From positions 1-41,812 of IMG/VR virus record IMGVR_UViG_3300031825_000028: a stretch of DNA of 41,812 nucleotides, one strand, 5' to 3'. Shown piece after piece: positions 1 to 41,812 of the stretch (its first letter is position 1; each line of letters begins with the position of its first letter). The notes beneath the pieces are model-generated. The model was not told the DNA's origin and searched no databases. It was given only the letters and a program-made list of their open reading frames with translations. Position numbers and translations under genes: made by a program. Source of the DNA: a virus.

Positions 1-248
1 CCGCCGCAATCGACCGCTACATTGCCGAGTCCGAGAAGGCCATGGGCAAGACCAAGGCCCAGGTTCTGCGGTCCATCAAGGCCCACGCGATCGCCGCCAA
101 GAAGTGCTCTGCGATCGACTCGGAGGTTATTTGCGACTTCGCGAAGTCACTAGAGTCGTCTCCATCGACGCGTGGCAATTACATTTCGCACCTGTCCTCC
201 ATCTTCACCATTGCGCGGCCGATGTGGAAATACCCGCTGGACCGTCAA
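1..248. repeat. Terminal direct repeat, left copy
   Basis: These 248 bases match the last 248 bases of the window (41565-41812) except at base 128, which is T here and C at 41692. The repeat lies wholly inside the integrase reading frame and the difference is silent (GTT versus GTC, valine). The simplest reading is a circular sequence cut open inside integrase with an overlapping end left on. The mismatch suggests two closely related molecules in the sample, or an error. Confidence 0.95.
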
Positions 249-854
249 GCCATGACCGACGCGCAAATCGTCCTCCGGAGGATGGGGATCATTTCAAAGA
301 GCGACGAGCGGGACCGCCGGCCGACGCTGCAAGAACTCGACAGGCTCATGGTTCATTTCGGAACGGTCCAGAAGCGCCGGGCCGGTTCGATCCCTATGCA
401 GATGATTATCCCGTTCGCGATCTTCTCGACCCGCCGGCAGGACGAGATCAGCCGCATCGAATGGAAAGGACTTGAACCCGGCAGGGTCATGGTGCGGGAC
501 ATGAAGCACCCCGGCGAGAAGGCCGGCAACGACACTTGGTGCGATCTGGTCCCGGAGGCCGAGCGGATCATCGAGTTAATGCCGAAGACTGGAGCGGAGA
601 TTTTCCCGGCCTCGGCTGATGCAATCTCCGCGGCGTTCACGCGGGCCTGCAAGCTGCTCGGCATCGACGATTTGCACTTTCACGACCTTCGCCACGACGG
701 CATCTCCCGGCTGTTCGAGATGGGCTGGACCATCCCGCACGTAGCGTCGGTGTCCGGGCATCGATCCTGGCAATCGCTGAAGCGCTACACGCACCTTCGC
801 CAGACCGGCGACAAATACGCAATCTGGAAATGGAAAGACGGAGGAAGCACATGA
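1..854 (+). CDS. int: Tyrosine-recombinase integrase, C-terminal part (5' end cut by window)
   Basis: Site-specific recombinase that would insert and excise the phage genome. The frame is open from base 3 and continues the fragment at 41357-41812; joined, the protein is 353 residues, normal for a phage integrase. In full-length numbering the catalytic set is visible: R215 (in TRRQDEI), K238 (DMKHP), H297 and R300 (HDLRH), H323 (SGHRSW) and the nucleophile Y332 (RYTHL). The N-terminal part carries the arm- and core-binding domains. The ATG at 42 is internal (M84) and not the true start. The stop overlaps the next start by 4 bases (ATGA), so translation is probably coupled. Confidence 0.95.
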   Translation, partial: AAIDRYIAESEKAMGKTKAQVLRSIKAHAIAAKKCSAIDSEVICDFAKSLESSPSTRGNYISHLSSIFTIARPMWKYPLDRQAMTDAQIVLRRMGIISKSDERDRRPTLQELDRLMVHFGTVQKRRAGSIPMQMIIPFAIFSTRRQDEISRIEWKGLEPGRVMVRDMKHPGEKAGNDTWCDLVPEAERIIELMPKTGAEIFPASADAISAAFTRACKLLGIDDLHFHDLRHDGISRLFEMGWTIPHVASVSGHRSWQSLKRYTHLRQTGDKYAIWKWKDGGST

Positions 855-1018
855 GCGAGCTAAGATTCGAACTGATCGACAAGGATGGGATCTCGACCCG
901 AACCGCATCTGACATCGCGACCCTTGCCGAGACGGCAAAACTCCTCTTCCCCAACCAGCCCCAAGACCCTGACCGCACTGGAGCCGGGTGGGATGTGCAA
1001 GTGGTGGGGGCGGAGTGA
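851..1018 (+). CDS. Small hypothetical protein (55 aa)
   Basis: Starts at the ATG that overlaps the integrase stop (ATGA) and ends in TGATG shared with the next gene. The chain of overlapping stops and starts is the main evidence that it is real. The product is soluble and mildly acidic (starts MSELRFELIDKDG) with no motif I recognise. An in-frame ATG at 830 lies inside integrase and is less likely. Function unknown; its position right after int makes an excisionase-type role possible, but no HTH is visible. Confidence 0.6.
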   Translation: MSELRFELIDKDGISTRTASDIATLAETAKLLFPNQPQDPDRTGAGWDVQVVGAE

Positions 1019-1200
1019 TGGCGGGAAGTCTCAGCCCACAGCAGGTCGGCCCGAACGATTGGTACTACGAGGACAATAGCCATCTGCTTCTCGTCCACGA
1101 AGTTCGGGCGGCGGATGGGGCCTACATCCGAACCGATCAGATCAAGATCCCGTGGCGGAAAATCGAGGCTTCGCTGAAGCGCGTCCGGCAGACCGCCTGA
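1018..1200 (+). CDS. Small hypothetical protein (60 aa)
   Basis: Begins at the ATG sharing bases with the previous stop (TGATG). The product starts MAGSLSPQQVG and ends in a basic stretch (KIPWRKIEASLKRVRQ). An in-frame ATG at 988 would add ten glycine-rich residues but sits inside the upstream gene. No known domain. It is the gene directly before the Mom-like gene. It has no cysteines, so it is not a Com-type zinc finger. Confidence 0.6.
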   Translation: MAGSLSPQQVGPNDWYYEDNSHLLLVHEVRAADGAYIRTDQIKIPWRKIEASLKRVRQTA

Positions 1201-1261
1201 ACGGCAAGTTTAGGCGAAGAAGTGGCCGGCAAATAAGGGTTTCTTGAAACTACACTGGGGC

Positions 1262-1954
1262 ATGAGAAAAGTGATTCGCGGTGAAAGCATAGTGGCGATG
1301 CGGCCGGTCCAACCGGCAGAGGGCGGCTCGATTCCGGCCTTACCGCTCCATAAAGACCCTCGTCTGACCGTTCGGGAGGTGTTCGCAAAGGAGGCGCAGC
1401 AGATGGTGGTCGAACACCACTATCTGCACAGAAAGACGAACGTCTCATATGCCTATGGGCTGTTTTTTAACGGGGAGATGGTCGGCGTCTGTACCTTCGG
1501 GTGCCCACCATCCCGGCATCTCCAAATGGGCGCCTGCCCGACCGACCCAAGCTTGGTGATCGAACTTAACCGGCTTTGGATCAGCGACAACATGGGGCCG
1601 AATACCGAGAGCTGGTTTATCAGCCGGGCGCTCAAGATGCTGCCGCCTCGGATTGTCGTCTCCTACGCCGACACCAAGTTCGGACACATTGGCTACATCT
1701 ACCGCGCCAGCAACTTCCACTATGCGGGGTGGACGGATATGGAGCGCAAGACGCCCCGTTACGACTACCTCGCCCCCGGCAAGCATACTCGCGATGCCTT
1801 TAGGAACGGCGCTGGTGCGCAGTCCGTGAAGGTGCGCCGCAAGCCAAAGCATAAATATTGGACCACCACAGGCGACCGCCGCGAGCGCAAGCGACTAGCG
1901 AAGCTGTGCGGGTGGCCTCTGCTTTCATGGAAACCGCACGAGGTGACGGAATGA
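1262..1954 (+). CDS. Mom-like DNA adenine modification protein
   Basis: Resembles the Mom family (GNAT-related fold), which in phage Mu converts adenine in phage DNA to a carbamoylmethyl derivative and protects it from host restriction. Family-like features are the segment VVEHHYLHRK, the strand AYGLFFNGEMVGVCTFG, the ELNRLWISD block followed by NTESWFISRAL, the block IVVSYADTKFGHIGYIYRA, and a basic tail (RRKPKHKYW). Start is uncertain: TTG 1244, ATG 1262 and ATG 1298 are in frame. The conserved domain begins near RLTVREVF, so any of them keeps it whole. The stop overlaps the next gene by ATGA. Identification is by pattern recognition of the family, not by a search. Confidence 0.8.
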   Translation: MRKVIRGESIVAMRPVQPAEGGSIPALPLHKDPRLTVREVFAKEAQQMVVEHHYLHRKTNVSYAYGLFFNGEMVGVCTFGCPPSRHLQMGACPTDPSLVIELNRLWISDNMGPNTESWFISRALKMLPPRIVVSYADTKFGHIGYIYRASNFHYAGWTDMERKTPRYDYLAPGKHTRDAFRNGAGAQSVKVRRKPKHKYWTTTGDRRERKRLAKLCGWPLLSWKPHEVTE

Positions 1955-2133
1955 GCCTTCGCGACAGATTGTTTTGGGAGGACCAAGCTCGGAAGCTTGG
2001 TATCGCCAAAAGCTTGAATGTGGACGAGCGGTCACCAGGGGAGATTATCGACGCTTGTCCTTTCGCACCGTACCACGGGGGCTGCCACTACCCCGATTGC
2101 CCAAAAACCTGCAAGGGCCGAAAACCGCGTTAA
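1951..2133 (+). CDS. Small cysteine-cluster protein (60 aa)
   Basis: Starts at the ATG overlapping the Mom-like stop (ATGA), so it is probably translated together with it. The N-terminal half is charged. The C-terminal half has four cysteines and two histidines close together (CPFAPYHGGCHYPDCPKTC) and ends KGRKPR, which looks like a small metal-binding, possibly nucleic-acid-binding finger. No family recognised. Tight coupling to the modification gene suggests, without proving, a linked role. Confidence 0.65.
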   Translation: MSLRDRLFWEDQARKLGIAKSLNVDERSPGEIIDACPFAPYHGGCHYPDCPKTCKGRKPR

Positions 2134-2165
2134 CGCGTCGTCAGCATGCAACATCGAGGTAGACC

Positions 2166-2378
2166 ATGATCGGAGACACGGATCTTTCGGTTGGTTCGCC
2201 CAACGACCAAGGGGACGAGCTTGAACAGCATCAGGTAGAGTTTGAGCGGATCGTCAGGTTGATCCTTGTGGATATGGTGAAAGCCAAGCTAGGGCCGCTT
2301 ACCACCCGCGCAAACGACGCCCTGCACAAACTCGACCACATCGAACGCCTGCGCTACGCCGCACATAAGCACTGTTGA
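2166..2378 (+). CDS. Small hypothetical protein (70 aa)
   Basis: ATG preceded by GAGGT at a workable distance. The product is largely helical, with an acidic first third (DQGDELEQHQVEFERIV) and amphipathic helices ending in KLDHIERLRYAAHKHC. No recognised domain or membrane segment. It lies in a run of short rightward accessory genes. Confidence 0.55.
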   Translation: MIGDTDLSVGSPNDQGDELEQHQVEFERIVRLILVDMVKAKLGPLTTRANDALHKLDHIERLRYAAHKHC

Positions 2379-2412
2379 GCAGGGATCACCTAAATAGACA
2401 GGGAGCGCGAAC

Positions 2413-2673
2413 ATGACCCAATACATCGTTCTGATGGGCCAGATTGTTGGCGGCAATGGCCGGCCGTTCGAGGTGCTTTACGGTTACGATGGCCGGCGCT
2501 TCAAGGACCGGAAGAAAGCCATAGCGCACGGCCTGGAGAAGCGAGAGTCCGACGATTTCAACATTGGTGTTTTGAAGCGCGGCAAGCTCGTCAGTCTCGA
2601 TTGGATGGATAAGCCGCTCGACACCGACGCCGACGACCTACAGCGCATCCAAGATCAAATTTCGCCTTTGTAG
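2413..2673 (+). CDS. Small hypothetical protein (86 aa)
   Basis: Good ribosome site (CAGGGAG about 9 bases before ATG). The product is soluble with mixed charge (MTQYIVLMGQIVGG at the start, then LYGYDGRRFKDRKKAIAHG). Reads like a compact alpha/beta protein; no family recognised. Eight bases separate it from the next gene, as expected for one transcript. Confidence 0.65.
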   Translation: MTQYIVLMGQIVGGNGRPFEVLYGYDGRRFKDRKKAIAHGLEKRESDDFNIGVLKRGKLVSLDWMDKPLDTDADDLQRIQDQISPL

Positions 2674-2680
2674 GTAGTTT

Positions 2681-2917
2681 ATGAAGCACATCTATTGCTG
2701 CGAATGCGGAGCGGAGACCGAGATTCAGGCTCATCAAATGAGCCGCGGCAGCGTCTTGCAGTGTCCGTCATGCAAGAAGGTTTGTGCCCACGTGGCATCC
2801 AGGGGCCGCGGATCGTGTTGGATAACGGTCGATCCGAAAGAGGTCGATTTCTACGACATTCTCGGCGCCAGATACGACGACGAGTGCCTTACTCAGCAGT
2901 TAAAGCCGGAGGAATGA
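2681..2917 (+). CDS. Com-like zinc-finger protein (78 aa)
   Basis: Begins MKHIYCCECGAE and then has QCPSCKKVC about 20 residues later, so two CxxC knuckles form a four-cysteine zinc site near the N terminus. Length, the MK-x-I-x-C-x-x-C opening and the CPxCK second knuckle resemble Mu Com, the RNA-binding activator of mom translation. Com lies just upstream of mom in Mu; here this gene is about 0.7 kb downstream of the Mom-like gene. The C-terminal half (VDFYDILGARYDDE) is acidic and unlike Com. A generic zinc ribbon is the alternative. Confidence 0.6.
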   Translation: MKHIYCCECGAETEIQAHQMSRGSVLQCPSCKKVCAHVASRGRGSCWITVDPKEVDFYDILGARYDDECLTQQLKPEE

Positions 2918-3156
2918 TGGGCACTTGGTTTGACGACGAGGGTCTGCACTGGAAGCCGCTCTGGTTCTTCCCCTGGGTCGAGCGCGCAGTCGGCAATCGA
3001 TGGGTCGAGCCAAGCGTCATGATAACTGAGGGGCGCTGGTATCGTTGGGCTCCGCGGGTGATCGAAGAATGCCAGAACTTGCAAATGCACACCATGCAGA
3101 CGGTCAGATTTCGTGACGGACGCGAGCAAGTACGGCATGCGCCGTGGCGGGACTGA
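2917..3156 (+). CDS. Small tryptophan-rich hypothetical protein (79 aa)
   Basis: Two consecutive ATGs (2914, 2917) follow GGAGGA at 2908-2913. The second leaves three bases of spacing and is the better start; both overlap the previous stop. The product has many aromatic residues (GLHWKPLWFFPWVERAVGNRW, partial) and no cysteine cluster or membrane span. No family recognised. Confidence 0.55.
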   Translation: MGTWFDDEGLHWKPLWFFPWVERAVGNRWVEPSVMITEGRWYRWAPRVIEECQNLQMHTMQTVRFRDGREQVRHAPWRD

Positions 3157-3224
3157 ATTGCTCCTAAACATCACCTAGGCGCGGGATGCCCACCCGCTGA
3201 GGAAAAGAACATGAAGGAGGGGGA

Positions 3225-3473
3225 ATGACGAGACCCATCTATAAATCAGTCGGGAATCGGTTGTTGAAATGGCGGGTTATAGGTACTGCTCCGAAGACCG
3301 GAGAGGTTCGCCTGCTCGCCTGCCCTCAGAACATCGTTGTCATTGGCTTCTGGGGATGGGGTGGCGTAAGTCGCAAAGGACAGAATTGCTGGAGGCATAG
3401 TGGCAACTGGCGACCACTGAGAGTGCAGCCGACGCATTGGATGCCGATTCCAATGTCGCCTGCATCTAAATAA
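3225..3473 (+). CDS. DUF551-like protein (82 aa)
   Basis: Very strong ribosome site (GGAGGGGG just before ATG). The pattern W-x-VIGTAPKTGEV, a central GFWGWGG strand and a closing PTHWMPIP match the DUF551 type of small phage protein, whose hallmark is 'W-P-I-x-T-A-P-K-D-G ... THW-P-P'. A second protein with this layout is at 39108-39638. The function of the family is unknown. This is the last rightward gene; it converges with the late operon five bases downstream, and no terminator is obvious between them. Confidence 0.7.
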   Translation: MTRPIYKSVGNRLLKWRVIGTAPKTGEVRLLACPQNIVVIGFWGWGGVSRKGQNCWRHSGNWRPLRVQPTHWMPIPMSPASK

Positions 3474-3478
3474 GCCAA

Positions 3479-3760
3479 TTACAAATACAGGACTTTGAGC
3501 CCGAGATACTTCGCCAGCAACCACTCGATCCAAGCCCCGCCGAATCGCGTCCACCAGCCGGGCAGCATCGCAATAGCGTCGCACTCGCACAGTTGCGGCA
3601 GAAGATACGCCATGATCTGGTTGAGCGGCCTGCCCTCCTGATTTGCGGAGGCTGGGTTGAATACAGAATATCCCTGTAAGCGTAGTTTGTCGGCGGCTTT
3701 GGCGAAGTGGGTGGCGTAGCCTTCAACGCCCCGAATCCTGCCCGCAATATATACGAGCAT
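3479..3760 (-). CDS. DUF4406 protein, deoxyribosyltransferase-like (93 aa)
   Basis: The opening VYIAGRIRGVEGY, the segment GYSVFNPA and the C-terminal MLPGWWTRFGGAWIEWLLAKYLG are typical of DUF4406 proteins, which are related in fold to nucleoside 2-deoxyribosyltransferases and common in phages. They are suspected to act on nucleotides; activity is not established. The ATG at 3760 shares bases with the stop of the upstream gene (TGATG) and is preferred over the GTG at 3763. Last gene of the leftward late operon. Confidence 0.8.
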   Translation of the reverse strand: MLVYIAGRIRGVEGYATHFAKAADKLRLQGYSVFNPASANQEGRPLNQIMAYLLPQLCECDAIAMLPGWWTRFGGAWIEWLLAKYLGLKVLYL

Positions 3761-3906
3761 CACTTCACCATGAAGTAAATTCCCACGTTCGACGCAGCAT
3801 AGCCAAGATACATGACGCCAACGGAGGGGTTCTCAAGGTAGAATTGCTCGGCAGCAATGTAGGCATAAATTAATCCGACGAACGCGACGAGCCCCGCTGA
3901 CATCAT
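3760..3906 (-). CDS. Small membrane protein (48 aa)
   Basis: Short ORF with ATG at 3906 (a second ATG at 3903), ending in TGATG shared with the DUF4406 start. Translation gives two hydrophobic stretches (AGLVAFVGLIYAYIAA and VGVMYLGYAASNVGIYFMV) around a short ENPS turn, so a two-span hairpin membrane peptide is likely. The tight packing on both sides supports it being a gene. Function unknown; it could be an accessory lysis or superinfection protein. Confidence 0.65.
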   Translation of the reverse strand: MMSAGLVAFVGLIYAYIAAEQFYLENPSVGVMYLGYAASNVGIYFMVK

Positions 3907-3908
3907 GG

Positions 3909-4124
3909 TTAGTCCTTCTCGAATTTGAATGCACGACGGGCGGCCGATGTCGCGCGGTTATCAACGGTCGCCTTGAATTGCAGAACGCCGTCCACCACTC
4001 TGAAGTCAGTTTTATGAATCAACGCGCACGAACAGCACTGCTCCTTGAAGCCCTTCCACGGAACGGGAATCCATTCGCCGTCAGTCGCGTGATAGTAGCC
4101 CTTCGGGTATGATGGCTTGGTCAT
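3909..4124 (-). CDS. Small hypothetical protein (71 aa)
   Basis: Chosen start is ATG 4124, overlapping the phosphoesterase stop by ATGA; an in-frame ATG at 4133 exists but is less likely. The product contains KEQCCSCALIHKTDF, a compact cysteine cluster that could bind metal, followed by a basic C-terminus (SAARRAFKFEKD). No family recognised. Confidence 0.65.
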   Translation of the reverse strand: MTKPSYPKGYYHATDGEWIPVPWKGFKEQCCSCALIHKTDFRVVDGVLQFKATVDNRATSAARRAFKFEKD

Positions 4125-5362
4125 ACCCCACACCTCGGAAAGTTGATCTTGTGCCGGCCGATTTCGCCGTCTGTTTTATGCAAGGTGACTGCCGACATTG
4201 AATTACCCGCCCGGTAGCCGTGGCTATGCGCGTAAGCGTCTTTCGGAACTGGCTGACGGAACGACTCGCACCGAACCGAACCCACTTCTTTGACTGTCTC
4301 GTGATGAATGTGCCCGTAGATCATCCAGCGATATTTGGAGGCGCCCCAAAATTCGGGATTGTCGTCAGCCATCACCATCGCCATGCGCTCCGGTTTCATG
4401 GTGTGGCCGTGTGTGGCGCCGATGTAGTTGGCACCGAACAGGTGCAGCCAAATATCGTTGTTGCCGTCGTCTAGGTCGATATCCACTCGTGGCTCATTGG
4501 AGTAGAACAATCCCAACGCGATGTTCAGCCAAGCGGCGGACTCTGGATCGTGGTTGCCCTTCAGGTTCTTGACGATGACGCGGGAATGCTTTTGCAGGGC
4601 GTAGTCAATAGACCGCCTGAGAAGCTGGACGCCTGCGAGCTTGACCTTATGCGCCCGCCCGTCCACGTCGAGTTGATGACCGGAGGCTGGGGTCACGTTT
4701 GATTGGCTGTCGGAATGCAGAAAGTCGCCGGTCTGGATGATAACGGCGGTTTCTGCCGGCGGGGCAAGAGAGATAAGCCGCTGCAATCCGCCATCAACGC
4801 GGTCGATGCCTATTTTCAGATCGTTGGATTCGCCGGTTTCCGATGCCCAAGACAGCATGCCGATGTGCGGATCGCAGACCGGATAGACCTGCATCAAATC
4901 GGAATTGGTGTCCTTCGGGGGCTTCGTTAGTTTAGCTACGCCCCTGTACTGCTCAAACTCCTCCTTGATCGCGGCGATCAGGTTGGTTTGCGTTTCTTCC
5001 TTCGTCTTAATCCATTGCTGGATAGTACGGCCGTCAGAACCAACAAGAGCACTGACACCTTTAACAGCATGTCCAGCAGGAACCTCGAACTGCTCCCCCG
5101 CATCTGGTCTCTGCTGGATGAATTCCCTGACAACATCGCCGTCCTGATTCGTGACCGTCGTCGTTTTGGAGATTTGGAAACCTGGGAGGACTGGCTTAGT
5201 GCCCATCAGGCCGCGTCGAGCAGCCAAATCTACACGGTGCTTGAGCGCAGAGCTTGACGACACCCCGGCCTTTCTGGCTGCCGAAAGCGTGAAGCCGTAT
5301 TCTTTGGACACTGACACGGCTAGCAATAACTGCTCGTCTGTCGGTGGTGGCGAGAAGGCCAT
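4121..5362 (-). CDS. Calcineurin-like metallophosphoesterase with N-terminal HTH-like region (413 aa)
   Basis: The five metallophosphoesterase motifs are present in order: DPH at 164-166, GDF at 212-214, GNHD at 269-272, HGH at 318-320 and GHIHH at 350-354. A two-metal phosphodiesterase or phosphatase is expected; the substrate is not evident. Residues 8-50 (TDEQLLLAVSVSKEYG, then AARKAGVSSSSALKHRV) look like a small helix-turn-helix that could bind nucleic acid. The start at ATG 5362 overlaps the previous stop (TGATG); upstream in-frame ATGs lie inside two other genes. It sits downstream of the lysis genes, an unusual place for a DNA-processing enzyme. Confidence 0.85.
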   Translation of the reverse strand: MAFSPPPTDEQLLLAVSVSKEYGFTLSAARKAGVSSSSALKHRVDLAARRGLMGTKPVLPGFQISKTTTVTNQDGDVVREFIQQRPDAGEQFEVPAGHAVKGVSALVGSDGRTIQQWIKTKEETQTNLIAAIKEEFEQYRGVAKLTKPPKDTNSDLMQVYPVCDPHIGMLSWASETGESNDLKIGIDRVDGGLQRLISLAPPAETAVIIQTGDFLHSDSQSNVTPASGHQLDVDGRAHKVKLAGVQLLRRSIDYALQKHSRVIVKNLKGNHDPESAAWLNIALGLFYSNEPRVDIDLDDGNNDIWLHLFGANYIGATHGHTMKPERMAMVMADDNPEFWGASKYRWMIYGHIHHETVKEVGSVRCESFRQPVPKDAYAHSHGYRAGNSMSAVTLHKTDGEIGRHKINFPRCGV

Positions 5363-5451
5363 CAGCCCACCAACGAATGCGTGTACATGAAGATCAGGCA
5401 GAACAGCATTGCTGCGAGCCCGGCGACCAGAGGCCAGTTGATGCGGTTCAT
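5362..5451 (-). CDS. Single-span membrane peptide (29 aa)
   Basis: A 29-codon ORF tied into the operon at both ends: its ATG overlaps the preceding stop (ATGA at 5451-5448) and its stop overlaps the phosphoesterase ATG (TGATG). The product MNRINWPLVAGLAAMLFCLI... is almost one transmembrane helix with a polar N-terminus. Position and form suggest a lysis accessory peptide, but that is inference. Confidence 0.6.
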   Translation of the reverse strand: MNRINWPLVAGLAAMLFCLIFMYTHSLVG

Positions 5452-5651
5452 TTGCGCCAATAGCTCTTATGCAGATGCACGCCAATCTGTATGGCAAGCC
5501 ACGCGATGCCGAACCATGGAAGCAAGTCTCTCGCTATCCCTGATGTTTCGTGCAGCCAGAGTGGCGAAGACACAGCACCAACGGCCACCGCGTCCGTTGT
5601 GGCGGTCACGACTTCCGCTTTAGTTTGCGGCAGAAGATCGAGAATGTTCAT
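5448..5651 (-). CDS. Small membrane protein (67 aa), lysis-region
   Basis: Starts at ATG 5651 (GTG 5660 also in frame) and ends with ATGA overlapping the next gene. The middle is mildly hydrophobic (DAVAVGAVSSPLW) and the C-terminal third is a clear membrane helix (LLPWFGIAWLAIQIGVHL) followed by a basic end (HKSYWRK). It has a holin-like or holin-accessory appearance; no specific family recognised. Confidence 0.65.
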   Translation of the reverse strand: MNILDLLPQTKAEVVTATTDAVAVGAVSSPLWLHETSGIARDLLPWFGIAWLAIQIGVHLHKSYWRK

Positions 5652-5701
5652 TTCGGCCACCGCTTGATGAACCGCATAAAGTTTTCACCTTTTAGTGCCA
5701 T
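5648..5701 (-). CDS. Possible 17-codon minigene
   Basis: ORF MALKGENFMRFIKRWPK: cationic and amphipathic. AGGA lies directly before its ATG, and an inner ATG has AAGGTG eight bases upstream. Its stop overlaps the next ATG (ATGA), the same coupling used elsewhere in the operon, which is the only real support. The 82 bases upstream of it (5702-5783) hold no convincing gene. Could equally be a leader or chance ORF. Confidence 0.25.
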   Translation of the reverse strand: MALKGENFMRFIKRWPK

Positions 5702-5783
5702 TCCTATTTCCAGCCTGTCATGAGGTTCGTAGCCTCGTTTCGGGTAAGGCTCGGCATGTCGTTTGCGCGACGTGCCGGGCCGT

Positions 5784-6134
5784 CTATCGTTTGATGATGT
5801 TGGCGATGCCGGAGAAGAACATTCCGGACACCACAAGACCGGCGATAACCGCTGTCTCCCCGCTAATCGGGTCGGTCGTCCACCGATAGCCGAGCGCGGG
5901 ACCGATCACCTTGTCGCAAGCCGTGGCCTTGAAAAACCAGATGGCAACGCCGTATGACATGATGGCTGGCGGAGAAAGCGGGTGGCCGATCCAAAGCGAC
6001 ATCGCCTGCACCTGTGCGGCGGCGATGCTTCCAGCAGACTGGATGGCGGCAATGGAAACGTCTTTCGACTTGTTGTAGGCTGTGATTGCGCCGTTAACGA
6101 GAGTCGTAAGACCGCCGAAGATGAGACCCCACAT
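5784..6134 (-). CDS. Holin-like membrane protein (116 aa)
   Basis: Start ATG 6134 has GGAG nine bases upstream; longer in-frame starts overlap the previous gene. Layout: hydrophobic N-terminal segment (MWGLIFGGLTTLVNG), an alanine-rich amphipathic helix (AAIQSAGSIAAAQVQA), a membrane stretch (PPAIMSYGVAIWFF) and a C-terminal span (TAVIAGLVVSGMFFSGIANI). This resembles the three-span holin type seen in gene-transfer agents and rhizobial phages. Placed with the lysozyme and two other small membrane proteins, a role in host lysis is likely. Confidence 0.65.
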   Translation of the reverse strand: MWGLIFGGLTTLVNGAITAYNKSKDVSIAAIQSAGSIAAAQVQAMSLWIGHPLSPPAIMSYGVAIWFFKATACDKVIGPALGYRWTTDPISGETAVIAGLVVSGMFFSGIANIIKR

Positions 6135-6136
6135 GG

Positions 6137-6343
6137 CTAAGTGCTCCACCCTCGCTTGCGTGCGACGATGTACCAGCCCTCGGAAACCGCCGTTGCCAAT
6201 CCGCCGATCAGGAAACAAAGGATCTGAACCAGATCGGGGTCGGCCAGCGTGCTAGGGCTGATGGCAATGCCGGCAGAGATCAAAGCCCCGCCGATATACC
6301 GCAGCAGCACCCGTGCGAGCGGGGCAATGATGGAAGGGTCCAT
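6137..6343 (-). CDS. Putative holin, Pam3-gp28-like (68 aa)
   Basis: The opening MDPSIIAPLARVLLRYIGGALISAGI, a short polar loop with an aspartate pair (TLADPDL), a second hydrophobic helix (ILCFLIGGLATAVSEGWY) and a basic end (VARKRGW) match the pattern of Pam3-gp28-type putative holins. ATG 6343 shares bases with the upstream stop (TGATG). Its expected role is to open the inner membrane for the lysozyme at 6500-7165. Confidence 0.65.
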   Translation of the reverse strand: MDPSIIAPLARVLLRYIGGALISAGIAISPSTLADPDLVQILCFLIGGLATAVSEGWYIVARKRGWST

Positions 6344-6498
6344 CAGAATTTCGCCTTCAGTTCGTCAGCCTTCGCGCTGAGTTTTGCGGAGAGCCTGTTC
6401 GCGCCGATGACGAGTTCCTGGATCTTGTCTTTCCAGAACCAAATGAGAGCGCCGCCGGCAACGAAGCCGAACGCGAAGCCAATAGAATAGATGGTCAT
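6343..6498 (-). CDS. Small membrane-anchored protein (51 aa)
   Basis: ATG 6498 has AGGA about nine bases upstream, just at the lysozyme stop. One N-terminal membrane helix (IGFAFGFVAGGALIWFW) is followed by a charged coiled-coil-like tail (SAKLSAKADELKAKF). That is the form of a signal-anchored spanin or Rz-like protein, though it is shorter than usual, so the assignment is tentative. A longer in-frame ORF reaching 6627 lies inside the lysozyme gene and is a shadow. Confidence 0.65.
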   Translation of the reverse strand: MTIYSIGFAFGFVAGGALIWFWKDKIQELVIGANRLSAKLSAKADELKAKF

Positions 6499-6499
6499 G

Positions 6500-7165
6500 T
6501 CATGGTTTCCTTTTGAAGATTGCAGCAAATAGCGATGCCCAGAAGCCGGGCTTGGCGGGGGCTGTGATGGGCGGCAGCGTCGTGGTCTGTGTGATCGTGG
6601 CGCCGGTAAACGTGATGGTCGGATCAAGCGACATCATCGCCATGATGAGACCGGCGCAGCCGAGCTGCTTATCGACCGCGTTGGGATCGAACACGCCATC
6701 AGCAACGTACTTGCCGGATTTGTATTGATCGGTCCCCGACCAGATGTAGGGCGACGGCAGGCCGCGGTTGACGTAGCCGAGGCCATTGTATTGTTCGAGC
6801 AAAGTCAGAACGCCACCGATCGACCAATCCTTGTTGCGGGATGCATAGGGCGAGCAATTGACCAGCGCGTCATAGGCCGCATCTTCCCAACTGGCGAACG
6901 GTCCCCTGCCCTTTGGAACGTGCGTCGAAACCCGATTCCAGGGATCTCCCTGCGCCAGTGAAGCGCCCCAATCCTGCGAAGATTCCCGCTGATGCGTCAC
7001 CGCAATGAACGGCCACGGGATGCCGGCCTTCTGCGAGACGGTCAGATAGCGCGGCTTTGATGCAACCAGCCGCTTTGCAACCGGGAGGAATTCCGGGCCT
7101 CGGGTGAGCTTTGCTGCCGCCCAGCGCCTTACGTTGGCGTCTTTGAGCTTGATTAGGTCGGCCAT
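6500..7165 (-). CDS. Endolysin, COG5526-type lysozyme (221 aa)
   Basis: Cell-wall hydrolase for release of progeny. Features of the COG5526 lysozyme family are visible: the catalytic-region motif IAVTHQRESSQDWG (glutamate of HxRE-S), GDPWNRVSTHVPKGRGP, WEDAAYDAL, LLEQYNGLGY with SPYIWSGT, and KYVADG followed by a C-terminal KQLGCAGLI. The last 20 residues are hydrophobic then basic (GFWASLFAAIFKRKP), a possible membrane-tethering tail. Ribosome site GAGGA six bases before ATG. The start region also carries the promoter of the opposite-strand gene. Confidence 0.85.
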   Translation of the reverse strand: MADLIKLKDANVRRWAAAKLTRGPEFLPVAKRLVASKPRYLTVSQKAGIPWPFIAVTHQRESSQDWGASLAQGDPWNRVSTHVPKGRGPFASWEDAAYDALVNCSPYASRNKDWSIGGVLTLLEQYNGLGYVNRGLPSPYIWSGTDQYKSGKYVADGVFDPNAVDKQLGCAGLIMAMMSLDPTITFTGATITQTTTLPPITAPAKPGFWASLFAAIFKRKP

Positions 7166-7172
7166 GTATAAT
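7143..7172 (+). promoter_or_regulatory. Sigma70-like promoter for the rightward membrane-protein gene
   Basis: TTGAGC at 7143-7148 and a perfect TATAAT at 7167-7172, separated by 18 bases, read rightward toward 7253. The elements lie in and just upstream of the lysozyme start on the other strand. This gives the isolated gene its own transcription, as expected of a gene expressed from the prophage. Confidence 0.65.
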
Positions 7173-7252
7173 CCTCGCCAGAAGACGATTTCGGGGGTGT
7201 TCGCTGTGGGGTTGTGGTGGTAGGAAAGCCCTCCCCATGGGAAGGCGAGCTG

Positions 7253-8488
7253 ATGACGAGTTATCGTGTGCCGGCGCTGGCGTTCTTTTGCTTATCCGTT
7301 GCGGTCATTGCTGCCACTTGGTGCTATTCAGCTTCACAGCCTTATTGGGATGGGTGGACGTGGTTCGAATGGCTCCGTCAGTACCGCGACAAGGAGGTGA
7401 CGTGGCCGCAGCTACTAGTCCGCACCCACAACGAACACCCCATCGGCCTTTCAACGCTTATCTTTCTGTTTCTGGACAGGCCGTTTGGATATGATTTGCG
7501 GCCACTCGCGATGGGATCGGCCATCGCTTTTATTCTAAGCGGCGGCATCGTCGGCGCAGTTTTGCGGTCGGCTGGAATTGGAACGGCTGGCGTGATCGCC
7601 GCGCTCCTCATTTGCTTTTCGCCTCGATCTGTCGAGAACCTTCTCACGGGGTTTCAGATTACTTTTACGCTTACCGTTCTGCTCGGCCTGCTATCCATTG
7701 CGGCTGCTTACTATGCAGTCATCAAGGAGAGCTTTGCGCTGCTCATCGTTTTGGCCGCCCTCCTCATTCTCGGCGGCTGGACAACGGCGGGATTTCTGGC
7801 CGTCTATCCCGCGATCATCCTGACGTTTCTCATTCGCATCAACCGCGTTTCCTTGGCGGGTACTGTGCTAGCGGTAGGCACCGCAGCCTGTTGGTTCATT
7901 ATGTACCGCGCCCAGATCGTAGCGCCCCACCTTGGCGCACCGGGCATGATGGAGCGAATCGCTGGGCTAACGGTCCTCGCCGGGTCGCCCCTCGTTGAAC
8001 AGAGAATGTTGGCTGGCGTCATCGGATGCTTCGTGCTCGTCAGCTTCGGTATCTTCGGAGCGCTTGCATGGCTGAGTGGCAACAGCCAGCGGCGACTTGC
8101 CGTCTCGGTCGGCCTATTTTCTCTCGGTTTAATCGCGACGATTGCATATGGGCGGGGGTTAATGGGCGGCATCAACCCATCCCGGTATGCAACCTTCGGC
8201 GCACCGCTTGCTGCCGTCGCCCTTGTTCTTCCGACCCTGTACGTGCGCGCTGCCAGTCTCGCGGCCTATTCCGTCGCGCTGATTGCATTCACATGGAACA
8301 TCAACGGTGCGACAGTAGAGGCGCAAAGGGTCCAGCAGATGGATGTTTTGATGCGTGATCTTATTCTAAATCATCGCACCAAGAGCGCAGCGGATTTAGC
8401 GGTAGCCAATCCAGCACCAACAGAATTACTCCGTCGATTGGCAGCTATGATGGAAGGCAATCTCTGGAGCGCCTTCGCTACGAAGTAG
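7253..8488 (+). CDS. Polytopic membrane protein, GT-C glycosyltransferase-like; likely conversion gene (411 aa)
   Basis: The only rightward gene inside the 24-kb leftward late operon. About ten hydrophobic helices are visible, starting with VPALAFFCLSVAVIAATW. The first loop holds YWDGWTWFEWL and then RTHNEHPIGL; aromatic/acidic and NEH patterns near the N-terminus are typical of GT-C fold sugar transferases. The tail (after about residue 350) is polar. It probably sits in the host inner membrane and could modify O-antigen or another surface glycan, blocking later phages. Start ATG 7253 has GGCGAG upstream; an in-frame start at 7214 lacks this. It ends overlapping the next leftward gene by 11 bases. 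No terminator seen. Confidence 0.7.
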   Translation: MTSYRVPALAFFCLSVAVIAATWCYSASQPYWDGWTWFEWLRQYRDKEVTWPQLLVRTHNEHPIGLSTLIFLFLDRPFGYDLRPLAMGSAIAFILSGGIVGAVLRSAGIGTAGVIAALLICFSPRSVENLLTGFQITFTLTVLLGLLSIAAAYYAVIKESFALLIVLAALLILGGWTTAGFLAVYPAIILTFLIRINRVSLAGTVLAVGTAACWFIMYRAQIVAPHLGAPGMMERIAGLTVLAGSPLVEQRMLAGVIGCFVLVSFGIFGALAWLSGNSQRRLAVSVGLFSLGLIATIAYGRGLMGGINPSRYATFGAPLAAVALVLPTLYVRAASLAAYSVALIAFTWNINGATVEAQRVQQMDVLMRDLILNHRTKSAADLAVANPAPTELLRRLAAMMEGNLWSAFATK

Positions 8489-8822
8489 CTTCCCCCATCA
8501 TCTTCGCCTTTAGCTCCTTGTGTTCCAGATCGAGCGTTTCGAGCTTGCGCTTGTGATCGTCCAGCTCTGCGGTAACGGCGGCTGACTTCACCTTTTCGAT
8601 CGCGGCGGCCTCCGATGCCTTTAGCATCGTTTCGCCCAGCAGCACCTTCAATTCCTCATGGCTGGTGGTGACGACCTCGGCCTCACCCTCGAATTGCCGG
8701 GAAATCTCTCCCTTGTCGTTCCGGATGATGTACCAGCGCCAGCCGGACATCTCGACAAACCTGCCCTCTTCATCGTGAACGATAAGCACTCGGCGCCAGT
8801 GGTTTGTGATCGTGTCGGCCAT
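8478..8822 (-). CDS. Small tail-region protein with C-terminal coiled coil (114 aa)
   Basis: AGGA seven bases before ATG. The N-terminal half is beta-rich (WRRVLIVHDEEGRFVEMSGW, partial) with an aspartate/glutamate pattern; the C-terminal half is a charged helix (ELDDHKRKLETLDLEHKELKAK) likely to form a coiled coil. Directly follows the tail fibre, so a fibre-assembly or tip protein is plausible. No family recognised. Confidence 0.65.
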   Translation of the reverse strand: MADTITNHWRRVLIVHDEEGRFVEMSGWRWYIIRNDKGEISRQFEGEAEVVTTSHEELKVLLGETMLKASEAAAIEKVKSAAVTAELDDHKRKLETLDLEHKELKAKMMGEATS

Positions 8823-8831
8823 AAATCAATC

Positions 8832-10898
8832 CTATGCTTGAACGGTTTCGTTTGTTCCGGCGAGTTTCCAAGCTGATCCGTTATAGGAAACCAAGGCCCC
8901 GGTACCCGCCGCCGCGCCCTGCACGGTAATGTTCGCCGCTCCCGTTGACCCCACCATCGCGCGGCCATTGGTGGCATACGCCACGTCGCCAGTCGCCCCC
9001 GCCGGCAGGCCAGCAACGGTAAAAGTGCCTGGTCTGATTTGCCCGGCCGCAATGATCTTCTTTGCAACACCGAGGCCGCCGGCCGTATAGAACGAAGCCG
9101 CATTGATTGCGGTAGCCTCCGTCGTGCTGCCGATCTGCGTGTCGCCGGTTGAAAGCGCGACGTTGATCGCTGTGCCCTGAAAAACGCCAGACAGATTGTA
9201 GCGCAGCAAGCTCCAGTCCGAGGCGGTCGCGCTGCCGAACAGGAAAACCCATCTGTCCGACCCGCCCGCGCGGCCATAGATGACGTTCTGGCCGCTATCG
9301 GCCGACTTATTTAGAATGAGGTTGGCCGTCGTCTTGGCAATCTCGATATCCCCGGATGTGGTGAAATTTCCGGTTTGCGTGCCCGAAAATCCGACCGAGG
9401 CAAACGTACCGCCCGTGACCGTCTTGCCGGTAAATGTAAGCGACGACGGAAGCGACAGCGTGGGGTTCCCGGACACTCCGTCACCGTTGGTAACAGTGAT
9501 TTCGGCAGACGTTCCGGTCAGCGTTCGCTTGGTGAAAGTGTCGGCCGCTGTCTCGACCAGCAGCCCGGCCGTGCTGTTCAATGCGGCGAGCGCGGTCAGC
9601 GTGGCGTCGAGCGGCTGAACATCGCTCCAGGTCATCGGAGACGATCCGCCCGCAGCGGACGTAAGCACCTGACCTGACGAGCCAGCATTGATCGGCAGGT
9701 TGAAATTATACGTGCCCGCCGCCGCCTGCGGCTGTACGGTTACCGTGCCGCTGGTGTTGCCAGAGAACAATGCAATACCCAGCTTGCTTCCTACAGCGCC
9801 TAGACGCCAGCCTGATGTAGAGATATTGCCGAAAGTTACTGTTCCATCTTTCGACAGAAACTGAAAATCGGTTGCCCGACTGGCGTTCGAATTTGTACCA
9901 AGGAACAGAGATACGTTGCCGGCCGCATCGTTGATCTGATGGAACGGTCCGGCGATGGCTTGAGCGAAAGTAACCGACCCAATCCGGTAATTCTCGGCAG
10001 AGATATAGCCGTCGGAGGTGAAGGACGGATTGCCGAGCCCCGTCCCGTCGTCGAGAAGGCGAAGGCCCTGGCCGCTTGTCTTAAGATAGATCGAGGTGGC
10101 CGCGGTTCGCGTCGCGTGCAGGACGTTGAAATCTGAGGTCACCCCACGGAAGTAGAGATAGTCGGAGAAATTGCCGAACGTCGCGCTTTCGATGAGCTGC
10201 AAGCCGATCGAGTAGCCCTCGGCAGCAAACGCCGGGCCCTTGCCCTGCACCGTGCCGTTGTTCTCGACCACATAGCCGCGATCATATCCTGTGCTGGTCG
10301 CCGCTACATTTCGGCTGAGAAGGTGTCGGGCCGCCGTCGTCTGCGTCAGGTTGCCGTTTGGTGCCGCTAGCGGGACAGTCGAAACCATGTCGATGTGGAA
10401 AGCATTCCCGCCAGCCGTCGCCGTAATTCCGCCAATCAACGCCCCAGCTTCAACCGCTACGCCACCAGGCGCCGAAGTCGGCCCGCCATTCAATGTAATG
10501 CTGTAAGCGTGGCTATCGTAGGTGACGCCGCCGCTGATCGTCACGATGTCCTGAAAACCGCGGGCGTGATTGGTGGTTATGCCGCCAATTGTCGCAGTAT
10601 GTGTGAACCCGGCGGGAGCCTGAGAACCGCTAAGAGTAAACGTCTGATCCGACTGGGGACCGGAAATATTGGTGAAGGTATTTGTCCCAGACCAATAATT
10701 GTCGCCTATTAGTATACCATAGATTGGATCAAGCGATCTTCTGAGCGCGTCCACATCAAACGAGAACTCATAATTCCCGCCCGTCCGATCCAGCACGATC
10801 GGGCTTTCAACGGTTACACTCGCGGGGAATTTCGGCAGAACCTTCAGCTTGAGAACCGGACGGCGCTGGATTTTGACCTTGATCTGCGGAGCGCTCAT
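8832..10898 (-). CDS. Tail fibre / receptor-binding protein (688 aa)
   Basis: Large protein dominated by serine, threonine, glycine and asparagine, with repeated beta-type segments such as [17 protein letters not shown] and [21 protein letters not shown], as in trimeric fibres. The first about 50 residues ([20 protein letters not shown], then [15 protein letters not shown]) look like a virion-attachment domain. The C-terminal region varies most in such proteins and probably binds the host surface. Its ATG overlaps the previous stop (ATGA). Confidence 0.8.
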
Positions 10899-11230
10899 AT
10901 CGATGCTACCCCGTCATAGATCGATACTGTCCCAGTGAAGATTTGATTGGTTTCGCCATTCAGTTCGTAAATCATACCGACGCGGTAGGTGCCGGAGCAA
11001 AGCGCCTTCATGTCTTCATCTGGGAACAGAACTGAAAGCGTCGTGGTGGAAATGGTGATGCCGTCGCCATCATTAGCGGATAGCCTTGTGCAGCCACCCT
11101 CATCTTTCACCACGAGCGCCACAGTCGCGCCCGTGAAGTCGATGGCCTCGCCCGTATCGGCATCGGTCGCCGTCACGTCGAAGGCCCAATCGGCTTTGTT
11201 GGATTGGTCGAAGTTGGTGAGATATGCCAT
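10895..11230 (-). CDS. Tail-associated Ig-like/baseplate-type protein (111 aa)
   Basis: Beta-rich composition ([20 protein letters not shown], then a second half ending [13 protein letters not shown]), with the 'T-G[10 protein letters not shown]' opening common to small phage proteins that sit between collar and fibre genes. Likely a virion or fibre-attachment component. Starts shortly after the collar stop and overlaps the fibre start by four bases. Confidence 0.65.
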
Positions 11231-11233
11231 CGG

Positions 11234-12235
11234 TCAGAGCTTCACATAGATGGTTGCGAGCATCATCGGAGAGGCGATGGCAACCGGCGTACTTGTGCCG
11301 CCCTGCGCGGTGCCGGTGAAAGTTGAGGTTACGGTGGCCGCGCCCGCATTCGACTGCGGCACAAAGAACGATCCGGTATTGTTGACCAGCACGTCGCCAT
11401 TATTGCGCTGGAAGTTGGACAAGCCGCCGACCGTCGAAACAATCGAACCCGAGGGGGTATATGCTGGGAGGTTCGCGGTCAGCAGGGTTTTGCTTTCCGC
11501 GCCGCCAGCAGCACCCAGAGCAATCGCGCTTGTGCCAAAATACGAGGCCGTCAGCCGCCCTGCTGCGGAGTTGCCCATGTCATCCAACCCAGCAAGCGCG
11601 CGACCTCGCCAGTCAGGCAAAGTGATGGTTTTATTTGCCGCCCAATCTGCCGCGGCAGAAACACCCCTGCCGGTCGAAACGGATAGGTTCGCGTCGGCAC
11701 CCCAGAGATATTCGAACAAGGACTGGCAATCAGCGTTTGCCCGTTCGGAAGCGCCGGAGGTAGCCGATCCGATCGTTCGGCCATTGGCGCGGACAAACCC
11801 GGAAAGTGCCCCCGTCCCGTACTTGACCTTGAGGTCGCCGGTCGCAAGTACAGTTGTTGCATCGACCGTGCCGCCGCCGCCACCTCCCGACGACGCGCCG
11901 ACGACCAAGATGTTATCGGCAACGAGCTGGGAAACACCCGCCGAATTCGTAATTCGGACCTTGATATTCCCGTCTGCGAAGAACAGTTGAGGCACCCGGC
12001 CCGCGGTATCCAGCGTAAGCGGGTTAGGCCACGGGAGCGTGAGGGCGCTATCCTGATAGGCATTTTGAGGGGTTGAGGTCGTCCCGGCCTGGATAAAGTA
12101 GATTTTCCCGCCATTGAGCGGCCGGCCGAGGCTGTCAAACTGCTGGCTGAGTGATAGACTGATTGAACCGGCGCCGAGGGCCTGCGTGAGCAGCCCTGCG
12201 GTAATTGCCAGTGCGAGGAAGAAGCGCTTGAGCAT
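11234..12235 (-). CDS. Tail-collar-domain protein with N-terminal signal peptide (333 aa)
   Basis: Begins MLKRFFLALAITAGLLTQALGA: basic start, hydrophobic core and an A-x-A-type end, a clear Sec signal peptide. Then comes a conserved head (SLSLSQQFDSLGRPLNGGKIYF, partial; YQDSALTLPWPNPLTLDTAGRVP, partial) typical of phage appendage proteins, a Gly-rich linker, and a collar-like domain (GFVRANGRTIG ... LPDWRGRALAGLDDMG). The ATG at 12235 has TGAGG eight bases upstream; the in-frame start at 12265 lies in the terminator. A signal peptide on a virion protein is odd and is flagged separately. Confidence 0.8.
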   Translation of the reverse strand: MLKRFFLALAITAGLLTQALGAGSISLSLSQQFDSLGRPLNGGKIYFIQAGTTSTPQNAYQDSALTLPWPNPLTLDTAGRVPQLFFADGNIKVRITNSAGVSQLVADNILVVGASSGGGGGGTVDATTVLATGDLKVKYGTGALSGFVRANGRTIGSATSGASERANADCQSLFEYLWGADANLSVSTGRGVSAAADWAANKTITLPDWRGRALAGLDDMGNSAAGRLTASYFGTSAIALGAAGGAESKTLLTANLPAYTPSGSIVSTVGGLSNFQRNNGDVLVNNTGSFFVPQSNAGAATVTSTFTGTAQGGTSTPVAIASPMMLATIYVKL

Positions 12236-12245
12236 ATTGGATGCC

Positions 12246-12275
12246 TCAAAGAAAAAGCCGCCCAAAAGGACGGCT
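12246..12275 (-). terminator. Intrinsic terminator between ejection-protein and tail-collar genes
   Basis: Leftward RNA would form an 8-bp stem (12268-12275 with 12256-12263, one mismatch) with a 4-base loop, followed by a run rich in U (12255-12246). The U-tract runs directly into the ribosome site of the collar gene, so fibre genes depend on readthrough or antitermination. Confidence 0.75.
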
Positions 12276-12302
12276 CTGCTGGTCTATTGCGTGCTGGTGA
12301 TG

Positions 12303-14432
12303 CTACTGGCCTGGTGGCCGTGGAATGTTTGGCTGATCGTCGGCGCGGCTTATGCCGGCCGCTTGAAGCGCCGGGATAACTGGCGCTTGTTCGCCGCCAA
12401 CCCGCGCCGCCGGGACATCGAGTTTTCGGAACGCCTCCCGTAGCGCCTGCGATTTCGCAACGAGCTTTGTTCCGGCCTTCAATACTTCCGGATTGTCAGA
12501 GGCGAGCATTTCCGCCACGCGCCGGGCTACGCGATGATCGATATGACGACTACCTGCCGCCAACGCGCCGGCCATGGCAGCAACACTGAGCTTTGAAGGA
12601 TCTGTGTCGTAAACCCCGACACCGCCTAGACCCGTCGCGCCGCCAGCAAGGCCGCGCTCAATCCATTGACGAGCGGTTGTAGAATTTCCCTGAATGGCGT
12701 TCTTGATGCCGTTCATTGCGCGCTCAGTCAGAAGGCGCGCCTCCAGGTCGGCCGCTTTTGCTTCACCAAGAACAAGCCGGATTTGGTTTCTCGCATGCTC
12801 TGAATTGAAGACGTTCTTAACCACGTCCTGCCCGTCCTTCAGGCTTTCAATCTTGGCAATCAGGTTCGAAACGAAGCCAGTTTCGAACAACTTGCGATCG
12901 GCCGGCCCCATTTTCGACAGGCCCTTATGGGCCTCTGCCATCGAAAGCGCATCCCGACCGCCCATCGTTGCGTACTTGGCGCCCGCCTCCAGCGCGTCTT
13001 CGGCTCCGAAATACTTGGCGGCTCCGGCCCTCGCGTCCTTGTAGCTGGGGACCAATTCGTCAAGATGATTGCGGAGCGCCTTGGAAAATGCCTGTCCTTC
13101 AGCGCCCATCTGGTCGAGATTGCGTTTTACGTGATCCCAGAATTGCAGGTTCGGAGTGGCCCCCGGCGTCAATTCTAGAGCGCCCGTTTCCCTATTCAGG
13201 ACGAACGGGTTCTTCATGACCGGGAAGCCTTCCATCGCGGCCTTATTGCGGCCGGTCACGAAAGCAAGCTGAATGGCCTTCTGGACGATTGGCGCCTGTG
13301 AATACTGGTGCAGCCCGTCATCCCAAATCGATTGCCCCTCCGAATAGGCCTTGAGGTAGGCTGGTCGGTTCTGCATCCGGGCCGCAGCTTGAATGCGATC
13401 GAGCGCAGCGCCGGGCTCTGGAAAGTCGAAGGTCTCCTTGAGGTATTGTGCCGTGCGCGGGTTTTGCGTCGCGTATCGCTCGCCGGTGACGGCTTCAAGT
13501 GCAGCGCGGCCCTCCGGGGAGGTATTGGCGGCCGACCGGGCCAGCGCCTGAACGGTTTCGCCGCCCCTGTCAGCATTGACTACTGGAAGGCCAGACGCTT
13601 TCGCAGACGCAAATTCGGCCTCGGACATGCCTGGATTGATCGTCTTGGCGTCGCGTCCTTGGGAAAGAAGTATCCGGCGCGCGGCTTCTGCGTCCGTATT
13701 GGTGAGCCCTCGCAGGTTCGTGGTTGCCGGTTGAGCAAGCTTTGCAATTCCACGCCCTGCCGCCTCAACCGCCGAAAGTGCCGGGACTGCCGCGCCACCA
13801 ATAGCGCCACCAACCGCTGCCCCCGTAGCCGCCTTGGCGAGGCTGTCCGTGAGTCCTTCGCCTTCACCGGCTCCCGAGGCCGCGCCGAAAGCCGCGCCAA
13901 CGCCAGCGCCGCGCGCAAGGCGCGCGGGCAGGGTTGCACCTTGTGCCGCAGCACCGATTGGCAATGCGAGCGCCCCGGCAACGTTGCCCGTGATCGACGC
14001 AACCGGATGTTGCTCCTCTGCCGTCTTGGTCAGATCGCGCTCGCGCTTGACGGCCTCGTCGTAAGCCTTCTTCGCGTCGGCATCCCCGCCCCAATATTTG
14101 AGTGCGCCGTGTATCAGCTTATAGACGCTGGCGGGCTCGTCGGGGTTTGCTCCCGACGCTTCCACAAGGCCGCGGATTTCATCGCTAAAATTGGCGGTCA
14201 GGCCGTTTGCAACGCCACGCGCGCCGGCATCGAGCGCGCCCTTGTCGGGCTTGGCCGACATGTCCATGACAACACGGGTCGGAGCGCCGTTCTCGCCGGG
14301 GATCATCTGGGGTGATTTAGCCGCCTCGTTCGCAAGTGGGGCCGCTTCCCACCAGTTTGCCCCGGTGGCCGGCATAGCCGTAGCCGCCTTTGGCGCCTCA
14401 GCTAGTGGTGCTGCATCCCACCAGTTAGCCAT
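12303..14432 (-). CDS. Large ejection (internal virion) protein (709 aa)
   Basis: Position after two other ejection-type genes, large size, alanine-rich helical content and glycine-rich hydrophobic stretches (about residues 150-220, e.g. VGAAFGAASGAGEG and GAAVGGAIGGAAVPAL) fit P22 gp16/gp20-type proteins, which leave the capsid with the DNA and help it cross the envelope. The N-terminus carries two copies of a short motif, NWWDAAPLA (residues 3-11) and NWWEAAPLA (about 26-34). The ATG shares TAATG with the preceding stop. Assignment is from context and composition. Confidence 0.7.
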   Translation of the reverse strand: MANWWDAAPLAEAPKAATAMPATGANWWEAAPLANEAAKSPQMIPGENGAPTRVVMDMSAKPDKGALDAGARGVANGLTANFSDEIRGLVEASGANPDEPASVYKLIHGALKYWGGDADAKKAYDEAVKRERDLTKTAEEQHPVASITGNVAGALALPIGAAAQGATLPARLARGAGVGAAFGAASGAGEGEGLTDSLAKAATGAAVGGAIGGAAVPALSAVEAAGRGIAKLAQPATTNLRGLTNTDAEAARRILLSQGRDAKTINPGMSEAEFASAKASGLPVVNADRGGETVQALARSAANTSPEGRAALEAVTGERYATQNPRTAQYLKETFDFPEPGAALDRIQAAARMQNRPAYLKAYSEGQSIWDDGLHQYSQAPIVQKAIQLAFVTGRNKAAMEGFPVMKNPFVLNRETGALELTPGATPNLQFWDHVKRNLDQMGAEGQAFSKALRNHLDELVPSYKDARAGAAKYFGAEDALEAGAKYATMGGRDALSMAEAHKGLSKMGPADRKLFETGFVSNLIAKIESLKDGQDVVKNVFNSEHARNQIRLVLGEAKAADLEARLLTERAMNGIKNAIQGNSTTARQWIERGLAGGATGLGGVGVYDTDPSKLSVAAMAGALAAGSRHIDHRVARRVAEMLASDNPEVLKAGTKLVAKSQALREAFRKLDVPAARVGGEQAPVIPALQAAGISRADDQPNIPRPPGQ

Positions 14433-15610
14433 TAGGGCTTGACCCGCTGCGAGCCGTCAGGAGCGGTAAATGTCGATCCCGATGGGAGCGATTCGTATTG
14501 AGCCTGAGTAATGCCGCCAGCAGCCGGCTGAGCTGCTGGCGCATCCTGCGCCATCGTTTGACCGGCCCCCTTTGCCTTGGCCGCGGCGCGCATCATGCCC
14601 GCTTTCACAACGTCACGGAGATCATTCAGGCCGGTTTCAAAGTCATCCTTGTTCTGGGCACGGTCGAGACGGGCCATAGCGTTTGTGGCCTTTGAACCTT
14701 CGGCCTCCGTAATCGCGCCGCCGCCCCGCAGAGCGTTGAATGCCTCAAGGAACGTCTTGCCCTTCAGCTGATCGAGGGCAACGGTGAAGCCACGGCCGGA
14801 GGTTCCGGGAATTCCGGGCATCCCGCCGAGTGCGCCAGTCGTCATGAACCCGCGCCCCGGATGGTTGCGAACGTCCTCAATCGCTTTAAGCGTCTGGCTC
14901 GACGTGGCCAACAATTGCGGGAGCGCTACTTGTCCCTTGCCGGTCTCCTCGCCAAGGATCTTCTCGCGCTCTGCGCCAGCCAAATCCTTCTGGATTGGCT
15001 GTCCGATCGGCTGCCGCGTCTGTGGGTCGATAAGCTGGATATGTGTTCCAAGATCGACCTTGATCGGGTCTTTCGAAATCTGGAAGCCATCCGGAAGCTT
15101 GGTTTGTATTGCCTGCCCGGTCTTTGTGGTCTGCACCATTGCCGGCTTGCCGTCAGGTCCGACGCCGTAGACGGGATTGAGCGATGCGCCACCAGCACCG
15201 GGCCCTGACCATTCCCCGGAAATAACGTAAGAGCGCCCCTCGGGCGAAGCCGGATCGATGCCCTGCGATTGCAGCAGCTTAATACGCTGACTGGCCTTTT
15301 CTACCGGACCCTCGTCCGCACGCCGCCCCGCCGCCGCCTGCAACCCATAAGAACGATCAGCGTTCTTCTGCGCCCGCGCCGACTCCTCCCGGCGCCATGC
15401 GTCATCGGCCGAACGGTTCTGCAAATTGATCCCGAGCTGAGCCAGCGACAGGTCGCCGGACTTCAGCAGCGTCGCGGCATCGGCCTGCCCGCCCTGCCCC
15501 AAGTTCGCCAACGTCTGCTGGCGCAAAGCATCGGCCTGCCCCTGCTTGTAAAGCGCAGGCAGTTGCCCCAGCGACGAGAAATCAACCTGCGGAACGGTCA
15601 GTTCAGCCAT
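14432..15610 (-). CDS. Ejection (internal virion) protein (392 aa)
   Basis: Glutamine- and alanine-rich N-terminal third (ALYKQGQADALRQQTLANLG) predicted helical, a central globular part with IQLIDPQTRQPIGQPIQKD, and a C-terminal Q/P/G-rich tail (QYESLPSGSTFTAPDG). This composition and its place between the other two ejection-type genes match P22 gp20-class proteins. Four bases separate it from the upstream stop and it overlaps the downstream start, so the three are co-translated. Confidence 0.65.
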   Translation of the reverse strand: MAELTVPQVDFSSLGQLPALYKQGQADALRQQTLANLGQGGQADAATLLKSGDLSLAQLGINLQNRSADDAWRREESARAQKNADRSYGLQAAAGRRADEGPVEKASQRIKLLQSQGIDPASPEGRSYVISGEWSGPGAGGASLNPVYGVGPDGKPAMVQTTKTGQAIQTKLPDGFQISKDPIKVDLGTHIQLIDPQTRQPIGQPIQKDLAGAEREKILGEETGKGQVALPQLLATSSQTLKAIEDVRNHPGRGFMTTGALGGMPGIPGTSGRGFTVALDQLKGKTFLEAFNALRGGGAITEAEGSKATNAMARLDRAQNKDDFETGLNDLRDVVKAGMMRAAAKAKGAGQTMAQDAPAAQPAAGGITQAQYESLPSGSTFTAPDGSQRVKP

Positions 15611-15613
15611 GGC

Positions 15614-16330
15614 TTATCGTCCGTATCCTGACGGGCTACCGCCGCCCATGAGTGCCCCACCCAACAGCGATGTTCCGCCCGTGGCCGCGCCAACACCCAG
15701 CTTTGCAAGGTTCAGCCCCAGGCCCCAGAGATTGCTAGATCCCTGCATTTCGGCGTTTGCGCTTTGCGTGTTCTGGTTGGCGATGCCGTTTGCGGTCGCC
15801 GTTCCGAGATTGGCGATATTGCTCGCCGTGCCCGTGTAGACCGGAGCCTTCGCGGCTTCCGCTCCCGCCATGCCCGATGTGGCCGACAGTTCCGGCGAGA
15901 CGTAGCCGTTCAGGCGATCTTGCCAAGATCCATATTCCTGGTTCGCCATGTTGCCGGCGCGATCCGACAAGGCCGCCAGCGTGTTGCCGCCAATATCAGC
16001 GCCTCGCGCCGCAGCACTCCGGGCCACGCCATCAAGCGACTGATTGACGGCATAGTTATATCCCGGTCCCGCATGGAAGGCATCGACCGCCCGCGCGTTG
16101 CCATCAGCGCCATTTACCCCGAGGGAGTCGAGACCGAGAGTGGTTGCCGCGCCGTACTTATCGGCCAGCGGCTTGTAATAGCCGCCTGCGGTCGTCAGCG
16201 AATCCAGCGCGCCGGTCTGACCGGTCTGAAGCGCGTTCGTGCCATCGGTCTTGTTCTGCTGAAGCAGAGCAGCATTTTTGGCTGCGGCTTCCTTTGCCGG
16301 GTCGCCCGTGAAAACATCAAATAATCCGAT
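15614..16330 (-). CDS. Ejection-type virion protein with apparent ATC start (238 aa)
   Basis: Open frame from ATC 16330, translating as (M)GLFDVFTGDPAKEAAAKNA..., a typical N-terminus for this class. A consensus AGGAGG (16336-16341) sits five bases before the ATC. An in-frame TAG lies four codons before the ATC and no ATG, GTG or TTG lies between it and the ATC. The first ordinary in-frame start is GTG 16027, which would drop 101 residues of clearly protein-like sequence. The protein is alanine/glycine-rich with a C-terminal hydrophobic patch (LGVGAATGGTSLLGGALMGGG). First of three ejection-type genes (P22 gp7 position). Confidence 0.7.
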   Translation of the reverse strand: MGLFDVFTGDPAKEAAAKNAALLQQNKTDGTNALQTGQTGALDSLTTAGGYYKPLADKYGAATTLGLDSLGVNGADGNARAVDAFHAGPGYNYAVNQSLDGVARSAAARGADIGGNTLAALSDRAGNMANQEYGSWQDRLNGYVSPELSATSGMAGAEAAKAPVYTGTASNIANLGTATANGIANQNTQSANAEMQGSSNLWGLGLNLAKLGVGAATGGTSLLGGALMGGGSPSGYGR

Positions 16331-16341
16331 GGGAGCCTCCT
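16328..16341 (-). promoter_or_regulatory. Consensus ribosome site followed by ATC start codon
   Basis: AGGAGG at 16336-16341 and ATC at 16330-16328 on the leftward strand, five bases apart: ideal geometry for initiation but a non-standard codon. Either true initiation at a near-cognate codon, or an ATG lost by a G-to-C change or sequencing error. Confidence 0.6.
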
Positions 16342-16347
16342 ATCAGG

Positions 16348-16953
16348 CTAAGCTATCCGAACCGCAACAATCATCGAGTCGTTTCCGATCCCTGAAGCAC
16401 TGGCAGAGATTTTTCCGGCGGTAGTGGCGGGGTCTCTCACCGAAACCTTCAAATTCCCAGCCGGGGATGTAATGACCCCTGCCAGCGAAACGTGAACCGA
16501 ACTTATCGTTGCGATATTTTGCTTGAAGTAACTCGAAGCAACTACGGTCGTCCCATCCCAGAGCTTGACCTGATATGCATCGGCAGCCGCCGCGGTGTTC
16601 GTCAAGACAATCGAAGCAAAAACAAACCAAGTACCGGAACTCCCTTGGGCCACACTGGGCCCATCAAAGAAGTTTGCCGTGTTGTTCAAATTGACATCGG
16701 CGCCTAACACGGCGCTGATGCTGGTCAGGCCGGCAAGCAGGCTTTGGCTTGCCCTCGATAGGCCATACCCGAGCGTGAAAGCTCCGGTGGTCGCATCAAT
16801 CGACGTGACGGTGGCAGCAGCCGCCGGAATATCTGATAGCGGCTGAAGCGTCTCAATAAACTTCAGCTTGTCGTACCAAGTCTTGTTTGCGCGCCCCTCT
16901 GCATCAATCAGCTTCTCGCCAATCGTGGGCAGCGTAACCTTTGTCGTGGTCAT
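16348..16953 (-). CDS. Virion structural protein, tail/needle position (201 aa)
   Basis: Starts MTTTKVTLPTIGEKLIDAEGRANKTWYDKLKF, partial: an 'adsorption/tail tip' style N-terminus seen in phage proteins that precede a beta-rich C-terminal domain. The C-terminal half is beta-rich (YQVKLWDGTTVVASSYF, then SVHVSLAGVITSPAG). It overlaps the gp10-like gene by ATGA. In P22 this position holds the tail needle (gp26), but there is no clear coiled coil, so only 'structural' is claimed. Confidence 0.6.
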   Translation of the reverse strand: MTTTKVTLPTIGEKLIDAEGRANKTWYDKLKFIETLQPLSDIPAAAATVTSIDATTGAFTLGYGLSRASQSLLAGLTSISAVLGADVNLNNTANFFDGPSVAQGSSGTWFVFASIVLTNTAAAADAYQVKLWDGTTVVASSYFKQNIATISSVHVSLAGVITSPAGNLKVSVRDPATTAGKISASASGIGNDSMIVAVRIA

Positions 16954-18359
16954 GGAGCCCGAGGCCCGCCAACCAACTCGCCGCCCATCAGTCCGAAGTG
17001 GACCGGATCGGACATGCGGACCTTGAAGATATATCCTTGCGCCCCGGCCGCTTTGATCTGGTTGACACGCACCCGCGTTTTACCAAGCGACTGCCGGCCG
17101 AGCTTGCGAACCCTCGGGATTGAGAACGTCTCGCCGCCATCGACCGAGTAGGAAATCTCAGCCTCTGGATCGGTCGCTATCGGGTCTTCCCCCTCGGCAT
17201 CACCCACCCCAACCGCAAAATCAAAGAACGCCGAAGCGCCGCGCGACCGCTGCGGGAAGTCCTGAAGCGGCGCCGACCAGACTTCGCAAGTCATTGGGTT
17301 GCCGATTTCCTGGTGGATGGCGCTCGAAATCTGCTGCACGTTGCCGGTCAGGGCATCTCCGCACAGCCATTTCCCGAAGGCGTAATAGGTCTGCGTAATC
17401 CGGCTGTAGGTGAGCGAATAGCTGGGCCGCTCATGCCATTTGCCGTTGTTGAGATTGAGCACCCATGTCCATGCCGGGCATGTGATCTGAATGAAAGCGT
17501 GGCCGCGGGAGATATAGGAACACATCTCAAGCGTCGTCTTGTCGCTCACCGCCTCGATCAGAGTATCAAGGTCGGGAGGCGAAACCTTCGTCGGCGTATA
17601 GCCGTCAAGTCGATAGACGGCGTTATCGTCTCCGATGATATGCAACGCCTTTGAGAAATTGTCCTCGTGTCCTGTCACACAGTACGGCCCGCCGATCCCA
17701 CGCGGGATTACCTCGTTCCTCGCCAACGGGAACGGCGACGTTCCTGCATCGACATAGACGCCCGTGGCTTTGTTCCCGAAAGCGTAGTACCGACCGCCCC
17801 AAGTCACGCCACGAAGCAAGCCGCCCGAGTTCTGATCGGTAGTGAATGACAGCGGGTTGACCGTGACGGCGTTAAGATCGGTCGCCCAAATCTGACCGTT
17901 GCCGGTCGTGAAGATGAAATAGCCATCCAGTTGAGCGACCGAATTGACCGCCGGCAAATCAGAGTCAAACGAGTTCGTTACCGCAGACGGAGTAAACGTA
18001 GCAATATTGCCATCGGGGTCCACAAACACCTTATCCGGCGTCGTCGCATTATTGCGGGCAAAGAACCCTTTCTTGGTTCCGTTGAGGTTACCAACATTGG
18101 TTGATGCCCCGCCGGCCGATGTGAACTTCTCAAGCTTGCCACTGAATGCGACATAGAGCGTGCCGCCAACCTCGATAAAGCCACGGCATCCCGTGCGCGC
18201 CGTCGTGCCGAAGTTGACCAGTCCTGGAGACCTATGGCGAACGGCAGCCGCTCGGCCACCCTCGCCCATCGGCTCCGCATAGCAGTTGTAAAGCCTTCCC
18301 GCGCCTTCCGATGCCCGCAAACCCGGCGAGTGAGATACCGGAAAGACGATCTTGGGCAT
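16950..18359 (-). CDS. P22 gp10-like head-closure (packaged DNA stabilisation) protein (469 aa)
   Basis: Length matches P22 gp10 (about 472). The beta-propeller-like pattern of short repeated strands fits: FIEVGGTLYVAFSGKLEKF, VAQLDGYFIFTTGNGQIWATD (partial), GVTWGGRYYAFGNKATGVY, FIQITCPAWTWVLNLNNGKWHER (partial), and a C-terminal domain RVRKLGRQSLGKTRVRV. Such proteins plug the portal after DNA packaging and connect to the tail. Start adjoins the gp4-like stop. Good confidence from order plus pattern, without sequence search. Confidence 0.75.
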   Translation of the reverse strand: MPKIVFPVSHSPGLRASEGAGRLYNCYAEPMGEGGRAAAVRHRSPGLVNFGTTARTGCRGFIEVGGTLYVAFSGKLEKFTSAGGASTNVGNLNGTKKGFFARNNATTPDKVFVDPDGNIATFTPSAVTNSFDSDLPAVNSVAQLDGYFIFTTGNGQIWATDLNAVTVNPLSFTTDQNSGGLLRGVTWGGRYYAFGNKATGVYVDAGTSPFPLARNEVIPRGIGGPYCVTGHEDNFSKALHIIGDDNAVYRLDGYTPTKVSPPDLDTLIEAVSDKTTLEMCSYISRGHAFIQITCPAWTWVLNLNNGKWHERPSYSLTYSRITQTYYAFGKWLCGDALTGNVQQISSAIHQEIGNPMTCEVWSAPLQDFPQRSRGASAFFDFAVGVGDAEGEDPIATDPEAEISYSVDGGETFSIPRVRKLGRQSLGKTRVRVNQIKAAGAQGYIFKVRMSDPVHFGLMGGELVGGPRAP

Positions 18360-18706
18360 CAGAAATATTCGCCCTTGTGGACTTCATAGGTCGGGCGGGT
18401 CGATGTCATCCGGCGAAGAATGGCCTCGTCTGCCATCTTGGCCTGTTCATTGATCGGAGAGCCGAAATCAGGCCCGGCGATATTCGCCAGCAAGCGAGCC
18501 AGCGGCAGGAAAAACGCCACGTCGATGGCTTCGCTGTCGTCGATGTAGACGATCTGGTCCGCGGAAAGCTGGGCAATCAGGGGATCGACCAGCCCGTCGA
18601 AAGTGTCGTCGTCCTCGGTAGACAGGGCCTCGCCGGGCTCGATGATGCCGAGATCCTTCGCAGCCCGCTCCTTCAGTTGATCGCGGGTTTTGGTGATATC
18701 GACCAT
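18359..18706 (-). CDS. Head-tail adaptor, P22 gp4-like (115 aa)
   Basis: Small helical protein directly before the gp10-like gene. Features: MVDITKTRDQLKERAAKDLGI start, LSADQIVYIDDSEAIDVAFFLPLARLLANIA helical core (partial), and DEAILRRMTSTRP near the C-terminus, as in adaptors that bind under the portal ring. Shorter than P22 gp4 (166 residues), so the assignment rests mainly on order and helical layout. Confidence 0.6.
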   Translation of the reverse strand: MVDITKTRDQLKERAAKDLGIIEPGEALSTEDDDTFDGLVDPLIAQLSADQIVYIDDSEAIDVAFFLPLARLLANIAGPDFGSPINEQAKMADEAILRRMTSTRPTYEVHKGEYF

Positions 18707-18725
18707 GGCAAGCCCTCAAAGAAGA

Positions 18726-18749
18726 GCGGCCACCCCGAAGGATGGCCGC
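18726..18749 (-). terminator. Hairpin between capsid-side gene and adaptor gene
   Basis: A perfect 7-bp inverted repeat (18726-18732 and 18743-18749) with a 10-base loop lies in the 51-base gap. On leftward RNA it is followed by a weak U-rich run and then the ribosome site of the adaptor gene. Weaker than the other hairpins; may act as a processing or attenuation site. Confidence 0.5.
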
Positions 18750-18757
18750 CAGTATGC

Positions 18758-19225
18758 TTACGAGAACGGGGTGGCTTCGGAGCCGGTCGCGTGACCGAAC
18801 ATTCGAACCGACCACACGCCAGTAGCCACGTCTTCAAGCTCGACGATATCGCCGGCAAAGCCGCCGCGAGTTGAGCCGTCCATCGTGATGGTAACGCCGG
18901 TCGTGGTCGAGAAACCGCCAAGCGCGGCGGCGTCGTCACCGAACAGATGGGCGAAGCCTTTATAGACATCGCTGGCCGAGGCGGTGACGATCGTGTGGCT
19001 TCCGCTCGATACCGTCGCAGCGATAAAGAAGCGGAGCTTCATACCCGTACCGTTCGCAACGGGCAAGGTCGTGGCAAAGCCCGTCGTGTTGTTGAGGTAG
19101 ATCGTCTGACCGTCGTGCAACTCCTGAGAGAGAGTCGTCGCAGCGGTAATAGAACGAATCCGGCTCTGGCCGGAACGCGCGTCCTGATCCAGAACCGGAC
19201 GGGACGAGTTAAGAGAAGCAACCAT
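18758..19225 (-). CDS. Capsid-associated (decoration-like) protein (155 aa)
   Basis: Beta-rich protein just after the capsid gene, with segments HDGQTIYLNNTTGFATTLP and GMKLRFFIAATVSSGSHTIVTA (partial), ending VWSVRMFGHATG. It reads like a small beta-sandwich capsid-decoration protein. A related layout, though not obviously the same sequence, is found at 21646-22230. AAGGA sits nine bases before the ATG. Confidence 0.6.
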   Translation of the reverse strand: MVASLNSSRPVLDQDARSGQSRIRSITAATTLSQELHDGQTIYLNNTTGFATTLPVANGTGMKLRFFIAATVSSGSHTIVTASASDVYKGFAHLFGDDAAALGGFSTTTGVTITMDGSTRGGFAGDIVELEDVATGVWSVRMFGHATGSEATPFS

Positions 19226-19252
19226 GTTGTGTTGTCCTTTCCAGGTTCAGGA

Positions 19253-20389
19253 TTAATCGGCAGCCGACGAGAAGAAGCCGGTGGCAAGGCCCCATTGCAC
19301 CAAGTTCGATCCGGTGTTCGGGTGTTTCTTGAAGATCTTCGAAACGCCGTAGGCCATTTCGATGCCGGAGCCGGTGATGAAGCCGTAATCATCTTCCTTG
19401 CGGAAGGTGGGCTTCGCCATCTGGCCCCAAGCCATTGCCGCCGCCTGCTGACCGCACAGGAACACGGGTTCGACCCGGTTCGAGGTGGTGCCTGCGGTTT
19501 TCAGGGTGGTCCAGACGTTGGTCACGAAGGACGAAATCTCCGGAACCTGACGGACGATAATGCCGTCGTAAATCTGGTCGCCATCCTGGAACAACGGGTT
19601 CTTGTCTACGCCGTTCTGTTCGCGCGGCCGGGCATCCTTGTTGATGGTTTCAAGGGACTGCTTGAGGTCGCGGAAGGTGTTGAGGCCGGCAAAGGCGACA
19701 TAATACTCGTAGCCGCTGTCGGTCTTGAACGGGCGGATCTTCGGGCTGGCACCCATCGCGATACGCTTCAGCAGCGCCAGATTGGTCGCGGTGAACTTGT
19801 CGTTGGTGGTGTCGAGTTCCGCCAGCGAAAGCGCGTGGGTGGACTTGGTGTTGGTCGTCGCGCTGCCGTACAGAATGCGATCGGTATTCGCCGTCTGCCA
19901 CGTATTGCGCTGACCGGTGGTCGCCAGATCGTACTGGATGCCGTTGACACGGACGCCGGCCGAGGGCTGCGACTCCGACGGCAGCGCCATCAGGGCCGAG
20001 ATCAGTTCGTCGCGCTGGAGTTCCTTACCCCAGTCGGACAGCAGCGGCTTGGCGACGCCGAAGACATCCGAGGCGTCCTTCTGGTTTTCCGCCTTGTTGG
20101 TGACGACAGCGTGGCGGGCCCATTCGAGCCAGACGCGCATGCCGTAGTTGTCGATCATTTCCTCGTTGCCGACCAGCGTACCGGTCGATACACCCGCGCC
20201 GGTCAAGCGAGAGACCAGCGGAATGTTCATCTGTTCGCCGCCGGCCTTCAGTTCGTTCCGGATGCGGATGATCGAGTTGAGCGACGTGCCCATGTAGGGG
20301 GAGAAGAGATTGCCGCGGACGTATTCGCGGTTGATCTCCTGAGTGAACCTGATGAGCTTGTTATTGCTCTGGACGGTGGTAACAGCCAT
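19253..20389 (-). CDS. Major capsid protein, N4-gp56/DUF4043-like (378 aa)
   Basis: The N-terminus AVTTVQSNNKLIRFTQEINREYVRGNLF (partial) followed by YMGTSLNSIIRI, MNIPLVSRLTGAGVSTG and TLVGNEEMIDNYGMRV is characteristic of this capsid family, which forms HK97-fold shells. The middle DELISALMALPSE and later EYYVAFAGLNTFRDLKQS fit the core domain. The order scaffold-capsid matches P22-like heads. AAAGG lies eight bases before ATG. A hairpin terminator precedes it, see 20424-20452. Confidence 0.85.
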   Translation of the reverse strand: MAVTTVQSNNKLIRFTQEINREYVRGNLFSPYMGTSLNSIIRIRNELKAGGEQMNIPLVSRLTGAGVSTGTLVGNEEMIDNYGMRVWLEWARHAVVTNKAENQKDASDVFGVAKPLLSDWGKELQRDELISALMALPSESQPSAGVRVNGIQYDLATTGQRNTWQTANTDRILYGSATTNTKSTHALSLAELDTTNDKFTATNLALLKRIAMGASPKIRPFKTDSGYEYYVAFAGLNTFRDLKQSLETINKDARPREQNGVDKNPLFQDGDQIYDGIIVRQVPEISSFVTNVWTTLKTAGTTSNRVEPVFLCGQQAAAMAWGQMAKPTFRKEDDYGFITGSGIEMAYGVSKIFKKHPNTGSNLVQWGLATGFFSSAAD

Positions 20390-20423
20390 TGTCTTTGCCT
20401 TTCGGCGCCGTCACCATCCGCTC

Positions 20424-20452
20424 AACAAAAAACCCGCCACAAAGGGCGGGTT
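20424..20452 (-). terminator. Intrinsic terminator between scaffold and capsid genes
   Basis: Leftward RNA forms a perfect 8-bp GC-rich stem (20445-20452 with 20431-20438, 6-base loop) whose base runs into six U residues. It sits after the scaffold stop and 35 bases before the capsid ATG. With the capsid downstream it cannot be a full stop unless antiterminated or unless the capsid has its own promoter. Confidence 0.75.
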
Positions 20453-20474
20453 GTTTCTTGCAGTTCGGAAGGTG

Positions 20475-21344
20475 TCAGCGCGTTGCGTGTGCGAATAACC
20501 CCGCGTCGCTCATGTCGCCTGCGTCATCGGACGCGGATTGAGATGAGGGCATTTTGCCGATCGACGGCGGGAGCTTGATGGTGTTGGTTGGTGTCTGTCC
20601 CTGAGGAGGGTTACGAACGCCTGACTGGATTCTCTGCAACTGCGCTGATGCGAACTGCGGATCGGCAAGACGTTTCTCCAGTTCCTGGTTGAACCAGGCC
20701 TGTAGGTCGCCAGCCTTGGACACCTCATTGTAGGTTGAGGCTTCCTTATACCAACCGACGATTTCCCCATACGGGTCCATCGACTGCTTTACGCGGGCCA
20801 CCATCGCGACAGCGCGGGGATCGCCTTTGTTCGCGGCCTGATCGAGCGCGCGATAAGCTTCGGTTACCGTTTCCTGGCCGTGCTCCCTGATCGCGTCTCG
20901 CTGCGAAAAGGTTTCGATGACCTTGCCGATTTTGCTCTCGACTGGATCAATCGCCTGCCGAACGCCATGCTCCAAAAACTTGTTAGGGTCTTCGAATACA
21001 TCGGGGGCTTTCGGTTCTTCCGGCTTTGGAAGTCGGTTTTGCAGTTCCTGGAACTGACGCTGCCATTGAGCCTGAGCCTCGCTGAACCGGCGGTCTGCCG
21101 CTTCCCTCGCCTCTCGCTCCTCTCGCAGTCGCCACGACGGTACGTGTGCCTCGTCCTTACCTTGCGGCTCGGGCTGGGGCACTGCCGCGACTTCGGGTTC
21201 CGCTGGCTTTGGAGCAAAGCGGCCCTGTTCGTCACGGTTTACGCCGTCTGAAACTTCGGGCTCGGGCGCTTCCGCCTCTACCGTGGTTTCAATGGGTTCG
21301 TCAGTCAGCGTAGCGTTAAAAAGTTCCTCGTCGTTGATGTCCAT
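20475..21344 (-). CDS. Scaffolding protein (289 aa)
   Basis: Very acidic, Pro/Glu-rich N-terminus (about residues 1-65), then the VPSWRLREEREAREAADRRF block (partial) and a long charged helix typical of phage scaffolds, ending with a short flexible tail. It would guide capsid assembly and then leave. GAGGA just before ATG. Its place immediately before the capsid gene is diagnostic. Confidence 0.8.
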   Translation of the reverse strand: MDINDEELFNATLTDEPIETTVEAEAPEPEVSDGVNRDEQGRFAPKPAEPEVAAVPQPEPQGKDEAHVPSWRLREEREAREAADRRFSEAQAQWQRQFQELQNRLPKPEEPKAPDVFEDPNKFLEHGVRQAIDPVESKIGKVIETFSQRDAIREHGQETVTEAYRALDQAANKGDPRAVAMVARVKQSMDPYGEIVGWYKEASTYNEVSKAGDLQAWFNQELEKRLADPQFASAQLQRIQSGVRNPPQGQTPTNTIKLPPSIGKMPSSQSASDDAGDMSDAGLFAHATR

Positions 21345-21427
21345 GTTTCCTCAGTGGCCGCCGTTTCGTGGCGAGACGTATGCCGGCATATCGCTGTCGG
21401 CGTGCGGGTAGTCTTGCGGCTATATCG

Positions 21428-21646
21428 TCAGCCGCCAACGATCTCTTTCATCTGATCGTCAGATATTCCGCGCCTGTGGGTGTAGTCGCGGGAAACCTTG
21501 ATCCGATCTTGCGTGAATGTGACCAGTGCGCCGTTATCAAGCGCCACGGTCCAATAATTGTCATGGTCTCCGGTTTCAAAAATGATCGCGTAGCCGTGAC
21601 CCAGCGGGGTTTCGACCGAGATCATTTCATGAAGCTGGATCGGCAC
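21428..21646 (-). CDS. Small hypothetical protein in head operon (72 aa)
   Basis: Start overlaps the upstream stop region at 21646. The first two thirds are beta-type (MISVETPLGHGYAIIFETGD, partial 20; YWTVALDNGALVTF), followed by a basic helix (DRIKVSRDYTHRRG). Resembles a small SH3-like barrel. Function unknown; possibly a head accessory protein. The 83 bases after it hold only a 12-codon ORF. Confidence 0.6.
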   Translation of the reverse strand: MPIQLHEMISVETPLGHGYAIIFETGDHDNYWTVALDNGALVTFTQDRIKVSRDYTHRRGISDDQMKEIVGG

Positions 21647-22230
21647 TATTCCTCAGTAAATTCCACGTCGATGTCGAACAACGCGCCCGTGAAGGACGAT
21701 GTTGCGACCGTGATCTGCGCCCATTCCGACACACCACGCAAAACCAGCGACTGGCCATTGCGGTTGCCGAACAGGAATTCAACGCCGGTCGAAAGCGCGG
21801 TCGCCGGGGAGTACAGCGCACGGGCCGAGGCCAGCAGCGTATTGCCGGCGCCAAGCGTGGCAGCCGTGTAGCTGGTTGCGACGGCGGTAGCGGCGGCATT
21901 GCCGGTATCAAGCAGGCGCGGCGTAACCGCTACAGCGTTGGAAACGGACGAAGCTGCGGCGGTCGTCCGGTTGACCTGGATCAGGACCATGCCGGCGGTT
22001 GTCAGGATGCCATTGCAGGCAATGCGGGTGATACGGACGGTTTTCGTGGCCGAGCCGATGATCTGCATCAGCACGCCGTTGGCCGTAACGACTACGCCAG
22101 AGGTGGCAGAGCGATAGGTCGCCTTACGGCCCTCGTTGTTCGAATAGACCGAACCTGTGGTGTCGGCCTGCTCGGGAACGGTCGCGCCGGTAATCAGCGT
22201 CGGGGCAAGCGAGTTATATTGGATGGGCAT
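21646..22230 (-). CDS. Head-associated beta-rich protein (194 aa)
   Basis: Lies directly after the portal stop (TAA then ATG). Composition is rich in A, T, S, V and G, with segments such as KTVRITRIACNGILTTAGMV (partial) and SLVLRGVSEWAQITVATSSF (partial). It looks like a structural shell or decoration component. No family recognised beyond that; the placement between portal and scaffold is where P22-like phages of this group carry small head genes. Confidence 0.6.
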   Translation of the reverse strand: MPIQYNSLAPTLITGATVPEQADTTGSVYSNNEGRKATYRSATSGVVVTANGVLMQIIGSATKTVRITRIACNGILTTAGMVLIQVNRTTAAASSVSNAVAVTPRLLDTGNAAATAVATSYTAATLGAGNTLLASARALYSPATALSTGVEFLFGNRNGQSLVLRGVSEWAQITVATSSFTGALFDIDVEFTEE

Positions 22231-24222
22231 TTATTCGGCTCCTGCCGGCTGATAGTGGTCGTCGCGCTGCTGCCTGTCGGCGGCCTTGTGCGCGCTGTCG
22301 TGAATGAGTTCGACAGGCGCAAGATTGGCCTGCGTGGTGATGTGGTACGCCTGTGCGTTCTTGTGACCGATCTCGGCCAATGCCTGTGCGTTCTGGATTT
22401 CTGGCGGCAACTCGTACTTCTCGGGCTTCTGTGGCTGGCCCATTTCCGGCGTTGCCGTCTCCTGCGCCTTTGCCACGTTCAACATCGTCTTGGACTTGGT
22501 TTCGTCCACCTTCGCGGCCTCGCCGGCCAACTGGATTTGCTTGGCCTGTTCGGCGGCCGGATCTTGCTGCGGCTTCGAAGCGTCGCGGAATTCCTTCTTG
22601 GCGGATGACGGCAGCGCAGAAGTCTCCAGCAGCACATTGACCGCGGCCTGTGCCTGCGGCGGCGTGAGCATGCCAGCAATGGCGGGCAGCACCTGCGAAA
22701 GTGTCTCGTAAACGTCGGCCTGCGCGTTGACCGTATCCGGGCCTTCATCGAGGATGATATCAACGTCGAGTGAGCCCAGCGCGTTCACCATCGTGGGCAT
22801 ACCGGTACGGGGATCGGTCCCCACGCCGTTAAGCTGGATGAACTGAGCCAGCCCCTGATCGTCGGTCACCCGGATATAGCGCTCGGCGGTCCAGTATTTC
22901 TGGACGGTCGAGAAGATGATCCGGTAAAGCCTGACCTTCCAGCCACGATGGCCCATGATGTACGGGCCAAGCTCGGCCATGCCGGCCTGCTGAAGCAACT
23001 GGATCGCTCGCCCCGACTGGTTCTGAACGTCTCCGATCAGCGCCTGGTTGGGGCCGTAATTATCAAGCTCGTTCTTGTCTTCCTCAAGCAGCTTGGCCCA
23101 GCCGGCGAAATCGAACGATCGATCATCGGCCTTGATGCCTTCATTGACGTTGCCATTGACCAGAACCACGCCATCGTCGCGCGCCCATTCGGTTCGGGCC
23201 TTCTCGACATCCTGCACGCTGCCCTGCGACATAATCAGCCGGCGCGATGCGAGGATATGGTTCAGCTTCGAATGCTTGAAGTTGAACGAGTCCTGAGACG
23301 ACTTCATGTTCCGGACGAAGCCATAACGGTCGCCGTCATGGTCAACGTTGCAGGAAAACATGATGTACTTGCAGGTTTCCCGCTTCTTCTCATCGGTCAG
23401 GTAGGAGCGGCCTTCCATCAGGACAACCGATCCCGTGAAGATGGCCCAGCACCAGCCCTTCTTGTGCTTGTACCAGATGTCAACCAGTCGAATGAGCTTC
23501 TTGGTGCCGTCGAAAGAAAACCACTTCTGCTCACGGTCGGGGTTCGAAGTCAGGTCCGACCCGTCCTCATCCATGCCGCCGATTTCGTCGGCCTTGTCAG
23601 GGAACATGTCCTTGACGGTATCAAGCTCGGTCCACTTGCCGAGGCCCATGAAGCTGGCGTCGGAGAAGTCGCCGCGATAGGAGCGAGGATCATAGAAAAA
23701 CGAATCCGGCTCGACGATTTCAAACCCCACCTCGGGGTCGCCGTGGTCGCCCTGCTCAATCTCGATCTCAACGCCGCCGATGCCGTCGATTGCGCCGTCG
23801 AGCGCACACTCCGGAGATTTGGCTTTCCATTGCTGTTCGTCCAGCACATAGCGAAGGACCGCGGTCGCCAGCTCGGCGCCCTGCGCCTGCTCCGGCGTGC
23901 GGGGATATGCTTTCGGGTCTTGCCGCAGCCGTTCGATCAGGCCAATCGTGCCGTTGATCTTCCTGGCGATGCGGTTCTTGGTCGAAGGCGGTTGCCGGCG
24001 CTTCTTGAGCTTCTTGAGCTGATCTTCCGTCCACTGTGCGCCGTGGTAATAGCGCCGGGCGTCCTTCTGCTCCTCGATTTCAGCCGTCTTGTTGCCGAGA
24101 TAATCGAGGTATGCCTTCTTGCACTTGGATAGCGACCAGTAGTCAGTCTTCCCCGGCTTATCGTTGCTGACGCCGCCAGAAGACGACGCCGCGCCTCCTA
24201 CAGCGTAGCCCGTGCCGTTCAT
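22231..24222 (-). CDS. Portal protein, P22-like (663 aa)
   Basis: Forms the ring through which DNA enters and leaves the head. Size fits P22-type portals (about 725). Visible family pattern: EQKDARRYYHGAQWTEDQ early, KNRIARKINGTIGLI, DPEVGFEIVEPDSFFYDP, KHSKLNHILASRRLIMSQGS and, near the middle, NQSGRAIQLLQQAGMAELGP. The last about 100 residues are helical and Q/A-rich (EQAKQIQLAGEAAKVDE), as in the P22 portal barrel. Immediately follows terminase. Confidence 0.85.
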   Translation of the reverse strand: MNGTGYAVGGAASSSGGVSNDKPGKTDYWSLSKCKKAYLDYLGNKTAEIEEQKDARRYYHGAQWTEDQLKKLKKRRQPPSTKNRIARKINGTIGLIERLRQDPKAYPRTPEQAQGAELATAVLRYVLDEQQWKAKSPECALDGAIDGIGGVEIEIEQGDHGDPEVGFEIVEPDSFFYDPRSYRGDFSDASFMGLGKWTELDTVKDMFPDKADEIGGMDEDGSDLTSNPDREQKWFSFDGTKKLIRLVDIWYKHKKGWCWAIFTGSVVLMEGRSYLTDEKKRETCKYIMFSCNVDHDGDRYGFVRNMKSSQDSFNFKHSKLNHILASRRLIMSQGSVQDVEKARTEWARDDGVVLVNGNVNEGIKADDRSFDFAGWAKLLEEDKNELDNYGPNQALIGDVQNQSGRAIQLLQQAGMAELGPYIMGHRGWKVRLYRIIFSTVQKYWTAERYIRVTDDQGLAQFIQLNGVGTDPRTGMPTMVNALGSLDVDIILDEGPDTVNAQADVYETLSQVLPAIAGMLTPPQAQAAVNVLLETSALPSSAKKEFRDASKPQQDPAAEQAKQIQLAGEAAKVDETKSKTMLNVAKAQETATPEMGQPQKPEKYELPPEIQNAQALAEIGHKNAQAYHITTQANLAPVELIHDSAHKAADRQQRDDHYQPAGAE

Positions 24223-25752
24223 TTAGTACGCCTTCCAGTCATCGTCACGGGTTTCGGATTCATAGGATCGGTAGCCTGAAGCGTTCTTGGTCTCTGCCGG
24301 TTCTGGCGCCTTAGCCCAAGGCCGCGACATGCAGGCGTAACGCCACTCATCCGCGGCGTGGTCTTCCATGTCGGAGTCGAGATCTTCAGCCTTCGTTTCA
24401 TCGTGTTGCAGCGCGGGGATGGTCCTGATGCTGTCAATGCACGTCGAGAAACACGCAATCATCGGGTTACCGTCGTCGTCTCCGACAAACCGGCCGCGCA
24501 TCTGGTCCCAGCCGCCCATAGCGCCGCGCCCAGGCGTTCGCTTATTGTCGGCAGGCCGGAAGACCACTTTAAAACTGCCCGCCGTGTTCGCTCCTGAGCC
24601 CTTCATAAGGCACTCATGAATCGATGGACCGCCATCCTCGGTAAACGCTGCGGGGTCGAGAACTCCGTAGTTGATTTCGCCGTCCCGCTCCTCGCGAGAG
24701 GCTATCCCGGCTCCGACGATTTCGGCGTGAAGCTTGAGCCCGACATTTGGCTTGCCGGGCTGCATTCCGTACCACTCGCGATAGCGAAGGATCGAGCCGC
24801 GTGGCAACCAAACACCTTCGGCTGTTCTGTACTTGTCGCCAACGATCGCCCACCAGCCGAACGAGAACGGTTTGGCCGAGCCCCAATCGCCAGACCGGAA
24901 TTTGGTCCAGTCCTTTGGTATCTCGAAAGGCCTGATAACGTGGCGGCTAGCGTCCCAACAATCGAAGAACGCGCCTTCGACCACATCCCAGTCGCCAGCA
25001 AGCCATGCCCTAACGAGTTCTTTCGAGCCCGACTGATATAGGTTGGCGACATAGCCGCCGCCTAGATATCGGTTGTCGCTCAGCTTCGACGGGATGAAAA
25101 CCCGGTTCTTGCGAACTACCTCACCCGTGAAGGGATTGGTGAAGTCTTCCCACATCAAGGTCCAGCCGGACGGGGACGGAGTGATGTAACGCGCCTTGAC
25201 CCACTGATGTCCGGGTCCGCCCGGATTCCCCGTAGCGTGAAACTGACACGGGACGCCGGTAGGAGAGCGGAGCGTAGCCCTCAGTTTGTTGACCGGCACC
25301 GGACTTGCCCAGTGCGTCAACTCCTCGAAGAATACATCCGTATAGTTGTGGCCCTGGTAGTTGTCCGCGTCAGCGTCGCGGTCGAGATATTCAAACTTGA
25401 GGCGGGCTCCATTCGGGAACGTCCACCATTTTTTCTGTTCGCTCCACTTCGCTCCGATCGGCCCATAAATCTGGCGAGAGCGCTCGATGGCCTCTTTCAG
25501 ATCCTCGCGAGACCGCCGGAAGAAGACGCCTACGCAATGCTCGCCGTATCGAGACGCCTTGATGGCAAACTTGCCGAGCATCCCGTCTGTCTTGCCGCCG
25601 CCGCGGGCGCCGCCGTAGAAGATTTCATCGGCAGGGCATTTGACGAGGGCGGTTTGTGGACCAGCTTGGGGCGACCAAGCGAGCTTAGTGCTTCGGAGCG
25701 TGCTGGGCTTCCCAATCCTCAACGTTGTCAACGGGGTCGCCTGAGACAACAT
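24223..25752 (-). CDS. terL: Terminase large subunit (509 aa)
   Basis: DNA-packaging motor. Walker A GGARGGGKT is at about 47-55, Walker B with catalytic glutamate TDVFFEE at about 138-144, and the C-terminal nuclease region includes KFRSGDWGSAKPFSFGWW and YGVLDPAAF, with HAADEWRYACM near the end. The chosen ATG 25752 overlaps the small-subunit gene by 68 bases. Nearby in-frame TTG codons (25731, 25722) are alternatives and no strong ribosome site is seen, so coupling is likely. Confidence 0.92.
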   Translation of the reverse strand: MLSQATPLTTLRIGKPSTLRSTKLAWSPQAGPQTALVKCPADEIFYGGARGGGKTDGMLGKFAIKASRYGEHCVGVFFRRSREDLKEAIERSRQIYGPIGAKWSEQKKWWTFPNGARLKFEYLDRDADADNYQGHNYTDVFFEELTHWASPVPVNKLRATLRSPTGVPCQFHATGNPGGPGHQWVKARYITPSPSGWTLMWEDFTNPFTGEVVRKNRVFIPSKLSDNRYLGGGYVANLYQSGSKELVRAWLAGDWDVVEGAFFDCWDASRHVIRPFEIPKDWTKFRSGDWGSAKPFSFGWWAIVGDKYRTAEGVWLPRGSILRYREWYGMQPGKPNVGLKLHAEIVGAGIASREERDGEINYGVLDPAAFTEDGGPSIHECLMKGSGANTAGSFKVVFRPADNKRTPGRGAMGGWDQMRGRFVGDDDGNPMIACFSTCIDSIRTIPALQHDETKAEDLDSDMEDHAADEWRYACMSRPWAKAPEPAETKNASGYRSYESETRDDDWKAY

Positions 25753-26098
25753 AATTCGTGTTCACATTCTCGGTTTCGGACTTTTCAATCCAGAGCCCGG
25801 CCAGCTTTGCCTTCGCGGTCAGGGCGGATGTCGCGGCCGAGTACTGCTTGTCGGCCTGAGCCGCCGTCTGGATCTCGGCCGCCTCCTTGATCAAGCTGGC
25901 GATCGTCACTTCGACGCGAAGAGAGCCAGCGGTTTGCAATTCCGCTATCCGATCTAAAACCCTCTGATTTCCTCTAAGGGTTGCAGCATTGCCGTCATGA
26001 GCCTTGTACCCGGCGGTGACGTAAGCCTCTGTTGCCGTTTTGCCCTTCGCCAGTTCCTGCGCGAACTTCTCATGCTTCGGATTGGCCAGAGCCGTCAC
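25685..26098 (-). CDS. terS: Terminase small subunit (137 aa)
   Basis: The N-terminal NPKHEKFAQELAKGKTATEAYVTAGYK (partial) is the classic Terminase_2 helix-turn-helix opening that recognises phage DNA for packaging; the rest is helical with a polar C-terminus. I chose GTG 26098 because it forms a GTGA overlap with the preceding stop, as in other joints of this operon; TTG 26104 is the longer alternative. Confidence 0.85.
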   Translation of the reverse strand: MTALANPKHEKFAQELAKGKTATEAYVTAGYKAHDGNAATLRGNQRVLDRIAELQTAGSLRVEVTIASLIKEAAEIQTAAQADKQYSAATSALTAKAKLAGLWIEKSETENVNTNYVVSGDPVDNVEDWEAQHAPKH

Positions 26099-26250
26099 GC
26101 GCAATCCATCCCATGCAAATACGTCGCGTCGTAGCTCAACTCCGGAGCGGGTACTTCCGCCGGTTCCGTGCGCTGCTTGGCCTTCTCGGCTTCAAGGCGG
26201 GAGAGTTGATCTTTGATGGTTGAGTAGTCGTCTGCGATCTTGGTGGTCAT
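26095..26250 (-). CDS. Small hypothetical protein (51 aa)
   Basis: Short ORF between two overlaps: ATG 26250 overlaps the previous stop (ATGA) and its stop overlaps the terS GTG. The product has a charged coiled-coil-like first half (YSTIKDQLSRLEAEKAKQRT, partial) and a proline-rich second half (EPAEVPAPELSYDATYLHG). Function unknown. The packing on both sides makes it convincing. Confidence 0.65.
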   Translation of the reverse strand: MTTKIADDYSTIKDQLSRLEAEKAKQRTEPAEVPAPELSYDATYLHGMDCA

Positions 26251-26432
26251 GCACGTTCCGACATTTTGTCCAGTACCCTGACGATATCGACCTGTCCGGC
26301 GCGAATTCCTGCTAGCAATTGCCGATGTTTCGCCAGTTCCTTGTTCGCCTCACGCAAGGCGTCCCGCAGCGTGTAGTTCTCTCGCTGTACGGCCACGTGA
26401 TTGCTTTTCAGTATGAAGGGCCAGAGGGTCAC
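26247..26432 (-). CDS. Small coiled-coil protein (61 aa)
   Basis: Starts at GTG 26432, overlapping the upstream stop (GTGA), and ends overlapping the next ATG. The sequence is mostly a charged helix (VQRENYTLRDALREANKELA, partial; then GQVDIVRVLDKMSERA), consistent with a small coiled coil. No family recognised. Confidence 0.6.
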   Translation of the reverse strand: MTLWPFILKSNHVAVQRENYTLRDALREANKELAKHRQLLAGIRAGQVDIVRVLDKMSERA

Positions 26433-26590
26433 GCGCTGTCCTTATCCGGGTTCATCTCGCTCGGGGCGGTGTCTTCCGGCCATACCTGGTTCATGATCTC
26501 AACTGCCATCTGGGCAATGGGATCGGGTTGAAGGGCGAGTGTTCGATCTGGGTTGGCGCGGGGAATGAACTGAATGATTTCAGCGGTCAT
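26429..26590 (-). CDS. Small acidic hypothetical protein (53 aa)
   Basis: GGGAG lies six bases before ATG 26590, and both ends overlap neighbours (TAATG, GTGA). The product MTAEIIQFIPRANPDRTLA... is proline- and acidic-rich with one short amphipathic helix (IAQMAVEIMNQVW). Similar short proteins open terminase operons in other phages, but I cannot assign a function. Confidence 0.6.
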   Translation of the reverse strand: MTAEIIQFIPRANPDRTLALQPDPIAQMAVEIMNQVWPEDTAPSEMNPDKDSA

Positions 26591-26784
26591 TATCGCTCCC
26601 GATCTGGCGATCCCCCGAGGAATTGCACCCCGGCGCGTGTCGCGACTTTCGATCTCACACCATTAGGCCAGAAACCGAATAAGGGACCAAAAGACACAAG
26701 CCGCCCGACGGGTGCAACGCGCATCGGTCGGTGCGGATTAAGAACTGATTTTGTGCAGCCCGTCATGAATGCGGTGTATCCCAT
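26590..26784 (-). CDS. Small basic hypothetical protein (64 aa), doubtful
   Basis: ATG 26784 lies four bases after the previous stop and the stop overlaps the next ATG (TAATG); an inner ATG at 26766 is also possible. The product is arginine- and proline-rich (HRPMRVAPVGRLVSFGPLFGFW), which is less gene-like than its neighbours. Spacing is the main support. If not a gene, 26591-26788 is a 200-base non-coding stretch. Confidence 0.4.
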   Translation of the reverse strand: MGYTAFMTGCTKSVLNPHRPMRVAPVGRLVSFGPLFGFWPNGVRSKVATRAGVQFLGGSPDRER

Positions 26785-26788
26785 GTGT

Positions 26789-26962
26789 TCACGGCCATTT
26801 GGCTTTCAGATCGCGCAGCAATTGGGCCGCCGCCTTGAATGCCCTGCGGTATGTCTCGCCACCCTCCTGCGCCTCTACCTTCCTCGCCGCCTCTTCCAAG
26901 GCCCTGCGCGCAGCGTCACCGCGCTCCAATTCAATCACCCTGGAAATATTGGTCTCGCTCAC
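26789..26962 (-). CDS. Small helical protein (57 aa)
   Basis: GTG start at 26962 overlapping the NusG-like stop (GTGA). The product is one long alanine/glutamate/arginine-rich helix (VIELERGDAARRALEEAARK), a second helix (ETYRRAFKAAAQLLRDLKAKW), and nothing else. Probably a coiled-coil or small binding protein. Its tie to the NusG-like gene hints at a linked function, not demonstrated. Confidence 0.6.
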   Translation of the reverse strand: MSETNISRVIELERGDAARRALEEAARKVEAQEGGETYRRAFKAAAQLLRDLKAKWP

Positions 26963-27495
26963 GCCGCCCTCACGTTCTGCTCTCGGGTGTAGAAAAACTC
27001 CCGCTTGCCCGGTGGCAGGAATTCCAGCTTGCCGTTCTTTCGTCCGCGGATGACGGTCAGCATGTCCGCGAACTCGCCTTCCATGATCCGGACAATGGCC
27101 CCGACAGGAATCCGATTATTGCGTTTCGTCATCTGGCCGGTCTCCGGGTCCATGTCCCAGAGCCCATTTGCTTCGCTGCTCACGAAGTCCCATTCCCCGG
27201 CGGCGTAGCGGTCGTGGAAGCGCCAGACGACCTTGGCTGGGATCGTGGCAGGCTGACCGTCGCAGCCCTTCACGATGGCTTCCACGCCGTTGACGCTGCC
27301 GACGGCATAGAAATTATTGTCCGGCACTTCAACGAACAGATACCGCCCCAAGACCGGATATTCCTTCGCCTTTTTGGTTCTGGCGTGGGAAACCCATTTC
27401 CGGAGCTTGGGCCAGAACGCCCGATAGCCGATTGCTGCCAGTCCGGCCTCGGCGCGGCGGTGACAATTCGGGTTAGTGATCGCGATGTACCACAT
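26959..27495 (-). CDS. NusG/RfaH-like transcription elongation factor (178 aa)
   Basis: Length and layout match NusG paralogues. An N-terminal NGN domain begins MWYIAITNPNCHRRAEAGLA, continues with GYRAFWPKLRKW and contains KEYPVLGRYLFVEVP, the motif that contacts RNA polymerase. A C-terminal KOW-type barrel has VGAIVRIMEGEFADMLTVIRG (partial). Such proteins bind paused RNA polymerase and promote elongation or antitermination. It heads the late operon, which contains several hairpin terminators. Start: ATG 27495 with GGGGAAG upstream; ATG 27540 would add 15 residues not typical of NGN. Confidence 0.8.
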   Translation of the reverse strand: MWYIAITNPNCHRRAEAGLAAIGYRAFWPKLRKWVSHARTKKAKEYPVLGRYLFVEVPDNNFYAVGSVNGVEAIVKGCDGQPATIPAKVVWRFHDRYAAGEWDFVSSEANGLWDMDPETGQMTKRNNRIPVGAIVRIMEGEFADMLTVIRGRKNGKLEFLPPGKREFFYTREQNVRAA

Positions 27496-27567
27496 GTTGA
27501 TGTCTTCCCCTGCTATTGGTGGAAATTGATTCAAACTCAAACTGTTAGGTGTGGTCAGTCCTTTAAG

Positions 27568-27870
27568 TCAGGAGAGAGCGGCCTGCTCTGCGCGACGCTC
27601 CGGCTGCGCTGGCACAACCCAAATCTGTTCCGGCAATGGCACTTGCTTAAGCGCTTCGATGTAAGCCTTCCCGCGGTCGGTCAGGGCATATCGGGCGCGC
27701 AAGGTACCATCATCAAATCGCTCGACATGAAAGTTCGAATGCTTGATCATGTCCGCCGTCAGAAAATTGTTCAACGCCGCCTTCACCGCTGGTGCCGAGT
27801 GATCCCCCTCCCGATAGTCGCGAGCGCAGTAGTAATAGAATAGCAAAATCTCGATTTCTAACGGTGTCAT
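27568..27870 (-). CDS. Winged-helix-like hypothetical protein (100 aa)
   Basis: The N-terminus TPLEIEILLFYYYCARDYRE, then AVKAALNNFLTADMI and ARYALTDRGKAYIEALKQVP, reads like a winged helix in which the last part, 'Y-x-L-T-x-R-G-x-x-Y-I-x-x-L', is the wing and final helix. It could regulate phage transcription. Its start overlaps the previous gene's stop (ATGA at 27870-27867). Confidence 0.6.
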   Translation of the reverse strand: MTPLEIEILLFYYYCARDYREGDHSAPAVKAALNNFLTADMIKHSNFHVERFDDGTLRARYALTDRGKAYIEALKQVPLPEQIWVVPAQPERRAEQAALS

Positions 27871-28052
27871 GGCTTCGCTACCTTGGGTTCGAGCCTCGCT
27901 TTGATGTATTTCAGCGCCTCGTCAATCGAGGTCGAGGCGAAGCGCATCTGTCGATAGTCGCCTGAGCGACTAAAGCCGTCGCCAATCATGTAGCCGCCGT
28001 CCGGCAGCTTCTGTATTTCCAGATTAGAAATGTTTTCCAAAATAAGTGCCAT
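27867..28052 (-). CDS. Small hypothetical protein preceded by repeated leader motif (61 aa)
   Basis: ATG 28052 follows a purine-rich ribosome site (GAGAGGGTGAGA). The product is a short alpha/beta protein (LILENISNLEIQKLPDGGYMI, partial; DEALKYIKARLEPK). No family recognised. It is one of three genes in this genome that share the two-part leader motif (here 28075-28104). The in-frame upstream ATG at 28088 lies in that leader and is not used. Confidence 0.65.
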   Translation of the reverse strand: MALILENISNLEIQKLPDGGYMIGDGFSRSGDYRQMRFASTSIDEALKYIKARLEPKVAKP

Positions 28053-28074
28053 TCTCACCCTCTCCCTGCTTCGT

Positions 28075-28104
28075 TGATCGCAAACCAAGAGCAGATCGCT
28101 CCGT
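28075..28104 (-). promoter_or_regulatory. Two-part leader motif, copy 3 (leftward)
   Basis: On the leftward strand: ACGGAGC (28104-28098), 11 variable bases, GGTTTGCGATCA (28086-28075), then 22 bases to the ATG at 28052. Same words and same spacing as the copies at 37583 and 38413. Unknown function: candidate phage-specific promoter, regulator site or RNA leader. Confidence 0.7.
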
Positions 28105-28115
28105 GGTCGGTTGAA

Positions 28116-28748
28116 TTAAAAACCTATTGGATCATCCAACGGCTCCTGCGTGTCGTTGATTGCCTTCAGCGGATCCTCGATCGACCGGCGCACCGCAGTA
28201 ATCGTCGCGCCTGGGAACGTCAGCTTCGCCACGGCGATGCCCGGATAGCTCGAAAGCAGACGGCCGATTTCGTCCAAGGTGTAGACCGCAACCTTTCGGC
28301 CCTCGGCGACCACGGCATGAGCATGCGCGTCGTCGACCACAATCGCCGCCACAGAGCCGTCGGCCAGCGTGGTCTCCCATACCGCGGCAGAAAGTTTTGA
28401 CGCGCCGGCGGACTCGGCAGCCCTGTCCAACGCCATCCACGCGGAGACCATCCGCCCACTCTCCCGGCGCACGGCCTCGAGTTCGCCATGCCAGATTGCC
28501 TGGTTGAGCAGGTAGCGCTGCCGATCGAACTTCTCCCGCAGCTCGGGACTGACGAGGAGCCGCAGCCGATCGCAGCCCCACTTCGCTTCCATCTCGCAAG
28601 CTGTCTCGTCGGCGCCATCGAGATAAGCACGGCCGGCGATGTACGTGCCGGGTGTCCGCGCCCATGAATGTTCGGTCGCCATCATGGCTCGAGGAGCGTA
28701 CGAACTCTGGGCGGCTGAGAGGTTGGTTTCGGTTTGGAGTTTTGCCAT
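28116..28748 (-). CDS. Hypothetical protein of replication region (210 aa)
   Basis: Predicted soluble, mixed alpha/beta: an N-terminal region with EHSWARTPGTYIAGRAYLDG (partial), a helical middle (REKFDRQRYLLNQAIWHGEL, partial), and a C-terminal domain with SVAAIVVDDAHAHAVVAEGR (partial) and ITAVRRSIEDPLK. It follows the primase-helicase operon and probably has a replication- or repair-related role. No family recognised with confidence. Confidence 0.65.
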   Translation of the reverse strand: MAKLQTETNLSAAQSSYAPRAMMATEHSWARTPGTYIAGRAYLDGADETACEMEAKWGCDRLRLLVSPELREKFDRQRYLLNQAIWHGELEAVRRESGRMVSAWMALDRAAESAGASKLSAAVWETTLADGSVAAIVVDDAHAHAVVAEGRKVAVYTLDEIGRLLSSYPGIAVAKLTFPGATITAVRRSIEDPLKAINDTQEPLDDPIGF

Positions 28749-28750
28749 GG

Positions 28751-29365
28751 TCAGGCCCTCTTCCGGTTTGGCTTCTGGATTATCCGCTGCAGGTGTTCGA
28801 TCTGCCTCTCGAGCGTCTTAACCTCGCCAAACAGGATCTTGCCTTCGGACTTCAGGCCGCCCCATGTCGCCGCTATGTCGTCGAGCTTCGCAAAGAGCGG
28901 CGCCCGATCGCCCCGGCGGTCCAGATCCAGCATGACCACCCCATTGCTGATTGCGTGGGTGGCGACGATCCTGTCCCTGATTGCGCGCTCCTCGAGACGC
29001 ACCGGTGCCAGTCGGTCATCCAGCCCGGCCATCTGGGACGCCTTGGAGGCCAAAACCTCCCTCGCCTCGAGCAGTTCTTCCCGGGGAGATTTGGGGGTTA
29101 CTTTCTCGCCAAGAAACTCCCCTGAAGGAGAAGACTTGCGCCATTCATGCGACGGTAACGGAGCTGAATGGAGCAATGGTGCGCCAGCGCCATTCTCCTT
29201 TAGGGGTTTCAGGAATAATGGCGCACTTGCTTGCGCTATTCGTGCGCTATTCAATTCGTGCAATGGCGCAAAATCAGCCGGCCCAACCGGGTCGAAAATA
29301 ACGACACAAAAACGACCGCCGGAAAGCGGAATTCGCATGCAAATTTCGGTCTGGGAATGCATCAT
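28751..29365 (-). CDS. Hypothetical protein with C-terminal coiled coil (204 aa)
   Basis: Overlaps the primase-helicase stop by ATGATG. The first third is Pro/Ala-rich and low in predicted structure (HELNSARIAQASAPLFLKPL). The second half is helical and charged (REELLEAREVLASKASQMAG, partial; then EVKTLERQIEHLQRII). It contains the cluster of short DNA repeats at 29167-29270, which may explain the low-complexity first third. Function unknown. Confidence 0.6.
   Translation of the reverse strand: MMHSQTEICMRIPLSGGRFCVVIFDPVGPADFAPLHELNSARIAQASAPLFLKPLKENGAGAPLLHSAPLPSHEWRKSSPSGEFLGEKVTPKSPREELLEAREVLASKASQMAGLDDRLAPVRLEERAIRDRIVATHAISNGVVMLDLDRRGDRAPLFAKLDDIAATWGGLKSEGKILFGEVKTLERQIEHLQRIIQKPNRKRA
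29167..29270. repeat. Cluster of seven AATGGCGCA-type repeats, candidate origin iterons
   Basis: Seven 9-base words in 104 bases: 29167 AATGGAGCA, 29175 AATGGTGCG, 29186 (reverse) AATGGCGCT, 29217 AATGGCGCA, 29232 and 29243 (reverse) AATAGCGCA, 29262 AATGGCGCA. Three forward-type copies are exact or one base off the consensus, and three are inverted. The block lies just downstream of the primase-helicase gene and inside the next reading frame. Iterons near the initiator gene are a normal origin layout; here it is inference. Confidence 0.5.
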
Positions 29366-31596
29366 TTGGACGGCCTGTCAGGACGGTTGTTGAGCACGGA
29401 TCGGACGCCGCTTCGGGGCTTCCGAGCGACCGGATCCGCATACTCGTAGGTCTGGAGGACTTCGTTCTTTAGCCAGTCCTTGAGGAGATGCTTTGCCCGC
29501 TTCTCGTCGCAGCCCAGCAGCCTGACAATGACGACACCTGCCCACCTGTCCTTGCTCGGACCACTGGCTGTCGCCGTATAAAACTGTCCTGTCGGTAAAC
29601 CGTTTTCGTCCGTTAAACCGCGGTCGATTGTGTCCAGAACCTGGCCGATCGTGAACATGGAAACGCCATCGAGCATCCCGGGGGGCTCCCAAGGAGCCAA
29701 AACACCCACCTCATCACCTGGCACGAATCCGGTGCCATTATTGAGCGTTACGCTCTTCTTTTCAAACCATTTTGCTTGGCCTGTCACCAAACTGAGATTG
29801 GCCTTGGCGTCATCAAATCTAACGTATTTCGTCCGGTCCTCCGGGGCGACATTCATGGTCGAGGCTTCGTCTTCAGTCATCGCGAAGAGCGTTGACAGGA
29901 TCCGGGCCGTGCCGATCAAGGCTCCGCCGCCGCGGCTGGCGTCGGCGTCGCCGGCCATGGCGCCGGCATACTTCTTGGTGTGGTGCACCAGCATAACGGA
30001 GGCACCGGTGCGCCGGGCGACCTCGCGCCAGAGAATGCCAGCCCATTTGATTTCGGAGTTGGAGTTTTCGTCGCCCTCGAAGGTTTCGGCAAAGGGGTCA
30101 ACGACGGCACATCCGATATCGTTCTCGACCATCGTATGAACGAGATCTTCGAGAAGCGGGGTCCTAACGACGGTCTTTGTCTTGGAGTCCGCCCGGGCGA
30201 TAACGATGCTTTCAGGGGCAGACGCCAGAAAAAGCCAGCCCTCGAGGTCGGTCTGGCTTATTTTCATCTCGAGCGAAGCGGCGAACAATCGGCGCCGCAT
30301 TTCGTCCATATCGTCCTCTGCGTTGACGACGAGGACCTTCTTGCGGCCACGAACCTTCCATCCGCCCCAATTCGTGCCGGTGGCCACAGCAATGGCGAGC
30401 TGCAACGTAAGGAGGCTTTTGCCGGATCCTGGCGGCGCCACCAGCACGCTAAGATGCCGTTTGAGGAACAGGCCCGGGATAATCCAATCGCGCGGCGGGA
30501 TGGCCGTCTCGGCAATCGGAAACGCCGATTGCAATGGGATGCCGGCAGGCGGGGTCGAAGTGGCTGCAGGGCGCTCCATTACGCCCGGGACGGACTCGCT
30601 GGAGCGCCAGCCTATTGATTCCGGGGCAATGGACATGCGCTCGCAAAGCCACTGTGCGGCCTCCGTAGCCGTCCTCTGAGACCCGAACTCGAGCACAAGG
30701 TCAATCGGGGTCCGCTTTCCAAGCCGCGGGTCGCCCATATCATGAAGGCCGAAGTCAACAATGCCGTTTGGAGCGATCGATAAGTCTTCCTGCAGGTCCC
30801 GGCCCAGGCTCTTGGACGCAACGCGCCAAGCACCGGTGCCGGACTGAAATTCGGCCAACGAACCGAAAAGGCTTGGCACCCACTGCGACAGGTTCTGCAG
30901 GGCCATGGAATTCGAGGACCGGAAGAAATTATTACCCCCGGGCCCGGCCACTTGGGCCAATGCGCTCGAGATGATGCCGCCTTGCTTGCGGGCCGGTAGT
31001 TCGGGCGCCGGCTGCGGTGTCGGCCGGAACGACTCTACACGGCGGCGCAAGGCCGCTTCGGTCAAGGGGGCTGGCTTGATCTCCCGGGGCGTACCATCAA
31101 TGTGGTTGCCAGTGATCGTCAGATATCGCTTGTGGCGGTAAACCTCGACGCTCATCGGGTCGCATTTGATCGTCTTGTCGATCTTGCCGCGCCAGATCAG
31201 CCGCAGCCCCCTGCCGGACGGGCTGACCTCGGTATAGGTTTCGGCCATTTTGACGAGTTCATAGGCCCAATCCTCGATGCCGCCGAATTCGTCGTCGCGG
31301 CAGTCGTCCAAATCGGCACCGGTGAAATCGTCGTCGTCGGAAATAACATAGCCAACGCCGGGCAAGCCATGATCTCGAGCCCACTTGGAGGCCTGCTCAT
31401 AGGTCCCCCATGTCGCCGGATCCGAATGGCTGGCTCCGTACCCATTGTGCGGGTTGACTGGAGGTTTCGTAATGTCGCCATCGCGCTCGAGATAACGCCA
31501 TGCAACCCACTGTCGCCGGGACATGAGTTCGCGAAGCGCCGGAAAATCGGCGGGCAAATCGGTGAATGTTGGATGTGATGCTTGCACTTGCCCCAT
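29362..31596 (-). CDS. Primase-helicase with AEP-like and RecA-like domains (744 aa)
   Basis: The N-terminal about 200 residues resemble primase-polymerase (AEP) proteins: GVGYVISDDDDFTGADLDDC (about 80-99, partial) with the D-x-D-D metal pattern, then SPSGRGLRLIWRG (about 125-137), with DIEKPPVNP-like KPPVNPHNG near 45. The C-terminal part is a RecA-type ATPase: Walker A APPGSGKSLLT at about 388-398, LVVNAEDDMDEMRRR after it, Walker B CAVVDPFAE near 505 and HHTKK later. It would start and unwind the phage replication fork. AGGGA nine bases before ATG. Largest replication gene here. Confidence 0.8.
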   Translation of the reverse strand: MGQVQASHPTFTDLPADFPALRELMSRRQWVAWRYLERDGDITKPPVNPHNGYGASHSDPATWGTYEQASKWARDHGLPGVGYVISDDDDFTGADLDDCRDDEFGGIEDWAYELVKMAETYTEVSPSGRGLRLIWRGKIDKTIKCDPMSVEVYRHKRYLTITGNHIDGTPREIKPAPLTEAALRRRVESFRPTPQPAPELPARKQGGIISSALAQVAGPGGNNFFRSSNSMALQNLSQWVPSLFGSLAEFQSGTGAWRVASKSLGRDLQEDLSIAPNGIVDFGLHDMGDPRLGKRTPIDLVLEFGSQRTATEAAQWLCERMSIAPESIGWRSSESVPGVMERPAATSTPPAGIPLQSAFPIAETAIPPRDWIIPGLFLKRHLSVLVAPPGSGKSLLTLQLAIAVATGTNWGGWKVRGRKKVLVVNAEDDMDEMRRRLFAASLEMKISQTDLEGWLFLASAPESIVIARADSKTKTVVRTPLLEDLVHTMVENDIGCAVVDPFAETFEGDENSNSEIKWAGILWREVARRTGASVMLVHHTKKYAGAMAGDADASRGGGALIGTARILSTLFAMTEDEASTMNVAPEDRTKYVRFDDAKANLSLVTGQAKWFEKKSVTLNNGTGFVPGDEVGVLAPWEPPGMLDGVSMFTIGQVLDTIDRGLTDENGLPTGQFYTATASGPSKDRWAGVVIVRLLGCDEKRAKHLLKDWLKNEVLQTYEYADPVARKPRSGVRSVLNNRPDRPSK

Positions 31597-31636
31597 CTAT
31601 TTCCCTGCAAATCTCCCTCGTCGGTTACGCACGCAA

Positions 31637-31669
31637 CAAAAAGGGGCTGGGGCGAAACACGCCCCAGCC
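31637..31669 (-). terminator. Intrinsic terminator before the primase-helicase gene
   Basis: Leftward RNA forms a perfect 10-bp stem (31660-31669 with 31645-31654) with a 5-base AAACA-type loop, then five U residues. It stands between the ssDNA-binding-type gene stop (31679) and the primase start (31596), another internal hairpin in the leftward transcript. Confidence 0.75.
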
Positions 31670-31678
31670 TGCCTTGAA

Positions 31679-32365
31679 CTAGCCGAAGTCGTTATCTGCG
31701 GTCGCCAGAACCTTGGGGGCGCTGACCACGGTCGAGCCGGTTGCCGGCGCGGTGACGAACTCAACGGGAGGGACTGCCGTCTGATGTCCGATCGCCTTGG
31801 GGACGAAAACGAGGTCGTTCGGTCGGGGCGCCCAGCCAACGATTTCGAACACGGGCTGGTAGTTGGTGGACTTCTTCGCCCCCTGCCCTGACGTAACCGG
31901 CTGCGTTGTGGTCAGCGAGACGATCGGCAATTTTCCGGCGTTCGCAGCTTTGCCGGCCTCGTAAGCGGAATGAAGTTCATCGAAGCCGCGCAGGAACGAA
32001 GCGGCGTTAGAGGTGCATTCGCGGACATCCCCGCCGCAATTCGCGTGCAGCTTCAGCATGAAGCGGACGCCCTGCTTCCAGTCGGCATCACCGGGCTTTT
32101 GCGGCATGGGCGAGCCCAGGGGCGCAAGCAGTGACAACGGCGCCGAGCCGGCCGCAAACTTGAAGTAGCCGATTTCGATATTCTCCATATCGACCACGGC
32201 TTTGAATGTCGTGGTGATATCAACAACGTCGTTGGCGTAGTTGCCGTCCGGTCCCTGTTTCCGGTCAGCTCGCGAGAAGCGGCCGGCACGGGAGTCGTAT
32301 TTCACATACGGGACGATGTTGCCGCCGTCGCCGCTACTGCCATTCAAGTTCATACCGAGAGCCAT
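31679..32365 (-). CDS. Candidate ssDNA-binding protein (228 aa)
   Basis: Sits between a primase-helicase and an exonuclease, the usual place for a phage ssDNA-binding protein. Beta-rich core (VDITTTFKAVVDMENIEIGYF, partial; VRFMLKLHANC) and an acidic-aromatic C-terminus, ATADNDFG, in which the last residues recall the SSB tail that binds partner proteins. No recognisable OB-fold consensus can be proven by eye, so this is context-based. AGGAAAAG precedes the ATG. Confidence 0.5.
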   Translation of the reverse strand: MALGMNLNGSSGDGGNIVPYVKYDSRAGRFSRADRKQGPDGNYANDVVDITTTFKAVVDMENIEIGYFKFAAGSAPLSLLAPLGSPMPQKPGDADWKQGVRFMLKLHANCGGDVRECTSNAASFLRGFDELHSAYEAGKAANAGKLPIVSLTTTQPVTSGQGAKKSTNYQPVFEIVGWAPRPNDLVFVPKAIGHQTAVPPVEFVTAPATGSTVVSAPKVLATADNDFG

Positions 32366-32430
32366 TTGTCTTTTCCTTTTCTACGTGCCGCAATAAGGCT
32401 TGCAGCGTTGCCATGCCCGTTGCCGGGAAT

Positions 32431-33156
32431 TCAGATGTGCCAGTGCTGGAACGCCAGTTCGCGCGCCGGGCCGCCCCAATAGAAGCTGTCAAGATCGGGG
32501 ATGGTGATGTTGATGAAAAACTTTGGATCTTCAGACAGCGCCAAGAATGCTTCGCAGCGAAGCGCCATCTGGTGCAGCGCATTGCGATGGGCGTCCACGT
32601 TGTCGATCTGGTACGTCGTGTGCTTCTTTGGTGTCACGTAACAAGCGCGGGCATCAGCGTTGTTGCTGGTGACGTAAAGCGCGATCTGGCGTGCATGGGC
32701 AACTTTGACCGACGACGGCATTTTCTCGGTCGTCTTGAGGTCAACCGTGATGTTATGGTCGGCCCAATGATAGTCCAGGTATCCCACGATAGGATAGGTA
32801 AGCCCCGCCGGCTTCCACTCGACAAACTTTTGGCATTCGGTCGGCACCCCATAGGGCCGCAACTCATCTAGCCCAGACTTCACCATGTCGGGGATGGTCG
32901 CGCGGTATTCTTCGCGCCGCCTGTCGCCAGATAGAGCCGATATTGTGTCGTACTTTTTAAGGGCGACGGCGTTGCATTCGTCCAGCGGCGCGGCCGGGTG
33001 CATTAGCCCGTGCGTCACGCCGTCTTCCACAGCCGTGCCGCGGTACATCGGCGCGTTACCAGGCTGCCTGTGGCCCATGATCTTTTCGAGCACAAAGAGT
33101 GCTGGCGAAGCGGCGAAGAGGTTGAGCGCCGATGGTGAGTGACGAGTGTACTTCAT
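32431..33156 (-). CDS. PD-(D/E)XK exonuclease, Cas4/RecB-like (241 aa)
   Basis: Nuclease motifs are clear: FVEWKPAG with the leading acidic residue, then GYLDYHWADHNITVDLKTTEK (partial), giving D-x-D/E ... D-L-K, and the helix motif HARQIALYV with Q-x-x-x-Y. Such proteins make 3' ends for phage recombination. It has no cysteine cluster like Cas4's iron-sulphur site. Starts four bases inside the resolvase stop. Part of a recombination trio with RuvC-like and ssDNA-binding-type genes. Confidence 0.75.
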   Translation of the reverse strand: MKYTRHSPSALNLFAASPALFVLEKIMGHRQPGNAPMYRGTAVEDGVTHGLMHPAAPLDECNAVALKKYDTISALSGDRRREEYRATIPDMVKSGLDELRPYGVPTECQKFVEWKPAGLTYPIVGYLDYHWADHNITVDLKTTEKMPSSVKVAHARQIALYVTSNNADARACYVTPKKHTTYQIDNVDAHRNALHQMALRCEAFLALSEDPKFFINITIPDLDSFYWGGPARELAFQHWHI

Positions 33157-33620
33157 GCCGCAGCCCTCATCAGAACTTCAGCGCCGTACAGCGCGATCAA
33201 CGCGGCTTCCGCCCGGCCATCATCTTTCTTGCGTTTGAAGCTCTCTGCCGCAGTCGGGAACATGCGAATCGCGCGCAGACGCGACTGGTCCTTGTCGGCT
33301 GACAGCCCGAAGTACTTTTTCCACTTCTGCGGCGTGACGAAGTGAAGCGGGATATCCAATGCACCAACGACACCACGAACATCGCCGTATGATCTCCCGA
33401 AGTTGAACATTGAAACCGCCCCGTTGCCGGGCATCGCAGACACACGTTCAATTACAGCCAGCGTCGGTCGGTGAATGCGGATCATCCGTGCCAGCTCTGC
33501 CGTGTTGATCTCACCGCCGGCCACGGGAACGTCGTCAACCGCGATGCGGCTGGGCACCATCGGAAAGTAAAAGGCGATTGCGCCGCTGATGCCTGGGTCC
33601 ACGCCCATAATGATGGTCAC
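33153..33620 (-). CDS. RuvC-like Holliday-junction resolvase (155 aa)
   Basis: RNase-H-fold nuclease motifs: GVDPGISGAIAF (catalytic aspartate about residue 8), AVIERVSAMPG (glutamate), LHFVTPQKWKKYFGL, and the closing DDGRAEAALIALYG (aspartates). This fits crossover-junction endonucleases that cut branched DNA before packaging. GTG start at 33620 overlapping the upstream stop (GTGA); an ATG four codons in is also possible. Good confidence from motifs. Confidence 0.85.
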   Translation of the reverse strand: MTIIMGVDPGISGAIAFYFPMVPSRIAVDDVPVAGGEINTAELARMIRIHRPTLAVIERVSAMPGNGAVSMFNFGRSYGDVRGVVGALDIPLHFVTPQKWKKYFGLSADKDQSRLRAIRMFPTAAESFKRKKDDGRAEAALIALYGAEVLMRAAA

Positions 33621-33793
33621 TTGTAATCCTTCATCAAAATATCCGCGCTCATCGCGTTCACAGCAAAGAGGTGATCCTTGTTGATCCGGAACCGCTGCAA
33701 TTCCTCACCCTCAACCTGGATGTTTACGACGACATCGCCGCGGTCGGGGTTGGTCAGAAAGAAATGCTTGGCGGTGACGGGGGTGGAGGTCAT
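33617..33793 (-). CDS. Small hypothetical protein (58 aa)
   Basis: ATG 33793 overlaps the upstream stop (ATGA); a longer frame to 33874 lies inside that gene. The product (TAKHFFLTNPDRGDVVVNIQVE, partial; then FRINKDHLFAVNAMSADIL) reads as a small beta-barrel-like protein. No family recognised. Downstream it overlaps the resolvase GTG. Confidence 0.65.
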   Translation of the reverse strand: MTSTPVTAKHFFLTNPDRGDVVVNIQVEGEELQRFRINKDHLFAVNAMSADILMKDYK

Positions 33794-34179
33794 GCCCGCT
33801 GCTCCAGCGCAGAGAAGCCGACTGGCGGGTCGCCAAAGAACGCGCCGGTAAGGTCGCGAGGCATGGCGGCCCACCGGGCCTCCCGCGATCTCAGCGCCTC
33901 TTCCGTCGGCTTCGGGCCGGAGGTCACCATGTCGAAGAACTCGCGCGGGGATCTAAGCTCGCTGTTTGCTTGCTTCCTCCGCTCCATGCGGCGTTTCTTG
34001 CGCGCCATCCCCAGCGTGCTCGACTGGCATTCCCATTGAAGGCGCTGCCGTACACGAGCGTCGGTGGTTCCAAGCGCGGCTGCAATTTCGGCGCGCGATT
34101 TTCCGGCGGTGTAAAGTTGGTTGAGCTGGGCGATCTCAGCGAAAGTCCAGCGTCGAAGCTTGCGACCGGCGTTGGTCAT
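33790..34179 (-). CDS. HTH (Myb/GcrA-like) DNA-binding protein (129 aa)
   Basis: The N-terminus RRWTFAEIAQLNQLYTAGKS, then RAEIAAALGTTDARVRQRL, is a typical SANT/Myb-like or GcrA-type HTH that reads DNA. The middle is very basic (MARKKRRMERRKQANSE) and the end is GAFFGDPPVGFSALEQR. Likely an early regulator. GGCGAGGC precedes the ATG, whose stop and start overlap neighbours. Confidence 0.7.
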   Translation of the reverse strand: MTNAGRKLRRWTFAEIAQLNQLYTAGKSRAEIAAALGTTDARVRQRLQWECQSSTLGMARKKRRMERRKQANSELRSPREFFDMVTSGPKPTEEALRSREARWAAMPRDLTGAFFGDPPVGFSALEQRA

Positions 34180-34664
34180 GCCTCGCCTCCGGCGCCCAGT
34201 TTCTGCCCAAGCATCACCTCAGTCAGAGCGATAAGCTCCTGCGACATGCTTCTGATTTTGTATTTGTCCTCGCCCCGATGAATCGCCGCCTTCAACTCAG
34301 TGCAGCGGTCGTAGCAAACCGACATCAGGCGAGGGTCAAAGTCATCGCGCGGTTTGTTGTCTAGCTCAGGCCCAACTGGACCCAAGTCCTCTTCCGGCAA
34401 GACAATCTCGCCATTCATGGCTTGCGTGATCAAGATCCGCACTGCATCGCAATCTTGGAACCACTCACCGCGCAGCCGATGCTCGCGGAGCATTTCATGC
34501 AGGTGTTTCTCTGTTGTTCTGTCTCCGTCGATGACGCCAAGGGTCGTCAACGGCTCCATGTCTGTCGCTTGAAGTGACCGCAAACGCCGTTCAGGCTGTT
34601 TTGTATAGCCAACCTTGATGCGACCTGGTGCGGCGACAAAATAGATTTTACCTATGCCTGTCAT
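34176..34664 (-). CDS. GIY-YIG-type (T5orf172/MUG113-like) protein (162 aa)
   Basis: The N-terminal about 85 residues match the MUG113/T5orf172 style: KIYFVAAPGRIKVGYTKQPERRLRSLQAT (partial), then a helix TTEKHLHEMLREHRLRGEWF with the E-x-x-L-H ... G-E-W-F pattern. Such proteins are GIY-YIG related and may nick DNA. The C-terminal half is acidic and helical with no known motif. Starts directly at the upstream stop (TAA then ATG). Confidence 0.75.
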   Translation of the reverse strand: MTGIGKIYFVAAPGRIKVGYTKQPERRLRSLQATDMEPLTTLGVIDGDRTTEKHLHEMLREHRLRGEWFQDCDAVRILITQAMNGEIVLPEEDLGPVGPELDNKPRDDFDPRLMSVCYDRCTELKAAIHRGEDKYKIRSMSQELIALTEVMLGQKLGAGGEA

Positions 34665-35060
34665 TTACCGCTTCCCCGAACTAGTCGTCGCAACTTCTCC
34701 TGCGCTGCGATCCGTTCCTTCCGCTGGCGCCACCAGTAAGCCAGCGCTTTCCAAAGCCGCATCAATTTCATCCTTGAGCTGTCGTTCGTTGTCTCCTGCC
34801 TGTTCGACGCGCTCACATACCCGGCGGTAGACCTGGATCAGGTTGAACCCGACTGTTAGCCGAGGCTCTTTAGCCCCGTTCGATGAAAGGAATTTGCGGA
34901 GCCATTCGGCCGATGTGCCGACTGTCTGCGCAACGATTTCGTATGCGACCATTCGAGAGCCCGTTCGCCGCTCTTCGCGGTCTACAAGCGCTGCAGCGGC
35001 GCTGCGGCTGATATTGGCTACTCCGTTCATTGGCGAACGCTTCCCAAAAATTGGTCTCAT
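34665..35060 (-). CDS. HTH-containing early protein (131 aa)
   Basis: First gene of the leftward replication operon. RMVAYEIVAQTVGTSAEWLRKFLSS looks like a helix-turn-helix, followed by a helical region (NLIQVYRRVCERVEQAG) and a polar tail. It could regulate early transcription or initiation of replication. ATG 35060 has GGAGG nine bases upstream; ATG 35030 has GGGAAG upstream, so the start may be either. Confidence 0.65.
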   Translation of the reverse strand: MRPIFGKRSPMNGVANISRSAAAALVDREERRTGSRMVAYEIVAQTVGTSAEWLRKFLSSNGAKEPRLTVGFNLIQVYRRVCERVEQAGDNERQLKDEIDAALESAGLLVAPAEGTDRSAGEVATTSSGKR

Positions 35061-35072
35061 TTACCCAAGCCT

Positions 35073-35097
35073 CCATGCTTAATTTCAAAACATGGAA
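35073..35097. promoter_or_regulatory. Dyad upstream of leftward early operon
   Basis: TCCATG at 35073-35078 and CATGGA at 35092-35097, a perfect 6-bp inverted repeat with 13 bases of A/T-rich centre, just upstream of the first replication gene (ATG 35060). Its span is typical of a dimeric regulator site. The repressor-operator words seen at 36220 are not present here. Confidence 0.35.
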
Positions 35098-35163
35098 GCC
35101 GACGACACACATAACAACACTTGGCAGATGCTCTCCCGCGCGAACGAGAGGGCTTTGAAGCGG

Positions 35164-35454
35164 CTAACGACTCCCCATCATGACCCCGACACAGATCATC
35201 GGGATAAGAAAACAGACAGACAGGAATGCGATGACGAACTTGCCGGCAGCACTACTGCGCTCGGCATCGGTCATGGCGGGTAAGGAATCGCGCAGTGCGT
35301 AATTGCTGCGTGTAGCGGTCGGCAACGTGCTTGCGCCCCCGAGGCGTTGCCGACCGCTCTGATTTATTGCAACGATCGTCGCGCTGGGCTTGGGGGGCTG
35401 GGGTTTCGCGACGACCGTTGCTTCCCCTGAGAGGGGGACTGAATTCGTTTTCAT
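35164..35454 (-). CDS. Small C-terminally anchored membrane protein (96 aa)
   Basis: Mostly polar, Pro/Thr/Ala-rich N-terminal part (VVAKPQPPKPSATIVAINQSG, partial), then a membrane helix near the end (GKFVIAFLSVCFLIPMICVGV, partial) and a short basic end. On the opposite strand a 63-codon ORF (35092-35283) is its shadow. A GGGG-type site precedes the ATG. Its 5' end faces the 33-residue gene at 35467. Could modify host or block superinfection; unknown. Confidence 0.5.
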   Translation of the reverse strand: MKTNSVPLSGEATVVAKPQPPKPSATIVAINQSGRQRLGGASTLPTATRSNYALRDSLPAMTDAERSSAAGKFVIAFLSVCFLIPMICVGVMMGSR

Positions 35455-35466
35455 GAGGCGAACCCC

Positions 35467-35568
35467 ATGAGCTGGCTCTGGCTATTACTGATCGTGCCGG
35501 CGGCCATCGCCGCGATTGTCGGCTTGCTGATCTGGATCAGCACCGTAGTTTTACGGGCGAAGCGTTGA
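35467..35568 (+). CDS. Single-span membrane peptide (33 aa)
   Basis: ATG at 35467 with GAGGCG about seven bases upstream. The product MSWLWLLLIVPAAIAAIVGL (first 20 residues) continues to a basic end (VVLRAKR): one membrane helix with a positive C-terminus. Read rightward, against the leftward early operon. Unknown function. Confidence 0.5.
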   Translation: MSWLWLLLIVPAAIAAIVGLLIWISTVVLRAKR

Positions 35569-35591
35569 GCAATCATGCCGACCTCCAGGCA

Positions 35592-35621
35592 TTGACAAAG
35601 GCTCGGCAGGACAGGCCAAAT
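35592..35621 (+). promoter_or_regulatory. Possible promoter for the 104-aa gene
   Basis: A consensus -35 hexamer TTGACA at 35592-35597, then 18 bases and CCAAAT at 35616-35621, a poor -10. It points to the ATG at 35651. The strong -35 is the support; the weak -10 keeps confidence low. Confidence 0.3.
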
Positions 35622-35650
35622 CGGGCTTTCAACGGGAGGATGTAACGGTC

Positions 35651-35965
35651 ATGACTGAGATTATTGACGGACTGAACGCTGGCGTATTGAAATTCGGAGA
35701 CCGGGACATTCAAATGTCCCCGATGCCCCTGAACATCATTTACTTCGACAGTTCTCCCGCGCTGTCCCATATGAACGGCATCATTGGGATAACATTGGTG
35801 GTTACCGGAAACGTTCCGATGTCTGACAGTGGCGTAGCCAGCGTCGCTAGCGTTGTTGCGCATTTGAAGTGCAACGTAGTTGCCGCAAGGGCTCTGCGAG
35901 ATACGATCGATTCCGCGCTGCTGCTGGCGCAGCCCGTTGAAAAGCCGGAGGGGCCAGCGAATTAG
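35651..35965 (+). CDS. Hypothetical protein of immunity region (104 aa)
   Basis: Clear protein-like sequence: a beta-rich start (GVLKFGDRDIQMSPMPLNII, partial), then ITLVVTGNVPMSDSGVAS and a C-terminal helix (AARALRDTIDSALLLAQPVE). GGGAGG precedes the ATG at 11 bases. It converges with the Cro-like gene two bases beyond its stop. A promoter with TTGACA at 35592-35597 and CCAAAT 18 bases later may drive it. It is antisense to the presumed leftward early transcript. Function unknown. Confidence 0.6.
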   Translation: MTEIIDGLNAGVLKFGDRDIQMSPMPLNIIYFDSSPALSHMNGIIGITLVVTGNVPMSDSGVASVASVVAHLKCNVVAARALRDTIDSALLLAQPVEKPEGPAN

Positions 35966-35967
35966 GC

Positions 35968-36207
35968 TCATACGGCCCCCGCCTGTTCGGCTGCGTGATC
36001 GGCGGACGGGCGCTCATTCGCGCGCATAAACGCCCTCACCCTGTCCATCGTGGACAGGCTTGGAGTGCGCCCCTTCTTTTCGAGATCGCTAACGAATTTC
36101 GGATCCTTAAGTGAAAGGGTCCCGAACGCCGTCGCGCTCATTCCGGTTTTGGCCCGGAAGACTTCGATTTCGGCAATCAGCAATCGGATGGCAGGATGAA
36201 TAGTCAT
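35968..36207 (-). CDS. Cro-like HTH repressor (79 aa)
   Basis: Small HTH protein transcribed away from the main repressor gene, as Cro is. The central region AFGTLSLKDPKFVSDLEKKG (partial, preceded by KTGMSATA) has the helix-turn-helix spacing, and the tail is basic and acidic mixed (RVRAFMRANERPSADHAAEQ). It would hold the switch in the lytic state by binding the operators at 36217-36247 and 37094-37124. No ribosome site is visible and the predicted start of transcription lies at or within a base or two of the ATG, so the mRNA may be leaderless. Confidence 0.7.
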   Translation of the reverse strand: MTIHPAIRLLIAEIEVFRAKTGMSATAFGTLSLKDPKFVSDLEKKGRTPSLSTMDRVRAFMRANERPSADHAAEQAGAV

Positions 36208-36214
36208 AGATTAG

Positions 36215-36243
36215 GAAATACAGGAAATTTCCCATCCTGTCAA
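36215..36243 (-). promoter_or_regulatory. Leftward promoter of the Cro-like gene
   Basis: On the leftward strand a perfect -35 TTGACA (36243-36238), 17 bases, then TATTTC (36220-36215). The operator dyad fills the spacer. Transcription would begin about 36208. Confidence 0.6.
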
Positions 36244-36247
36244 CAGG
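36217..36247. promoter_or_regulatory. Operator, left of repressor gene
   Basis: Contains ACAGGA, nine bases, TCCTGT (36220-36240), and a second, overlapping dyad CCTGT-CA-ACAGG (36236-36247). It includes a 19-base word AATACAGGAAATTTCCCAT (36217-36235) that recurs exactly at 37106-37124. The half-site is ACAGGAAA. It lies over the Cro-like gene's promoter, so repressor bound here would block it. Confidence 0.75.
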
Positions 36248-36261
36248 GCAGTTCCTAGTTC

Positions 36262-37029
36262 ATGTCCGTGGGGGTAATATCCTATACGGAGGCGATGGAT
36301 TTGGTCCGCAAGCTGATTCTGGAGAAGCTACAGGAACTTGGGCTTAACATGGCCGAGGTTTCGCACAGACTTGGCAAGAACGAGACCTACCTGCAACAAT
36401 TCCTAAAGAGAGGTTCCCCCCGCGAATTGCATGAGCGGGACAGGATTAGACTTGCTGAGATACTGCAGGTTTCAGAAGACCAGCTCCGCGGCTTTTCCTC
36501 AACATTGCCGAAAAGGGAATACGTTAAGGCTACCGCCAACTCCCGCGAAAGTTTGATTGTGCCCACGGACCCCCCGTCCATACTGGCTGGTAACGAACAA
36601 AGCATTCTGGGCACGAAGCCGGGGGCCTCACTTGTAGGGGATAAGGATCTACCGGTCTTCGGGACTGCACAGGGCGGCAGTGGGGCGCTAATAGTGACTG
36701 ACCAACCGGTGGACTGGGTAGTCCGTCCGGCGCCCCTTTTAAGGGTGCGGGACGGCTACGGGATGATCGTGACGGGCGATTCCATGGACCCGGCCTTTAG
36801 GCCTGGATCTACTGCCCTCATTAACCCTCACCTCCCCCCAAGACTGGGCGACTATTGCTTGTTCCGCAACCACGGAGAGGACGGCACCACTCATGCCGTC
36901 ATCAAGGAGTACCGAGGCGAAACTGAGTCGGTCTGGAAAGTTCGCCAGTACAATCCGCCGAAGGATTTTACTCTAAAAAAGAGCGAATGGCAGATCCGCC
37001 ATAGGGTCGTCGGGAGCTATTTTTCCTAG
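36262..37029 (+). CDS. S24-type (CI/LexA-like) prophage repressor (255 aa)
   Basis: N-terminal HTH (AEVSHRLGKNETYLQQFLKR, about 31-50) and C-terminal S24 peptidase-like dimerisation domain. The catalytic serine is in TGDSMDP (S174) and the lysine in VIKEYRG (K215), spaced 41 apart, as in CI. At the usual cleavage position, about 37 residues before the serine, the sequence is TAQGG instead of Ala-Gly; the nearest Ala-Gly is at 109-110. It would keep lysogeny and yield to DNA damage. ATG 36262 lacks a clear ribosome site; ATG 36295 has GGAGG only two bases upstream. Expression may be leaderless or weak. Confidence 0.85.
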   Translation: MSVGVISYTEAMDLVRKLILEKLQELGLNMAEVSHRLGKNETYLQQFLKRGSPRELHERDRIRLAEILQVSEDQLRGFSSTLPKREYVKATANSRESLIVPTDPPSILAGNEQSILGTKPGASLVGDKDLPVFGTAQGGSGALIVTDQPVDWVVRPAPLLRVRDGYGMIVTGDSMDPAFRPGSTALINPHLPPRLGDYCLFRNHGEDGTTHAVIKEYRGETESVWKVRQYNPPKDFTLKKSEWQIRHRVVGSYFS

Positions 37030-37049
37030 CGCTATCAGCTTTTTATAGT

Positions 37050-37080
37050 CTCGGTTAACCACCGAGGCTGAATTATTTTT
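37050..37080 (+). terminator. Terminator after repressor gene
   Basis: Stem CTCGGT (37050-37055) with ACCGAG (37061-37066) around a 5-base loop, followed after a short gap by a long U-rich run up to about 37081. It would end the repressor transcript just before the rightward operator-promoter. Confidence 0.6.
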
Positions 37081-37093
37081 TGTCGATTGTATT

Positions 37094-37124
37094 TTTCCTG
37101 TTTACAATACAGGAAATTTCCCAT
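37094..37124. promoter_or_regulatory. Operator, right of repressor gene
   Basis: Perfect 8-bp dyad TTTCCTGT (37094-37101), 7 bases, ACAGGAAA (37109-37116), with the 19-base word shared with the left operator at 37106-37124. The two operators flank the repressor gene and cover a promoter on each side. Confidence 0.75.
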
Positions 37125-37129
37125 AGTCT
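37101..37129 (+). promoter_or_regulatory. Rightward promoter of the accessory arm
   Basis: TTTACA at 37101-37106, 17 bases, TAGTCT at 37124-37129, both overlapping the right operator. It would drive the genes from 37158 on. Spacing and operator overlap mirror the leftward promoter at 36215-36243. Confidence 0.55.
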
Positions 37130-37157
37130 GTTTCCCATCAGATCGGGGAGCACGGAC

Positions 37158-37370
37158 ATGAACCACTCTTACTTCGTCGTGATGATCGACTACGGCAAGC
37201 GCGGTCTTGAGGCCATCGTAGATCCGGAGATCACCCGCCGCGGTGTCGTCGCTCGCATTAGCACTGGCGAATACAACAATATCGCCTTCATCCATCACGT
37301 CGAAAATGGTCACGTTTCCGACTGTACCGACGAGCTGATGCACGACGCCGGCCTCGTGGAGGCCGCATAA
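37158..37370 (+). CDS. Small hypothetical protein (70 aa)
   Basis: First gene after the rightward operator. ATG 37158 has GGGGAG upstream; an in-frame start at 37080 precedes the promoter -10 and is excluded. The product is compact (MNHSYFVVMIDYGKRGLEAI, partial, then STGEYNNIAFIHHVENGHVS), probably a small alpha/beta protein. Function unknown. It belongs to the repressor-controlled transcript. Confidence 0.65.
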   Translation: MNHSYFVVMIDYGKRGLEAIVDPEITRRGVVARISTGEYNNIAFIHHVENGHVSDCTDELMHDAGLVEAA

Positions 37371-37371
37371 C

Positions 37372-37575
37372 ATGCACCACTCCTTCCCCACCATCATCCT
37401 CTCCGAGGAGCCGAGCGACACCGACGCCGTTCTGTCGGCATTGCATCACGACACAACATGGCTGCTCGAAATATCGAACGCCGATCCGAAGTCGTTCATC
37501 GGGCGCGAGCAGGAGCTTTATTCAATCTTGAACGCGATGCAGCTCGTCGCCAGTCGGTTCGCAAGAGTGGCGTAG
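37372..37575 (+). CDS. Small hypothetical protein (67 aa)
   Basis: Follows the previous stop with one base between. The product is soluble and acidic (LSEEPSDTDAVLSALHHDTT, partial), with a C-terminal helix (LYSILNAMQLVASRFARVA). No motif recognised. The next 55 bases carry a copy of the two-part leader motif. Confidence 0.55.
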   Translation: MHHSFPTIILSEEPSDTDAVLSALHHDTTWLLEISNADPKSFIGREQELYSILNAMQLVASRFARVA

Positions 37576-37582
37576 GCTCACC

Positions 37583-37612
37583 ACGGAGCAAGCCGCATCT
37601 GGTTTGCGATCA
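37583..37612 (+). promoter_or_regulatory. Two-part leader motif, copy 1
   Basis: ACGGAGC at 37583-37589, 11 bases, GGTTTGCGATCA at 37601-37612, then 18 bases to ATG 37631. Identical spacing to the other two copies, see findings. Confidence 0.7.
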
Positions 37613-37630
37613 TCGAACAGGGGGAATGAA

Positions 37631-37921
37631 ATGGCGTTTCGAGTTGGGCAGAAAGTGGTTTGTGTGGATGATAGCGATTGGGTCGCAAGTTTGCTGAATA
37701 TGCCTAACCGTCCAGTCCGTGGGCGCGTTTACACAGTTCGCGGGCTCTACGAGAACGCGATCTACCTCGAAGAAATTAGCAACCCTCCGCAAGCGAGATG
37801 GAAAAACGGTGACGTTGCCGAGGCGTGTTTCTTCGCCCGCCGCTTCCGCCCCGTTGTCGAGCGCAAGACCGACATTTCCGCCTTCACGAAGATGCTGACC
37901 GGCAAGCGAGTGGATGCATGA
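37631..37921 (+). CDS. Hypothetical protein, beta-barrel-like (96 aa)
   Basis: Start ATG 37631 with GGGGGAATG just upstream. The sequence AFRVGQKVVCVDDSDW, then PVRGRVYTVRGLYENAIYLE (partial), looks like a small SH3-like or OB-like barrel, followed by FARRFRPVVERKTDISAFTKML at the end. I have seen the 'RRFRPVVERKTDIS-FT-ML' ending in phage-type proteins from rhizobia, but the function is unknown. Preceded by leader motif copy 1. Confidence 0.7.
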   Translation: MAFRVGQKVVCVDDSDWVASLLNMPNRPVRGRVYTVRGLYENAIYLEEISNPPQARWKNGDVAEACFFARRFRPVVERKTDISAFTKMLTGKRVDA

Positions 37922-38142
37922 CCTCCCTGCTGAAGCACCTCCGCTCCCTGATGACCGATAGGCGCATACGCAAGTGCGGTGGAAAGGTGAACCACGTTCC
38001 CCCTCAGTTCTGCCCCACCTGCTCCCGTCATATTGCCTCCAGGTGCAAGGAATTGAACTGCCCGGTGGTGGAAGTGGAGAAGGCGCGTTCGTCCTGCCTT
38101 TACCAATGGCCCGGACCCGGTGGCATTCCGTTTCCACATTAA
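37918..38142 (+). CDS. Small cysteine-rich hypothetical protein (74 aa)
   Basis: ATG overlaps the previous stop (ATGA). The sequence has cysteines at CGGKV, FCPTCSRH, CKELNC and SCLYQW, so a zinc-binding fold is possible, with a basic N-terminus (HLRSLMTDRRIRKC). The opposite strand also has long open frames here, so certainty is limited. Confidence 0.45.
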   Translation: MTSLLKHLRSLMTDRRIRKCGGKVNHVPPQFCPTCSRHIASRCKELNCPVVEVEKARSSCLYQWPGPGGIPFPH

Positions 38143-38157
38143 ACAGGAGAATCTAAA

Positions 38158-38346
38158 ATGCCCGATCCACAGACCGAAAAGACGATCAATATCATTCGCG
38201 GCAAGAACCTTGTCGGCAAGGCATTGCCGGATGATGTGTCAAAGCTTCTGGAGCATATCGACGCGCTCGAAGCATTTCTAGACGACAACGAGCAGGACGA
38301 CCAGTTTGGCACCGAGGGATGGCGTCACGCGATTGGATTGGACTAG
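38158..38346 (+). CDS. Small acidic hypothetical protein (62 aa)
   Basis: CAGGAGA about eight bases before ATG. Acidic, helical (DDVSKLLEHIDALEAFLDDN, partial, then EQDDQFGTEGWRHAIGLD), no recognised family. The 119 bases after it hold no gene; they contain copy 2 of the leader motif. Confidence 0.6.
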   Translation: MPDPQTEKTINIIRGKNLVGKALPDDVSKLLEHIDALEAFLDDNEQDDQFGTEGWRHAIGLD

Positions 38347-38412
38347 CCACTCTTACCGCAATGCGTACAGCGCTTTCCGTATCCGATGTGAGGGGGAATG
38401 ATTCAGGCTGAC

Positions 38413-38442
38413 ACGGAGCGGGCTGGTTTGGGTTTGCGATCA
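38413..38442 (+). promoter_or_regulatory. Two-part leader motif, copy 2
   Basis: ACGGAGC at 38413-38419, 11 bases, GGTTTGCGATCA at 38431-38442, then 23 bases to ATG 38466. It stands at the end of a 119-base gene-free stretch (38347-38465), the longest gap in this arm apart from the one before integrase. Confidence 0.7.
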
Positions 38443-38465
38443 ACTGAACAAAGAGGAATTTGAAA

Positions 38466-38897
38466 ATGTCAGATCTTAATTGGAAAGTTGGCGATTGGGC
38501 GGTCTTTGACCGCGAGATCGTCCAGATCAAGGAAATCCGAGATGAGGGCGGCTGCACTGTCTCTGACGGAACGTGTGGCACTAGCGGCATGCTGCTCGAT
38601 CGGCTGCGTCCCCTCACGCTGCGCAACAAAAGCACCATTGAATATTTCGCCTACTATTATCGCCAATTGAGCACCATCGACGGAGAGGGCGGCTTTAATT
38701 TCCCGGATATAAGCCGTCATTTTTCCAGTCTGGCATTGCGCGCGATGGATGGGCCCGAGGAAGACAAGGCCCCATACGCCGAGGCGCAGGATTTTTTCAA
38801 GATGGCGCGCGAGTACGTCCCCGTGATTCAAGGCGTGTCCCTCTTCAGACGCCGCAGTTCGAACCGGCCCCGAGCAGAAAGCCCCGCTCTCTCCTGA
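38466..38897 (+). CDS. Hypothetical protein (143 aa)
   Basis: ATG 38466 with GAGGA eight bases upstream. The N-terminal third (NWKVGDWAVFDREIVQIKEIR, partial) looks like a small beta-barrel, followed by a middle part with aromatic clusters (EYFAYYYRQLSTI) and a basic tail (SLFRRRSSNRPRAESPALS). Function unknown. Preceded by leader motif copy 2. Confidence 0.65.
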   Translation: MSDLNWKVGDWAVFDREIVQIKEIRDEGGCTVSDGTCGTSGMLLDRLRPLTLRNKSTIEYFAYYYRQLSTIDGEGGFNFPDISRHFSSLALRAMDGPEEDKAPYAEAQDFFKMAREYVPVIQGVSLFRRRSSNRPRAESPALS

Positions 38898-38937
38898 CTT
38901 AATGGTCCCGAAGCAACCAACAGTGTGAATTTGAAAC

Positions 38938-39117
38938 ATGCCTTCCCCCACCACTCTCATGGTCTCCATCCTCACTCCGTTCATCGTGTTAGCCATGTTT
39001 GCGGGAGCGATGTTCGTTCTCAGTCAAGCCCTAGACGAGCGAGCCATGAACAGCATCGAGCAAACCCGCTGTCTTAAAACTGCGAGCAATGGATTGGAGA
39101 TCGAGCAATGTCGGTGA
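38938..39117 (+). CDS. Small membrane protein (59 aa)
   Basis: Short ORF that translates to MPSPTTLMVSILTPFIVLAM (first 20), then a helix AGAMFVLSQALDERAMNSI (partial) and a polar tail ending QCR. One membrane span near the N-terminus. Its stop overlaps the next start by ten bases. Ribosome site weak. Real on spacing and composition, function unknown. Confidence 0.5.
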   Translation: MPSPTTLMVSILTPFIVLAMFAGAMFVLSQALDERAMNSIEQTRCLKTASNGLEIEQCR

Positions 39118-39638
39118 GCGAAGTCGGAACGATTGGAGAGTTGGTCGATTTTGTTTCACGGCAAAATCTTATTGATCCGGAAGTACGTGGGCAAATCCTG
39201 AATAGGCTGATGGCGATTCCCCGCTTTCCACTCCCGCACGATAGCAAGACAGAGGCGGGGGAGCTGGTTGCGCGCTTGCGGGGTCGAGCTTTATTCCTTC
39301 GCAACAGAGGCGGCATTAAATCTCCTGAATTAATGGAGCAAGCCGCCGCTGCCCTCGCCCGCTCTCCAGCCCATAGCGCAGAGGTGGGGGAGTGGCAGCC
39401 GATTGAAACGGCGCCGAAGGATATCCCGGTCATCGTCTGGGATGATCCAATCATGGGCGAGGCCTATTACGATGGCGAGGACGACACATGGTGGTGGTGC
39501 AACACAGGGCGCGGTGACTACACGGCGGTATCGGTTTATCCAACGCTTTGGCATCCGATGCCGACATCTCCCGAACGATTGGACCGCGCCGCCTCCCAGA
39601 ATCCAGACGGCCAGACGAGTGCTGAGACGGGGTGTTAA
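39108..39638 (+). CDS. DUF551-like protein with N-terminal helical extension (176 aa)
   Basis: Residues 1-95 are a helical extension (GELVDFVSRQNLIDPEVRGQ, partial; then AGELVARLRGRALFLRNRGG). The rest has the DUF551 pattern: EWQPIETAPKDIPVIVWDD, a central GEAYYDGEDDTWWWC and TLWHPMP near the end. This family is common in phages, with no known activity. GGAG upstream of the ATG. A second, shorter member is at 3225-3473. Confidence 0.7.
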   Translation: MSVSEVGTIGELVDFVSRQNLIDPEVRGQILNRLMAIPRFPLPHDSKTEAGELVARLRGRALFLRNRGGIKSPELMEQAAAALARSPAHSAEVGEWQPIETAPKDIPVIVWDDPIMGEAYYDGEDDTWWWCNTGRGDYTAVSVYPTLWHPMPTSPERLDRAASQNPDGQTSAETGC

Positions 39639-39639
39639 C

Positions 39640-40110
39640 ATGAAGGGTCAGATGCTTTCAAAAATGATCTCGCTGGCTACCGAGCGGCACGCAGGCCAGT
39701 TCGACAAGGGCGGCCGGCCCTACATCCTGCACCCGCTCACCGTCATGCATCGGCTGCGAACGGACGATGAGGAATTGCAGTGCATCGCGGTCGGCCACGA
39801 TCTGATCGAGGATACAGACATCTCACTCCCCGAGCTGCTTGGGCTGGGTTTCAGCGAACGCGTTGCCATGGGCATCTACGCCCTGACCAAATACCAGGGC
39901 GATAGCGAGTCAGACTACCGAAAGTCGGTTAAGTCGAACCCGGATGCTGTTCGCGTCAAGATCGAGGATCTTCGGCACAATAGCGATATTCGCCGCCTTA
40001 AAGGCGTGACCGAAAAGGATGTCGCTCGGATGGTTCGATATCACGAGTTCTATTTGGAACTCGTCGCGCATTCAGCCTTAACCTCAGGTTACGGAGAATC
40101 CCATGAGTGA
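39640..40110 (+). CDS. HD hydrolase, SpoT/MESH1-like (156 aa)
   Basis: Metal-dependent HD hydrolase of the RelA/SpoT hydrolase type. The motif series is in order: RHAGQFDKGGRPYILHPLTV (about 14-33), VGHDLIEDTDISLPEL with the HD...ED pair, and VRVKIEDLRHNSDIRRL, which matches SpoT's 'V-x-I-K-L-A-D-R-x-H-N'. Small single-domain proteins like this remove pyrophosphate from (p)ppGpp. If so the phage could lower the host's stringent alarm. No synthetase domain is present. Starts one base after the previous stop. Confidence 0.75.
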   Translation: MKGQMLSKMISLATERHAGQFDKGGRPYILHPLTVMHRLRTDDEELQCIAVGHDLIEDTDISLPELLGLGFSERVAMGIYALTKYQGDSESDYRKSVKSNPDAVRVKIEDLRHNSDIRRLKGVTEKDVARMVRYHEFYLELVAHSALTSGYGESHE

Positions 40111-40444
40111 ACACACACCACTCCCTTGGAGGGTTTCAAGTTTCGAGCAAAGCACAGGGGGCACTGGCCGCGTCATCATGGGAGCAGATAATTTTTCTAT
40201 CGCCCATGTCATGGATCGGACCCCAGCGGAGAACGAGGCCGACGCTGCCTTTATCGTTGATGCTGTCAACTCTCACAAAAGCTTAAAGGCGGCACTGGAA
40301 CTAGCTGAAGACGTTCTTAGCAGATTTCCATTTTCAACTGCGCTTTGGCCGAACGGAATGCATCCACAGATCGGCATTGACAAAATTCGGGACGCGCTCG
40401 CGGCTGCGGGAGCGCTGCCGGCAGATCCCTTAACGATTGGATAA
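40103..40444 (+). CDS. Conserved phage hypothetical protein (113 aa)
   Basis: Starts with GGAGAATCCC upstream, overlapping the previous gene by eight bases. The N-terminus HTPLPWRVSSFEQSTGG, then NEADAAFIVDAVNSHKSL, is a widespread phage pattern ('H-T-P-x-P-W-x-V ... A-D-A-x-F-I-V-x-A-V-N') of unknown function. The C-terminus is helical (DKIRDALAAAGALPADP). Confidence 0.7.
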   Translation: MSEHTPLPWRVSSFEQSTGGTGRVIMGADNFSIAHVMDRTPAENEADAAFIVDAVNSHKSLKAALELAEDVLSRFPFSTALWPNGMHPQIGIDKIRDALAAAGALPADPLTIG

Positions 40445-40448
40445 CGCC

Positions 40449-40643
40449 ATGAGCAAATGGGACACGCTTTCACGGATCAATGGCCTTTTCGTCGGTCTTC
40501 TAGACGAGGATGAGTTGAAGATTTTCGATGATGCGTGCCGGACACAGGACGCGCGTCGATCCTACGAAGGCGGCGCCGGCCTCATGGGGCTCGCGAAGGT
40601 GCGAGTTCCAAAGTTCGAGCATTCGAGAAACATAGGCACATGA
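40449..40643 (+). CDS. Small hypothetical protein (64 aa)
   Basis: ATG 40449 starts two bases after the previous stop; TTG 40437 is also in frame. Helical first half (MSKWDTLSRINGLFVGLLDE, partial), charged middle (DACRTQDARRSYEG). No family recognised. Support comes from position and codon use. Confidence 0.55.
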   Translation: MSKWDTLSRINGLFVGLLDEDELKIFDDACRTQDARRSYEGGAGLMGLAKVRVPKFEHSRNIGT

Positions 40644-40647
40644 GCCG

Positions 40648-40908
40648 ATGAACACAGCATTCCTTCTGATGGCGCAATACGACGGCCAAGCGATCATACC
40701 GGCCGAAAAGGTCTGTGCGGATTACTTCCCGCACCTGCGAACCGATCAGTTCGTCCGGAAGGTCGGAGCCGGCGAGATCAAGCTGCCCCTGGTTCGCGCT
40801 GAGACCAGCCAGAAGTCAGCCAAGGGTGTGCACTTGCAGGATCTGGCGGACTATCTCGACGGGCGCCGCGCCGCGGCCCGGAAGGAATTGGAGCAGATGA
40901 CGCGATGA
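40648..40908 (+). CDS. PrtN-family transcriptional activator-like protein (86 aa)
   Basis: The whole length matches the pyocin activator PrtN family: MNTAFLLMAQYDGQAIIPAE (partial), DYFPHLRTDQFVRKVGAGEI (partial), then ETSQKSAKGVHLQDLADYLD. In Pseudomonas PrtN switches on pyocin genes; homologues in phages probably regulate phage genes. Here it sits just upstream of integrase. No binding sites known for this phage, and the two-part leader motif is a candidate target (inference). Confidence 0.8.
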   Translation: MNTAFLLMAQYDGQAIIPAEKVCADYFPHLRTDQFVRKVGAGEIKLPLVRAETSQKSAKGVHLQDLADYLDGRRAAARKELEQMTR

Positions 40909-41105
40909 GCGACATTCTGCAACAGCAATGGGCGTGCCTGACTTGCAGCAGCAAGTTTCCGGTTGGCGAGGTCATCATTCCTGCGGGACATCTGGCCTGT
41001 GATCCTTGGCCGTGCCCGCGATGCGGAAATCCAACGCTAGCGGTGGCGGATGGCGGGGTCCGAGAGACGGCGGTTTACTACGGCGAGATCGGCACTAGGA
41101 ACTGA
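40905..41105 (+). CDS. Small zinc-ribbon-like protein (66 aa)
   Basis: ATG overlaps the PrtN-like stop (ATGA). Two cysteine pairs CLTC and CPRC, separated by about 24 residues, form a likely zinc ribbon (WACLTCSSKFPVGE, CDPWPCPRCGNP). Function unknown; co-transcription with the PrtN-like gene suggests a regulatory partner. Confidence 0.65.
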   Translation: MSDILQQQWACLTCSSKFPVGEVIIPAGHLACDPWPCPRCGNPTLAVADGGVRETAVYYGEIGTRN

Positions 41106-41216
41106 TGTTCTTAGAACACGACACTGCCAACAATTGAAGAAATGCCTTGTTTTATTGACTGCGCGTTATAGAGTCAGTCCAGTCCATCATCGGTGCTATA
41201 GCGAATGTTCGGTCTG

Positions 41217-41246
41217 TTGAAATCACTTGTTTTTCTGACTTATCAA
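41217..41246 (+). promoter_or_regulatory. Candidate integrase promoter
   Basis: TTGAAA at 41217-41222, 18 bases, TATCAA at 41241-41246, pointing to integrase (ATG 41357). It lies in the 251-base gene-free stretch 41106-41356, which also holds a GTTCT-T-AGAAC dyad at 41107-41117 and a TGACT/AGTCA pair near 41156-41175. The stretch may also hold the phage attachment site, but no core can be chosen without the host sequence. Confidence 0.45.
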
Positions 41247-41318
41247 CGGTTTGCGCCGGTTTTCCTTGATGCGCGTTCCGGGGTGATATCTTGCTATTTG
41301 GGGTCATTTAGGGCCAGT

Positions 41319-41357
41319 TTTGGTACAATGTTCCAAATCACAGGGGCTTGTACCAAA
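41319..41357 (+). promoter_or_regulatory. Inverted repeat around integrase start
   Basis: TTTGGTACAA (41319-41328) and TTGTACCAAA (41348-41357) form a perfect 10-bp dyad with 19 bases between. The right arm ends at the first base of the integrase ATG, and the GGGG ribosome site (41343-41346) lies in the loop. In RNA this would fold as a hairpin over the start; in DNA it could be a protein-binding site. Confidence 0.6.
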
Positions 41358-41812
41358 TGGGAACCATCATCGAACGCCCGCGCGCGAACGGCACCATCGC
41401 ATATCTGGCGAAAATATCCATCATGCGGGAGGGCGTGGTGGTGCTGAACCAGAGCAGGACATTCGACCGCAAGCCGGCTGCCAAGGCATGGATTGAGAAG
41501 CGCGAGAAGGAGCTTGCGGTTCCCGGCGCCCTTGACCGAGCCAACCAGAACGACCCGCCCCTGTCCGCCGCAATCGACCGCTACATTGCCGAGTCCGAGA
41601 AGGCCATGGGCAAGACCAAGGCCCAGGTTCTGCGGTCCATCAAGGCCCACGCGATCGCCGCCAAGAAGTGCTCTGCGATCGACTCGGAGGTCATTTGCGA
41701 CTTCGCGAAGTCACTAGAGTCGTCTCCATCGACGCGTGGCAATTACATTTCGCACCTGTCCTCCATCTTCACCATTGCGCGGCCGATGTGGAAATACCCG
41801 CTGGACCGTCAA
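41357..41812 (+). CDS. int: Tyrosine-recombinase integrase, N-terminal part (3' end cut by window)
   Basis: Codons 1-152 of the integrase whose remainder is at 1-854. The N-terminal arm-binding domain is visible in GTIIERPRANGTIAYLAKIS (partial), followed by FDRKPAAKAWIEKREKELA, the standard opening of such integrases. The reading frame continues through the terminal repeat without change; the two copies differ by one silent base. AGGGG sits about ten bases before ATG. Confidence 0.9.
   Translation, partial: MGTIIERPRANGTIAYLAKISIMREGVVVLNQSRTFDRKPAAKAWIEKREKELAVPGALDRANQNDPPLSAAIDRYIAESEKAMGKTKAQVLRSIKAHAIAAKKCSAIDSEVICDFAKSLESSPSTRGNYISHLSSIFTIARPMWKYPLDRQ
41565..41812. repeat. Terminal direct repeat, right copy
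   Basis: Second copy of the 248-base repeat (see 1-248). C at 41692 replaces T at 128. Removing one copy gives a circle of 41,564 bp and an intact 353-codon integrase. Confidence 0.95.

Follow-up and report, generated by a model that had tools for sequence, protein, structure and literature searches.

A spaced leader motif of an uncultured phage is the core of paired, inverted ends of small, possibly mobile gene cassettes

The two-part motif that an earlier note had reported in front of three genes in 41,812 nt of viral DNA (IMG/VR record IMGVR_UViG_3300031825_000028, positions 1 to 41,812; hereafter the window) is the conserved core of a longer cassette end of 46-47 bp and not a promoter motif. 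About a dozen contigs of uncultured phages carry such elements, which occur on either strand. The elements are paired in inverted orientation around mostly single small open reading frames (ORFs), border different genes at one and the same locus, recur as a gene-less unit dispersed with sharp borders, and maintain the reading frame. What had been described as a candidate promoter motif is thus one half of an inverted pair, which becomes visible only with relatives in hand. We see an even chance that the motif belongs to the termini of small, non-autonomous mobile gene cassettes, similar to miniature inverted-repeat transposable elements (MITEs) and mobile insertion cassettes (MICs), in a group of phages. 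A route is thereby suggested by which these viruses swap single genes. How tailed phages gain or swap small genes one at a time has long been an open question, because the borders of such exchanges are usually invisible; here they are marked.

Results

The motif and the element around it

The window scan detected ACGGAGC-N11-GGTTTGCGATCA exactly at 37583-37612 (+), 38413-38442 (+) and 28104-28075 (-), with 18, 23 and 22 nt, respectively, between motif and ATG, and at no further place in the window when up to three mismatches were allowed. Dinucleotide shuffles searched with the same tolerance gave a mean of 0.06 copies and never reached three, so that the claim of a non-random motif of 19 spaced bases holds, as does the statement that the genes behind the three sites are unrelated, their products being mutually dissimilar in sequence. 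The pattern search in related phages that the earlier note had proposed recovered the exact spaced pattern in four other uncultured phages (viral contig scans).

Alignment of the contigs with the exact pattern extended it to an element of 46-47 bp, TTGATTCAATCGGACACGGAGC-NNN-CTG-N-TT-N-TGGTTTGCGATCACC, with a purine-rich flank outside, and an all-against-all comparison of contigs revealed further variants of this first type as well as a sister type, TTGATTCAGCGC...GGAGAAGTCAGG. The fixed features are an outer block with the consensus TG[A/G/T]TTCA[A/G], a CAC-N-G about 15 nt into the element, and an inner block, GCGATCACC or GAAGTCAG, the sister type showing GGAGAAGTCAGG. The middle is variable, and the spacing of outer and inner block is constant within each end, total length being nearly always 46 or 47 bp (range 45-48). 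A combined loose regular expression found 45 elements in the window and seven contigs, compared with 1.2 in shuffled sequence. What stays constant in the inner block is the nucleotide sequence, despite one-base changes in length and across different reading frames; on these grounds two conserved peptides, VIANQxQxAPCxIES on the reverse and MIQSDTExxxxGLRSP on the forward strand, were rejected as the conserved entity.

The outer flank of some 3' ends is lengthened by a further conserved stretch close to GACGCAACAGGAACNAGATTTGATTCA (G001 24315 and 29637, G002 1648, G004 28549, G008 18885). Type A ends carry GATTC (GANTC, a CcrM-type site) in most outer blocks and GATC in the inner block, sites through which methylation might possibly control the ends.

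Two complete cassettes in the window

Two complete cassettes, 38398-38939 with a 143-aa gene and 27526-28119 with genes of 61 and 100 aa, as well as a solitary end lie in the window:

38398..38444 (+): 5' cassette end, type A (outer block ATGATTCAG, inner block GGTTTGCGATCAAC), holding the motif at 38413-38442; profile E=6e-11
38466..38897 (+): cassette gene for a 143-aa protein without family match; the TGA that ends it falls within the 3' end's inner block
38894..38939 (-): 3' cassette end, type B (ATGTTTCAA...TTAAGTCAG on the minus strand), missed by the earlier note; E=5e-12
28073..28119 (-): 5' cassette end, type A, holding the motif at 28104-28075; E=3e-12
27867..28052 (-): gene 1 of the second cassette, coding for 61 aa; family searches gave no convincing match
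27568..27870 (-): gene 2 of that cassette, coding for 100 aa and without a family match; it ends within the 3' end's inner block
27526..27571 (+): 3' cassette end, type B (TTGATTCAAACTC...TTTAAGTCAG), reported earlier as a degenerate fourth site; E=1.5e-6
26959..27495 (-): NusG-like gene (Pfam NusG; in PHROG a transcription antiterminator), adjacent to the second cassette but not belonging to it
37568..37614 (+): solitary type A end, truncated on the left and recognisable over 37580-37614, holding the motif at 37583-37612; E=3e-5
37631..37921 (+): 96-aa gene behind the solitary end; its homolog in G016 (49%) has no adjacent end

Frame 1 of the end at 38398..38444 reads MIQADTERAGLGLRSTEQRGI* and stops 2 nt before the ATG of the 143-aa gene. 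The C-terminus of the 100-aa protein, RAEQAALS, resembles that of the 143-aa protein, RAESPALS. For the end at 37568, searches revealed neither an outer block nor a start codon nor a 3' partner.

These positions bear directly on the proposal of a phage promoter or activator-binding site driving three genes. All three exact copies in the window do aim at a nearby ATG, and the window encodes a CI-like repressor as well as a NusG-like protein; however, the same elements are found in reverse orientation at the 3' ends of the genes they precede, back to back in gene-less inverted pairs, and in frame within coding sequence, so that they have no fixed orientation to transcription, as a sigma-70-type promoter or activator site upstream of transcription units would have. 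The supposed fourth site is a real element, but it is not a leader of the NusG-like gene: it is an end of the sister type (GTCAG), at 27526-27571, in opposite orientation, which closes the cassette begun at 28119. We therefore regard a promoter or activator site as very improbable.

The CI-like S24 repressor (36262-37029, +) and a tyrosine-type integrase near the left end of the window (42-854, +) make the phage look temperate. A Mom-like DNA modification protein (Pfam Mom, PHROG 1384) is encoded at 1244-1954 (+). The protein at 34176-34664 (-) shows T5orf172/MUG113 (GIY-YIG-type) domain matches and has a weak homolog (48% over a short stretch) in the element-bearing contig G004 (38074-38580); it may be a nuclease partner.

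Pairing and anatomy of the cassettes

Neighbouring ends less than 1.2 kb apart follow each other as plus then minus, with outer blocks directed outward, in 14 of 20 instances (p=3e-5), and profile searches supplied weaker partners for several singleton ends; several others are solitary. Paired ends enclose single small ORFs or nothing at all (composites of 115-130 bp), or they sit in frame within a methyltransferase gene; in G007 two cassettes stand in tandem. Measured from the cassette edges, start codons of unrelated cassettes lie about 63-69 nt in from the left and stops about 42 nt in from the right, TGA often falling within the inner block. Gene calls were made with a simple home-made finder, and most contigs are fragments.

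The 5' ends place the inner block about 20 nt from the start codon, which is preceded by an SD-like, purine-rich sequence. In about 20 of 22 of them, as called by the simple gene finder, a frame running from the first base of the element (NTG) either continues into the gene as a fusion or terminates at its start codon (ATGA or TGA-n-ATG), a count that takes in fused cases with an uncertain true start and the window end at 37568, where the frame is open into the gene and the NTG is absent; the window end at 28073 is one of the two exceptions. The idea of a common leader is thus partly supported.

On such grounds the element might serve gene expression, the 5' end being a translated leader (SD, NTG start, 15-23 codons, stop at the next start) that couples an upstream gene to the cassette gene, and the 3' copy a by-product or a matter of mRNA processing. 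The fused or coupled frames and the SD-like stretch speak for this reading, but it does not account for an inner block kept as nucleotides in different frames within elements of 45-48 bp, nor for the inverted copies at 3' ends and in gene-less pairs. Single-strand folds were mostly unremarkable (two of nine with z below -3), and differences in the outer block were uncompensated, which led to the rejection of an RNA or DNA hairpin; pairing between the two ends of a cassette was likewise discarded, since their complementarity did not exceed that between ends of different cassettes. No Rfam covariance model matched. We consider an expression element unlikely. Against a role as RNA or promoter speak the copies that lie inverted at 3' ends, those inside genes, the absence of complementarity between a cassette's own ends, and folds that are for the most part unremarkable.

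Exchange of genes and dispersal of gene-less units

Different genes were found between the ends at corresponding places in different phages. Downstream of a small gene, here called X, G001 carries a 142-aa, G004 a 63-aa and G008 a 100-aa cassette gene, and the interval from X to a GapR gene holds the 63-aa gene in G004, the 100-aa gene in G008 and a gene-less composite in G002. A methyltransferase gene is interrupted in frame by a 126-bp composite in G004 and by a 663-bp cassette in G008. Gene-less copies at three unrelated loci (G002 1578-1693, G004 48953-49067 and G004 50792-50906) are 81-86% identical inside, while the identity of their 60-nt flanks is near random. Of the places where homology between contigs ends, 13 fall no more than 15 bp from an element edge, against 4.6 expected (p=0.007).

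The GapR-like nucleoid protein gene (Pfam GapR_DNA-bd) is phage-borne and adjoins the most variable cassette locus (G002 1752-2027, G004 28216-28491, G008 18997-19281 and others); its presence suggests alphaproteobacterial hosts, and the hosts of several of these phages are probably Alphaproteobacteria. A cytosine-methyltransferase-like ORF within a cassette (G001 26976-28010) lacks its first approximately 20 residues, including the motif DLFCGLGG that G016 4935-5672 has; it looks like a captured fragment of a gene.

The patterns at shared loci could also arise if the ends were short conserved linkers and not transposon ends, at which genes are exchanged by the homologous (single-strand-annealing) recombination of phage or host; a proposal of this kind exists for intergenic cassettes of T4-type phages. 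This reading is favoured by the different genes at one locus and by several homology breaks 2-8 nt inside the inner edge, where homology traverses the element, the flank is kept and the gene is changed; moreover, a scan of 15 pairs for target-site duplications (repeat length 2-9, offset 0-25) found them no more often than in mismatched pairs. The inverted pairing of ends and the recurrence of a gene-less composite at unrelated loci with sharp outer borders are left unexplained by it. Homologous recombination at conserved linkers is a live rival, because no actor, target duplication, clean empty site or common recombinase was found, and we regard it as possible, though less than probable.

Searches for an actor and for relatives

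No transposase was recognised inside any cassette examined, and no recombinase was common to all element-bearing contigs, which are partial. A clean empty site was not found, nor was a homolog of the in-gene insertion site without the insertion among named phages. Peptide and distant DNA searches of named phages and plasmids gave no significant match.

The proposed pattern search in host genomes brought to light nothing beyond chance: the loose pattern gave 12 single matches in 399 Pseudomonadota genomes, one per genome, a stricter pattern none in 298 genomes of one order (that of a GapR-bearing genome), and neither set held element-like ends beyond chance. Two exact matches of the motif in the genome collection were judged to be chance because the extended element was absent.

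Discussion

Inverted pairs, sharp-bordered gene-less copies and constant two-block spacing suggest that a recombinase or transposase supplied in trans binds the ends, and hence we infer that the ends are recognised and moved by a protein. A mobile gene cassette of this kind would comprise, in order, an end of 46-47 bp, a stretch of about 20 nt that contains a ribosome-binding site, one small ORF or, rarely, two, and a second, inverted end of 46-47 bp. The putative enzyme would move or exchange such units, and homologous recombination at the ends would then swap the inner gene. The fixed spacing of the blocks would be as expected for sites bound by one protein complex, and the gene-less copies of 115-130 bp may be regarded as the MITE-like form, the gene-bearing ones as resembling mobile insertion cassettes. 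The 5' ends have retained a translatable frame, either fused to the gene or coupled to it by a stop-start arrangement, so that a cassette could enter a phage operon or gene and leave translation intact.

Comparison with known systems

A mobile insertion cassette is a passenger gene between two imperfect inverted repeats from which a transposase gene is absent (PMC3913671). MIC231 of Bacillus cereus and mic-qnrD share this layout with the phage cassettes, where a passenger gene is bracketed by two inverted repeats and no transposase gene is present among the annotated cassette ORFs. In contrast to MICs, the phage cassettes show no target-site duplication in the 15 pairs, their ends are longer, two-block and of two interchangeable types, many single-gene cassettes occur per phage, and no parental insertion sequence is known. 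Bacterial MITEs are resembled by the short gene-less units with terminal inverted repeats and sharp borders at several unrelated loci; unlike them, the phage units showed neither target-site duplication nor a parental transposase, and their conserved blocks are kept though the rest has diverged. The family is thus called MIC/MITE-like and not filed under either class, since target-site duplication was tested for and did not appear.

MPME1 and MPME2 are very small mobile elements of mycobacteriophages (439 bp) with inverted repeats, two related types whose compared copies are identical and whose insertions add 6 bp of unknown origin (PMC3029335). From this description the present elements are set apart, as only their ends are common and the inner gene differs each time. 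Start-Associated Sequences (SAS) and ESAS of Cluster K mycobacteriophages are phage-specific repeats before the starts of unrelated genes, part of them with 17-bp imperfect inverted repeats; SAS comprise 13 bp, adjoin the start, lie nearly all in one orientation and are not found at 3' ends (PMC3203893). The phage ends share the position upstream of unrelated genes, but they occur in both orientations and at 3' ends, with an inner block about 20 nt from the start instead of an SD-like 13-mer next to it, and SAS have no cassette borders.

For T4-type phages, Arbiol et al. in 2010 reportedly described repeated intergenic mobile regulatory cassettes, thought to promote gene shuffling, that carry an early promoter and a stem-loop, whereas no conserved fold was seen here and the ends form inverted pairs. 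Integron gene cassettes are exchangeable one-ORF units with a short recombination site; their sites are directly oriented, fold into hairpins and need an integrase beside the array. The phage cassettes are likewise exchangeable one-ORF units with a short site, yet orientation counts and DNA folds revealed inverted pairs and no conserved single-strand hairpin, in contrast to attC, and no such integrase was seen. A phage counterpart of integrons, that is, a dedicated, so far undescribed site-specific system exchanging single-gene cassettes between inverted pairs of two-block sites, with ends that keep translation going upon insertion between or within genes, seems to us rather unlikely, though worth naming. 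If the ends are recombination sites, they can be used to look for accessory phage genes, and they provide a concrete system for testing mosaicism at the level of single genes.
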